Shown in pieces: positions 1-40,204 of a stretch of DNA of 40,204 nt (position 1 is the stretch's first letter; the number at the start of each line of letters is the position of its first letter). Origin of the DNA: Chloroflexota bacterium (GTDB lineage Bacteria > Chloroflexota > Dehalococcoidia > SM23-28-2 > RBG-16-64-32); assembly GCA_022574655.1 (NCBI GenBank), contig JACZRQ010000012.1, positions 1 through 40,204 on the forward strand. Reading direction: 5' to 3'. The notes below the pieces were generated by a model that was not told the DNA's origin, did no database searches, and saw only the letters and a list, made by a program, of their open reading frames with translations. The translations under genes were made by a program, and so were the position numbers.

Positions 1-214
1 AGAGTTCTCGCACGGCGTCAAGCGCTTCGCGGATCTCATCGACGACGCTATCAATATACCTTTCGGCCTACGCATCAGACCGTGACTCCACCGTCCGATC
101 TTCGTACGCCGCCATCGTTTGCCACAGGGCAACACTAACGATGACGCCCAGAACGCCGACCAGCAGAGGGATGGTGAACCACGGCTTCAGCAGTTGAATG
201 CTAATTCGCAGCAT
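1..214 (-). pseudogene. Membrane sensor protein N-terminus interrupted by an in-frame TAG; runs off the window
   Basis: Reading leftwards from an ATG at 214, the frame encodes a short basic N-terminus and one strong membrane segment (about residues 11-34, IPLLVGVLGVIVSVALW), then a hydrophilic stretch ending at a TAG at 68-70. The same frame continues beyond the TAG without another stop to the window edge, reading AERYIDSVVDEIREALDAV, which looks like an amphipathic extracytoplasmic helix. One membrane helix followed by such a helix is typical of the start of CHASE-type or other periplasmic sensor proteins. The gene is therefore either a nonsense pseudogene, a sequencing or assembly error, or rarely a read-through gene. 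A start at 259 is possible, but 214 puts the membrane segment in the usual place. The product name is an inference, because the sensing and output domains lie outside the window. Confidence 0.45.
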
Positions 215-259
215 GTCGCTCACTTGTGCTAACTCGCCAGCTCTCACGGCCCGTCGCAA

Positions 260-598
260 AGCACAGCATTATCTTTTCCCAGATGGTGTCCATACGGTAT
301 GATGCCGCTCCTGCGGAAACGTTACGGGCCCATAGAAAGCGTACTTAACGAACAGGAGTGGATGGCTGCAGATATCGGGCACTGCAGATGCTCAGCGTCA
401 CATCAGTGCTCCGGACTGGTATTCCGGGAGTCAGCTGATACCGAAATGGCTGGCGATTCCTATCTAGAATGGGCTGTCTGGTGCGTCGAAATCGTCCAGT
501 CCCCCAGTCGCGAAACGAATCCGGTAGTCAGCGTGACCGAGCGGCAGGGGCGAGAAGGCGAGGTTTGAAGGTATAGAAGTTGGGGAATAGATAGGCAA
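260..598. other. Intergenic region without a convincing gene
   Basis: There are 339 bases between the interrupted sensor gene and tRNA-Lys. An 89-codon frame on the plus strand (299-568) has no recognisable motif or family resemblance, and I do not call it. On the minus strand a GATAAT hexamer near 270 could be the -10 of the sensor gene, but no -35 at normal spacing accompanies it. I see no repeat or RNA structure. Confidence 0.5.
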
Positions 599-674
599 TG
601 GTAGGCCCGGTGGGATTCGAACCCACGACTCCCGGATTAAAAGTCCGGAGCTCTAACCACTGAGCTACGGGCCC
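599..674 (-). tRNA. tRNA-Lys (anticodon TTT), CCA encoded
   Basis: On the minus strand the whole cloverleaf can be folded. The acceptor stem is GGGCCCG paired with CGGGCCT (a G-T wobble at 1-72), followed by TA and a D stem GCTC/GAGC. The anticodon stem CCGGA/TCCGG closes the loop CTTTTAA, so the anticodon is TTT. A five-base variable region and the T arm GTGGG-TTCGAAT-CCCAC follow. Discriminator A73 is followed directly by CCA in the DNA, so the 3' end is genome-encoded. The tRNA stands alone, with no other tRNA nearby. Confidence 0.97.
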
Positions 675-1019
675 AACCGATAGAATCGTATCGACTGTGC
701 CCCTCTCACAGCAACTCAGTTACGTCTGCTGAAACGAATTATCGCGGGTTACCGACTGTCGACACCGGCGCATTCGCACCGTCGATCGCGGACACCACCC
801 CGGGTAGCCGAGATTCCAGAGCCGTTCTCCGTCCTCCTGACAACGAGACAAGCCACTTTCGCACTCTCCAGCACCTCACACTCGCAACACTTCCTTGGAG
901 GACCTGAATGTCAGACACCTTAAGCGCCACTGCCCCTGGTTCCACTCTCACCACATCTTCGATCCCAACGTCTGCGAGATCGTACGGCGACTCGGAATAT
1001 AATTAGTCTGGAATTCGCC
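675..1019. other. Intergenic region upstream of phoB
   Basis: There are 345 bases between tRNA-Lys and phoB. A 71-codon minus-strand frame (739-954) shows no recognisable protein features and is not called. The region should contain the phoB promoter. I found no convincing 11-bp repeat series like the one before pstS. Confidence 0.5.
998..1003 (+). promoter_or_regulatory. Putative -10 element of the phoB promoter
   Basis: A perfect TATAAT lies 16 bases before the GTG start of the response regulator. No recognisable -35 sits 16-18 bases upstream, as expected for an activator-dependent promoter, though chance cannot be excluded. Transcription would start near 1010, leaving a leader of about 10 bases with no obvious Shine-Dalgarno sequence. 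Confidence 0.4.
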
Positions 1020-1700
1020 GTGAAACGAATACTTGTTGTCGATGACGAGCCGACCCTCGTCGCTACGCTCCAATACAACCTCGAACGCGAGGGATATCAG
1101 GTAGAGACTGCCCTCGATGGCGAGTCTGCCGTCGCTACCGCACGCGCCCTTAAGCCGGATCTCATCCTCCTCGACATCATGCTGCCCGGACTGGATGGGC
1201 TGGAGGTCTGCCGCATTCTGCGCCGCGACACCTCCGCGCCGATCCTCCTCCTTAGCGCAAAGATCGATGAGGTCGACAAGGTCGTCGGACTCGAGGTCGG
1301 CGCGGACGACTACGTGACGAAGCCGTTCGGTATGCGTGAGCTAATGGCCAGGGTTCGCGCCTTGCTGCGCCGCGCCGGTCCCGCAGGATCAGCGCCGACA
1401 GACGTACTGACCTCAGGCGACCTCACCATCGACCCGACGGCAAGAACGGCCACCCAGGGCGGCACACGTCTGGCGCTCAAGCCAAAAGAGTTCGACATCC
1501 TTGCCAATTTCATGCGCTACCCCGGCCGAGCCTTCTCACGAGATGAACTACTGAGCGCGATCTGGGGCTACGACTTCGCCGGGGACACCCGCACCGTAGA
1601 CGTACATATCAGCTGGCTCCGTCACAAGATCGAGAAGGATCCTTCGAGACCGGTAAGACTGATCACGGTCAGGGGCCTCGGTTACAGGTTCGAGGGCTGA
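1020..1700 (+). CDS. phoB: Phosphate-regulon response regulator (PhoB/PhoP type)
   Basis: This 226-residue OmpR/PhoB-family response regulator would activate phosphate-starvation genes when phosphorylated by its partner kinase. The receiver domain (about 1-120) has the acidic pair D8/D9, phosphoacceptor D52 in LLLDIMLPGLDG, and K101 in DDYVTKPF, so it is fully canonical. The C-terminal winged-helix DNA-binding domain (about 130-226) contains the LKPKEFDIL and VDVHISWLRHKIE elements of the family. Translation starts at GTG 1020. The gene lies 2 bases before the histidine kinase, and the pst-phoU operon follows, which is what identifies it as the Pho regulator rather than another OmpR-type protein. 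Its likely target site is the repeat array before pstS. Confidence 0.93.
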   Translation: MKRILVVDDEPTLVATLQYNLEREGYQVETALDGESAVATARALKPDLILLDIMLPGLDGLEVCRILRRDTSAPILLLSAKIDEVDKVVGLEVGADDYVTKPFGMRELMARVRALLRRAGPAGSAPTDVLTSGDLTIDPTARTATQGGTRLALKPKEFDILANFMRYPGRAFSRDELLSAIWGYDFAGDTRTVDVHISWLRHKIEKDPSRPVRLITVRGLGYRFEG

Positions 1701-1702
1701 TC

Positions 1703-3082
1703 GTGCTGAAGACGATCAGGTTACGCTGGCTGCTGACGCTGGCAGCGCTCCTGGCGATCGCGCTCACCACCCTCGCGCTTTACATCGCAGACGAGATCGA
1801 CGGCGGAGCGGGTGAATCGAACTCCTTGCTCCTTACAGGACTGGCCGCGTCTCTGGCCGCCACCCTCCTGGCACTCCTGCTGACCGCCCGTCTAGCGCAA
1901 CTGACCGCGCGGGTGACCAAAGCAGCACGATCGATTACGGACGGCGACTTTAGCAGCCGCGTGGCGCCGTCATCTACTTCGGACGACGATCTCAGCGGGG
2001 CATTCAATCGCATGGCCAGCGGACTCGAGGGACTGGTAGATAGCGCGCGCGAAGAGAGGCGACGCCTAACAGCCGCACTCGACGCCAGCGTCGACGCGGT
2101 GGTGGCACTGGATGCTCAGGGATCGGTCGCCTACGCAAATCGCGCAGCCCCCGAGCTGCTGCACCGTCCGATGGATGAACTGTTGGGCAGCGCCTTCGGC
2201 TTGTTGCTGCCGAACGACGAAGTCCTGGCCGCGCTGAGAGCGAGCCGCGACCAGGGCTCGCGCGCCACCCACGTCATCGAACGTTCCGCCAACGAGTGGC
2301 TTCAGGTGTCTGTCGCCCCGATTCTAGGGGGCGGCGGATGGTCCGCCCTTGTGGTGATCCGCGACCTATCGGAGGTTAAACGCGTAGAACGAGTGCGACG
2401 GGAGTTCATCGCCAACGTGTCGCATGAGCTGAGGACGCCTCTGGCCGGCGTCAAAGCGGTCCTGGAAACTCTGGCAACCGGTGCGCTCCAGGACGAGGCC
2501 GTCGCGCGAGATTTCGTGTCACGCGCCGACATGGAGATCGACCGCCTCGTGCAACTCGTCGAAGAACTGCTCGAGCTTTCACGTATCGAATCCGGAGAGG
2601 TGCCGATGGCGCGCGAGACCATAGACCTCGGTTCAGTCGTCCTCGCTGCCGTTCAGCGCCAGAAGCACCGCTCTGAACGCCACGGACTGGAACTGACGAT
2701 CGAGGCTGCCGACGACCTGCCAAGCGTGATCGGCGATGCCGAGCGGCTCGAGCGCGTGGTGGTTAACCTCGTCAGCAACGCCATCAAGTTCACGCCAGAA
2801 GGCGGATCGATACGCGTTTCATGCGCCGCCGCAAACGACTCGGTCGCCGTGTATGTAACCGACACCGGCGTCGGCATCGACCCCGACAACGTAACACGAG
2901 TGTTCGAGCGATTCTACAAGGCGGACCGGTCAAGACAGGAAAGCGGTACCGGACTTGGCCTGGCTGTGGTCAAGCACACCGTAGAAGCGCACGGCGGCTC
3001 CTTTGGAGTTAAAAGCGAGCTGGGCAGCGGCTCCACGTTCTGGTTCCGTATCCCGGTCGCGCCGGTTTCCGACAACAGCTAG
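1703..3082 (+). CDS. phoR: Phosphate-regulon sensor histidine kinase (PhoR type)
   Basis: This 459-residue membrane histidine kinase is the partner of the adjacent response regulator. Two membrane helices lie at about 9-27 and 42-60 with only a short loop between them, so there is no large external sensor domain. That is typical of PhoR proteins that read phosphate through the Pst transporter and PhoU. A HAMP segment (about 60-112) and a PAS domain (about 125-225) follow. The HisKA motif SHELRTPL places the phosphorylated histidine at H241. The ATPase domain shows the N box (N355-N359), DTGVGID (from 387) and GTGLGL (from 415), all intact. It starts at GTG, two bases after the phoB stop, so the two are co-transcribed. 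Confidence 0.92.
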
Positions 3083-3104
3083 CTCAGGTTCAGTCGACCA
3101 GAGC

Positions 3105-3160
3105 TTTTACGAACCGTTAAACGCTGTTTACAGACCGTTAACATCGTTTCGCCTTAGGCT
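3105..3160 (+). promoter_or_regulatory. PHO box (four 11-bp repeats) and -10 element before pstS
   Basis: Four related hexamers occur at nearly 11-base intervals: TTTACG (3106), TTAAAC (3117), TTTACA (3127) and TTAACA (3138). This matches the known PhoP box layout of Gram-positive bacteria (TTAACA-like repeats, 11-bp period). A TAGGCT hexamer at 3155-3160, 11 bases after the last repeat, could serve as the -10, with PhoB dimers replacing a -35. It lies 44-99 bases before the pstS start codon, so pstS-pstC-pstA-pstB-phoU is probably activated from here under phosphate limitation. Confidence 0.75.
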
Positions 3161-3203
3161 TGAGGCGATGCGAACGAGAATCGTTTCCGCGCAGCGTCCG
3201 TAG

Positions 3204-4142
3204 GTGATAAGATCACCCATCCTGCTGGCCGCTGCGTTAGGCGCAGCCACGATCGCACTTCTACTATCGGCGTGTGCGTACGACAGGCAAACGGTCCGAA
3301 TTGACGGATCGTCCACCGTGTTCCCGATCTCTGAAGCCGCCGCCGAAGAGTACAGCAAGATCACCCGCACCCGAATCAACGTTGGATTTTCCGGCACCGG
3401 TGCCGGATTCGAGAAGTTCTGTCGCGGGGACATCAACATCAGCGACGCCTCTCGGCCGATCAAGGACTCTGAGATCGAAGCCTGTGCCAGAAAAGGCATC
3501 GATGACATCGTGGAACTCCAGGTAGCGATCGATGCACTGACGATCGTGGTGAACCCAAGCAACGACTTCCTCGACTGTCTCACCGTCCAACAACTACACG
3601 ATCTGTTCTCCGGAAAGGCCGAGAAATGGTCTGAGATCAACCCAAACTGGCCGGACCGTGACGCGAAACTGTTCTATCCGGGCACAGACTCCGGCACCTT
3701 CGACTACTTCGTGGAAGAGATCATCGAAAAAGTCGACGAGAACGCCTTCCATACGGGCGATGGCACCCCCTCCGAGGACGACAACGTCCTGGCTCTCGGC
3801 ATCCGTAACGAAGACAACGCTATCGGCTACTTAGGATTCGCCTACTTCCTCGAGGCGGGTAAGTCCCTCAAAGCGGTAGCGATCGATGGTGGCGAAGGCT
3901 GCGTCGAGCCGAAGTTCGAGACCGCCTTAGACGGGACGTACTCGCCACTGTCTCGCCCCCTCTTCATCTACACGCGTGAGAGCCTTCTCGCCGACCACCC
4001 CAACGATCCCACGCTTAGCTTCATCGAGTTCTATCTAACAAGCACGGAAACGCTAGTGCCGGAGGTGGGTTACGTGACCATGCCGGACGACCTGCTTCAA
4101 GCGCAGCTCGACAAGATCGAGCCTTTCCTCTCGCCAGAGTAA
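3204..4142 (+). CDS. pstS: Phosphate ABC transporter substrate-binding lipoprotein PstS
   Basis: This 312-residue phosphate-binding protein delivers phosphate to the PstCAB transporter. An N-terminal signal sequence ends in the lipobox L21-S22-A23-C24, so the mature protein should be lipid-anchored at C24. Family motifs include IDGSSTVFPISEA, GFSGTGAGFEKFCRGDI and YPGTDSGTFDYF, whose backbone and side chains bind phosphate in PstS proteins. The length is normal for the family. The GTG start at 3204 follows a strong PHO-box array. The pstC gene starts 28 bases downstream. Confidence 0.94.
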   Translation: MIRSPILLAAALGAATIALLLSACAYDRQTVRIDGSSTVFPISEAAAEEYSKITRTRINVGFSGTGAGFEKFCRGDINISDASRPIKDSEIEACARKGIDDIVELQVAIDALTIVVNPSNDFLDCLTVQQLHDLFSGKAEKWSEINPNWPDRDAKLFYPGTDSGTFDYFVEEIIEKVDENAFHTGDGTPSEDDNVLALGIRNEDNAIGYLGFAYFLEAGKSLKAVAIDGGEGCVEPKFETALDGTYSPLSRPLFIYTRESLLADHPNDPTLSFIEFYLTSTETLVPEVGYVTMPDDLLQAQLDKIEPFLSPE

Positions 4143-4147
4143 CCAAC

Positions 4148-4174
4148 ATGACAGCACCTACGGACACCAAATGA
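4148..4174 (+). other. Eight-codon minicistron coupled to the pstC start
   Basis: Between pstS and pstC an ATG at 4148 opens an eight-codon frame (MTAPTDTK) whose TGA overlaps the pstC ATG as ATGA at 4171-4174. The arrangement would suit translational coupling of pstC, which has no clear Shine-Dalgarno of its own. It may equally be chance. Confidence 0.3.
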
Positions 4175-5121
4175 CGGCTCTAAGTCCCGGCGCCGGCGAC
4201 CCGGAGTTCCGCAAGTCTCTCCGCAAACGCCCCCTTAATCACTGGAACGAGACGATCATCAAGGCGGCGCTCGTTGCCTGCGCCTTCGTCACCCTCGCCA
4301 CGACAGCGCTGATCATCTTCGTACTGTTCAGCGAGACTATTTCGTTTTTCCGGGACGTGTCGTTCGCCGACTTCTTCCTGGACACTGAATGGCAACCGCT
4401 GCAGAAACCGGTGTCCTTCGGCATCTGGGAGCTTGTGGCCGGCACGCTCAACGTCGTGCTCTGGTCGCTGCTCATCGCCGTACCGATCGGGATGGCCACA
4501 GCGATTTACCTCAGCGAGTTCGCGAATCCACGCACCCGCCGAGTTCTCAAACCGGTACTTGAAGCTCTCGCGGGCGTGCCGACGGTCGTCTACGCCTTCT
4601 TCGCACTTTCGTTCATCACGCAGGACCTACTCCAGCCGGGGCTGGGCAAGGGAACCGTTCCAATCTTCAACTCGCTCTCGGCCAGCGTCATGCTGGCAGT
4701 GATGATCCTGCCCACCATCGCCTCTCTGTCCGAAGACGCGATGTCGAACGTGCCCAGAGACCTGCGAGAGGCAGCATACGGCCTCGGCAGCACCCGGATC
4801 GAGGTGTCTCTACGAGTGGTCGTGCCGGCAGCGCTCTCCGGCATCATGGCCTCTATCCTCCTCGGCATCGCCAGGGTGATCGGAGAGACGATGATCGTAG
4901 CGATTGCGGCCGGTTCCACCCCGAACCTGACGCTAGATCCGCTCGCAAGCATACAGACGATGACCGGCTACATGCTTCAGGTCGGGCTCGGTGACGCCGC
5001 TCGCGGCACCGTCGATTATCGATCGCTGTTCGCCGTTGGCACGATGCTCTTTCTGATGACTTTGCTCTTCAACATCGCCTCCCAGCTGATCATCGGCCGG
5101 TACCGCGAGCAGTACGAATAG
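4171..5121 (+). CDS. pstC: Phosphate ABC transporter permease PstC
   Basis: This 316-residue inner-membrane permease pairs with PstA to form the phosphate channel. Six hydrophobic segments are visible, the first at about 28-53. The EAA-type loop that contacts the ATPase is seen in PRDLREAAYGLGSTRIE (about 195-211), and RVIGETMIVAIAAG (about 235-248) is a PstC family hallmark. The cytoplasmic N-terminus is unusually polar, as in many PstC proteins. The pstA gene follows with its GTG overlapping the TAG stop, so the two are translationally coupled. Confidence 0.94.
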   Translation: MTALSPGAGDPEFRKSLRKRPLNHWNETIIKAALVACAFVTLATTALIIFVLFSETISFFRDVSFADFFLDTEWQPLQKPVSFGIWELVAGTLNVVLWSLLIAVPIGMATAIYLSEFANPRTRRVLKPVLEALAGVPTVVYAFFALSFITQDLLQPGLGKGTVPIFNSLSASVMLAVMILPTIASLSEDAMSNVPRDLREAAYGLGSTRIEVSLRVVVPAALSGIMASILLGIARVIGETMIVAIAAGSTPNLTLDPLASIQTMTGYMLQVGLGDAARGTVDYRSLFAVGTMLFLMTLLFNIASQLIIGRYREQYE

Positions 5122-6026
5122 TGCAGGGCGAACATATCGAGCCCGTAGACCTGCGGGCCACGGGAGCGGTCGCCCGCAGGCAAGCCTTCTCGCGTCTATC
5201 GCGCTACCTATTGCTGGCAATGAGCCTGCTGGGCGTAGCGACGCTCGTGGTCCTCGGATACATCACGATTGACGATGGCGCCGGTCGAATCGACCTTGAT
5301 TTCCTGACGAACTATCCATCCCGCTTCGCAGATCAAGCTGGCCTTCGATCGTCCGCGCTAGGCACCATCTGGATCCTGGGAACCACCATCGTGCTCGCGA
5401 TTCCTGTGGCGGTGGGTACTGCAATCTGGATCGAGGAGTTCGCGCCGAAGAACGCGCTCCTGACGTTCGTGAAGCTGAACATCGCAAACCTGGCTGGGGT
5501 TCCCAGCATCATCTACGGCATTCTCGGGCTGGCGATGTTCGTGCGATTCGCGGACCTGGGACCGAGCATACTCGCTGGCGCTCTAACGTTGACGTTGATG
5601 ATCATCCCGATGACCGTAATCGCCTCGCAGGAGGCTATCAAGCAAGTTCCGCCAAGCCTTCGCGAAGGGTCGCTGGCCGTCGGCGCCACTCAATGGCAGA
5701 CCGTCTGGTCTCACGTCCTCCCATCTGCCCTCCCCGGTATCATCACCGGAGTGATCCTGTCCATCTCCCGCGCGGCCGGAGAGACGGCGGCCCTGATCAT
5801 GATCGGAGCCTTCTCCTTCATCGCCTTCGATCACAGCCTGAATCCCGCCGAGGCGCTCCAGGACGACTTCACGACCATACCGATCCAGATCTACAACTGG
5901 ACGATCCGCCCTCAAGAAGCGTTTCGGCAGAACGCCGCTGCCGCGATCATTCTGCTGATGATCGCGGTCTTTACCCTCAACTTAACTGCCGCCGTCATCA
6001 GGGAGCGATTCCGGAGGACGTACTAG
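5121..6026 (+). CDS. pstA: Phosphate ABC transporter permease PstA
   Basis: This 301-residue inner-membrane permease is the second half of the phosphate channel. Six hydrophobic segments begin at about residue 26. The ATPase-contact loop is seen in PPSLREGSLAVGATQWQT, followed by LPGIITGVILSISRAAGET, a typical PstA sequence. Its GTG start shares a base with the pstC stop (TAGTG), indicating coupled translation and near-equal amounts of the two permeases. About 68 bases separate it from pstB, with no terminator visible between. Confidence 0.94.
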   Translation: MQGEHIEPVDLRATGAVARRQAFSRLSRYLLLAMSLLGVATLVVLGYITIDDGAGRIDLDFLTNYPSRFADQAGLRSSALGTIWILGTTIVLAIPVAVGTAIWIEEFAPKNALLTFVKLNIANLAGVPSIIYGILGLAMFVRFADLGPSILAGALTLTLMIIPMTVIASQEAIKQVPPSLREGSLAVGATQWQTVWSHVLPSALPGIITGVILSISRAAGETAALIMIGAFSFIAFDHSLNPAEALQDDFTTIPIQIYNWTIRPQEAFRQNAAAAIILLMIAVFTLNLTAAVIRERFRRTY

Positions 6027-6094
6027 TGCACGGGTCTGAAATCTGGGAGTAGGATGTTGTCAACCAACGAAGTAATAAAGACACGGACTCGATT

Positions 6095-6928
6095 ATGACG
6101 AACACCCTTGCTAGCGAAAGAGCCGAGCAACCTCCGCGGAGTCACCTGATCATCGAACCTGAGGGGCCGTCAGTGTTCGGCCTGGAGAACGTTAGCTTCT
6201 GGTACGGCCGCAAGCAGGCCCTTGGCGACATTTCGATGAAGATCCCCGTGAAGAGGGTCACAGCACTGATCGGCCCATCTGGATGCGGCAAGACCACGCT
6301 GCTTCGCTGCCTCAACCGTATGAACGACCTGATTCCAGGCGTCCGCCTCGAGGGATCAGTGAATTACCACGAGCACAACATCTACGCGAAGGACATCGAC
6401 CCCGTTGAGGTACGGCGGCGCATCGGCATGGTGTTTCAAAAACCGAACCCCTTCCCGAAGTCCATCTTCGAGAACGTCGCGTTCGGCGCGCGTGTCAACG
6501 GCTACAAAGGCGATATGCGAGAACGGGTGGAGAAGTCGCTCCGCCAGGCTGCCCTCTGGGATGAAGTGAGCGACGACCTCAAAAAGTCCGGCCTAGCGCT
6601 CTCAGGCGGGCAGCAGCAGCGGCTTTGTATCGCTCGTGCGCTCGCCGTCCAGCCGGACGTCATTCTGATGGACGAACCATGTTCGGCGCTGGACCCGATC
6701 GCGACGTTGAAGATCGAGGACCTAATCCGGGACTTGGTGAAAGAGTTGACGATCGTCATCGTTACGCACAATATGCAGCAGGCAGCACGAGTCTCTGACT
6801 ACACGGCATTCATGCTTGCCGGAGTGCAGGGGGTCGGACAACTGATAGAGTATGGACCCACCAGAGAGCTTTTCACCAATCCGCGAGATCAGCGCACGGA
6901 GGACTACATCACCGGCCGCTTCGGCTAG
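6095..6928 (+). CDS. pstB: Phosphate ABC transporter ATPase PstB
   Basis: This 277-residue ATP-binding subunit drives phosphate import. Walker A is GPSGCGKT (60-67), the ABC signature is LSGGQQQR (169-176), Walker B is VILMDEP, and the switch histidine lies in [13 protein letters not shown]. The Q-loop region [19 protein letters not shown] is characteristic of PstB among ABC ATPases. The first 27 residues are a non-conserved extension, so an internal start is conceivable, but no alternative start is better supported. It lies between pstA and phoU, as in the standard pst operon. Confidence 0.95.
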
Positions 6929-6946
6929 CGTAGAGTGAACTGATAC

Positions 6947-7612
6947 ATGACACGAATCACATTCGAGCGCGAGCTTTCAGAAATTCAAGAGGACATGTTT
7001 GCGATGGCCAACATGGTAGAGACAGCCATCTCGCGCGGCATCCAGGCCCTCAAGAACCGCGACCTGGAGCTGGCTCAGGGCATCATCACCGACGATCTCG
7101 CCATCAACAAGAAACGCTACGACACCGAGGAGAAGTGCCTCGAGATCATGGCCACACAACAACCACTCGCCGGTGACCTCAGGACGCTCGTTTCCGTCCT
7201 CTACATCACAGTCGATCTCGAGAGAATGGGCGACCACGCCGAAGGCATAGCCAAGATCGCCGTGATGCTGGGGGATGAGCCATCGCTCAAGCCATACATC
7301 GACATCCCGAAGATGGCCGAAGTGTCCATCGAGATGCTCCGCGGAAGCTTAGAAGCTTACCGGGATCGGGACACCGCACGAGCCCGCGTTATCGTGAACC
7401 GGGACGACGAGGTTGATGCCCTCTACGACAAAGTCTACCGGGACCTGCTCACCCTCATGATCAACGACCCTGAGACGATCCAGCGGGCGACTTACTTGAT
7501 CTGGGCGGCGCACAACCTGGAGCGGATCGCTGATCGCGTTACCAATATCTGTGAACGCGTGGTCTACCTCGTCGAGGGAAAGATCGAAGACCTCAACGTC
7601 TCGAAGTACTAA
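6947..7612 (+). CDS. phoU: Phosphate transport regulator PhoU
   Basis: This 221-residue all-helical protein links the Pst transporter to the PhoR kinase and represses the regulon when phosphate is ample. The two PhoU repeats are visible. Each has the metal-binding E-x3-D pattern family: ERMGDHAEGIAKIA in the first repeat and ERIADRVTNICERV in the second. The length is normal. It begins 18 bases after pstB and ends the operon. Its TAA overlaps by a few bases the end of the convergent GGDEF/HD-GYP gene, leaving no room for a terminator between them. Confidence 0.95.
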   Translation: MTRITFERELSEIQEDMFAMANMVETAISRGIQALKNRDLELAQGIITDDLAINKKRYDTEEKCLEIMATQQPLAGDLRTLVSVLYITVDLERMGDHAEGIAKIAVMLGDEPSLKPYIDIPKMAEVSIEMLRGSLEAYRDRDTARARVIVNRDDEVDALYDKVYRDLLTLMINDPETIQRATYLIWAAHNLERIADRVTNICERVVYLVEGKIEDLNVSKY

Positions 7613-9492
7613 GTCGCGGAGGGTACTGCTTCGGACTCGGCCTGCGTCTGGTCGGTCTTCACCACAGCCGCAAACACCGCAACCATATCTGAGTCGAGCT
7701 GCGTCCCGGACGAGCGAACCAACTCTTCGTAGGCGTCCTCGCCGGACAGAGCTGCCTTGTACGGTCGGTCCAACGTGATAGCCGCGTAAGCGTCAGCGAC
7801 CGCCAGCACCCGCGACAGATATGGAACGTCATCCCCGGCCAGTCCATCTGGGTAACCCGTGCCGTCCCAGCGCTCGCGAAGGTGACGGACGACCTGCCGC
7901 ACCTCATCCGAGTTAGGAACATCGACGATGAGCTGACTCGCTATCTCAATTTGATGGCGCACTATCGCCAGCTCCCCGGCATCGAGCACACCGGGCTTGC
8001 ACAAGATGTGTCCGGGCACACCAACCTTACCGACATCGTGCAAAAGCGCCGCCAGGCGAAGAACGCGATGCGCCGAAGGCGACAGGTCGAGCCGCTGCGC
8101 TAGCGCGGCGACGTACTCAGCAGTCTTCTCTGAGTGCACTCTCGTGTAGTTGTCCCGGCGGTCCACCTCGTCCACGATCCGGTCCAAGAGCCCATAGACA
8201 CCGATCGTCCGCTCGCCTTGGCCGTTCCCACCACGAGTCGTCGGCCGGCTCTTGTTCTGGTTCTTAGCTTGATACAATCGCGCATCCGCAGCGCCCAGCA
8301 GCCCCTGCCGGTTGTCCGCGTCATGCGGGAAGACCGCATAGCCACCGGAGACCCGAACGCGAAACATCCCGCTCACCGGCGGCGCGGAGACGGACAACCA
8401 ATCCTGAAAAGCCTCGATCAGAGCCCGTGCCTGAAGCTCCGTATGACCAGGCAGGACAACCATGAACTCGTCACCGCCGGACCGGCCAACGATGCCCACC
8501 CGTTCCGTCATCAGCCGTAGCTGACCGGCGACGGTCTGCAGCACACGATCGCCGGCACCATGACCGAGCGTATCGTTGAACGCCTTGAAGTTATCGATAT
8601 CCAGGAAGAGTACCGCCACTTCGCGGTCGCGCTTCCCGGCAGCGCTGATCACACGGTGGAGATATGACTGCATGAAACGATAGTTGTAGGCGCCCGTGAC
8701 GAAGTCGATGTCGGCCCTTTTCTGCATCTCCTCGTACTGGCGCGCTCGCTTGAAGGCAACCCCCATCTGTCGGCCCAGACCGCCCACAATGTCCCACTGA
8801 CACGCATCCCAGACCCCGCCGCCTGTCTCGATCTCCAACACTCCCTCAACATCTTCTTTCGCGAGAAGTGGCAGAAAAAGCGTAAACGGCGAGTCGTGCG
8901 CCGGCCGCTCCCTGCTTGGCTGGCCCGATGACCCAATCACGATGACCGGCTCGCCGCCGCGCGCGGCCTTCCGGGCCAGAGCCGCGCTCTCACGATCCTC
9001 TGGCAGCGACTTTCCTGAGCCAGGGTCGACGGTCTCCCCGGATAGATATGCGAACGGTAGCCCATCGCCGTCCAGGCGCCAGAACGTGGCATTCTCGGAA
9101 CCCAGGTGACCCGTCGTGAACTCCACCGCTGCGGCCGCCACCTGCCGTGCACCACACTCCCCGCCGAGAGCGTCCGTAAGCAGACCGGTTAACCGCAGTT
9201 GTTCGTTACGATCGTCGAGCGCCCTCGCACACACCAGTGCATCAGTTTCTGTGCGCTCCGCTCGGGAGAGGACCGCGATCTGAATCAGGAGCTGAAAGGC
9301 AACCAGCAGTGCCCCGACTCCGCCGAAGCCGACCACCACATCGCGTGACACGAACAAGACATCGCCGGCAACAAGATAGCCGATCGCGAACGAAAGACCA
9401 CTAGCGAGAATGACGCCCGTGCTGAGCAGTATTGTTCTGAGCCAACGCGTTCGGCGAGGTCTCTGAACTTCGGTTGCCTGCATCACTGCCAA
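7609..9492 (-). CDS. Membrane GAF-GGDEF-HD-GYP protein (c-di-GMP turnover)
   Basis: This 627-residue protein combines a diguanylate cyclase and an HD-GYP phosphodiesterase domain. Two membrane helices (about 19-42 and 52-74) are followed by a GAF-like segment (about 90-250), then a GGDEF domain with GRSGGDEF intact and the metal site FLDIDNFKAFND. The usual RxxD product-inhibition site before GGDEF is absent (ERVG instead), so cyclase activity may escape feedback. The HD-GYP domain has LLHDVGKVGVP and ERWDGTGYPDGL, but the histidine pair normally found just before ERWDG reads L-R, so metal binding may be altered. Starts at TTG 9492, GTG 9486 and ATG 9483 are all possible. A GGAGG at about 9495-9499 favours 9486 or 9483. 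Confidence 0.88.
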   Translation of the reverse strand: MAVMQATEVQRPRRTRWLRTILLSTGVILASGLSFAIGYLVAGDVLFVSRDVVVGFGGVGALLVAFQLLIQIAVLSRAERTETDALVCARALDDRNEQLRLTGLLTDALGGECGARQVAAAAVEFTTGHLGSENATFWRLDGDGLPFAYLSGETVDPGSGKSLPEDRESAALARKAARGGEPVIVIGSSGQPSRERPAHDSPFTLFLPLLAKEDVEGVLEIETGGGVWDACQWDIVGGLGRQMGVAFKRARQYEEMQKRADIDFVTGAYNYRFMQSYLHRVISAAGKRDREVAVLFLDIDNFKAFNDTLGHGAGDRVLQTVAGQLRLMTERVGIVGRSGGDEFMVVLPGHTELQARALIEAFQDWLSVSAPPVSGMFRVRVSGGYAVFPHDADNRQGLLGAADARLYQAKNQNKSRPTTRGGNGQGERTIGVYGLLDRIVDEVDRRDNYTRVHSEKTAEYVAALAQRLDLSPSAHRVLRLAALLHDVGKVGVPGHILCKPGVLDAGELAIVRHQIEIASQLIVDVPNSDEVRQVVRHLRERWDGTGYPDGLAGDDVPYLSRVLAVADAYAAITLDRPYKAALSGEDAYEELVRSSGTQLDSDMVAVFAAVVKTDQTQAESEAVPSAT

Positions 9493-9523
9493 TTTCCTCC
9501 CACCTGCCCCGGATAGTTAGTTG

Positions 9524-9940
9524 CTAGAGTTGTTGAAGCAAGGGACTCGAGTCGTGTGTGACCACGCCCTTGAGCTTCCTGAGACCCCGGACCAGGGCTG
9601 AGACAACGGTGTCTTCATGGACCTGGAGGAGGCTTCCGACTTGACCCCTTGTAAGCTGCGCGTCGAACATCAGCGCCAGGACTTCGCTCTCCGGAGCGCT
9701 GAGGCCGCCATTCGCCTTCGGCGAACTCTTCCCAGATTCTTCACACAGTTCTCTGGCAACGCTGAAAAGCGCCACCGCGAAGTCCTTATCGCTCAAGATG
9801 GCGCCGCGGTTGAAGACCCGAGCGAACGCCCCGGTTACGATCTCTCGGCAGCGCTCATCATCATCGGCCCAACGGTGGACATATGCGAAGACTCTTGGAA
9901 AGTACGCCGCGAATCGATCCCTCTGCGTCGGATCAGTCAT
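9524..9940 (-). CDS. Short, degenerate sigma-70/ECF-like factor
   Basis: This 138-residue protein resembles ECF sigma factors in outline. The N-terminal part (YFPRVFAYVHRW, then FARVFNRG and FAVALFSVARELCE) matches region 2, and the C-terminal part (SAPESEVLALMFDAQLTRGQVGSLLQVHEDTVVSALVRGLRKLKG) matches the region 4 helix-turn-helix. The intact ECF factor at 31577-32140 in this window has the equivalent segments YFPRVFAYIYARV and ALKFDAELPNAQIAKIM, which supports the relation. It is about 50 residues shorter than that protein, and the region 2 helices are reduced. It may be a regulator that has lost core-polymerase binding. It lies 31 bases before the c-di-GMP gene, so they are probably co-transcribed. 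Confidence 0.65.
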   Translation of the reverse strand: MTDPTQRDRFAAYFPRVFAYVHRWADDDERCREIVTGAFARVFNRGAILSDKDFAVALFSVARELCEESGKSSPKANGGLSAPESEVLALMFDAQLTRGQVGSLLQVHEDTVVSALVRGLRKLKGVVTHDSSPLLQQL

Positions 9941-10035
9941 TCAGTGTGACTCCGCTATCGTTGAAACTCGTTCCACATCCGCCTCCCGAACTGACTTCGG
10001 ATTCAGCGTAGCAGCGCACACACGCCCTGTGACGA

Positions 10036-10080
10036 ATCGTAAGTATCGGGGTAGTGAACGTGAGGTTTAGGAACGGTTAA
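10036..10080 (-). promoter_or_regulatory. Candidate second PHO box before the sigma-like gene
   Basis: On the minus strand three hexamers are spaced exactly 11 bases apart: TTAACC (10075-10080), TAAACC (10064-10069) and TTCACT (10053-10058). TACGAT follows 11 bases after the last one (10036-10041), where the -10 would lie. This is the same arrangement as before pstS. It would drive the sigma-like gene (start 9940) and the GGDEF/HD-GYP gene. The match is looser than at pstS and was found by eye. Confidence 0.4.
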
Positions 10081-10098
10081 GAGACGCGCTACGTACGG

Positions 10099-10866
10099 CT
10101 ATTCTTCGACGAGCTCGGACAGCGGATCGCCGTCACGGATGTGAGACCTGCGCTCCAGCATGTAGCCGAAGCCCCGGACGCAGAGAATGTATGGGTTCTC
10201 GGTGCGCTGGTCCCGCATCTTGCGCCGCAGGTTGGCGATATGTACCTTCACCAGGTTCTGTGCGTCCCGCTCACTGTAATCGTGCTGATGGACGGCGGAT
10301 AGAAGCGCCCGTGGATCAACAACACGCCCGGCCTGCTGTGCGAGAACCGCCAGCAACCTGAATTCAGTGGGAGTCAGATTGACTACCTCGTTGCGCAGGA
10401 TCACCTGGTACTTCTCCAGGTCGATCACCAGATTGCGTACCTCAATACTTCCGCCACCAGCTGACGCCGGCCTTGAGCGGCGGAGAAGCGAGCGAACTCT
10501 AGCCACGAAGACGTCAGGGTCAGCCCGCGACACGACAGCATCGTCCGCGCCCGCGTCCAGGACCGGGATCAACTCGTCTTCACGCTGCATTACCACGATA
10601 ATCGGGACTTCCTGCAGCCCTCGAATCACGCGACAAGCACGGACCGCGAACGAAGCGTTCCTTTGTGCCAGGACAACCAGCGACGTCGGTTCCTCGCGTG
10701 TCACCTCGAACAAGTCGTGAAGTTCCGCGCACGGCTGTACATCTAAATCAAGACCCGTCAACGCCTCAGTAAAGGACGCAGGCCAAATCTCGTTGTCCGC
10801 AAGCACGAAACACGTTTTAACGTCGACCGCGTTCTCGATGCGGCCATCGGTGATTGTAGCTTTCAT
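10099..10866 (-). CDS. Atypical OmpR-type response regulator without phosphoacceptor
   Basis: This 255-residue protein has a receiver-like domain (about 16-128) and a winged-helix DNA-binding domain (about 140-240; TPTEFRLLAVLAQQAGRVV, VKVHIANLRRKM, VRGFGYML). The receiver lacks the working parts. The phosphorylated aspartate position is A67 (LVVLAQRN), the conserved Ser/Thr position is M93, and the conserved lysine is R114 (VVSRADPD). The protein therefore cannot be controlled by ordinary phosphotransfer and probably acts constitutively, by dimerisation or by ligand binding. No kinase gene is adjacent. It lies downstream of the YhaN-like gene with a gap of 63 bases that could hold its own promoter. 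Confidence 0.85.
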   Translation of the reverse strand: MKATITDGRIENAVDVKTCFVLADNEIWPASFTEALTGLDLDVQPCAELHDLFEVTREEPTSLVVLAQRNASFAVRACRVIRGLQEVPIIVVMQREDELIPVLDAGADDAVVSRADPDVFVARVRSLLRRSRPASAGGGSIEVRNLVIDLEKYQVILRNEVVNLTPTEFRLLAVLAQQAGRVVDPRALLSAVHQHDYSERDAQNLVKVHIANLRRKMRDQRTENPYILCVRGFGYMLERRSHIRDGDPLSELVEE

Positions 10867-10929
10867 ATAAATTAAGCCCAGGACATACCGCCTGATCTAC
10901 ATGAGAGGACGGATCTGGGACGGCCTGCG

Positions 10930-13221
10930 TTACAGAGTTGCCGCTGGAAGTAGCGAAGATAGCCGATGAAGACGATGGCGATCGTCGTGTCCACGGCTAT
11001 CAAACCAATCGAGGATCGCCTGATCCTTGGTGAAGATCAACACCTGTATCCGGTTCGAGAGTTCAGCCAGGTAATCGAGCATTCTCGGCAACCGCTCAGA
11101 ATCCACGTCGACAAACGGGTCGTCGAGAATCAACGGCACAGGTTCGCCAACCGCGCTCATGTGCTGGGCAAGCCCGATTCGCATTAGTACGTAGGCCAGC
11201 GTACGAGTCCCGTGACTAACGGGCGGGTCCGTGATCACCTGCCCGGTCTCCGGCAAAAGCAGCGAGATACTCAATGTCGCCGGATCGACGTGCGCGCGTG
11301 TGTATCTACCAGCCGTCACCCGCTCGATTCCGTCGCTGAGGAAGGTCGTCACCGCCGGCGCAAAGTCGCGATACACGGACACCATCGCTTCCTCAATCGT
11401 CTGCGCGGCTATTCTGAGGGCTTCGCGAGCCCGGTCTAATGCCACGACACGGGACTGCCAGTAGCTGGCCTCCTCCTCCACCTCAGCCCGCGAGCGGTGC
11501 TGCGCCATCGTCAGCCTGACTTCCTCGCGGAGCCGCTCCGCCTTCAGCTCCAGATTCGTGCGCTGTTCCCGCAACCGATCGAGTTCACGCGCGAGATCTC
11601 GAGACGATCCGCGTTTCCTCCCTCGCCCAGCCGTCATGTCACCCTCGCTCTTGTCGGCAGCTCGTCGCTCGTAACCCTGCAACTCGCTCTCGATCTCCTC
11701 CAGCGTGCGATCTCGCAGAAGGAGATCGCAGCGTCCCTTCATCTCCGCGGCGGCTGTCGCGGCCCGCTCATAATTCTCGCGCTGCCGACAGGCGGACACG
11801 AACTCATCGAACGAGACCACGATGTCAGCCTCCGAATGAACGCCCGCGGCCTCGAACAAAGCAACGAGCCGATTCGCGACAGCCGCCAGCGCCGCATCCT
11901 CTGCATCGAGGCGTACTTGCGCCTCTGCCAGACGCTCGATCACCGGCGCCAGCCCGAGGTAGCGCCGATGACGCTCGATGAGTGACAGAGCATCATCGCG
12001 CGAGACGTTCAAGGCATCCGCATCGTCCTTCTCCCGAGGCGGAACGGACTTGCGAAGAACCAGCCGCACGACGTACTTAGCCGCGAAGGCAATTAACCCC
12101 GTGACAGAGCGAAACGAGCGAACCAGCCAAGAATCCTCCCGCGCGTACGCAATCTGCTCGAGCGAGGCGATCTGGCCCCCACTAAGACCACCCACGGAGG
12201 TCCGCAGAACTTCGAACTCTGTTCGCTCCGCAGACGCTATCGCCTCCTGGGTCTCAGTGAAAGCGATTCGCGTGGCAACCACAGACTCCTGCGCGCGCTC
12301 CCAACGCCCATAGAGCGACATCACCTCGTCGCGCTGATCGACCGGGAAGTTCGCGTACCGTTCACCAGCGCGCTTTGCCTCATTCGCTTTGGCAAGTGAT
12401 TCCCGGGCGCTTTCGATCGCTTCGAGTCGGCCTGACAGTTCGACGATTCTGGCCCGAATCAATTCGTACTCTGTGCTCTCGACACGCTCGTTCAGCATCG
12501 TCAGTTGTTCCTGTAGACCGTCCAATTCAGCAGCACGACCTGACAGGGAACCCCGTGCATCGTCGATGGCCTCAAGCTCCTTAGTCACGGCCGCCAGCGC
12601 CTCGCGCGCCTTCGGTAGCTCGGCGGTGCGCGCGCGATCGGAGCCGATTCGGGAAAGAGCCGTCTTCAACCGTTCTATCGCCTTCGTGGCCGAAACATCC
12701 CGCCCAGCGGTATCCGCCAGAGCGGCGATGGCATCTGCGATCTCTTTCGGCCCATTCTCCGCAACGTGGAAGATCTCGCCCTGCGATATGAACGCGCAGC
12801 TCTGGAAGACCGTCCGCGACATGCCGAGATGGCGCCGAGCAAAGGGAACGTTGCCGTGTCTGCTCCTACCGAAGCTGGACGCGATGTCCTGTCCAGAAAA
12901 GAGATCGATCAACTGGGTTGGAACGTCTGCCGTCGTGAAGTCGCGCCTCACCTCAAAGTCGCGTCCATCATCCATCTCGTACTCGAGCGATCCCCGATAG
13001 ACACCGCCATCCCAGGGACGAAAGCGCTCGTGCCGGGCGGACTCTTCCTGTCGAGCGCGATCGCCGTCGTAGAAACCGTACAGAAGAGCAGCGATGCCCT
13101 GCTGAAGCGTCGACTTCCCGGCCTCGTTTAACCCGTGGAATACGTTCAGCCCTGGCCCTAAGTCGGTACTGAAATCGTGAAGGCATCCGAAGCCTGCGAG
13201 ATCGATGCGCCTCAATCTCAC
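10930..13221 (-). CDS. SMC/Rad50-like ATPase of the YhaN type
   Basis: This 763-residue ATPase probably forms a DNA end-processing complex with the nuclease encoded just upstream. The N-terminal half-site has Walker A GLNEAGKST (30-38) in the RecF/Rad50 context RIDLAGFGCLHDF. The C-terminal half-site has the signature-like VSHGTRTLAYVLMRIGLAQ and Walker B LILDDPF. Long helical, charged stretches lie between them (coiled coil, about 170-320 and 400-610). A hydrophobic patch (about 370-395) interrupts the arm, as in YhaN proteins. I see no CxxC zinc hook, which argues against a standard Rad50/SbcC. Its ATG overlaps the nuclease stop by 4 bases. Confidence 0.85.
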   Translation of the reverse strand: MRLRRIDLAGFGCLHDFSTDLGPGLNVFHGLNEAGKSTLQQGIAALLYGFYDGDRARQEESARHERFRPWDGGVYRGSLEYEMDDGRDFEVRRDFTTADVPTQLIDLFSGQDIASSFGRSRHGNVPFARRHLGMSRTVFQSCAFISQGEIFHVAENGPKEIADAIAALADTAGRDVSATKAIERLKTALSRIGSDRARTAELPKAREALAAVTKELEAIDDARGSLSGRAAELDGLQEQLTMLNERVESTEYELIRARIVELSGRLEAIESARESLAKANEAKRAGERYANFPVDQRDEVMSLYGRWERAQESVVATRIAFTETQEAIASAERTEFEVLRTSVGGLSGGQIASLEQIAYAREDSWLVRSFRSVTGLIAFAAKYVVRLVLRKSVPPREKDDADALNVSRDDALSLIERHRRYLGLAPVIERLAEAQVRLDAEDAALAAVANRLVALFEAAGVHSEADIVVSFDEFVSACRQRENYERAATAAAEMKGRCDLLLRDRTLEEIESELQGYERRAADKSEGDMTAGRGRKRGSSRDLARELDRLREQRTNLELKAERLREEVRLTMAQHRSRAEVEEEASYWQSRVVALDRAREALRIAAQTIEEAMVSVYRDFAPAVTTFLSDGIERVTAGRYTRAHVDPATLSISLLLPETGQVITDPPVSHGTRTLAYVLMRIGLAQHMSAVGEPVPLILDDPFVDVDSERLPRMLDYLAELSNRIQVLIFTKDQAILDWFDSRGHDDRHRLHRLSSLLPAATL

Positions 13222-14330
13222 GGCGTGCGCACCTCCTGCCCGTCGAAGGCCCGCAGACCGTAGCGCATCGCCAACTCCAGCAACTCACGATCGCCTTCAC
13301 CATCGGTGCCCCGCTCTTGGATCAGCCGTACGAACGCACCCTTCGTGGTCGATTCCTCGGCCAACTCCTCCAGATCGTAGCTTGGTTCGGTTCGGTCGAC
13401 GAGGTCGAGATACGTGAAGCGCTCTGCGCACATGTTATAGAGAGCGCCAGTATCAAGGTCGACATCCCGATTCAGCTGCCCCTCGAGGATCACGCGTTGG
13501 ATCACCGGCGCTTCAAGCTCGACGATAGCACTGCGCACCTCGTCTGACGTCACGAGATCGGTAACATCAAGGTGGTGGGTCCGATAGCGAACGCGGCCAA
13601 ACCGTACCGGCTGCGGCTCAACTGTTGAGCCATCGATATCGAGGCGGAGGACGAAGTGCTCGCCCTCTTCGGAAAAGTCCAGCGCCTCCGGCGTCCCCGG
13701 ATAGGCGAAGAGCGGTTTGCCGTCTTTGTAGACTCGCCCCGAGTGATAGTGACCGAGCAGCGCGAAATCCGCCCCGCTAGCGGCTATGTCTTCTGGCAGG
13801 AACGGCGCGTGCCCGGTCCTCTTCTCCGGGGCGCCACTCATGTTAGAGCCGTGGAAAAGAAGGACGTGCGGACCGGTGCCGCTCACCCGAAAGCCGGCGA
13901 CCAGGTTGCGCCGGACCTCCGGCCCATCGTGGGCCACTCCCCAAACGGTCACACCGCTGGGAAGCGATACCGGCCGCAGCTCAGTCGCGGAGAAGATCGT
14001 CACGTTCGATGGCCAGTCGACCCTCCGATACAGGGAGTCGGGTACGTACGGATCGTGGTTGCCGGGCGAGATCAGGACGGGGACGGTCTCGAGACGGGCG
14101 AACTGTTGCGCGAGGAAGTTGCCCGTATCGAGCGTGGCGCGGTCGTGCTCGTAGAGATCACCGCCGATGGTCAGAGCGTCGGCACCGACCTCAAGCGTCA
14201 AATCCACCAGGCGGCGGATCGCCGCACGCAGTTCCTCTCGCCGGGCAGCGGCGATGCCGGACATCATTCCAAGACCGCTGAAAGCGCGGTCCAGATGAAC
14301 GTCAGCCGTGTGGATGATTGTGGTAGGCAT
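13218..14330 (-). CDS. Metallophosphoesterase DNA exonuclease (YhaO/SbcD/Mre11 type)
   Basis: This 370-residue calcineurin-like phosphoesterase has all five metal-binding motifs: D10-x-H12 (TADVHLDRAF), D58 (TIGGDLYEHD), N91-H92 (SPGNHDPY), the histidine of LLFHGS and GHYHSG. The order and the N-terminal IHTADVHLD sequence are those of the Mre11/SbcD/YhaO nucleases. The C-terminal part (about 250-370) would be the capping and ATPase-binding region. It overlaps the downstream SMC-like ATPase by 4 bases, so the two are surely co-expressed, and together they are best read as a double-strand-break processing nuclease. The ATG at 14330 is preceded by an AT-rich stretch that could hold the promoter. 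Confidence 0.9.
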   Translation of the reverse strand: MPTTIIHTADVHLDRAFSGLGMMSGIAAARREELRAAIRRLVDLTLEVGADALTIGGDLYEHDRATLDTGNFLAQQFARLETVPVLISPGNHDPYVPDSLYRRVDWPSNVTIFSATELRPVSLPSGVTVWGVAHDGPEVRRNLVAGFRVSGTGPHVLLFHGSNMSGAPEKRTGHAPFLPEDIAASGADFALLGHYHSGRVYKDGKPLFAYPGTPEALDFSEEGEHFVLRLDIDGSTVEPQPVRFGRVRYRTHHLDVTDLVTSDEVRSAIVELEAPVIQRVILEGQLNRDVDLDTGALYNMCAERFTYLDLVDRTEPSYDLEELAEESTTKGAFVRLIQERGTDGEGDRELLELAMRYGLRAFDGQEVRTP

Positions 14331-14418
14331 TTAATTGATAACCTGCGTCTATCGTTTCTCCATTCTCATAGCAGTCCTCGCCGGAGTCAATAGGAAAGTG
14401 GACCATATGTTCTGCTGT

Positions 14419-14447
14419 TTGACCGATCGCTCCCCTCCTGATACGTT
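14419..14447 (+). promoter_or_regulatory. Promoter of the split-barrel flavoprotein gene (leaderless layout)
   Basis: TTGACC (14419-14424), 17 bases, then TACGTT (14442-14447). Transcription would start near 14454, about 3 bases before the ATG at 14457, so the mRNA is predicted to be leaderless. Both hexamers and the spacing are identical to those of the thiD promoter in this window. Confidence 0.65.
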
Positions 14448-14456
14448 CCAACCGCC

Positions 14457-14942
14457 ATGCCACGCAAACTCTCGAAAAGCGAACGAGAAGCGTTCCTCCG
14501 GGGCCGCCACGTCTGCGTGCTGAGCACCATCGGACCGGACGGAAAACCGGTGCTCACCCCCATCTGGTACCTATACCGGAATGGACAAATTTTGATGCGG
14601 ACAGGCTCACAAGCCATCAAGACCCTCAACATCAGCAGAGACCCCCGCATAACCATCTGCGTCCAGGACGAGCGCCCACCGTACAAGAGCGTCACCATCT
14701 CCGGCACAGCGAGCATCGAGTCGCAACAGCCTGGCCTGGGGCCGCTGATCGCACGCCATTACCTGGGGGCCTTGGGTGGCGCTGTGTACATGCGAATCGC
14801 GCGCAGCGCGATCGAAGAGAGCGAAGAGGTCACCCTGGTCGTCACTCCTGAAAGATTCGTCACTCAGGATTTCTCGCCGGAGATGCCGCTCATCGGTCGG
14901 GTCTGGCTGCTCATGAAGCGAATCCTGCCACCGTGGCTTTGA
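14457..14942 (+). CDS. PPOX-class (F420/FMN-binding split-barrel) protein
   Basis: This 161-residue protein belongs to the pyridoxamine-5'-phosphate-oxidase-like split-barrel family. The N-terminal segment HVCVLSTIGPDGKPVLTPIWYLY, the middle element ILMRTGSQAIKTLNISRDPRI and the strand SVTISGTASI are typical of the F420-dependent PPOX subgroup. Such proteins reduce or oxidise small substrates with F420 or FMN, and the substrate cannot be read from sequence. The C-terminus ends in a hydrophobic segment (LIGRVWLLMKRILPPWL) that may associate with the membrane or close a dimer. The amidohydrolase gene starts 14 bases downstream. Confidence 0.8.
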   Translation: MPRKLSKSEREAFLRGRHVCVLSTIGPDGKPVLTPIWYLYRNGQILMRTGSQAIKTLNISRDPRITICVQDERPPYKSVTISGTASIESQQPGLGPLIARHYLGALGGAVYMRIARSAIEESEEVTLVVTPERFVTQDFSPEMPLIGRVWLLMKRILPPWL

Positions 14943-14955
14943 TCGCGACCAACTC

Positions 14956-16419
14956 TTGAGCGAAAACGCCTACGACCTTCTGATCCGCGGTGGCACCGTC
15001 TACGACGGCACGGGCTCCCCCGGCGCACCCGCTGACGTCGGCATACGAGACGGCGTCATCGTGGCCGTAGGAGACATCGATGGAGCAGGCAACCGAACCA
15101 TCGACGCCGGCGGCATGTCCATCGCTCCCGGCTTCATCGATGTTCATGCCCACGACGACGCGGCAATCCTCGGCGGATCCATGGACTTCAAGCTTCTGCA
15201 GGGCGTCACGACGGACATCGTTGGCAACTGCGGTGCCGGCGTCGCACCGATGGGCGATCGGCTAATGCCGGGCGCGGAGTTAGTACTGGGGTCTGGAGTG
15301 GCCCCAACCTGGAGCTCATTCGGTGAGTACATGGAAGAGATCGACCGGTCCTCGCTCGCTCTCAACGTCGGCTGCCTCGTGCCGCACGGCGCGGTCCGTT
15401 TCAGACGCATGGGCATGGACGCGCGCGCTCCTACTGACGGAGAGATGTCAGAAATGCGCGCCGACGTGGCCGAAGGCATGGAGGCCGGAGCGCTGGGACT
15501 CTCGACAGGACTGATCTACCCGCCGGGGACCTTCGCCAAGACTCGAGAGATCATCGAGCTGGCCCGCGTCGCAGCGGCGGCCGGCGGCATCTACGCAAGT
15601 CACATCCGCAACGAAGCTGACGGCCTGTTGGACGCCGTGGCCGAGGCGATCGCGATCGGTGGCGGAGCGGGACTCCCCGTGCATATCTCTCACCACAAGG
15701 CGAGCGGGCAACCGAACTGGGGCAAAACAAAAGAGTCGATCGAGCTGATTGAGACTCGTCGCGACCAAGGCATCGACATCACGTTCGATGCCTACCCATA
15801 CGTAGCGGCGAGCACCGTCCTTTCTGCGATGGCACGACGCCCGGAGGCTGCCGATCCGGATTCCGTCCTCGTAGCGTCCGTACGCGAGAAGCACGAATAC
15901 GAAGGCAAGACGATCGCCCAGATCGCTGAGATGCTCGACCTGCCTCCGGCAGACGCTGTGCGCCGCGTCCTATCGGAGGAACCTCAGGCAATCGCGGTGT
16001 TCTTCGTGATGGACGAAGCGGATGTCCGGCGCGTGCTCGGTCACCGCCTCTGCATGATCGGTTCGGACGGCATCCCCTCGGCCACCGGTAAACCGCACCC
16101 GCGGCTCTACGGGACGTTCGCGCGGGTTCTCGGCACCTACTGCCGAACGGAGCGGCTGTTCCCGCTGGAGGAAGCCCTGAGGAAGATGACCTCGCTTCCC
16201 GCGAAGCGTTTCGGCCTCTCAGACAGAGGCGCGATCGGCGAAGGAAAGGCGGCCGACATCGTCGTCTTCGACCCCGAAACCATCGAAGATGTCGCGACTT
16301 ATGAAGAGCCGCGAAAGCACCCGGCCGGCATCCAATACGTCATCGTCAACGGGCAGGTCGCCGTGGACGAAGGCCGTCAGACCGAAGCACGAGCGGGCGA
16401 GCTTCTGCGCCGGTCGTAG
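14956..16419 (+). CDS. N-acyl-D-amino-acid deacylase family amidohydrolase
   Basis: This 487-residue metal-dependent hydrolase belongs to the D-aminoacylase group of the amidohydrolase superfamily. It has the N-terminal composite-barrel sequence LIRGGTVYDGTGSPG, the metal motif FIDVHAHDD, the GNCGAG loop with the family's metal-site cysteine, SHIRNEADGL, VHISHHKASG and a late aspartate in MIGSDGIPS. The C-terminal sequence RFGLSDRGAIGEGKAADIVVFDP is also typical. It would release free D-amino acids, or deacylate related amides, in the cytoplasm. The start is TTG at 14956, since no in-frame ATG or GTG lies close upstream and the family motif begins 10 residues later. It is probably co-transcribed with the split-barrel gene. 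Confidence 0.9.
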   Translation: MSENAYDLLIRGGTVYDGTGSPGAPADVGIRDGVIVAVGDIDGAGNRTIDAGGMSIAPGFIDVHAHDDAAILGGSMDFKLLQGVTTDIVGNCGAGVAPMGDRLMPGAELVLGSGVAPTWSSFGEYMEEIDRSSLALNVGCLVPHGAVRFRRMGMDARAPTDGEMSEMRADVAEGMEAGALGLSTGLIYPPGTFAKTREIIELARVAAAAGGIYASHIRNEADGLLDAVAEAIAIGGGAGLPVHISHHKASGQPNWGKTKESIELIETRRDQGIDITFDAYPYVAASTVLSAMARRPEAADPDSVLVASVREKHEYEGKTIAQIAEMLDLPPADAVRRVLSEEPQAIAVFFVMDEADVRRVLGHRLCMIGSDGIPSATGKPHPRLYGTFARVLGTYCRTERLFPLEEALRKMTSLPAKRFGLSDRGAIGEGKAADIVVFDPETIEDVATYEEPRKHPAGIQYVIVNGQVAVDEGRQTEARAGELLRRS

Positions 16420-16472
16420 ATTCTCGCCCCGACACGCAACTCAATCATTGGTTCCCGCATCTATACATTACG

Positions 16473-17306
16473 ATGCTAACAACACGAAAAGACTCACCCG
16501 TGCTCGAAGGCACGCCAACATTAGGTGCCGCCCCCCAAGACGACAAATACGTGCCAGCGGCCGTTTACTCGGCCGCGCAGGCCCTACTGAGAGTCGCGCG
16601 GACGGACGAAGCGGCCCAAGTGCTCGTCAGGCTCGTACGAGACCTCGGCGGCCACGCCGTGCCGGAGAGCATAGCCGACCAGGAAACCCTCCCGATCGAC
16701 ATATCACTCGGAGAGGGTGAACCGGTCTATCCGTCAGCGCCGGAAGGCTCGGCGACCCATTGGCTCCTCACAACCTACATCGAGGGTGCTGTGGCAGACG
16801 CCCAAGCAGCCATCGCGCTGGTGCGTAGAGCGGAGCGCCTCGCGGCCGACGCAGGCATCGACGAGACATCTGCTCTTCCCGATCACCAGACGATGAGTCG
16901 CCTCGTCTCCCGCCTGAGAGAAGGCGACGCGATCGTAGCGCTCGATCTTGACTGGATCAGAGTGGTGGGCACCGACCAAGAGTTTAGCGATCGAGACCTC
17001 CTGAGGTCGCTCGGGAAAACGTTGCGCCAAGCTACCCGGGCAACTGAGTACTGCGGCCGGTTCAGCGGCGGCGAGTTCGTCGTATTGATGGCCAATCCCA
17101 CCGAACTAGGCGGGACCAGGATGCTCGAGCGCCTGCGCGAACGCTGGGCGAATGCGGCTCACCCGCAGGAACTAACGTTCTCCGCCGGGATCGCTGTTGT
17201 CGGCGAGCAAGGCTGGCGGACCGCCGTTCAGGCCGCGGACCGGGCTCTACGGCGAGCCCAGGAATCCGGCGACTCCTGGGAGACCGCCCGACCGGATGAC
17301 TACTAG
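16473..17306 (+). CDS. Degenerate GGDEF-domain protein
   Basis: This 277-residue protein has a C-terminal domain (about 130-272) clearly related to diguanylate cyclases: IVALDLDWIRVVG, LRSLGKTLRQATRATEYCGRF, LTFSAGIAVVGEQGW and AADRALRRAQESG. The active-site loop reads S198-G-G-E-F202 instead of GGDEF, so the catalytic acidic residue is replaced by glycine. The protein is probably catalytically dead and may bind c-di-GMP or GTP as a receptor. The N-terminal part (1-125) has no recognisable domain and is largely helical from about 95. TATACA at 16462-16467 just before the ATG at 16473 may be a -10, again giving a nearly leaderless mRNA. Confidence 0.75.
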   Translation: MLTTRKDSPVLEGTPTLGAAPQDDKYVPAAVYSAAQALLRVARTDEAAQVLVRLVRDLGGHAVPESIADQETLPIDISLGEGEPVYPSAPEGSATHWLLTTYIEGAVADAQAAIALVRRAERLAADAGIDETSALPDHQTMSRLVSRLREGDAIVALDLDWIRVVGTDQEFSDRDLLRSLGKTLRQATRATEYCGRFSGGEFVVLMANPTELGGTRMLERLRERWANAAHPQELTFSAGIAVVGEQGWRTAVQAADRALRRAQESGDSWETARPDDY

Positions 17307-17325
17307 CTCGTCAACGATTGCGAAT

Positions 17326-17589
17326 CTACGGCGGATCGTGCTTCATACCACCCGGATTCAGTGGATTACACCGTAGCAACCGCCAGACCGTCTTCGCCGT
17401 AGCCCTGACGAACCCGTATCGACGGTACGACTCGAGTCCGTACTCCGAGCAACTGGGTACGTACCGGCAGCGCGAACCAAGCCTGGGCGAAACCCTCTCC
17501 CGATAAGTCAGTATGAACCGCTCCGCAAAACGCGAAGCGGGAGACAACTTCCGCGCCGCCGTTTCGCTACTCATCTTGTCCATCACCAT
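17326..17589 (-). CDS. yidD: Membrane protein insertion efficiency factor YidD
   Basis: This 87-residue protein matches YidD: an amphipathic N-terminal helix followed by LTYRERVSPRLGSRCRYVPSCSEYGLESYRRYG, then RCNPLNPGG. The three cysteines and the NPGG element are family hallmarks. YidD helps the YidC insertase place proteins in the membrane. It is usually near rpmH-rnpA-yidC, but here it ends a gene group led by a flavin oxidoreductase, so it has been uncoupled from its usual neighbours. Several methionines near the N-terminus leave the start slightly uncertain. Confidence 0.9.
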   Translation of the reverse strand: MVMDKMSSETAARKLSPASRFAERFILTYRERVSPRLGSRCRYVPSCSEYGLESYRRYGFVRATAKTVWRLLRCNPLNPGGMKHDPP

Positions 17590-17630
17590 TTAGAAGGTAC
17601 GTCATCGCTGCCCCCCCGGTAGACGGCACG

Positions 17631-18011
17631 TCAGACGTTGGGAAGCGCGGGGTCAGGCCCCTCACCGGGGCCGAAGATCGCCATCACGCCGACAGCGCGG
17701 GCTTGAGCATCTCGAAGGAGGATGAGCCGGCCAGGGATCCGGCGAATGCTACCGTCGCTGCAGACGACAGGAAGGTTAGCCGCGGGCTGATCGAGCTTCG
17801 TCTTCCCCTTGCTCACGGCGGCGCGGAATCCATCCCAGTGCTGTTCCCGGTAGTCGTCCGGGACCAACATGTCTAGCGTCTGGCCTATGGCCTTCGCAGC
17901 GTCGTAGCCAAATAGCCTCGCGGCACCCGGACTCCAGAAACGAATGATGCCATCCGCATCCGCCATCACGATCGCATGCGATTCCATCGTCCCTTGGTCC
18001 TCAGCCGTCAT
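17631..18011 (-). CDS. Single PAS-domain protein
   Basis: This 126-residue protein is essentially one PAS domain: IVMADADGIIRFWSPGAARLFGYDAAKAIGQTLDMLVP, followed by the strand pattern PVVCSDGSIRRIPGRLILLRD and VGVMAIFG. It has no output domain, so it would act through a partner protein or as a small ligand or redox sensor. It sits 10 bases downstream of a small protein of unknown function in the same minus-strand group as the flavin oxidoreductase. PAS domains of this sequence type often bind heme or flavin, but no binding residue can be assigned here. Confidence 0.8.
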   Translation of the reverse strand: MTAEDQGTMESHAIVMADADGIIRFWSPGAARLFGYDAAKAIGQTLDMLVPDDYREQHWDGFRAAVSKGKTKLDQPAANLPVVCSDGSIRRIPGRLILLRDAQARAVGVMAIFGPGEGPDPALPNV

Positions 18012-18021
18012 GGCGGAGTGA

Positions 18022-18348
18022 CTACAGCTCGTGCTTGGCTAGCGAATCGACCGCAAACTCGAAGTAGGTGACCGCCTCCGAGAAAATGAACTCCTCGCGG
18101 TCGTAGATCACCATCATCGAGCCGTCCGACTCCTGCACCAGGTGCGCACCGAGCCGCGGAAAGAAGAGGATGCTGCGCAGCGATTCCGTTCCTTCCAGCA
18201 TCTCCGGTTTGCGAGACAGAAGCTCCAGATAGGCGTCCGCGCAACGATGAACCACGTCTGGATAGTCGCCAGAGCGCAGCGAGGCTTGCGCCTGCGTCAA
18301 CGATTCCCGTAGCGCGTCATCTTTGATGCGCTTGAGCTTTGCTGGCAT
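18022..18348 (-). CDS. Unknown small protein paired with flavin oxidoreductase
   Basis: I do not recognise this 108-residue protein. It is predicted mostly helical in the first half (LKRIKDDALRESLTQAQASLRSGDYPDVVHRCADAYLELL), a pattern like a TPR or SUKH-type helical pair. It then has a short beta segment (LVQESDGSMMVIYDREEFIF) and a final helix. There is no signal peptide, cysteine motif or catalytic signature. Its start codon directly abuts the stop of the flavin oxidoreductase, so translation is coupled and the two products may work together, for example as an accessory or substrate-loading subunit. That role is inference only. Confidence 0.75.
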   Translation of the reverse strand: MPAKLKRIKDDALRESLTQAQASLRSGDYPDVVHRCADAYLELLSRKPEMLEGTESLRSILFFPRLGAHLVQESDGSMMVIYDREEFIFSEAVTYFEFAVDSLAKHEL

Positions 18349-19602
18349 CTAGATCGACGAGTTGATCAGGTGTTCGACACCCTCGAGCTGCTTCGCGCGC
18401 CAGCGCTGGTGCTTCTCGTGCCGCTCGTTGAACTCCGGCAACACCTTTGTACCCACTCGATAGATCGAGTCCATGATATCTTCGTGCGTTCGCGCGCCGC
18501 ACTGCGCGACGAAGATCATCAGGTCGAGGTGCGAATCTTCGTACTTCGTCAGCGTCTCGCGAACGAACTCCGGAGTGCCGATGCAACCCCCTCGCTGCGC
18601 CGCACGCCACAACGCACGCGTGACCTCGTCCTCGGGCTCCTCCTTCTGCGCGCCAGCCTGGAAACCGCCGAAGCTGCGGAATCCCTCGCCAAGCGGACCC
18701 CATCGCTCCTCCTCCGGCTTCTCGATGAACTGCTTGTAGATGTTCATCTTGCCCGGGCGGTGAGAACCGCCGGTGAACGGGTTGTAGTAGTAGCCGAGCG
18801 AATAGGCGAAGAACTGTGCGCCCTCAGCGCCCTTCGCGATCGCTTCCTCGTCCGAGTCGAAACAGGAAAGGATCGACAGGATCGCCAGCGCCGGGTTGAT
18901 CGCCTTTCCGATCGGCGTACACTCTTCACGTACCAATTCGTAGTAGTCTTCGACACGCTCCTTCGCCTCGTCCGGCGTCTCGAACGCGAAGCCCAGTGAG
19001 CCCATGCCAAGACGGGCGGCAACCATCGTCGTCTCCCGGCGAGAAGCGGCCACCCAGAGCGGCGGATGCGGCTTCTGAAGGGGCTTCGGGACCACGTTTC
19101 GCGCCGGCATACCAAAGTACTCACCCTCGGTGCCGCTGTACGGTGTCTCTGTCATCATCTTCACGCATTCGCGCGTCGCCTCCTCCCACATCCGCTTCTT
19201 CTCTTCGCGGCGAATCCCGAAGCCGTCCATCTCCATCACAGAACCGGACTCCCCCGTACCGAACTCGACACGCCCGTCTGAGATCAGATCCAGCGTGGCG
19301 ATACGCTCCGCGACGCGTGCCGGGTGGTTGTACCGCGGCGGCATTAGGGCGATGCCGTGACCGAGTCGCATCTTCTTGGTGCGCTGGCTCACGGCCGCGA
19401 GAAACACCTCAGGCGCGGACGAGTGGGAGTACTCCTCCAAAAAGTGGTGCTCTACCTCGAAGACGTATTCAAATCCAACTGTGTCGGCCAGTTCGAGCTG
19501 GTCGAGAGCGTTCTTGAGCAGCTTATGCTCTGCGTCTTCGTCCCACTGATCGCCGTCACGCGGCTTCGGCAGCTGGTGTTCGTAGAAGAGGCCGAACTTC
19601 AT
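18349..19602 (-). CDS. LLM-class (luciferase-like) flavin-dependent oxidoreductase
   Basis: This 417-residue protein has a bacterial-luciferase-type TIM barrel that uses FMNH2 or F420. It starts MKFGLFYEHQLP, followed by the strand-loop LADTVGFEYVFEVEHHFLEEYSHSS, MRLGHGIALMPPRYNHPARVAERIATLDLISDGRVEFGTG and PLQKPHPPLWVAASRRETT, all family landmarks. Such enzymes can oxidise recalcitrant organics and are greatly expanded in SAR202 Chloroflexota. The substrate here is unknown. A GGAGGG lies 4 bases before the ATG at 19602. It is divergent from the diiron-ferredoxin operon and shares a 142-base regulatory region with it, which may mean joint control and perhaps a common substrate. Confidence 0.93.
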   Translation of the reverse strand: MKFGLFYEHQLPKPRDGDQWDEDAEHKLLKNALDQLELADTVGFEYVFEVEHHFLEEYSHSSAPEVFLAAVSQRTKKMRLGHGIALMPPRYNHPARVAERIATLDLISDGRVEFGTGESGSVMEMDGFGIRREEKKRMWEEATRECVKMMTETPYSGTEGEYFGMPARNVVPKPLQKPHPPLWVAASRRETTMVAARLGMGSLGFAFETPDEAKERVEDYYELVREECTPIGKAINPALAILSILSCFDSDEEAIAKGAEGAQFFAYSLGYYYNPFTGGSHRPGKMNIYKQFIEKPEEERWGPLGEGFRSFGGFQAGAQKEEPEDEVTRALWRAAQRGGCIGTPEFVRETLTKYEDSHLDLMIFVAQCGARTHEDIMDSIYRVGTKVLPEFNERHEKHQRWRAKQLEGVEHLINSSI

Positions 19603-19642
19603 TGGGCCCTCCGTATTTTTTGGGGCTCGTTCAGAGGCACAC

Positions 19643-19671
19643 TTAACGTCAACGTAAGGTTGGGGTAAAAT
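19643..19671 (+). promoter_or_regulatory. Promoter of the diiron-ferredoxin operon
   Basis: TTAACG (19643-19648), 17 bases, then TAAAAT (19666-19671). Transcription would begin near 19678, giving a leader of about 67 bases that ends in AAGGAG (19733-19738), 6 bases before the ATG at 19745. Unlike several other promoters here it makes a conventional leadered mRNA. Confidence 0.55.
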
Positions 19672-19744
19672 ATCGCACTAACGGGTAAGGCCGTCAAGCT
19701 AAGTGACCATCCAGTACACTTTGCTCCCATAAAAGGAGATCGCG

Positions 19745-20530
19745 ATGACTCAGGCACTACACGACAGACTTCCACCGAACGGATCGGTGAGGGAACCGCC
19801 CTACCGAAGCATCATGGAACTCTCGTCTGATGAGCGCGCCGAGCTTGACGAAAAACTGGGCGGTGCACAGAACTACAACCCCGTGATCCTCAGGGAGCTG
19901 GCCCGCAAGGACCGCAAATACCTCGCGCCGCTAATCATGGCCATACTCAGCGCCGAATTCCGCGGCATCGACTTCTTTGGCCGTTTCGTCGTCGACATGC
20001 AGTCCTACAACGTGCCGTGGCACATGACGCTGGCCTTCGCGCGACAGACCTTCGACGAGTCACGCCACACCCAGCTCAACATGGACCTCCTCGAACACCT
20101 CGGCTCCGAGGTCGGCGAGTACCCCGACATCATCCTCGGCCCGCAGCGGGACGAAATTCCCGAAGAAGAGTTGGACCCCGCTGTGCTGATGGCTCGGATC
20201 AACGTTGCCCTTGAGGGTTTCGCGCTCACTTCGTTCGAAGCCACGCGAGAGCTGGCGGAGGAGATCGGCGAAGATCTCGTCGAACACTGCCACGACTACA
20301 ACATGGCGGACGAGGTCACACACGTGGCAATCGGAGACTACTGGCTGACACGCCTCTGTGAAGAACAACCCTGGCGCAAGGAACGAGCGCAGGCCGTCCA
20401 AGAAGAGTTCGACAAGATGATGGCGATGGTCCGCGACATGGCGCTGAACTACGCTGGATCGTCCGCGTCCGGAAGCACGAACGGTGAGACCTCCGAAGGG
20501 AACACGACGGCTAAGCCCTCGGCCGGCTAA
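19745..20530 (+). CDS. Ferritin-like diiron carboxylate protein (candidate oxygenase)
   Basis: This 261-residue helical protein keeps the full diiron ligand set of the ferritin-like/bacterial multicomponent type: E71 (SAEFRGIDFF), E105-x-x-H108 (DESRHTQ), E157 (VALEGFA) and E190-x-x-H193 (ADEVTHVAIGD). It should therefore bind two irons and activate oxygen or peroxide. The last 35 residues are a low-complexity Ser/Gly/Thr tail. The gene is followed by a two-cluster ferredoxin and by a second ferritin-like protein that lacks some ligands, an arrangement resembling catalytic plus structural subunits with an electron donor. An oxygenase or oxidase acting on an organic substrate is the most natural reading, but the reaction is unknown. 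A strong AAGGAG precedes the ATG. Confidence 0.85.
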   Translation: MTQALHDRLPPNGSVREPPYRSIMELSSDERAELDEKLGGAQNYNPVILRELARKDRKYLAPLIMAILSAEFRGIDFFGRFVVDMQSYNVPWHMTLAFARQTFDESRHTQLNMDLLEHLGSEVGEYPDIILGPQRDEIPEEELDPAVLMARINVALEGFALTSFEATRELAEEIGEDLVEHCHDYNMADEVTHVAIGDYWLTRLCEEQPWRKERAQAVQEEFDKMMAMVRDMALNYAGSSASGSTNGETSEGNTTAKPSAG

Positions 20531-20539
20531 CCCAATTTA

Positions 20540-20857
20540 ATGGCTTACGTAATCGACCAATCACAGTGCATCAACTGCTCCTGGTGCCGCCGCGAGTGCC
20601 CCACGTCGACGATCCAGTACTACAATCGCGACGAGCGCAAGCACTGGATCGACCCCGAAGGCTGCATCGACTGCGATATCTGCTCTCGCGTCTGTCCAAC
20701 GAAGTGCATCTCCCACCAGCCGGAGGTGCTGCCAACGCCTGAACAGCTCAAGGAAGCGAAAATGCGCGCTCGCACCTGGGCACGCGGCCGCCGCCAGCTC
20801 AAGCTAACCATCCGCTCCTACGTCGACCGCGAGATCGCGCGAAGAGCCAACCTCTAG
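20540..20857 (+). CDS. 2[4Fe-4S] ferredoxin
   Basis: This 105-residue soluble ferredoxin has two cluster motifs: C10-x2-C13-x2-C16-x3-C20-P and C42-x2-C45-x2-C48-x3-C52-P, with an extra C56. The clusters are in the N-terminal 56 residues. The rest (57-105) is a basic helical tail (KMRARTWARGRRQ), unusual for a plain ferredoxin and a possible docking surface. It lies 9 bases after the diiron protein and 2 bases before the second ferritin-like protein, so it is very likely the dedicated electron donor of that pair. Confidence 0.93.
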   Translation: MAYVIDQSQCINCSWCRRECPTSTIQYYNRDERKHWIDPEGCIDCDICSRVCPTKCISHQPEVLPTPEQLKEAKMRARTWARGRRQLKLTIRSYVDREIARRANL

Positions 20858-20859
20858 CG

Positions 20860-21477
20860 ATGCCCGAATTAGCGGTCGATCTACGCAAGGTCGGAGGAGC
20901 ATTCTCCGTCGATGAAGGTGCTCGCCGCCTGATCCATTATCGGTACGCGGAGATCGCCTGCATGGAAGCCGAGGCAGGCTGGGTGGCCACGCTCGCGGCG
21001 CCAAAGCTCAAGATCAGGCTCGCCGAACACACCTACCAATGCGCCCTTCACGCCGACGCCATCGGCCGCCGACTGCCCGAGCTTCGAGTCATGGAGAATA
21101 TCGACATGTCTGTCCCACCGGTTCTGCGCGTGGCGGACGTGCGACGCCCCCCAAACGACGAATTCGCACGCTTCATACAGGAGATGCAGGACCAGGAAGA
21201 AGAGCTGCTCCGGCTAGCGGGCCTCTACCGCGTCCTCAAACCGCACCTTGCGGTCTACTACCGGCACCACATGGCCGTCACAGACCAGGTTTCGGATTCC
21301 CCGACCGTGCGGCTGCTGAAGTTCATCCTCATCGACGAGGAGGAGCAGATCCGCTGGGGCCAGGCGATCTACGAGGAGCTTGCTGATACCCCCGCCAAGC
21401 GCCGAAAGTCGATGGAGTGGCAGACTCACCTTGAGGAGCTGCTGGCGGAGTCCGGCGGCGTCACCGGCGGCAAGTAG
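20860..21477 (+). CDS. Second ferritin-like protein with incomplete iron ligands
   Basis: This 205-residue all-helical protein is built like a ferritin-like four-helix bundle: helix 1 YAEIACMEAEAGW, helix 2 RLAEHTYQCALHADAIGRRL, helix 3 QDQEEELLRLAGLY and helix 4 FILIDEEEQIRWGQAIY. Compared with the E-x-x-H motifs of its operon partner, helix 2 reads C61-x-x-H64 and helix 4 reads E160-x-x-Q163. At least two of the six usual ligands are therefore changed. It could be a structural partner of the first protein, as PaaC is to PaaA in phenylacetyl-CoA epoxidase, or bind a different metal pair. It follows the ferredoxin by 2 bases and is the last gene of the tight three-gene set. Confidence 0.75.
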   Translation: MPELAVDLRKVGGAFSVDEGARRLIHYRYAEIACMEAEAGWVATLAAPKLKIRLAEHTYQCALHADAIGRRLPELRVMENIDMSVPPVLRVADVRRPPNDEFARFIQEMQDQEEELLRLAGLYRVLKPHLAVYYRHHMAVTDQVSDSPTVRLLKFILIDEEEQIRWGQAIYEELADTPAKRRKSMEWQTHLEELLAESGGVTGGK

Positions 21478-21587
21478 CAAGGCCCACCTTAGACGCGCCC
21501 AGACCCATCCCACTACAATCACTACAGACGGTTGCACGTCCGTAGCCGCAACAACGAGCACTGGTAATACCGTCTCTCTAGCTGAGC

Positions 21588-22244
21588 ATGGAAGATACGA
21601 CCGTTAAGGAACCCCCGCAGGAAAGCTCCCGCTTTTTCGATCTCGATCTCGTCCAGCAACAGATACGGATCGGTCGCTTTCGGATGCGGCTAGAATACAT
21701 CCTTCTTGGGTTGATTGCAGTCTTGGCCGTTTCGATGTTCGTCGGGTTCATCGTCTTCAACGTCGACTTCGAATCGACGGTCGACCGATGGGGATACCCG
21801 GCGCTGTGGCTGATCTCCGGTCTCCGCGCGGCTTCGGTAGTCCTGCCGATACCGGGGAGCGGTCTCACGATCGCCGCCGGTGCGTTCATGGACCCGCTAT
21901 TCGGGATCCCGGTACCGATCGCGGTGGGAGTGACAGCCGGTTCGGCTGAATCACTAGGCGAGTTCACCGGCTACGCTGCCGGTTATGGCGGCGGCCGCAT
22001 ACTGGACAAGCAAAAGCTGTACCAGCGAGTCAAGGCCTGGATCCGCAAGCGCGCCTTCGTAACGATCCTCGTCATGGGCCTCACGCCATCACCGGTGTTC
22101 GACGTTGCCGGTCTCGCCGCCGGGGCATCGAGGGTGCCGATCCGGATTTTCTGGCCGGCGGTACTCATAGGAAAGATAACTAGAGGAATAATCATGGCGG
22201 CAGCCGGCTTCTACGGCATCGAGTTCATCCAGAAGATAGTCTAG
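21588..22244 (+). CDS. VTT/DedA-family membrane protein
   Basis: This 218-residue membrane protein has the SNARE-associated/VTT (DedA) domain. A first membrane helix lies at about 38-59. The re-entrant region VVLPIPGSGLTIAAGAFM (about 83-100) and the second one near LTPSPVFDVAGLAAGASRVP (about 165-184) form the pseudo-symmetrical pore typical of DedA proteins, which move polyprenyl-phosphate or phospholipids across the membrane. The cytoplasmic N-terminus of about 35 residues is charged. It starts 110 bases after the ferritin-like gene and is followed 23 bases later by an SDR gene. The substrate is unknown. Confidence 0.85.
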   Translation: MEDTTVKEPPQESSRFFDLDLVQQQIRIGRFRMRLEYILLGLIAVLAVSMFVGFIVFNVDFESTVDRWGYPALWLISGLRAASVVLPIPGSGLTIAAGAFMDPLFGIPVPIAVGVTAGSAESLGEFTGYAAGYGGGRILDKQKLYQRVKAWIRKRAFVTILVMGLTPSPVFDVAGLAAGASRVPIRIFWPAVLIGKITRGIIMAAAGFYGIEFIQKIV

Positions 22245-22267
22245 AGAATCAGTCCAAGGAGGGAGCG

Positions 22268-23050
22268 ATGCTTCTAAAGGATCGAGTCGCCGTCATCACC
22301 GGCGCCGGCAGCGGTATCGGCCAGGGCATCGCGCTCAGGTTCGCGCACGAAGGTGCGAAGCTCGCCCTCGTCGACATTCGACCCGCAGCGCTCGAAGAGA
22401 CCGCATCCAAGGTTAAGGATTCGGGCGCGGACTTCGAGACTTACACGGGCGATGTCTCAATAACAGCGGACGTCGAGTCCTTCTTCTCGCAGACCGTCGA
22501 GCGGTTCGGCCGGGTCGACATCTGCGTCAACAACGCCGGCATCGGCAACCCACCGATGCCGTTGATGTCGATGACCGACGAGGGCTTCGACCAAACTATC
22601 GCCGTCAACCTTCGTGGCGTCTTCCTCTGCATGCGCGCTGCTGCCCAGCGGATGGTCGCCCAGGGTGGCGGCGGACGCATCATTAGCGTCTCCTCGCAAG
22701 CAGGCAAGACCGGCTACCCAATGCTTGGCCCGTACTGTGCTACGAAAGCCGGTGTGATCCTGCTGACACAAACGATGGGCAAGGAACTCGGGCCCCAGAA
22801 GATCACGGTCAACTGCGTCTGTCCGGGCACCATCGACACTCCACTCCTTCGCGGCACTCTCGACCCGATATTGCAGGCGACCGGCGAGACGTTCGAGAAG
22901 TGGGCGCTGAAGAACATGCCCACCATACCGCTCGGCCGCGTCGGCTACCCCGCCGACGTCGCCAAGGTCATCACCTTCCTCGCTTCCGACGAAGCCGACT
23001 ACATGACCGGACAGGCGATCAACATCACCGGCGGCCAGGAGATGCACTAA
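22268..23050 (+). CDS. Short-chain dehydrogenase/reductase (SDR)
   Basis: This 260-residue classical SDR has the cofactor motif T11-G-A-G-S-G-I-G18, the acidic D36 at the end of the second strand (favouring NAD over NADP), NNAG at about 88-91, and the catalytic set S143, Y156 and K160 (YCATK). The C-terminal ITGGQEMH ending is typical of 3-ketoacyl/alcohol SDRs. It oxidises or reduces a hydroxyl/keto group, and the substrate cannot be read. A strong AGGAGGGAG precedes the ATG. It follows the VTT protein in the same direction and precedes thiE by 26 bases. Confidence 0.9.
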   Translation: MLLKDRVAVITGAGSGIGQGIALRFAHEGAKLALVDIRPAALEETASKVKDSGADFETYTGDVSITADVESFFSQTVERFGRVDICVNNAGIGNPPMPLMSMTDEGFDQTIAVNLRGVFLCMRAAAQRMVAQGGGGRIISVSSQAGKTGYPMLGPYCATKAGVILLTQTMGKELGPQKITVNCVCPGTIDTPLLRGTLDPILQATGETFEKWALKNMPTIPLGRVGYPADVAKVITFLASDEADYMTGQAINITGGQEMH

Positions 23051-23076
23051 CCACCCGATCCCTCGACACATCTGCC

Positions 23077-23700
23077 ATGAAAGATCGCCTGAGCGGCCTG
23101 TACGTAATCATCGATCCAGAAGTCGCGCGCGGCCGTGACGAAGCCGAAATCGCCCGCGAAGCGATCGCCGGTGGGGCGCGAATGATCCAACTTCGGGACA
23201 AGACCCGAGCCGAGGCCGCGCAGCTACCGATCGCAAAACGGCTCGCTGACATCTGCCGTGGGAACAACGTGGCGTTCTTCGTCAACGACAACGTCGACCT
23301 ATCGCTCGCATCCGGCGCCGACGGCGTTCATCTCGGTCAGACGGACCATCCGCTAGCAGCCGTTCGAAAGCGCGTCGGGTCAGATCTACTCATCGGCGCA
23401 TCCACGAACAACGTCGAAGAGGCGCTCCAGGCCGAAGCCGACGGCGCGGACTACGTCTCCGTCGGCCGCCTGTTCTCAACCGGATCGAAGGCCGACACCC
23501 GCCCCGCGACCCTGGACACGCTACGAGTCATCAAGGCGGCGGTATCGGTGCCGGTTTGCGCCATCGGCGGCATCAACGAATCCAACATCGACGGCGTGAT
23601 CAACGCCGGGGCGGACATCGTATCCGTCATCGCCGCGGTCGTGTCTGCACCCGATATTCGAGAGGCGGCGCAAACGCTAGCGTCGAGGTTCGAGAACTAA
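23077..23700 (+). CDS. thiE: Thiamine-phosphate synthase ThiE
   Basis: This 207-residue TIM-barrel enzyme joins the pyrimidine and thiazole halves of thiamine. Key segments are LYVIIDPEVARGRDE, MIQLRDKTR, VAFFVNDNVDLSLASGADGVHLGQ and DYVSVGRLFSTGSKADTRP, the latter being the pyrophosphate-binding loop of true ThiE. The ATG at 23077 was chosen because the family sequence begins just there. The frame is open further upstream, but that part overlaps the SDR gene and is unrelated in sequence. It lies on the plus strand, tail to tail with thiO (stops overlapping), apart from the remaining minus-strand thi genes. Confidence 0.9.
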   Translation: MKDRLSGLYVIIDPEVARGRDEAEIAREAIAGGARMIQLRDKTRAEAAQLPIAKRLADICRGNNVAFFVNDNVDLSLASGADGVHLGQTDHPLAAVRKRVGSDLLIGASTNNVEEALQAEADGADYVSVGRLFSTGSKADTRPATLDTLRVIKAAVSVPVCAIGGINESNIDGVINAGADIVSVIAAVVSAPDIREAAQTLASRFEN

Positions 23701-24797
23701 GACGCGAAACGCGCCGGGCTGAAGGGGTCGAGCGGAATGCTCGTCTTGCCGCTCAGGATCAGCTCCGACATCAGTTGACCCGTCACCGGCGCCAGCAGAA
23801 TGCCGTTCCGGAAGTGACCCGTCGCTACGTAGACGTTGTCGCGCTTCGGCAGTCGGCCCATGATCGGCATACCGTCCGGCGAGCCGGGCCGCAGACCCGC
23901 CCATTCGCTCGCAACCTTCGATCGTCGCAACGCCGGTACCAGCCTCCCGGCCATCGCTCTCAACCCCGCGACGCCATCGCTAGTAGTACGTGCCCTGAAC
24001 CCGACGTCCTCAACGGTGGCGCCCGCGAACAGGAAGCCGCTCAGCTTCGGCACCAGGTACCCTTCCTCGCCCCACACTGCATGGTGGAGAACCGTCGACC
24101 GGTACGCCAACATCTGTCCTCGCATCGGCGCCGTCGGCACCTTCACGCTCAACCGCTCCGCCAGCGCCTTCGTCCACGGGCCCGCCGCCAGGACGATCGC
24201 GTCAAAGCCGTTCAGGTCCGCGGAACCCGCTTTCACCCCGGTTAACTTGTGTCCGCTGCTCACGAAACCCGTGAACGCCACGCCCCGTCTAATGTCAGCG
24301 CCGCGTTTCTCGGCCGCGCCGGCGAAAGCTCTCGCCAGAAGCGCCGGGTTCAAGTCCGCATCGCCTGGGGAGAACGTCGCGCCGAGCAACTCATCCGAAA
24401 GCGCCGGCTCCAGATGTCGCAGGTCGCTCCCTTCGACCCACTCCACCCCAGCTTTCCGATGCGTCACTCGCTTCGCAAGCGTTTTCAGGTGCTTCGCACG
24501 CTTCTCGCTCGAGGCCGGCCGGATCAGGCCGCGCGGGCGGTACTCGACGTCGATTCCCGTCTCGCTCTCGAGCTGTTTGATCAAGCGAGGATAAAGCTTG
24601 AAACTGGCCCGCTGCAGACGAACCATTGAGCGCGAGCCGGTTCTGTCGAACGGTGCGATCAGCATTCCCGCGGAGGCAGACGTAGCCTCCTGCGCGATCT
24701 CGCCTCTCTCCAATACGGTGACGTCGGCACCGGCGCGCGCCAGGTAATAGGCGATGGCGCAGCCAATGACGCCCCCTCCCGCAATGACAACTTTCAA
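23697..24797 (-). CDS. thiO: Glycine oxidase ThiO
   Basis: This 366-residue FAD-dependent amino-acid oxidase of the DAO family oxidises glycine to dehydroglycine (iminoacetate) for thiazole synthesis. The Rossmann motif VVIAGGGVIGCAIAYYLARAGADVTVLE lies at the N-terminus, then SAGMLIAPFDRTGSRSM, and near the C-terminus GLRPGSPDGMPIMGR and VYVATGHFRNGILLAP, which contribute to flavin and substrate binding. The use of ThiO rather than ThiH implies aerobic thiazole synthesis. It lies 3 bases after thiS in the minus-strand thiamine operon, confirming the role over a general D-amino-acid oxidase. Confidence 0.92.
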   Translation of the reverse strand: MKVVIAGGGVIGCAIAYYLARAGADVTVLERGEIAQEATSASAGMLIAPFDRTGSRSMVRLQRASFKLYPRLIKQLESETGIDVEYRPRGLIRPASSEKRAKHLKTLAKRVTHRKAGVEWVEGSDLRHLEPALSDELLGATFSPGDADLNPALLARAFAGAAEKRGADIRRGVAFTGFVSSGHKLTGVKAGSADLNGFDAIVLAAGPWTKALAERLSVKVPTAPMRGQMLAYRSTVLHHAVWGEEGYLVPKLSGFLFAGATVEDVGFRARTTSDGVAGLRAMAGRLVPALRRSKVASEWAGLRPGSPDGMPIMGRLPKRDNVYVATGHFRNGILLAPVTGQLMSELILSGKTSIPLDPFSPARFAS

Positions 24798-24800
24798 GCG

Positions 24801-25004
24801 CTAGCCGCCCCCCACGGCTCGAACAACTTCTACCACATCGCCATCCTCCACGCACACCCCCGCCCACGTGCTTCTCGGGACGACCTCGCCGTTAACAGCG
24901 ACCGCGACCTGCTTCGGCTGCACGTCCAGCGTCCGCAGCAGATCGGGCACCGCCTGCCGTTCCTCGATCTCGCGAGGTTTTCCGTTGAGCGTAATCGTGA
25001 TCAT
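24801..25004 (-). CDS. thiS: Sulfur carrier protein ThiS
   Basis: This 67-residue beta-grasp protein carries sulfur as a C-terminal thiocarboxylate for thiazole formation. It begins ITITLNGKPREI, has the middle LLRTLDVQPKQVAVAVNGEVVPRSTW, and ends VEVVRAVGGG, so the essential Gly-Gly tail is present (with one extra glycine). The length is normal. Its ATG overlaps the stop of the upstream TenI/ThiE-like gene, and thiO follows by 3 bases. No ThiF or ThiI gene is visible in the window to load the sulfur. Confidence 0.95.
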   Translation of the reverse strand: MITITLNGKPREIEERQAVPDLLRTLDVQPKQVAVAVNGEVVPRSTWAGVCVEDGDVVEVVRAVGGG

Positions 25005-25657
25005 TAGGGACTACTCACCCCAAGGGCGTTCCAGAGCTGCGCTGCCGCCTCACGCCGGTTGGACGAGCCGAGAATCGCCGAGATCACAGCGACACCCGAG
25101 GCGCCGGCTCGCATCACCTCTGGAACCCGCTGATAGTCTATGCCGCCGATGGCGATCACTGGCACACTAACGACTTCAGTAATCTTTCGTATTAAGTCGA
25201 CCCCGGCTGGCGCTCTACCCAGATGGGAGTCTGTTTCGTAAATCGGTCCCGCGACGACGTAATCTGCGCCCGCTGACATCGCCCGCTCGGCTGCTCCCAC
25301 GGAGTGCACGGACCGACCGACGATAAGCCCTGGTTGCACCTCCGGCATCCACTCATCCTCTGGAAGGTGGATACCTTGCGCCGTCGGCCGTCCCACCGTG
25401 TCAGCTGGAATGACGCCGTCACGCCAAGTATTGAGAATGAGCAACGCACGATCGCGGGTCTTAGCTCTGACGCGAGCCAGCAGCATGGTGTCACGCAGGT
25501 CTTTCTCCCTGAACTGGACGACATTCACACCGCCATCGATCGCCTCATCGACGGCGCTGACCAAGCCATCCTCGCCGGTCAATCGCCGGTCTGTGACCAG
25601 CATGAGGCATGGGCGCGGAAGCCGAGCATTCGTCCCCGCATCAGTCGGCGAGGTCAC
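25004..25657 (-). CDS. tenI: ThiE-like paralogue, probably thiazole tautomerase TenI
   Basis: This 217-residue ThiE-superfamily TIM barrel contains [29 protein letters not shown] and [17 protein letters not shown]. Two features separate it from the thiE at 23077: the motif [11 protein letters not shown], which fits the SVHS segment carrying the catalytic histidine of TenI, and [13 protein letters not shown] in place of the phosphate-binding loop of ThiE. In known pathways TenI converts the ThiG product to the aromatic thiazole. Position between thiG and thiS, with 4-base overlaps or shared bases on both sides, fits that step. Residual ThiE activity cannot be excluded. Confidence 0.75.
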
Positions 25658-26460
25658 GCCGGTCGGGCGACGCCCTCGACCGGACTCGACGCTTCCGCCA
25701 GCTCCTTGCGGGGGATCCGGCCAGCGACGTACGCCCGCCGCCCCGCTTCCACGCCAAGCTTGAAGCCCGCAGCCATCCCCACGGGATCTTGCGCCTGCGC
25801 GATCGCCGTGTTGACGAGCACGGCATCAGCGCCGATCTCGAGCGCCAGCGACGCTTCGGACGGCGCACCGAGCCCCGCATCGACGACTACCGGCACCTTC
25901 GCGTTCTCAACTATGATCTGTATCTCCTCCAGCGTGAAGATGCCGCGACCGGACCCGATCGGCGAACCGAGCGGCATCACGGTGGCGCAGCCGGCTTCCT
26001 CCAGGTGACGCGCCAGGATCGGGTCCGCATGGATGTACGGCAGGACCACGAACCCTTCGTCCACAAGCGTGCGCGCCGCTTCCAGCGTGCCGACCGGATC
26101 GGGCAGCAAGTACTTCGGATCGGGGATGACTTCCAGCTTCACCCAGTTGGAGCCGGTCAGTTCACGTGCCAGACGGGCCGTGAAGAGCGCCTCATCCACG
26201 GTTCGGCAGCCAGCTGTGTTCGGAAGGATCGTGTAGCGGTCCCAGTCCAGGTGCTCCATCAGGTTCTCTTCGTCCGCCTTCGTCCGGCCGTTCTCATCGA
26301 GCGGAAGACGGCGTATGGCGACCGTCACCATCTCCGCTCCGGACGCGTCGATCGCGTCCCGCATGTCGTCCATCGTTCGGTACTTGCCGGTCCCGACGAT
26401 GAGCCGCGACTTGAACGTCTTGTCGGCGATAGTCAGTTTGTCGTCATGTACGTTTGTCAC
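25654..26460 (-). CDS. thiG: Thiazole synthase ThiG
   Basis: This TIM-barrel enzyme builds the thiazole phosphate from DXP, dehydroglycine and ThiS-thiocarboxylate. Family segments are [36 protein letters not shown] (with the Schiff-base lysine), [13 protein letters not shown] and [32 protein letters not shown] prefer the GTG at 26460 (268 residues), because AGAGGA lies 4 bases upstream and the family sequence starts right after it. An upstream GTG at 26490 would add 10 residues. It overlaps the TenI-like gene by 4 bases and follows thiC by about 50. Confidence 0.93.
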
Positions 26461-26511
26461 TATGTCCTCTAATCTAGGCGGGCGTGTCACGAATGAGCGC
26501 GAACGAACCCC

Positions 26512-27963
<1,452 letters not shown>

Positions 27964-27975
27964 CTAGCGTCGGAA

Positions 27976-28066
27976 TTTCGTTCCCTTCGCTGGCATTACC
28001 CAGATCAGGTCTTGCGGTCGCCCCGATCGGTCGGGGACCTCTCAGCCCGGCCTCCCCGCCACTAGA
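27976..28066 (-). ncRNA. TPP riboswitch (THI element)
   Basis: On the minus strand the aptamer's invariant parts occur in order: CTAGTGGCGGGG, then GGCTGAGAGG (the pyrimidine-sensing CUGAGA), a variable hairpin (CCCCGACCGATCGGGG), then GACCTGATCTGGGTAATGCC and AGCGAAGGGA (pyrophosphate-sensing arm). It is known to bind thiamine pyrophosphate and turn off downstream genes. It lies about 85 bases before thiC and follows a good promoter. Confidence 0.97.
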
Positions 28067-28107
28067 TGATTCGGGGTACCCCGAGCTCCCGCTCGTCTTA
28101 CGCGCCC

Positions 28108-28136
28108 AGATTATCAGGTCGGCGGTAAGCGGTCAA
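28108..28136 (-). promoter_or_regulatory. Promoter of the riboswitch-thiC operon
   Basis: On the minus strand TTGACC (28131-28136), a 17-base spacer and TAATCT (28108-28113), with an overlapping GATAAT (28110-28115, spacer 15). The start would be near 28101, about 35 bases before the aptamer. The -35 hexamer is the same as at thiD and at the split-barrel gene. Confidence 0.6.
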
Positions 28137-28173
28137 CGAGAACAGCGTGGAAAACCACCCGCGGATCGGAATC

Positions 28174-28971
28174 CTATTTTTTCTCGTCCCACCACTCCCA
28201 AAAGTGATTGACCGGCCCATGCCCGTGCCCGATCGGCTGTGCCCGCCGGATCGCCTCTGTCAGGTACTCTTTCGCATGTCCAACGGCGTCCGGGAGCCGT
28301 TCGCCGCGCGCCAGGAACGCTGCGATCGCCGACGCAAACGTACAACCCGTGCCGTGTGTGCTCGTCGTGGCGATGCGATCAGCGCTGAACTCGTGGAACT
28401 CGTCGCCGTCAAATAGCAGATCGACGACCGTATCACCCACACGATGACCGCCCTTCATGACGACCGCCTTTGCGCCCAACCCAACAATCTCACTCGCCGC
28501 CCTCCGCATGTCGTCATCACTGTTCAGCGATCGCCCGACAAGCACCTCAGCCTCCGGGACGTTAGGCGTGAGGACATCCGCCAGGGGAAGGAGCCGTTCG
28601 CGCAGGGCAGTGACGGCATCCTCGCGCAGCAGCCGATCACCGCTCTTCGCGACCATCACAGGATCGACGACGAGCGGAGAGAGGGCGTGCTCCTTCGCTT
28701 TCGCCGCGACGACGTCTATGATCGCGGCGCTCGAGAGCATGCCGATCTTGACGGCGTCTGGGGGGATGTCGCTGACGACAGCCTCGATCTGCGCCGCCAG
28801 CACCTCCACCGGCACCTCATGGACCGCGGTTACGGCCAGCGTATTCTGGGCCGTAACCGCCGTGACGACGGACATGCCGTAGACACCAAGCGCCGAAAAC
28901 GTCTTCAGGTCGGCCTGAATTCCCGCTCCGCCGCTGGAGTCCGAGCCTGCGATGGTCAGTACGGATAACAT
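28174..28971 (-). CDS. thiD: HMP/HMP-phosphate kinase ThiD
   Basis: This 265-residue ribokinase-family enzyme phosphorylates HMP to HMP-PP for thiamine assembly. Signatures are LTIAGSDSSGGAGIQADLKTF, VVTAVTAQNTLAV, VVDPVMVAKSGD, LTPNVPEAEVL and, near the C-terminus, THGTGCTFASAIAAFLARG with the anion hole and catalytic aspartate region (G-T-G-C-T). The ATG at 28971 is preferred. An open frame extends upstream but crosses the thiD promoter and shows no homology. It lies upstream of the riboswitch and has its own promoter, so it appears not to be riboswitch-controlled. Confidence 0.93.
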   Translation of the reverse strand: MLSVLTIAGSDSSGGAGIQADLKTFSALGVYGMSVVTAVTAQNTLAVTAVHEVPVEVLAAQIEAVVSDIPPDAVKIGMLSSAAIIDVVAAKAKEHALSPLVVDPVMVAKSGDRLLREDAVTALRERLLPLADVLTPNVPEAEVLVGRSLNSDDDMRRAASEIVGLGAKAVVMKGGHRVGDTVVDLLFDGDEFHEFSADRIATTSTHGTGCTFASAIAAFLARGERLPDAVGHAKEYLTEAIRRAQPIGHGHGPVNHFWEWWDEKK

Positions 28972-28980
28972 TGCAGCCAA

Positions 28981-29009
28981 AACGTATCGGGCGCGTGACG
29001 GCGGGTCAA
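28981..29009 (-). promoter_or_regulatory. Promoter of thiD (leaderless layout)
   Basis: On the minus strand TTGACC (29004-29009), 17 bases, then TACGTT (28981-28986). The predicted start at about 28974 is only about 3 bases before the thiD ATG at 28971, so no ribosome-binding site can be in the mRNA. The hexamers and spacer equal those before the gene at 14457. Confidence 0.65.
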
Positions 29010-29011
29010 GG

Positions 29012-29040
29012 TCTACAGCGTCTGAGACGTCGACTATAAT
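29012..29040 (+). promoter_or_regulatory. Promoter of the sirtuin gene group
   Basis: TCTACA (29012-29017), 17 bases, then the perfect TATAAT (29035-29040), leading to a start near 29047. AAGGAG follows at 29050-29055 and the TTG start at 29066. It overlaps the thiD promoter region on the opposite strand. Confidence 0.6.
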
Positions 29041-29065
29041 TGGGCGTCGAAGGAGCAACATCCAG

Positions 29066-29851
29066 TTGACGTCAGAACCCCTCGAAGCAGCAATCGAAGA
29101 CGCCGCCCGCCTCGTCGCGGGCGCAAGCCACCTCGTCGCCTTCGTGGGTGCAGGTCTCTCGGCAGAAAGCGGCGTGCCGACATTCCGCGGTCCCGAGGGT
29201 CTATGGACGAAAATGGGCGAGCCGGACATGCGCGGCTACGATCGCTTCCTCGCCGACCCAAAGAAGTGGTGGGAGGAACGCAGCCAGCGCGCAGGCGACA
29301 TGAAAGAGTTCGTGGACGCGCTGGACGAGGCCGTCCCGAACGACGGTCACTACGCCCTTCGCGAGCTGGAAGAGGCGGGCTTCCTCAAACACATCATTAC
29401 CCAGAACATCGATAACCTCCACCAGGTCGCCGGCAGCCAGGCGATCACGGAGATCCACGGCAATCGTACCAAGCTCCGCTGCATCGAGTGCTCGCGCCGC
29501 TGGGACATCTATCACTTCGACATCGAGGGCTCGCCGCCCAGCTGCCCTGACTGCGGCGGCATTATCAAGGGCGACACCGTGATGTTCGGCGAACCGATTC
29601 CACACGACGCGCTCGAGGAGTGCGCGGCGCAGTCCCAGATGTGCGATTGTATGCTGCTCATCGGCACGAGCGCCGTCGTCTATCCCGCCGCGAGCTTCCC
29701 GGAACAGGTGAAAAGCGCCGGCGGAACGCTGATCGAAGTCAACCCGAACGAGACACCGCTGAGCGCCCACTCGGATGTCATACTCCGCGGCGCAGCGGGC
29801 GAAGTGCTCCCGAAGGTCACGCAACAAGCGAAGGGGATCGTGCAAGAATGA
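29066..29851 (+). CDS. cobB: NAD-dependent protein deacylase (sirtuin, Sir2/CobB)
   Basis: This 261-residue sirtuin removes acyl groups from lysine using NAD. NAD-binding motifs GAGLSAESGVPTFRG and TQNIDNLHQVAG and the catalytic histidine in EIHGNRTKL are intact. The zinc site is C-x2-C (RCIECSRRW) and later C-x2-C (SCPDCGG). LIGTSAVVYPAASFP and VNPNET complete the family pattern. The TTG at 29066 is chosen because AAGGAG lies 10 bases upstream and the promoter lies just before it. A longer upstream frame would run into the promoter. The deaminase gene overlaps the end (ATGA). Sirtuins of this class often act on acyl-CoA synthetases, though none is adjacent here. Confidence 0.94.
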   Translation: MTSEPLEAAIEDAARLVAGASHLVAFVGAGLSAESGVPTFRGPEGLWTKMGEPDMRGYDRFLADPKKWWEERSQRAGDMKEFVDALDEAVPNDGHYALRELEEAGFLKHIITQNIDNLHQVAGSQAITEIHGNRTKLRCIECSRRWDIYHFDIEGSPPSCPDCGGIIKGDTVMFGEPIPHDALEECAAQSQMCDCMLLIGTSAVVYPAASFPEQVKSAGGTLIEVNPNETPLSAHSDVILRGAAGEVLPKVTQQAKGIVQE

Positions 29852-30306
29852 ACCCGATGGACGAAGCCTTCATGCGCATTGCGATCGAGGAAGCGGAGCT
29901 TGCGATCAAGCACGGCAATCCACCCTTCGGCGCCGTCATCGTCAGGGATGGTCAGACGATCGCACGCGGACACAACACCGCACTCACTGACAACGACCCA
30001 ACAGCGCACGGCGAGGTCGTCGCCATCCGTAACGCCTGCCGCGCGCTCAACACGATACTGCTCGACAACGCTACCCTCTACACGACGTGTGAGCCGTGCC
30101 TCATCTGCACCGGCGCCGCGACCCACACGCGGATCGCCAGGGTTGTGATGGGAGCCGTCATTGCCGACGCTCCAGACTACTTCCGGCACCCGGAGAAAGG
30201 CTCGCTCCTGCGAGTCGCCCCTCATCTCACACTTCCCTTCGAATACACGACCGGTATCCTCGCCGAAGAGTGCATCCGCCTGTACACCGACGGAAACCCG
30301 AGGTAA
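29848..30306 (+). CDS. Cytidine/guanine-deaminase-like zinc hydrolase
   Basis: This 152-residue member of the cytidine deaminase superfamily has the NPPFGAVIVRDG strand-loop, the zinc/proton-shuttle motif H54-G-E56-V, and the second zinc motif P83-C84-x2-C87. The form LYTTCEPCLICTGA resembles guanine deaminase (GuaD) and related purine or cytosine deaminases more than tRNA A34 deaminase, which usually has HAE. The exact base or nucleoside substrate is unknown. The ATG at 29848 overlaps the sirtuin stop by 4 bases, and a second in-frame ATG at 29857 is also possible. The CoA-transferase begins 2 bases after its stop. Confidence 0.85.
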   Translation: MNPMDEAFMRIAIEEAELAIKHGNPPFGAVIVRDGQTIARGHNTALTDNDPTAHGEVVAIRNACRALNTILLDNATLYTTCEPCLICTGAATHTRIARVVMGAVIADAPDYFRHPEKGSLLRVAPHLTLPFEYTTGILAEECIRLYTDGNPR

Positions 30307-30308
30307 CG

Positions 30309-31571
30309 ATGCAAGCATTCGAAGGCATCAGGGTGCTCGACCTGACGATCTGGCAGCAGGGCCCGATGACGACCGCAATGCTCGCCGACTGGGGAGCGGA
30401 CGTCATTAAGATCGAGGGGCCGGACACACCAGACCCCGGACGCTCTCTCATCCGCTACGAAACGGAAGACAAGCCCAACGCCTACTTCGAGACCCACAAC
30501 CGCAACAAGCGCAGCCTCGTGCTCGATCTCAAGACCTCGGAAGGCCGGGACGTCTTCTACCGCCTCGTCAAAGACGCGGACGTCGTCGTACAGAACTACC
30601 GCCCCGGCGTTGGCGAACGGCTCCAGATCGACTACGAAACGTTGCGGAAGATCAGCCCGCAGCTCATCTACTGCCGCGCATCGGGGTTCGGACTGAACGG
30701 CCCGGACGCGGAACGTCCAGCGCTGGACCCGCTGGCCCAGGCCCGGGGCGGCGTCATGAGCGTGACCGGCGAACCAGACCAGCCTCCCACTAGGACGTTC
30801 GGTGGATTCGCCGACCAGGTCAGCGCCTTCCTGCTTGCATACGGGATCGCCGTCGCGCTCTTCCACCGCGAGCGAACGGGCCAAGGACAAATGGTCGACG
30901 GATCGCTGCTCCAGGGCACGTTGGCCGTGCAGGCCTTCAACATCACAAGTTACTTGATGACGCGAACCTACGGCGGCTCACCGATCCCGAGAATATCCCG
31001 CAAGCTGACCAGCCCGCTCTGGAACCATTACAAGACAGGTGACAACAAGTGGGTGATGGTGACCATGCCACAGATCGGCCGCTACTGGCCGGGCTTCCGT
31101 GAGGCGCTTAAAGAAGCGACCGGCGAGCTGTTGGAACCGGAGACCATGAGCGTCGATTGGCTCCGAATGAACGCAGTCGAGCTGATGGCCCTGATCCCGA
31201 AGATCGACGAGATCTTCGCAACCCAGCCTGCCGCCTATTGGAAAGACCTATTCCACAAGCATGACCTGCTGATCGAGATCGTCCAGGAGTATGCAGACCT
31301 GGCGACGGACCCCCAGGTGATCGAGAACGGCATGCTAACCAACTTCGAGCATCCCACGTTCGGCACCCTTCAAATGGTCTCGCCCGCCGTCAACCTGAGC
31401 GAGACTCCCGGCTCCGTCCGGACGCCGGCGCCGGAGTTCGGCCAGCACACGGAAGAGGTGCTCTTGGAAGCAGGCTACAGCTGGGAGGACATCGAGCGCC
31501 TCCGCTCCGGCGGCATCGTCGGGCACAGAGAACCCTCGGAAAGCGAAGAGTCGGAGAAAAGCCCGGCGTAG
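30309..31571 (+). CDS. Class III CoA-transferase (CaiB/BaiF family)
   Basis: This 420-residue enzyme moves CoA between carboxylic acids. The N-terminal MQAFEGIRVLDLTIWQQGPM and LADWGADVIKIEGP, the segment NRNKRSLVLDLKTSEG, the catalytic aspartate D140 in RPALDPLAQARGG, and VDGSLLQGTLAVQ are hallmarks. The last 25 residues are a charged tail (SESEESEKSPA). GAGGT lies 5 bases before the ATG at 30309. The sirtuin-deaminase-transferase order with tiny gaps suggests one operon. The substrate cannot be read, but such genes are common in organisms that degrade carnitine-like or aromatic acids. Confidence 0.92.
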   Translation: MQAFEGIRVLDLTIWQQGPMTTAMLADWGADVIKIEGPDTPDPGRSLIRYETEDKPNAYFETHNRNKRSLVLDLKTSEGRDVFYRLVKDADVVVQNYRPGVGERLQIDYETLRKISPQLIYCRASGFGLNGPDAERPALDPLAQARGGVMSVTGEPDQPPTRTFGGFADQVSAFLLAYGIAVALFHRERTGQGQMVDGSLLQGTLAVQAFNITSYLMTRTYGGSPIPRISRKLTSPLWNHYKTGDNKWVMVTMPQIGRYWPGFREALKEATGELLEPETMSVDWLRMNAVELMALIPKIDEIFATQPAAYWKDLFHKHDLLIEIVQEYADLATDPQVIENGMLTNFEHPTFGTLQMVSPAVNLSETPGSVRTPAPEFGQHTEEVLLEAGYSWEDIERLRSGGIVGHREPSESEESEKSPA

Positions 31572-31576
31572 TCCGG

Positions 31577-32140
31577 CTAGCTGCCCGCGTGGGCGGTCAT
31601 CAACTCGCGCAGCTTGCGCAGAGTGCGAAAGAGGATCACACGAATGTTCACTTCGCTGACATCCATGATCTTTGCGATTTGGGCGTTCGGTAGCTCGGCG
31701 TCGAACTTCAGCGCGACGATATCCTGCTCGCGCTGAGGAAACTCGTGCAGCAGCATCGCTATCGTTCTCACGTCTTCGCGGCTGATAACCTCACCCTCGA
31801 CCGAGGCGCTACTCGGCGCTATCTCTTTTAGGATGTCTGGGTCGACGATCGTCTCTCGGTTGAGCTTGCGGCCGTTGCTGATGATGACGTTGCGAGCGAT
31901 CGTGAACAGCCAGGTCGAAAATGCGTCCGAGTTGCGAAGCGTATTAGCCTTGACGAAGGCGCGCTCAAACACATCGGCAACAAGGTCCTCAGTAACATGC
32001 ACATTGTGGACCCGAGCGTAGATGTAGGCGAACACGCGCGGGAAATACTCGTTGTAGCGCTCAGAGAACTGCTTCAGTCGCCTGGGCACAGCGGTGGAAG
32101 CGCCGGTGGTGTCCGAGTCGGTCAATCCTGGTGTGAGCAT
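31577..32140 (-). CDS. ECF-type RNA polymerase sigma factor
   Basis: This 187-residue sigma-70 family factor has region 2 at about 25-95 (YNEYFPRVFAYIYARV, EDLVADVFERAFVKA, FSTWLFTIARNVIISNGRKL) and region 4 at about 125-180 (LLHEFPQREQDIVALKFDAELPNAQIAKIMDVSEVNIRVILFRTLRKLRE), which forms the -35-binding helix-turn-helix. There is no adjacent anti-sigma factor in the same direction, which is unusual for the class. Upstream lies an AT-rich intergenic region with a palindrome. The ATG at 32140 is the first in frame. It is convergent with the CoA-transferase gene, only 5 bases apart. Confidence 0.93.
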   Translation of the reverse strand: MLTPGLTDSDTTGASTAVPRRLKQFSERYNEYFPRVFAYIYARVHNVHVTEDLVADVFERAFVKANTLRNSDAFSTWLFTIARNVIISNGRKLNRETIVDPDILKEIAPSSASVEGEVISREDVRTIAMLLHEFPQREQDIVALKFDAELPNAQIAKIMDVSEVNIRVILFRTLRKLRELMTAHAGS

Positions 32141-32211
32141 TGGTTCGGGGTGCGGTCCTATCTGCTGGCGAGTTGGCGATTAGCCTAGCAAGTACTAGAC
32201 TTTGTAATCTG

Positions 32212-32233
32212 TCAGGTGCATAATGACACCTGA
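32212..32233. promoter_or_regulatory. Palindromic operator-like site in the sigma/regulator gap
   Basis: TCAGGTG and CACCTGA form a perfect 7-bp inverted repeat around 8 bases (CATAATGA). It lies in the AT-rich 285-base gap between the ECF sigma gene (minus) and the winged-helix gene (plus). The layout fits a dimeric repressor site; the adjacent winged-helix protein is the obvious candidate. An RNA hairpin in the sigma leader is the alternative. Confidence 0.4.
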
Positions 32234-32425
32234 ATTCCATAACGGTATCGGCTAAAGTAGTTTTCCGGTTCTCGCATTAGGGTTTTATATTTAGACCTCT
32301 TTCGACGTACCAATGCAGAAATTTACTTCTACAGTCAGTAACAATCAATATAGGAAGCGGCTCTCGAGGCTGTCAACCCGTTTCACGACAATAATCGGGG
32401 AATATTCAGACGGAGAGCACTCGTC

Positions 32426-32755
32426 ATGGCCGGGGGACCTATAAAGATGCCAAAGAAATGGAACTTCCTTAGCAACTACGGGCTCGTACTAACGCACCTC
32501 TTTCAGAACCCGGAAGCCACACTCCGCGAGATCGCGCGCGGAACCGACCTAACAGAAAGAGCTGTCTACCAGATCGTCCGCGACCTGCAAGAAGGCGGCT
32601 TCATTGAGAAGACGAAGGTCGGCCGCCGAAACACATACAAGGTCTACGAGTCAGCACTCTTTAGCTTCCCCGTCTACCAAGGCCTGAACATAGCCCAGAT
32701 GATCACCGCCCTCAGGCGTATACTCGAAGACGCCAGAGCCGACGCTCCAGCCTAG
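32426..32755 (+). CDS. Winged-helix transcriptional regulator
   Basis: This 109-residue protein is one winged helix-turn-helix domain: LSNYGLVLTHLFQNPEATLREIARGTDLTERAVYQIVRDLQEGGFIEKTKVGRRNTYKV, with the wing at VGRRNTYKV, followed by a helical dimerisation tail (INIAQMITALRRILEDAR-like). It is closest in layout to MarR/TrmB-like repressors. The start could be 32426 or the internal ATG at 32447 (MPKKW). It lies 26 bases before the plsC gene in the same direction and may regulate itself and the divergent sigma factor through the palindrome at 32212-32233, which is inference. Confidence 0.85.
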   Translation: MAGGPIKMPKKWNFLSNYGLVLTHLFQNPEATLREIARGTDLTERAVYQIVRDLQEGGFIEKTKVGRRNTYKVYESALFSFPVYQGLNIAQMITALRRILEDARADAPA

Positions 32756-32781
32756 CCGCCCCAGCCACCGCGGGAGTCGCC

Positions 32782-33504
32782 ATGACGAACATCCCAAGGA
32801 CAGAGACCGCATCACCCCAAAGTGCCCGCGAGCGATCGCTCGTCAAGGTGGAGCCACATCGCTGGGCGTTAACCTGGTGGGCGCGAATCTTCCGCCGAGT
32901 CGCCCGCCGATGGACCGTCACTAGACACGTCCACAACTTCTGCCAGCCGCTAACTACCGAAGGCACTGAGAAGCTCAAGGGTCTCGATGGCCCAATTCTC
33001 ATCATCGCCAACCACACCAGCCACTTCGATACGGTGATCGTGCTCGACCTGCTCCCGAACAAGATCTACGACCGGACGGCCATCGTAGCAGCCGCGGACC
33101 GCATGTATCGCGAACGCATCAAAGGCATGTGGTATTCACTGCGTTACAACGCCTTCCCCATCACGCGCGGCGGCGGTAGAGAAGCGCTCGCCTATTCGCA
33201 ATGGCTCCTCCATCACGATTGGTCTCTGCTCATCTTCCCGGAGGGGAAGCGCTCACGAACCGGCGAACTACAGCCGTTCCACGGCGGTCCGGCGCTCCTT
33301 GCCATCGGCCAGCTCATTCCAGTACTGCCGATCTACATCAGCGGCGCATCGGATATTCTTCCGCCGGGAACACGGGAATCCAAGCCCGCCCCGGTACACG
33401 TGCGAATCGGCGACCTCATTCGCTTCGCCGAAGGCACACAGATCGGCGAGGCTAAGTCGACGATGGAAGAGGCGATGAAAACACTCGCTTCTGCCGGGAA
33501 CTAG
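32782..33504 (+). CDS. plsC: 1-acyl-sn-glycerol-3-phosphate acyltransferase (PlsC family)
   Basis: This 240-residue acyltransferase of phospholipid synthesis has the catalytic N77-H78-x4-D83 motif (IIANHTSHFD) and the later substrate motif FPEGKRSRTGE, followed by LPIYISGA. These match the four PlsC motifs. The N-terminal 65 residues are polar and basic, without a clear membrane anchor. It is probably co-transcribed with the winged-helix gene. It could also act on other lysophospholipids or glycolipids. Confidence 0.88.
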   Translation: MTNIPRTETASPQSARERSLVKVEPHRWALTWWARIFRRVARRWTVTRHVHNFCQPLTTEGTEKLKGLDGPILIIANHTSHFDTVIVLDLLPNKIYDRTAIVAAADRMYRERIKGMWYSLRYNAFPITRGGGREALAYSQWLLHHDWSLLIFPEGKRSRTGELQPFHGGPALLAIGQLIPVLPIYISGASDILPPGTRESKPAPVHVRIGDLIRFAEGTQIGEAKSTMEEAMKTLASAGN

Positions 33505-33520
33505 CGCCTACCAAATCGCC

Positions 33521-34666
33521 CTATGGGCGAAGCGTTACCTTGAGATTCGATGCCTCAAACGTCCATGAGGCTGCCTGCCAGCCGCGCACATCCTCCGGCA
33601 ACGTGACGACACACCGGTGCTCCCCAAGATGGATGACGACACCCTCTTCCGACTGTTCCAGCGAGAGGTCTTCCTTCTTCGCGTACGGCAGTGTCAGCTC
33701 CATCTCGAACTTTCCGTTCTCATGTACCACGACCCGCGGCGCCGTCTCGTGAAGGACATCCCCTGGAGACATCGTGCTATACAGCTCTGCTGCTAGGTCG
33801 CGCAGCGCATCGAGCCCGTGTGGCGGAGACGCTCGAAGCCCACCCTGCAGCACGGGCACGCCGTTCGCCACTTCGCTGATAGAAGCAACTGTCTGAGCCT
33901 CAGCCGACGATATCTCGCCGAAGAAGTCTCCGGCGCCGTCTTCGGGAAGCAAGCGGTTCAGCACCACCGCATCAATCGCGTAGGAGAACAGGTGAAGCGC
34001 CGTGATAGCCTCGCGGAGCCGGTCCGGCGCATGATGCGCCGGCGCGGTCACCAACCGCACCGAGCAGACCTGCGGATCGGTCAGCAAGCCTCTCAGGTCG
34101 GCAAGTCGCTGCAGCAGCGCTTGTCCACGCTCCATGACATCATCAGCGGTCGACGCGTAGTCACCAGCAAAGGCGCGCAGGAACGGCTCGAAGATCGTCT
34201 GCTCGCGGGGGGCGAACAGCCGCTCCTCCCAGCGTGAGACGGCATCCAGCGCCGGCGGCAGCTCAAGGAACTGCACAACCGGGGCGGCATCGAGAACGAC
34301 CGCTTCGTAGTCGCCGGAAGCCACCTGACCCTCAAGCTCCAGCAGCCGTCCAACGTGACTGAGACCAGGCAGCGACGCAACATCTTCACCAGACACCGAG
34401 TCCATCCCGCGCCAGTCCAGGATGTCCTCCAGCCAATCACGCAGCTCATCGGGATCATCCCGGCGCCGCCGTGATTCCATGACTTGCAGATTGTCACTAA
34501 CATCCTGCGGGCCACCCCCCAGCGATACCTGGAAAGCGTACGCAAGCCCCGGGTAGAGGCCAAACGCTAGCGTACGCACACCATCGTGAGCTAGCTGTGC
34601 GGCCGTTGCCGCGGCCACGGTACTAACACCGCTACCGCCGCCACCGGTGAAAATAATGATTCTCAT
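33521..34666 (-). CDS. ArsA/Get3-like protein with a destroyed P-loop and C-terminal HSP20-like domain
   Basis: This 381-residue protein (ATG at 34666) is built like an ArsA-type ATPase, but its P-loop reads GGGGSGVST (residues 8-16) in place of GKGGVGKTT. Both the ArsA signature lysine (now G9) and the Walker A lysine (now V14) are gone. The switch region that normally reads DPAHS is LYPGLAYAF, and the helical core includes PREQTIFEPFLRAFAGDY and VVLNRLLPEDGAGDFF. The C-terminal 75 residues (VHENGKFEMELTLPYAKKEDL to the end) form the HSP20-like domain seen at the end of some ArsA homologues. It should not hydrolyse ATP and may act as a chaperone or binding subunit. A TTG two codons upstream is the alternative start. 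Confidence 0.78.
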   Translation of the reverse strand: MRIIIFTGGGGSGVSTVAAATAAQLAHDGVRTLAFGLYPGLAYAFQVSLGGGPQDVSDNLQVMESRRRRDDPDELRDWLEDILDWRGMDSVSGEDVASLPGLSHVGRLLELEGQVASGDYEAVVLDAAPVVQFLELPPALDAVSRWEERLFAPREQTIFEPFLRAFAGDYASTADDVMERGQALLQRLADLRGLLTDPQVCSVRLVTAPAHHAPDRLREAITALHLFSYAIDAVVLNRLLPEDGAGDFFGEISSAEAQTVASISEVANGVPVLQGGLRASPPHGLDALRDLAAELYSTMSPGDVLHETAPRVVVHENGKFEMELTLPYAKKEDLSLEQSEEGVVIHLGEHRCVVTLPEDVRGWQAASWTFEASNLKVTLRP

Positions 34667-34713
34667 GGGCAAGTACGGAAATCGCGGGATGATGATAGCA
34701 CAGCGCCGCCCAT

Positions 34714-34742
34714 TTGACGGCCTTTCGACCTCCCCCTACAAT
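34714..34742 (+). promoter_or_regulatory. Promoter of the selenoprotein peroxiredoxin (leaderless layout)
   Basis: TTGACG (34714-34719), 17 bases, then TACAAT (34737-34742), one mismatch each from the sigma-70 consensus. Transcription would start near 34749, about 4 bases before the ATG at 34753, so the mRNA should be almost leaderless. Confidence 0.7.
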
Positions 34743-34752
34743 CGAAGCCACC

Positions 34753-35226
34753 ATGCCCGTAGATAGCGAAGTCATCCCTGTCGGCTCTGAGGCTCCCGAC
34801 TTCACCCTCACAGCAATAGACGGCAGCGAAGTCACCCTCTCCGGCCTGCGCGGAAAGCCCCTTGTGCTGATTTTTCTGCGCGGCTTCAGATGACCGTTCT
34901 GCCGCCGGCACCTCTCGCAGTTGCGAGATCGCTTCGATGAGTTCAAGCAACGGGACGCAACCGTCCTCGCCATCGCACCGGACACAGTCGAGAACGCACG
35001 GACCTACTTCGAGAAGGAAGACCTCCCGTTCACCTCCTTGCCCGATCCCGACCGCGCCGTCTTCCGGCAGTACGACATCCAGAGCACTATGGTCTCGCTA
35101 GGCCAGCGGCCGGGCCAGTTCATCATCGATAAGGACGGCATCGTCCGTTTCGCCTATCTCGGCTGGCAGCAGTGGGAGATCCCGACCATCGATGAGACGT
35201 TGCGTGAGCTGGACGCCCTCTCGTAA
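34753..35226 (+). CDS. Selenocysteine-containing peroxiredoxin-like protein (TGA at 34891 = Sec47)
   Basis: This 157-residue AhpC/TSA-type thioredoxin-fold peroxidase is readable only if the in-frame TGA at 34891-34893 is selenocysteine. The N-terminal APDFTLTAIDGSEVTLSGLRGKPLVLIF is typical of peroxiredoxins. FLRGFRU47PFC50RRHLSQL then has Sec exactly where the peroxidatic Cys of this family sits, with Cys50 as a likely resolving residue (UxxC). The frame continues without another stop through LAIAPDTVENARTYFEKEDLPF and GQFIIDKDGIVRFAYLG to TAA at 35224. Coding character after the TGA is as good as before. A SECIS-like hairpin follows it. Peroxiredoxin-like selenoproteins are known, but decoding needs selA, selB, selC and selD elsewhere in the genome. 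A nonsense mutation is the alternative. Confidence 0.88.
34913..34928 (+). promoter_or_regulatory. Bacterial SECIS-like hairpin after the UGA codon
   Basis: Six perfect pairs (TCTCGC with GCGAGA) close the four-base loop AGTT, starting 20 bases after the TGA. Known bacterial SECIS elements lie 16-37 bases after the UGA and carry a G in the first two loop positions, and here the second loop base is G. The hairpin is inside the coding sequence (codons 54-59), as in all bacterial selenoprotein mRNAs. Confidence 0.75.
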
Positions 35227-35282
35227 TCACGGGCGATATACTGTAGAGCAGCCCGGAACGTTCTAAGCAGAGGAGGAATCGG

Positions 35283-36095
35283 TTGGAGTTCGCCTTACCG
35301 CGTGGGCTAGTTCCGCCCTGGAAGACGCCACGAATCGCCATACTTGAGATCGTCGGAACTATCGGCGTCCAGATCCGAGGCCCGGCTATGGTGCGCACCA
35401 TTCGCACCCTCACCGAAGACCCGCGCATCCGGGCAGTAGTCGTGGAGATCGACTCACCGGGCGGCTCCGCACCGGTCTCAGACGCAATCTTCTCTGAGCT
35501 ACGCCGCCTCTCCGCACGAAAGCCCACGATCGCCTTCGTGATGAGCGGAGCCCTCTCTGGCGGCTACCTGATCGCCTCCGCGGCGAGGAAGATCGTCGCC
35601 GTTCGAACGTCGCTCGTCGGCTCCATCGGCGTGATAATGACCCGCCCGGTCGTGCAAGAGCTCATGGAGAAGCTCGGCGTGAAGATGGTCATGACGCACC
35701 GCGGCGATCTCAAGGCGATGTTTCAGCCCTGGCGCGAGCCAAGCGAGGCGGAACAGGAGCGGATCACCGCGCTCACCGACGAATACTACGAATGGTTCAT
35801 CGACGCGGTGGCGATGGCCCGCGACCTTGATCCCAAGAAGGTGCGGGAATACGCCACCGGCGAAATGTTCACCGCCGCCAAAGCCAAAGACATGGGCCTC
35901 GTCGACGAACTCGGCGACTTAAACACCGCGATCGACATGGCCTGCGAGATGAGCCGCACCCCCAGACGTCTCCAGTACGTGCGCGCACGCCGGCCTCTGT
36001 TCGAGCGGCTGATGGCGCGCGGAAGCGCTGCCGTCGCGCAAGCCATCTTCGCCGAAGCGGAACAGCGGCTACAGGCGCGCGTAGACTTCCGCTAA
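35283..36095 (+). CDS. SppA-type (S49) serine peptidase without membrane anchor
   Basis: This 270-residue S49-family protease has the conserved VVVEIDSPGG, catalytic S92 in SGALSGGYLIASAARKI, SLVGSIGVI, and K144 in HRGDLKAMFQPWREPSEAE as the general base, so the Ser-Lys dyad is in place. TGEMFTAAKAKDMGLVDELG completes the family pattern. The TTG start is fixed by AGGAGG 6 bases upstream. There is no signal peptide or N-terminal membrane helix, unlike typical SppA, so it may act in the cytoplasm or on the inner membrane face. It follows the selenoprotein by 56 bases and ends before a strong terminator. Confidence 0.9.
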   Translation: MEFALPRGLVPPWKTPRIAILEIVGTIGVQIRGPAMVRTIRTLTEDPRIRAVVVEIDSPGGSAPVSDAIFSELRRLSARKPTIAFVMSGALSGGYLIASAARKIVAVRTSLVGSIGVIMTRPVVQELMEKLGVKMVMTHRGDLKAMFQPWREPSEAEQERITALTDEYYEWFIDAVAMARDLDPKKVREYATGEMFTAAKAKDMGLVDELGDLNTAIDMACEMSRTPRRLQYVRARRPLFERLMARGSAAVAQAIFAEAEQRLQARVDFR

Positions 36096-36110
36096 CAGTT
36101 CCAGAACGCG

Positions 36111-36140
36111 AAAGAGGGAGCCCGATCGGGCTCCCTCTTT
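36111..36140. terminator. Bidirectional intrinsic terminator between convergent genes
   Basis: A perfect 30-base palindrome: the arm AAAGAGGGAGCCC, GATC as loop, and its complement ending in TTT. On both strands the stem ends in a short T-run, so it can stop transcription of sppA from the left and of the minus-strand gene at 36160 from the right. Confidence 0.93.
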
Positions 36141-36159
36141 AATTTCACACTTGGGCTGT

Positions 36160-36606
36160 TTAGTACTGAGTATCGATCTTCGCGGTCACGTCGAAGAAGT
36201 ACTGGAACGTCTGGTTGAAGCGGTAGAACGCGTCACGCCGGTATCCGTCGTGCGACCGGGCCAGTCCCTCCGCGTCCCTCAGGTCAATCGTGTTCAACGT
36301 GTGGCTTAGATCGGCCTTACCATGCTCCTTGATGTTGTCGATCATCTCTTTCCAGCCATCCAACGACATCTCGAGCCAGAAATCGACTTCTTCGGACTGC
36401 GCCTCACTCGTCTCCTTGACGTCAGCCACCTCGAACGCCTCGAACGTGAGGACGTAGTACTTCTCCGCATCTGTCACCTTTAGCCCCACAGTGGCATCAC
36501 AAGTACCGATGTGGCGATATTCAACGTCGTCCTTCACCAGATCAGCTACCGCGTTGAACCACTCCACTGACGGGAACGTTGCCTTTATTGTCACTTCCTG
36601 TGTCAT
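36160..36606 (-). CDS. Unknown protein resembling SCP2-type lipid-binding domains
   Basis: This 148-residue protein has no signal peptide. The sequence alternates strands and helices (VTIKATFPSVEWFNAVADLV, VGLKVTDAEKYYVLTFEAF, VDFWLEMSLDGWKEMIDNI) and ends with a long aromatic-rich helix (AFYRFNQTFQYFFDVTAKID). This layout resembles SCP2/sterol-carrier-like domains, which bind lipids or acyl-CoA, but the similarity is one of pattern only. It follows the 477-residue ferritin-like gene by 30 bases and likely shares its transcript, so the two may act on one hydrophobic substrate. Confidence 0.7.
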   Translation of the reverse strand: MTQEVTIKATFPSVEWFNAVADLVKDDVEYRHIGTCDATVGLKVTDAEKYYVLTFEAFEVADVKETSEAQSEEVDFWLEMSLDGWKEMIDNIKEHGKADLSHTLNTIDLRDAEGLARSHDGYRRDAFYRFNQTFQYFFDVTAKIDTQY

Positions 36607-36636
36607 CTTATCTCCTTCGAGCGTTTTGGCGGTTCG

Positions 36637-38070
36637 TTAGGCCGCGACCTCGGCCTCTTCCGGCTGGTCTATGTACTTCTTCAGACCCGGGTTGAGCTTC
36701 TCGGCGCGACCGGGCAACGTGGCTGCTTCCAGCCTCCCGATATACTCGCCAACCCAGCGCTTGTTGAACCATTCAAGCCTCTCGACCCCGGCTTGAATCT
36801 GCTCCTTTTCGAGCCCTCCTCCCAGGAGGATGATGAGCGCCTCTCGCAGGGGCGTGTCCTGCTCTTCCTCGAACACGAGTACAGCTTCGGCCTTGTTCAG
36901 GTAATTATGAATGACGGGACGGCGGTCGTGGTGCTTGGAAAGAAAATACCGAAGGTGGTCCACGCCGTAAGCCAGCTGCCTTGCTACGTCCTGCATGCTG
37001 AGGTGGAAGATCTTAGACTCCGCCTCGTTGTGTGCCACTGCGACGCCAATCTGGTAGAGCCCCAACAGGTGGCTGTTCGACAGGATGTGAAGGATGACCG
37101 ACACCTCCGTCCACGCCCGCGCATCGATGATCGCGCGATGGAAGTACCCGGGGCTCTGGATGCCCATACCACCGCCGTTCGACAGCGCTCGCTTGCGGAA
37201 GACGTCAAACTGTCGCGCATCGTCAAACGCTACGCAGGACATGTACAGCTTCACCTCGTGATAGCCGTAGGACATCTCCGGCAACCACTTGCCAACTATG
37301 TCACCCGCCACAAGCGCCTTCTCGCATAACACCGTCGAGAGCTGGCACATCGCCTTCTCGATCTCCTCCGGAAGCGGCTCCATCGTCTCCCACGGGATAT
37401 CCGTGGACGCTCGCCAGCGGCGCTGGATCGCCTCTTCGTAGAGGTCGGCGGCGTTATCCGCCCACAGCTCCGCCTTCTCGTAAATCGAGTAGCCCATCGC
37501 CGGAACGCCCGGAAACGGGAAGGCTCCACGCGGCATCTCCGTCTGGTGCGGCCAGAAATCGGGGATGTCGGCGTACGTGCCGACGTTCAACATTCCGACT
37601 GTAAGACCCTTCTTGCCCGGCCGAACGCGAACGCCCCACTCCGTCGGCACCTTCATCCAGCCGAGATCGAGCGTCGCGGCAAGGCCACCGTCACGAGCCG
37701 CCTCTTGCTGGGCGATAAACGGCTCGGCCTGCGCGGGCGTGATTCCCGCCTTGATCTGATTGATCAGCATCTCATCAGTCGCGCCTAGCTTCAGACCGCG
37801 CTTGATCAGGTCGTCCGGCCAATCGTGCTCCTTGGCGACTGCCGCAAGGTTTTCCGAGATCGTCACCTCACCGCCGGCGCGAACGCGTTCCTGCTCGACG
37901 ATGAACGCCTCGGCAGCCTCCGCGTCAACGTTCGGCGCTCCTAGCTGCTGCTTGACCGCGTCCGCCGGAAAGCCCAGAGCCAGGGCCCGGCGGACTAGGT
38001 CCTCCGAAATTCCCTTCTCCTGGGCGACCTTGAGGAGGTCTGCCGGGATTTCTGTAGAGTCGTCAGCCAT
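36637..38070 (-). CDS. Ferritin-like-fold protein with degenerate iron sites and duplicated N-terminal repeats
   Basis: This 477-residue protein starts at the ATG at 38070, which AAGGAG precedes by 7 bases; a frame 18 codons longer exists but has no such site. Residues 8-67 and 71-129 are two copies of one helical unit (compare AQEKGISEDLVRRALALGF with AKEHDWPDDLIKRGLKLGA, and EAFIVEQERVRAGG with EPFIAQQEAARDGG). The remainder (about 195-380) has the helices of ferritin-like oxygenases (LYEEAIQRRWRASTDIPWE), but the E-x-x-H motifs read D284-x-x-Q287 (DDARQ) and V362-x-x-Q365 (QDVARQ). A normal diiron centre is thus unlikely. The function is unknown; a structural or substrate-binding role is my guess. 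Confidence 0.8.
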   Translation of the reverse strand: MADDSTEIPADLLKVAQEKGISEDLVRRALALGFPADAVKQQLGAPNVDAEAAEAFIVEQERVRAGGEVTISENLAAVAKEHDWPDDLIKRGLKLGATDEMLINQIKAGITPAQAEPFIAQQEAARDGGLAATLDLGWMKVPTEWGVRVRPGKKGLTVGMLNVGTYADIPDFWPHQTEMPRGAFPFPGVPAMGYSIYEKAELWADNAADLYEEAIQRRWRASTDIPWETMEPLPEEIEKAMCQLSTVLCEKALVAGDIVGKWLPEMSYGYHEVKLYMSCVAFDDARQFDVFRKRALSNGGGMGIQSPGYFHRAIIDARAWTEVSVILHILSNSHLLGLYQIGVAVAHNEAESKIFHLSMQDVARQLAYGVDHLRYFLSKHHDRRPVIHNYLNKAEAVLVFEEEQDTPLREALIILLGGGLEKEQIQAGVERLEWFNKRWVGEYIGRLEAATLPGRAEKLNPGLKKYIDQPEEAEVAA

Positions 38071-38247
38071 GGGCGGACTCCTTCCGGTCGTTGAGAGGAG
38101 AATGAGGCGCCTCTCGTGGTCCAATTGACAGCTATCGCCCGCAGGGAGAACCCCCCACAGGTAAGTGTCATTTAGCCATAGAGCGTGATACCCGTCAAGT
38201 GCAAACTTAGCATGCGCTAAGTGCTACGGCGCAGTCCCAGACACCGC

Positions 38248-38973
38248 TCACCAGACGTCTCTCCGCCGCCTGCGTTTGACCGATTCGTACGGCCTTCGTT
38301 TGATCATTGGCCGCAACGCCAGGACGACCACAAAGCCAAAAACGAATCCGCCGATGTGCGCGAAGACGGCGACACCTTCCGACACTCCCGTAGCATCGCC
38401 CCCGATCGAGGCTGCGCCCGCGAAGACCTGCATCAGGAACCAGAACCCGATCAGCAGCACCGCCGGCATCGGAATCGGGCCGAAGAACCAGAGCAGCGGG
38501 ATCACGGCGCCGACCGTCGCACGCGGATAGAGCACGAGGTACGCCCCCAGCACACCGGCGATGGCCCCGCTGGCGCCGATCATCGGGATGAACTCGTTGG
38601 TATCGACCGCCACCTGCACCGCCACGGCGCCGGCGGCCGCGAGTACGTAAAAGAGCGCGTACCAGACGTGGCCGAGGGCGTCCTCCACGTTGTCGCCGAA
38701 CACCCAGAGATAGAGCATGTTTCCGATCAGGTGGAGCCAGCCACCGTGGACGAAAGCCGACGTGATGACCGTGGATGGCTCCCGTAGCCCGGACGGGCTC
38801 TGGACCCAGTCCGTGATCTCCCGCGGAATCACACCGTAATCAAGGAAGAATGCGTTGATATCGACAGCCGATAACGTCAGCTCGTACACGAACACCCCGA
38901 TGCAGGCGAGGATGATCGCCACGTTCACGAAGGGGACGCTACGCGAGCGAACTGTATCGGTTACGGGGATCAT
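38248..38973 (-). CDS. Rhomboid-family intramembrane serine protease
   Basis: This 241-residue protein has six or seven membrane helices and the rhomboid catalytic set: N85 in HLIGNMLYLWVFGDNVED, catalytic S135 in GASGAIAGVLGAYLVLYP, and H206 in AHIGGFVFGF. The N-terminal helix begins at about residue 15. It cleaves membrane helices within the lipid bilayer, and the substrates are unknown. It lies in the same direction as the cobalamin genes upstream, about 30 bases after the adenosyltransferase stop, and its C-terminus is strongly basic (RPMIKRRPYESVKRRRRR). Confidence 0.93.
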   Translation of the reverse strand: MIPVTDTVRSRSVPFVNVAIILACIGVFVYELTLSAVDINAFFLDYGVIPREITDWVQSPSGLREPSTVITSAFVHGGWLHLIGNMLYLWVFGDNVEDALGHVWYALFYVLAAAGAVAVQVAVDTNEFIPMIGASGAIAGVLGAYLVLYPRATVGAVIPLLWFFGPIPMPAVLLIGFWFLMQVFAGAASIGGDATGVSEGVAVFAHIGGFVFGFVVVLALRPMIKRRPYESVKRRRRRDVW

Positions 38974-39002
38974 CGACTACGGCCACCGGGTCTTCGCGGC
39001 GG

Positions 39003-39572
39003 CTACCCCTTCTTCCAGGGGGTTTCCGGCTTTCGCGCTGCCTTGTTCACGTACCGCGCGAGCACGAACAACAAGTCCGACAGCCGGTTGAGGTACGTCA
39101 GCACATGAGGGTTCACCTTCTCCTCACGAGACAAGCTCACGACCGACCTCTCGGCGCGGCGGCACACCGTACGACTCAGGTGCAACAGCACCCCCGCCCG
39201 CGAGCCGGACGGCAGGATGAACGTACGTAGCTGCGGCAGCTTGGCGTCATACTCATCGATCAGCAGCTCGAGCCCGGCGATCTTGACAGCCTCGTCCGTA
39301 AACATGTGCCCGGCGGAGGCACGCTTCCCGGACTCGCTCGCAAGCTCCGCGCCAACGTTGAACAGCTCGTTCTGGATCCCCTCGAGCGCCACGGCCACGG
39401 CACCCCGCCGCATGAACGACACAGCGACGCCGATCGTCGAGTTCAGTTCGTCGACCGACCCGTAAGCCTCAACGCGCAGGCTGTCCTTGGCGACGCGCTG
39501 GCCGCCGAACAACGCCGTCTCCCCGGCGTCGCCCGTGCGCGTGTAGACTTCAGACTTCTTTCGCTTCGCCAT
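39003..39572 (-). CDS. ATP:cob(I)alamin adenosyltransferase (PduO type)
   Basis: This 189-residue enzyme makes adenosylcobalamin from ATP and cob(I)alamin. The N-terminal VYTRTGDAGETALFGGQRVAKDS and RVEAYGSVDELNSTIG form the PduO-type ATP-binding site, and LSRTVCRRAERSVVSL plus LTYLNRLSDLLFVLARYVN are the C-terminal helices that hold the corrin. The length is normal. The upstream gene (14 bases away) encodes an ABC ATPase of the FecE/BtuD type, so a cobalamin import-and-activation operon is likely. Confidence 0.94.
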   Translation of the reverse strand: MAKRKKSEVYTRTGDAGETALFGGQRVAKDSLRVEAYGSVDELNSTIGVAVSFMRRGAVAVALEGIQNELFNVGAELASESGKRASAGHMFTDEAVKIAGLELLIDEYDAKLPQLRTFILPSGSRAGVLLHLSRTVCRRAERSVVSLSREEKVNPHVLTYLNRLSDLLFVLARYVNKAARKPETPWKKG

Positions 39573-39585
39573 CCTCAGCCGCAGT

Positions 39586-40204
39586 CTATCGGTCTTGGGG
39601 TGACGGCGCCACTACCGGCAAGCCCGTCTGCGGGTGCGGGAAGACAATCGCGTGCGTCCCGTACACCTCCGCCAGCACGTCCTCCCGCAAAACGTCAGAG
39701 GGATGACCCTCACGAACGATCTGCCCTCTGTTGAGCATAATCAGCCGGTCGCAGTACTGCGCCGCAACCGTCAGGTCGTGCACGATCGCTAGGATCGCCT
39801 TGCCTTCTCGCTTGCACAACGTCCGCGCCATCTCCAGCACCGCGGCCTGATGACCGATGTCCAGATGCGCGATCGGCTCATCCAGCAGCAGCACCGGCGT
39901 CTGCTGCGCCAGCGCCCGTGCGATCACGACCCGTTGCCGCTCGCCGCCCGACAGTTCGCCGATCGCACGCTCCGCGAACCTCCACACATCCATCGCCATC
40001 ATCGCCTCCCGCGCGATCTCCACGTCCGTAGCGCCCTCATTCTGTAGCAGCGATAGATGAGGTGTCCGCCCCATCAGCACACAATCCAGCGCTCGGAAGC
40101 TCTCAGGTAACGCCAGCGTCTGAGGCACCACCGCGACACGCCTTGCCAACTCGCGCGCCGTGAGGGTCGAGATGTCGTCCCCGAGGACGCTGAGTCGCCC
40201 CGAT
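39586..40204 (-). CDS. ABC transporter ATPase of the BtuD/FecE type (N-terminus cut by window edge)
   Basis: This is the C-terminal 206 or so residues of an ATPase; the frame stays open to the window edge (LGDDISTLTARELARRVAVVPQ). The Q-loop VAVVPQ, signature ELSGGERQR, Walker B VLLLDEPIAHLDIGH and switch histidine IVHDLTVAAQYCDR are present, while Walker A lies beyond the window. The sequence type is that of siderophore/cobalamin import ATPases. The adjacent adenosyltransferase suggests cobalamin as the cargo. The permease and binding-protein genes are expected upstream, outside the window. Confidence 0.9.
   Translation of the reverse strand, partial: SGRLSVLGDDISTLTARELARRVAVVPQTLALPESFRALDCVLMGRTPHLSLLQNEGATDVEIAREAMMAMDVWRFAERAIGELSGGERQRVVIARALAQQTPVLLLDEPIAHLDIGHQAAVLEMARTLCKREGKAILAIVHDLTVAAQYCDRLIMLNRGQIVREGHPSDVLREDVLAEVYGTHAIVFPHPQTGLPVVAPSPQDR

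Follow-up and report, generated by a model that had tools for sequence, protein, structure and literature searches.

The stretch of DNA analysed here (the window) is 40,204 nucleotides of contig JACZRQ010000012.1 from a Chloroflexota bacterium and contains three adjoining genes on the + strand, here called A, F and B. A (19745-20530) encodes a 261 aa protein of the DUF455 family (PF04305), the presumed catalytic diiron subunit; F (20540-20857) encodes a 105 aa bacterial-type 2[4Fe-4S] ferredoxin with matches to Fer4 families and a basic C-terminal tail, the presumed electron donor; and B (20860-21477) encodes a 205 aa metal-poor homologue of A, the putative partner subunit. The gaps of 9 bases between A and F and 2 bases between F and B suggest that all three are carried on one transcript. 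An initial interpretation made from the letters of the window (the sequence-only reading) had proposed a three-gene operon at 19745-21477, and its coordinates proved exact. On the - strand lies a gene for a luciferase-like flavin or F420 oxidoreductase (LLM, 18349-19602; PF00296, E 9e-45), with a gene for a companion protein of 108 aa that has no Pfam match (18022-18348, - strand). The 142 bases from 19603 to 19744 form an intergenic region common to LLM and A-F-B in the window's lineage and carry promoter-like sites on both strands (+ 19643-19671 and - 19697-19669); three such sites, versus 0.3 expected, were seen in the 2 kb scanned, all being matches from a consensus scan only. CofD was tried as a marker for F420 and set aside as not discriminating, as it also matches in E. 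coli. Elsewhere in the window a single-domain PAS protein (PF00989) is encoded at 17634-18011, two genes from LLM, and an ORF on the - strand at 17326-17589 resembles, by eye, the small membrane-insertion factor YidD. Thiamine-biosynthesis-like ORFs were noted by eye at 22900-26490 (ThiE-like at 22900, ThiO-like oxidase at 23697 and ThiS-like at 24801).

Protein A scores 45.3 bits against DUF455, for which the cut-off is 34.3, and is thereby placed in the family. All 11 of its homologues in alignment A1 also match DUF455 (E up to 0.1), and more distant homologues give matches below the cut-off. The complete E, ExxH, E, ExxH diiron set that the sequence-only reading attributed to A is present as E71, E105xxH108 (DESRH), E157 and E190xxH193 (DEVTH). 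These six residues are invariant in the class that was searched, as is R107 (36-38 copies of A cover each column), and the ligands are kept in 13-14 of 14 distant fused relatives. This invariance, nearly complete even in the distant fusions, argues that the ligand set is not the product of chance. No solved structure related to A or B could be detected by sequence, and the structures predicted for A from four sequences (mean pLDDT 38.8) and for B from its single sequence (mean pLDDT 38.3) were too poor for geometry or contacts. No functional study of DUF455, PF04305 or COG2833 was found among the titles and passages of the searchable literature.

The ferredoxin has one CxxCxxCxxxC motif at residue 10 and another at residue 42, and its tail contains 12 K/R versus 4 D/E. 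None of the eight cysteines varies among the 40 copies compared. The dedicated, basic-tailed ferredoxin 9 bases from A that had been described earlier is thus as claimed in motifs, tail and spacing.

Protein B shows 54-83% identity to its homologues in alignment A2 and does not reach the cut-off for DUF455, to which four of the 11 A2 members give weak matches. Its other low matches, PARG among them, were sub-threshold and were discarded. Homology between A and B was indicated by a profile comparison that included more relatives and the fused ones (88% probability, E 2.9e-6), although a smaller comparison with 11 rows on each side did not detect it (4% probability). The positions of B that correspond to the metal site are occupied by E31, C61, H64, K127, E160 and Q163. 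It had been claimed that B is a related bundle with two changed ligands, C61 and Q163; both changes and the relationship to A hold, but a third, K127, had been missed. Position 61 is D in 23 of 31 relatives and position 163 is H in 28 of 31, so that C61 and Q163 are for the most part peculiar to the lineage of the window, whereas K127 is invariant in all 32 copies and lies, in the profile alignment, opposite the metal-binding E157 of A. The lysine can therefore be taken as the defining ligand loss in B, and its substitution for a carboxylate of the third helix would be expected to abolish a normal diiron site.

A scan for close relatives recovered four Chloroflexi MAG contigs. In a set of 148 relatives' genomes A was present in 12, the same 12 also carry B, and ORF searches showed that F and B adjoin A in all 12 of these loci. 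When 393 genomes of the class were searched with a B profile, 31 were found to be carriers. Within the searched class, one family includes four genomes with 21-30 reductive dehalogenase matches each, which points to the Dehalococcoidia (Chloroflexota); the carriers are soil and marine bacteria of a single class. The sequence-only reading was to be abandoned if the three genes did not co-occur elsewhere. They do: A, F and B are adjacent on one strand in 31 of 31 carriers, one genome having the set split over two contigs. The gene order is AFB in 21 loci, AABFF in seven (L096, L099, L102, L104, L105, L106 and L108, where both A and F are doubled around a single B), ABFF in two and ABF in one, with one contig-broken case in addition. 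This linkage spans seven families with otherwise different surroundings, and in one of them, f38, A and F are duplicated in most loci. Evolutionary distances of A and B covary with r 0.95 and those of A and F with r 0.88, values that shared species history alone would raise. Viral contigs and plasmids yielded no close relative and only one distant DUF455 protein. In ten f38 genomes (loci L050, L096, L099, L102, L104-L108 and L110) a gene for a conserved 82 aa protein with several cysteines (MAKRWRPPFNF...FTPREELK) lies between A and B.

In other Chloroflexota the two bundles occur as single-gene fusions of about 424-623 aa in which a B-like domain is followed by an A-like one. The A half keeps its ligands and the B half varies. 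A protein encoded on a Geobacillus plasmid and annotated as DUF455 was also recognised by the A profile, with E 4e-35, and a weak B-like stretch precedes the matching part. In one genome (G106) the operon and a fusion occur together. The existence of these fusions suggests that the separate A and B proteins associate physically. Among the fusions examined none has an adjacent ferredoxin gene. Where A and B are unfused, as in the loci described above, the ferredoxin is a constant member of the set.

The genes around the operon are less constant. Ten carrier genomes, drawn from four families, have an LLM gene no more than about 0.6 kb away from A-F-B, and in seven of them (L046, L047, L049, L094, L097, L100 and L111) it is co-directional with the operon. 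The earlier description of A as divergent from a luciferase-like gene thus applies to the window, where LLM is on the opposite strand, but does not extend to all of its relatives. Close LLM homologues are also found in genomes that lack A-F-B, which makes the link a facultative one, and because these genomes contain many LLM paralogues some of the adjacency could be due to chance. The 108 aa protein is found beside LLM in six loci (the window, L047, L051, L094, L097 and L111) with E 1e-14 or better. A P450 gene lies beside A-F-B in three genomes (G092, G527 and G554), and homologues of a MarR-type gene identified in L046 lie beside it in five further genomes, two families being represented in all. 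ETF genes near A-F-B in G113 were considered as partners and set aside, as they are not adjacent in the congener G558.

A match to COX1, subunit I of haem-copper oxidase, was found in 30 of 31 carriers versus 201 of 362 non-carriers (p 1e-6, a value that takes no account of kinship). A 2-oxoacid:ferredoxin oxidoreductase was found in eight of the nine carriers tested, with two matches in the genome of the window. This pattern fits an enzyme that uses O2 in cells with ample reduced ferredoxin, although it is not proof of one.

Taken together these data suggest that A-F-B is probably a ferredoxin-dependent heteromeric diiron oxygenase in which A is catalytic and B structural. Two irons would be bound within the four-helix bundle of A and O2 activated there; for such a putative ferritin-like bundle with converging ligands, the ligand pattern and the placement in DUF455 offer indirect support. 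B, a paralogous bundle whose metal site would have been lost through the E to K change in the third helix, may serve as a structural or docking half. The low-potential 2[4Fe-4S] ferredoxin is probably reduced by 2-oxoacid:ferredoxin oxidoreductases and would pass electrons straight to the diiron site of A as held by B, with no dedicated NAD(P)H flavin reductase in between. The site would then insert oxygen into a small molecule or desaturate it, and the likely product, hydroxylated, epoxidised or desaturated, may in some lineages be handled together with the luciferase-like oxidoreductase or a P450. What the data show is the linkage of the genes, the conservation of the A ligands and of the ferredoxin cysteines, the homology of A and B and the B-A fusions; we infer the binding of iron, the contact between A and B, the route of the electrons and the class of substrate. 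The oxygenase chemistry, and with it the undescribed oxygenase that the sequence-only reading had considered possible, is suggested by analogy of motifs and by the gene neighbours, LLM and P450 being both O2-linked enzymes and counted for this reading on that ground.

The same ligand pattern, with its two ExxH pairs, may also be compared with that of rubrerythrins. Ferritin-like proteins are known that couple peroxide reduction to an electron carrier, and A-F-B could be a ferredoxin-fed oxidase or peroxidase of this type that removes O2 or peroxide and is not an oxygenase. The sub-threshold match of B to the Ferritin family (E 0.019) and the near restriction of the operon to oxidase-bearing genomes are in keeping with this. 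However, none of the window proteins matches the Rubrerythrin family of Pfam at E up to 1, and the metal-poor half, together with the LLM, P450 and SDR neighbours, fits the oxidation of a substrate better, so that this explanation appears unlikely. Ferredoxin-fed diiron enzymes that hydroxylate or desaturate tRNA and acyl carriers also exist. The operon might accordingly act on tRNA, a lipid or a carrier-bound acyl chain, or A might be a diiron or Mn/Fe oxidase that generates a radical or a cofactor; the doubling of A and F in g91, with no LLM gene adjacent, would agree with such a role. At the thresholds used there is, however, no MiaE or desaturase match for the window proteins or the A homologues, and the patchy spread over 31 of 393 genomes argues against a housekeeping target. 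We regard an activity of this kind as rather improbable.

A further possibility would be membership of the PaaABCE or benzoyl-CoA epoxidase group with the ferredoxin replacing the reductase. The logic of two bundles and the ligand pattern are shared, and two [4Fe-4S] clusters are present in BoxA too (PMC4498308). Against this, the PaaA_PaaC model gave no match to the window proteins, A and B included, at E up to 1 or to the 22 rows of alignments A1 and A2 at E up to 0.1, and the selected neighbour genes that were scanned included no PaaB, PaaE-type reductase or CoA-pathway gene, which leaves such membership a slim prospect. Finally, A, F and B may be mere neighbours in a conserved genomic region. 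That LLM is separable from A-F-B means that linkage alone is no proof of joint function, but tight linkage across seven families in differing surroundings, the co-duplication of A with F in most f38 loci and the B-A fusions make it very hard to believe that they do not form one functional unit.

If A-F-B is indeed a ferredoxin-dependent oxygenase, the conserved operon suggests a role, partners and key residues for one branch of DUF455, a family of unknown function. The class of the carriers, to which SAR202-like lineages would belong, is thought to oxidise resistant organic carbon by means of flavin monooxygenases and P450s (PMC5395668). We advance tentatively, as a possibility of somewhat under even likelihood, that the operon shows DUF455 in a first functional form. 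On this view the enzyme would be a diiron oxygenase of two bundles, encoded by separate genes in the oxidase-bearing Dehalococcoidia and by one fused gene in other Chloroflexota; it would take its electrons directly from a private, low-potential 2[4Fe-4S] ferredoxin and, coupled to LLM or P450 enzymes, oxidise resistant organics. The kinship with DUF455 is evident from the score of A, above the curated cut-off, and from the matches of the fusions and of the Geobacillus plasmid protein to the A profile. Unlike the DUF455 fusions, however, the operon has A and B as separate genes and includes a ferredoxin of its own, located between the two or next to them.

Bacterial multicomponent monooxygenases also contain a paralogous, metal-free subunit, and one A homologue and one fusion give weak matches to Phenol_Hydrox, the best of them (20.7 bits, in the fusion) lying below the cut-off of 24.4. 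In contrast to these enzymes, no coupling protein, gamma subunit or [2Fe-2S] reductase was identified for A-F-B. The likeness to PaaA and PaaC lies in the pairing of a ligand-complete bundle with a metal-poor homologous one: PaaA and PaaC are subunits of the same fold with 17% identity, iron is bound by PaaA only and the ligands follow the pattern E, ExxH, D/E, ExxH (PMC4498308). In A-F-B likewise a six-ligand site is invariant in one subunit and lost, at K127, in the other. The proposal made at the outset of a PaaA/PaaC-like pair with its own electron donor is therefore reasonable in kind, but A is a DUF455 protein that does not match the PaaA_PaaC model, and neither PaaB nor a PaaE-type reductase was seen among the neighbours scanned. 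The carrier differs as well, being a 2[4Fe-4S] ferredoxin where the Paa system has the FAD/[2Fe-2S] reductase PaaE. In BoxAB electrons reach the diiron oxygenase BoxB from BoxA by way of two [4Fe-4S] clusters (PMC4498308), as they would in A-F-B, but BoxA is an FAD/NADPH reductase while the ferredoxin stands alone, and no metal-poor partner of BoxB is described in that account (PMC4498308). On the best reading A-F-B would work like PaaAC or BoxAB, its nearest working analogies, while being a member of neither group and, if this is right, would add a type of oxygenase with a very simple electron supply.
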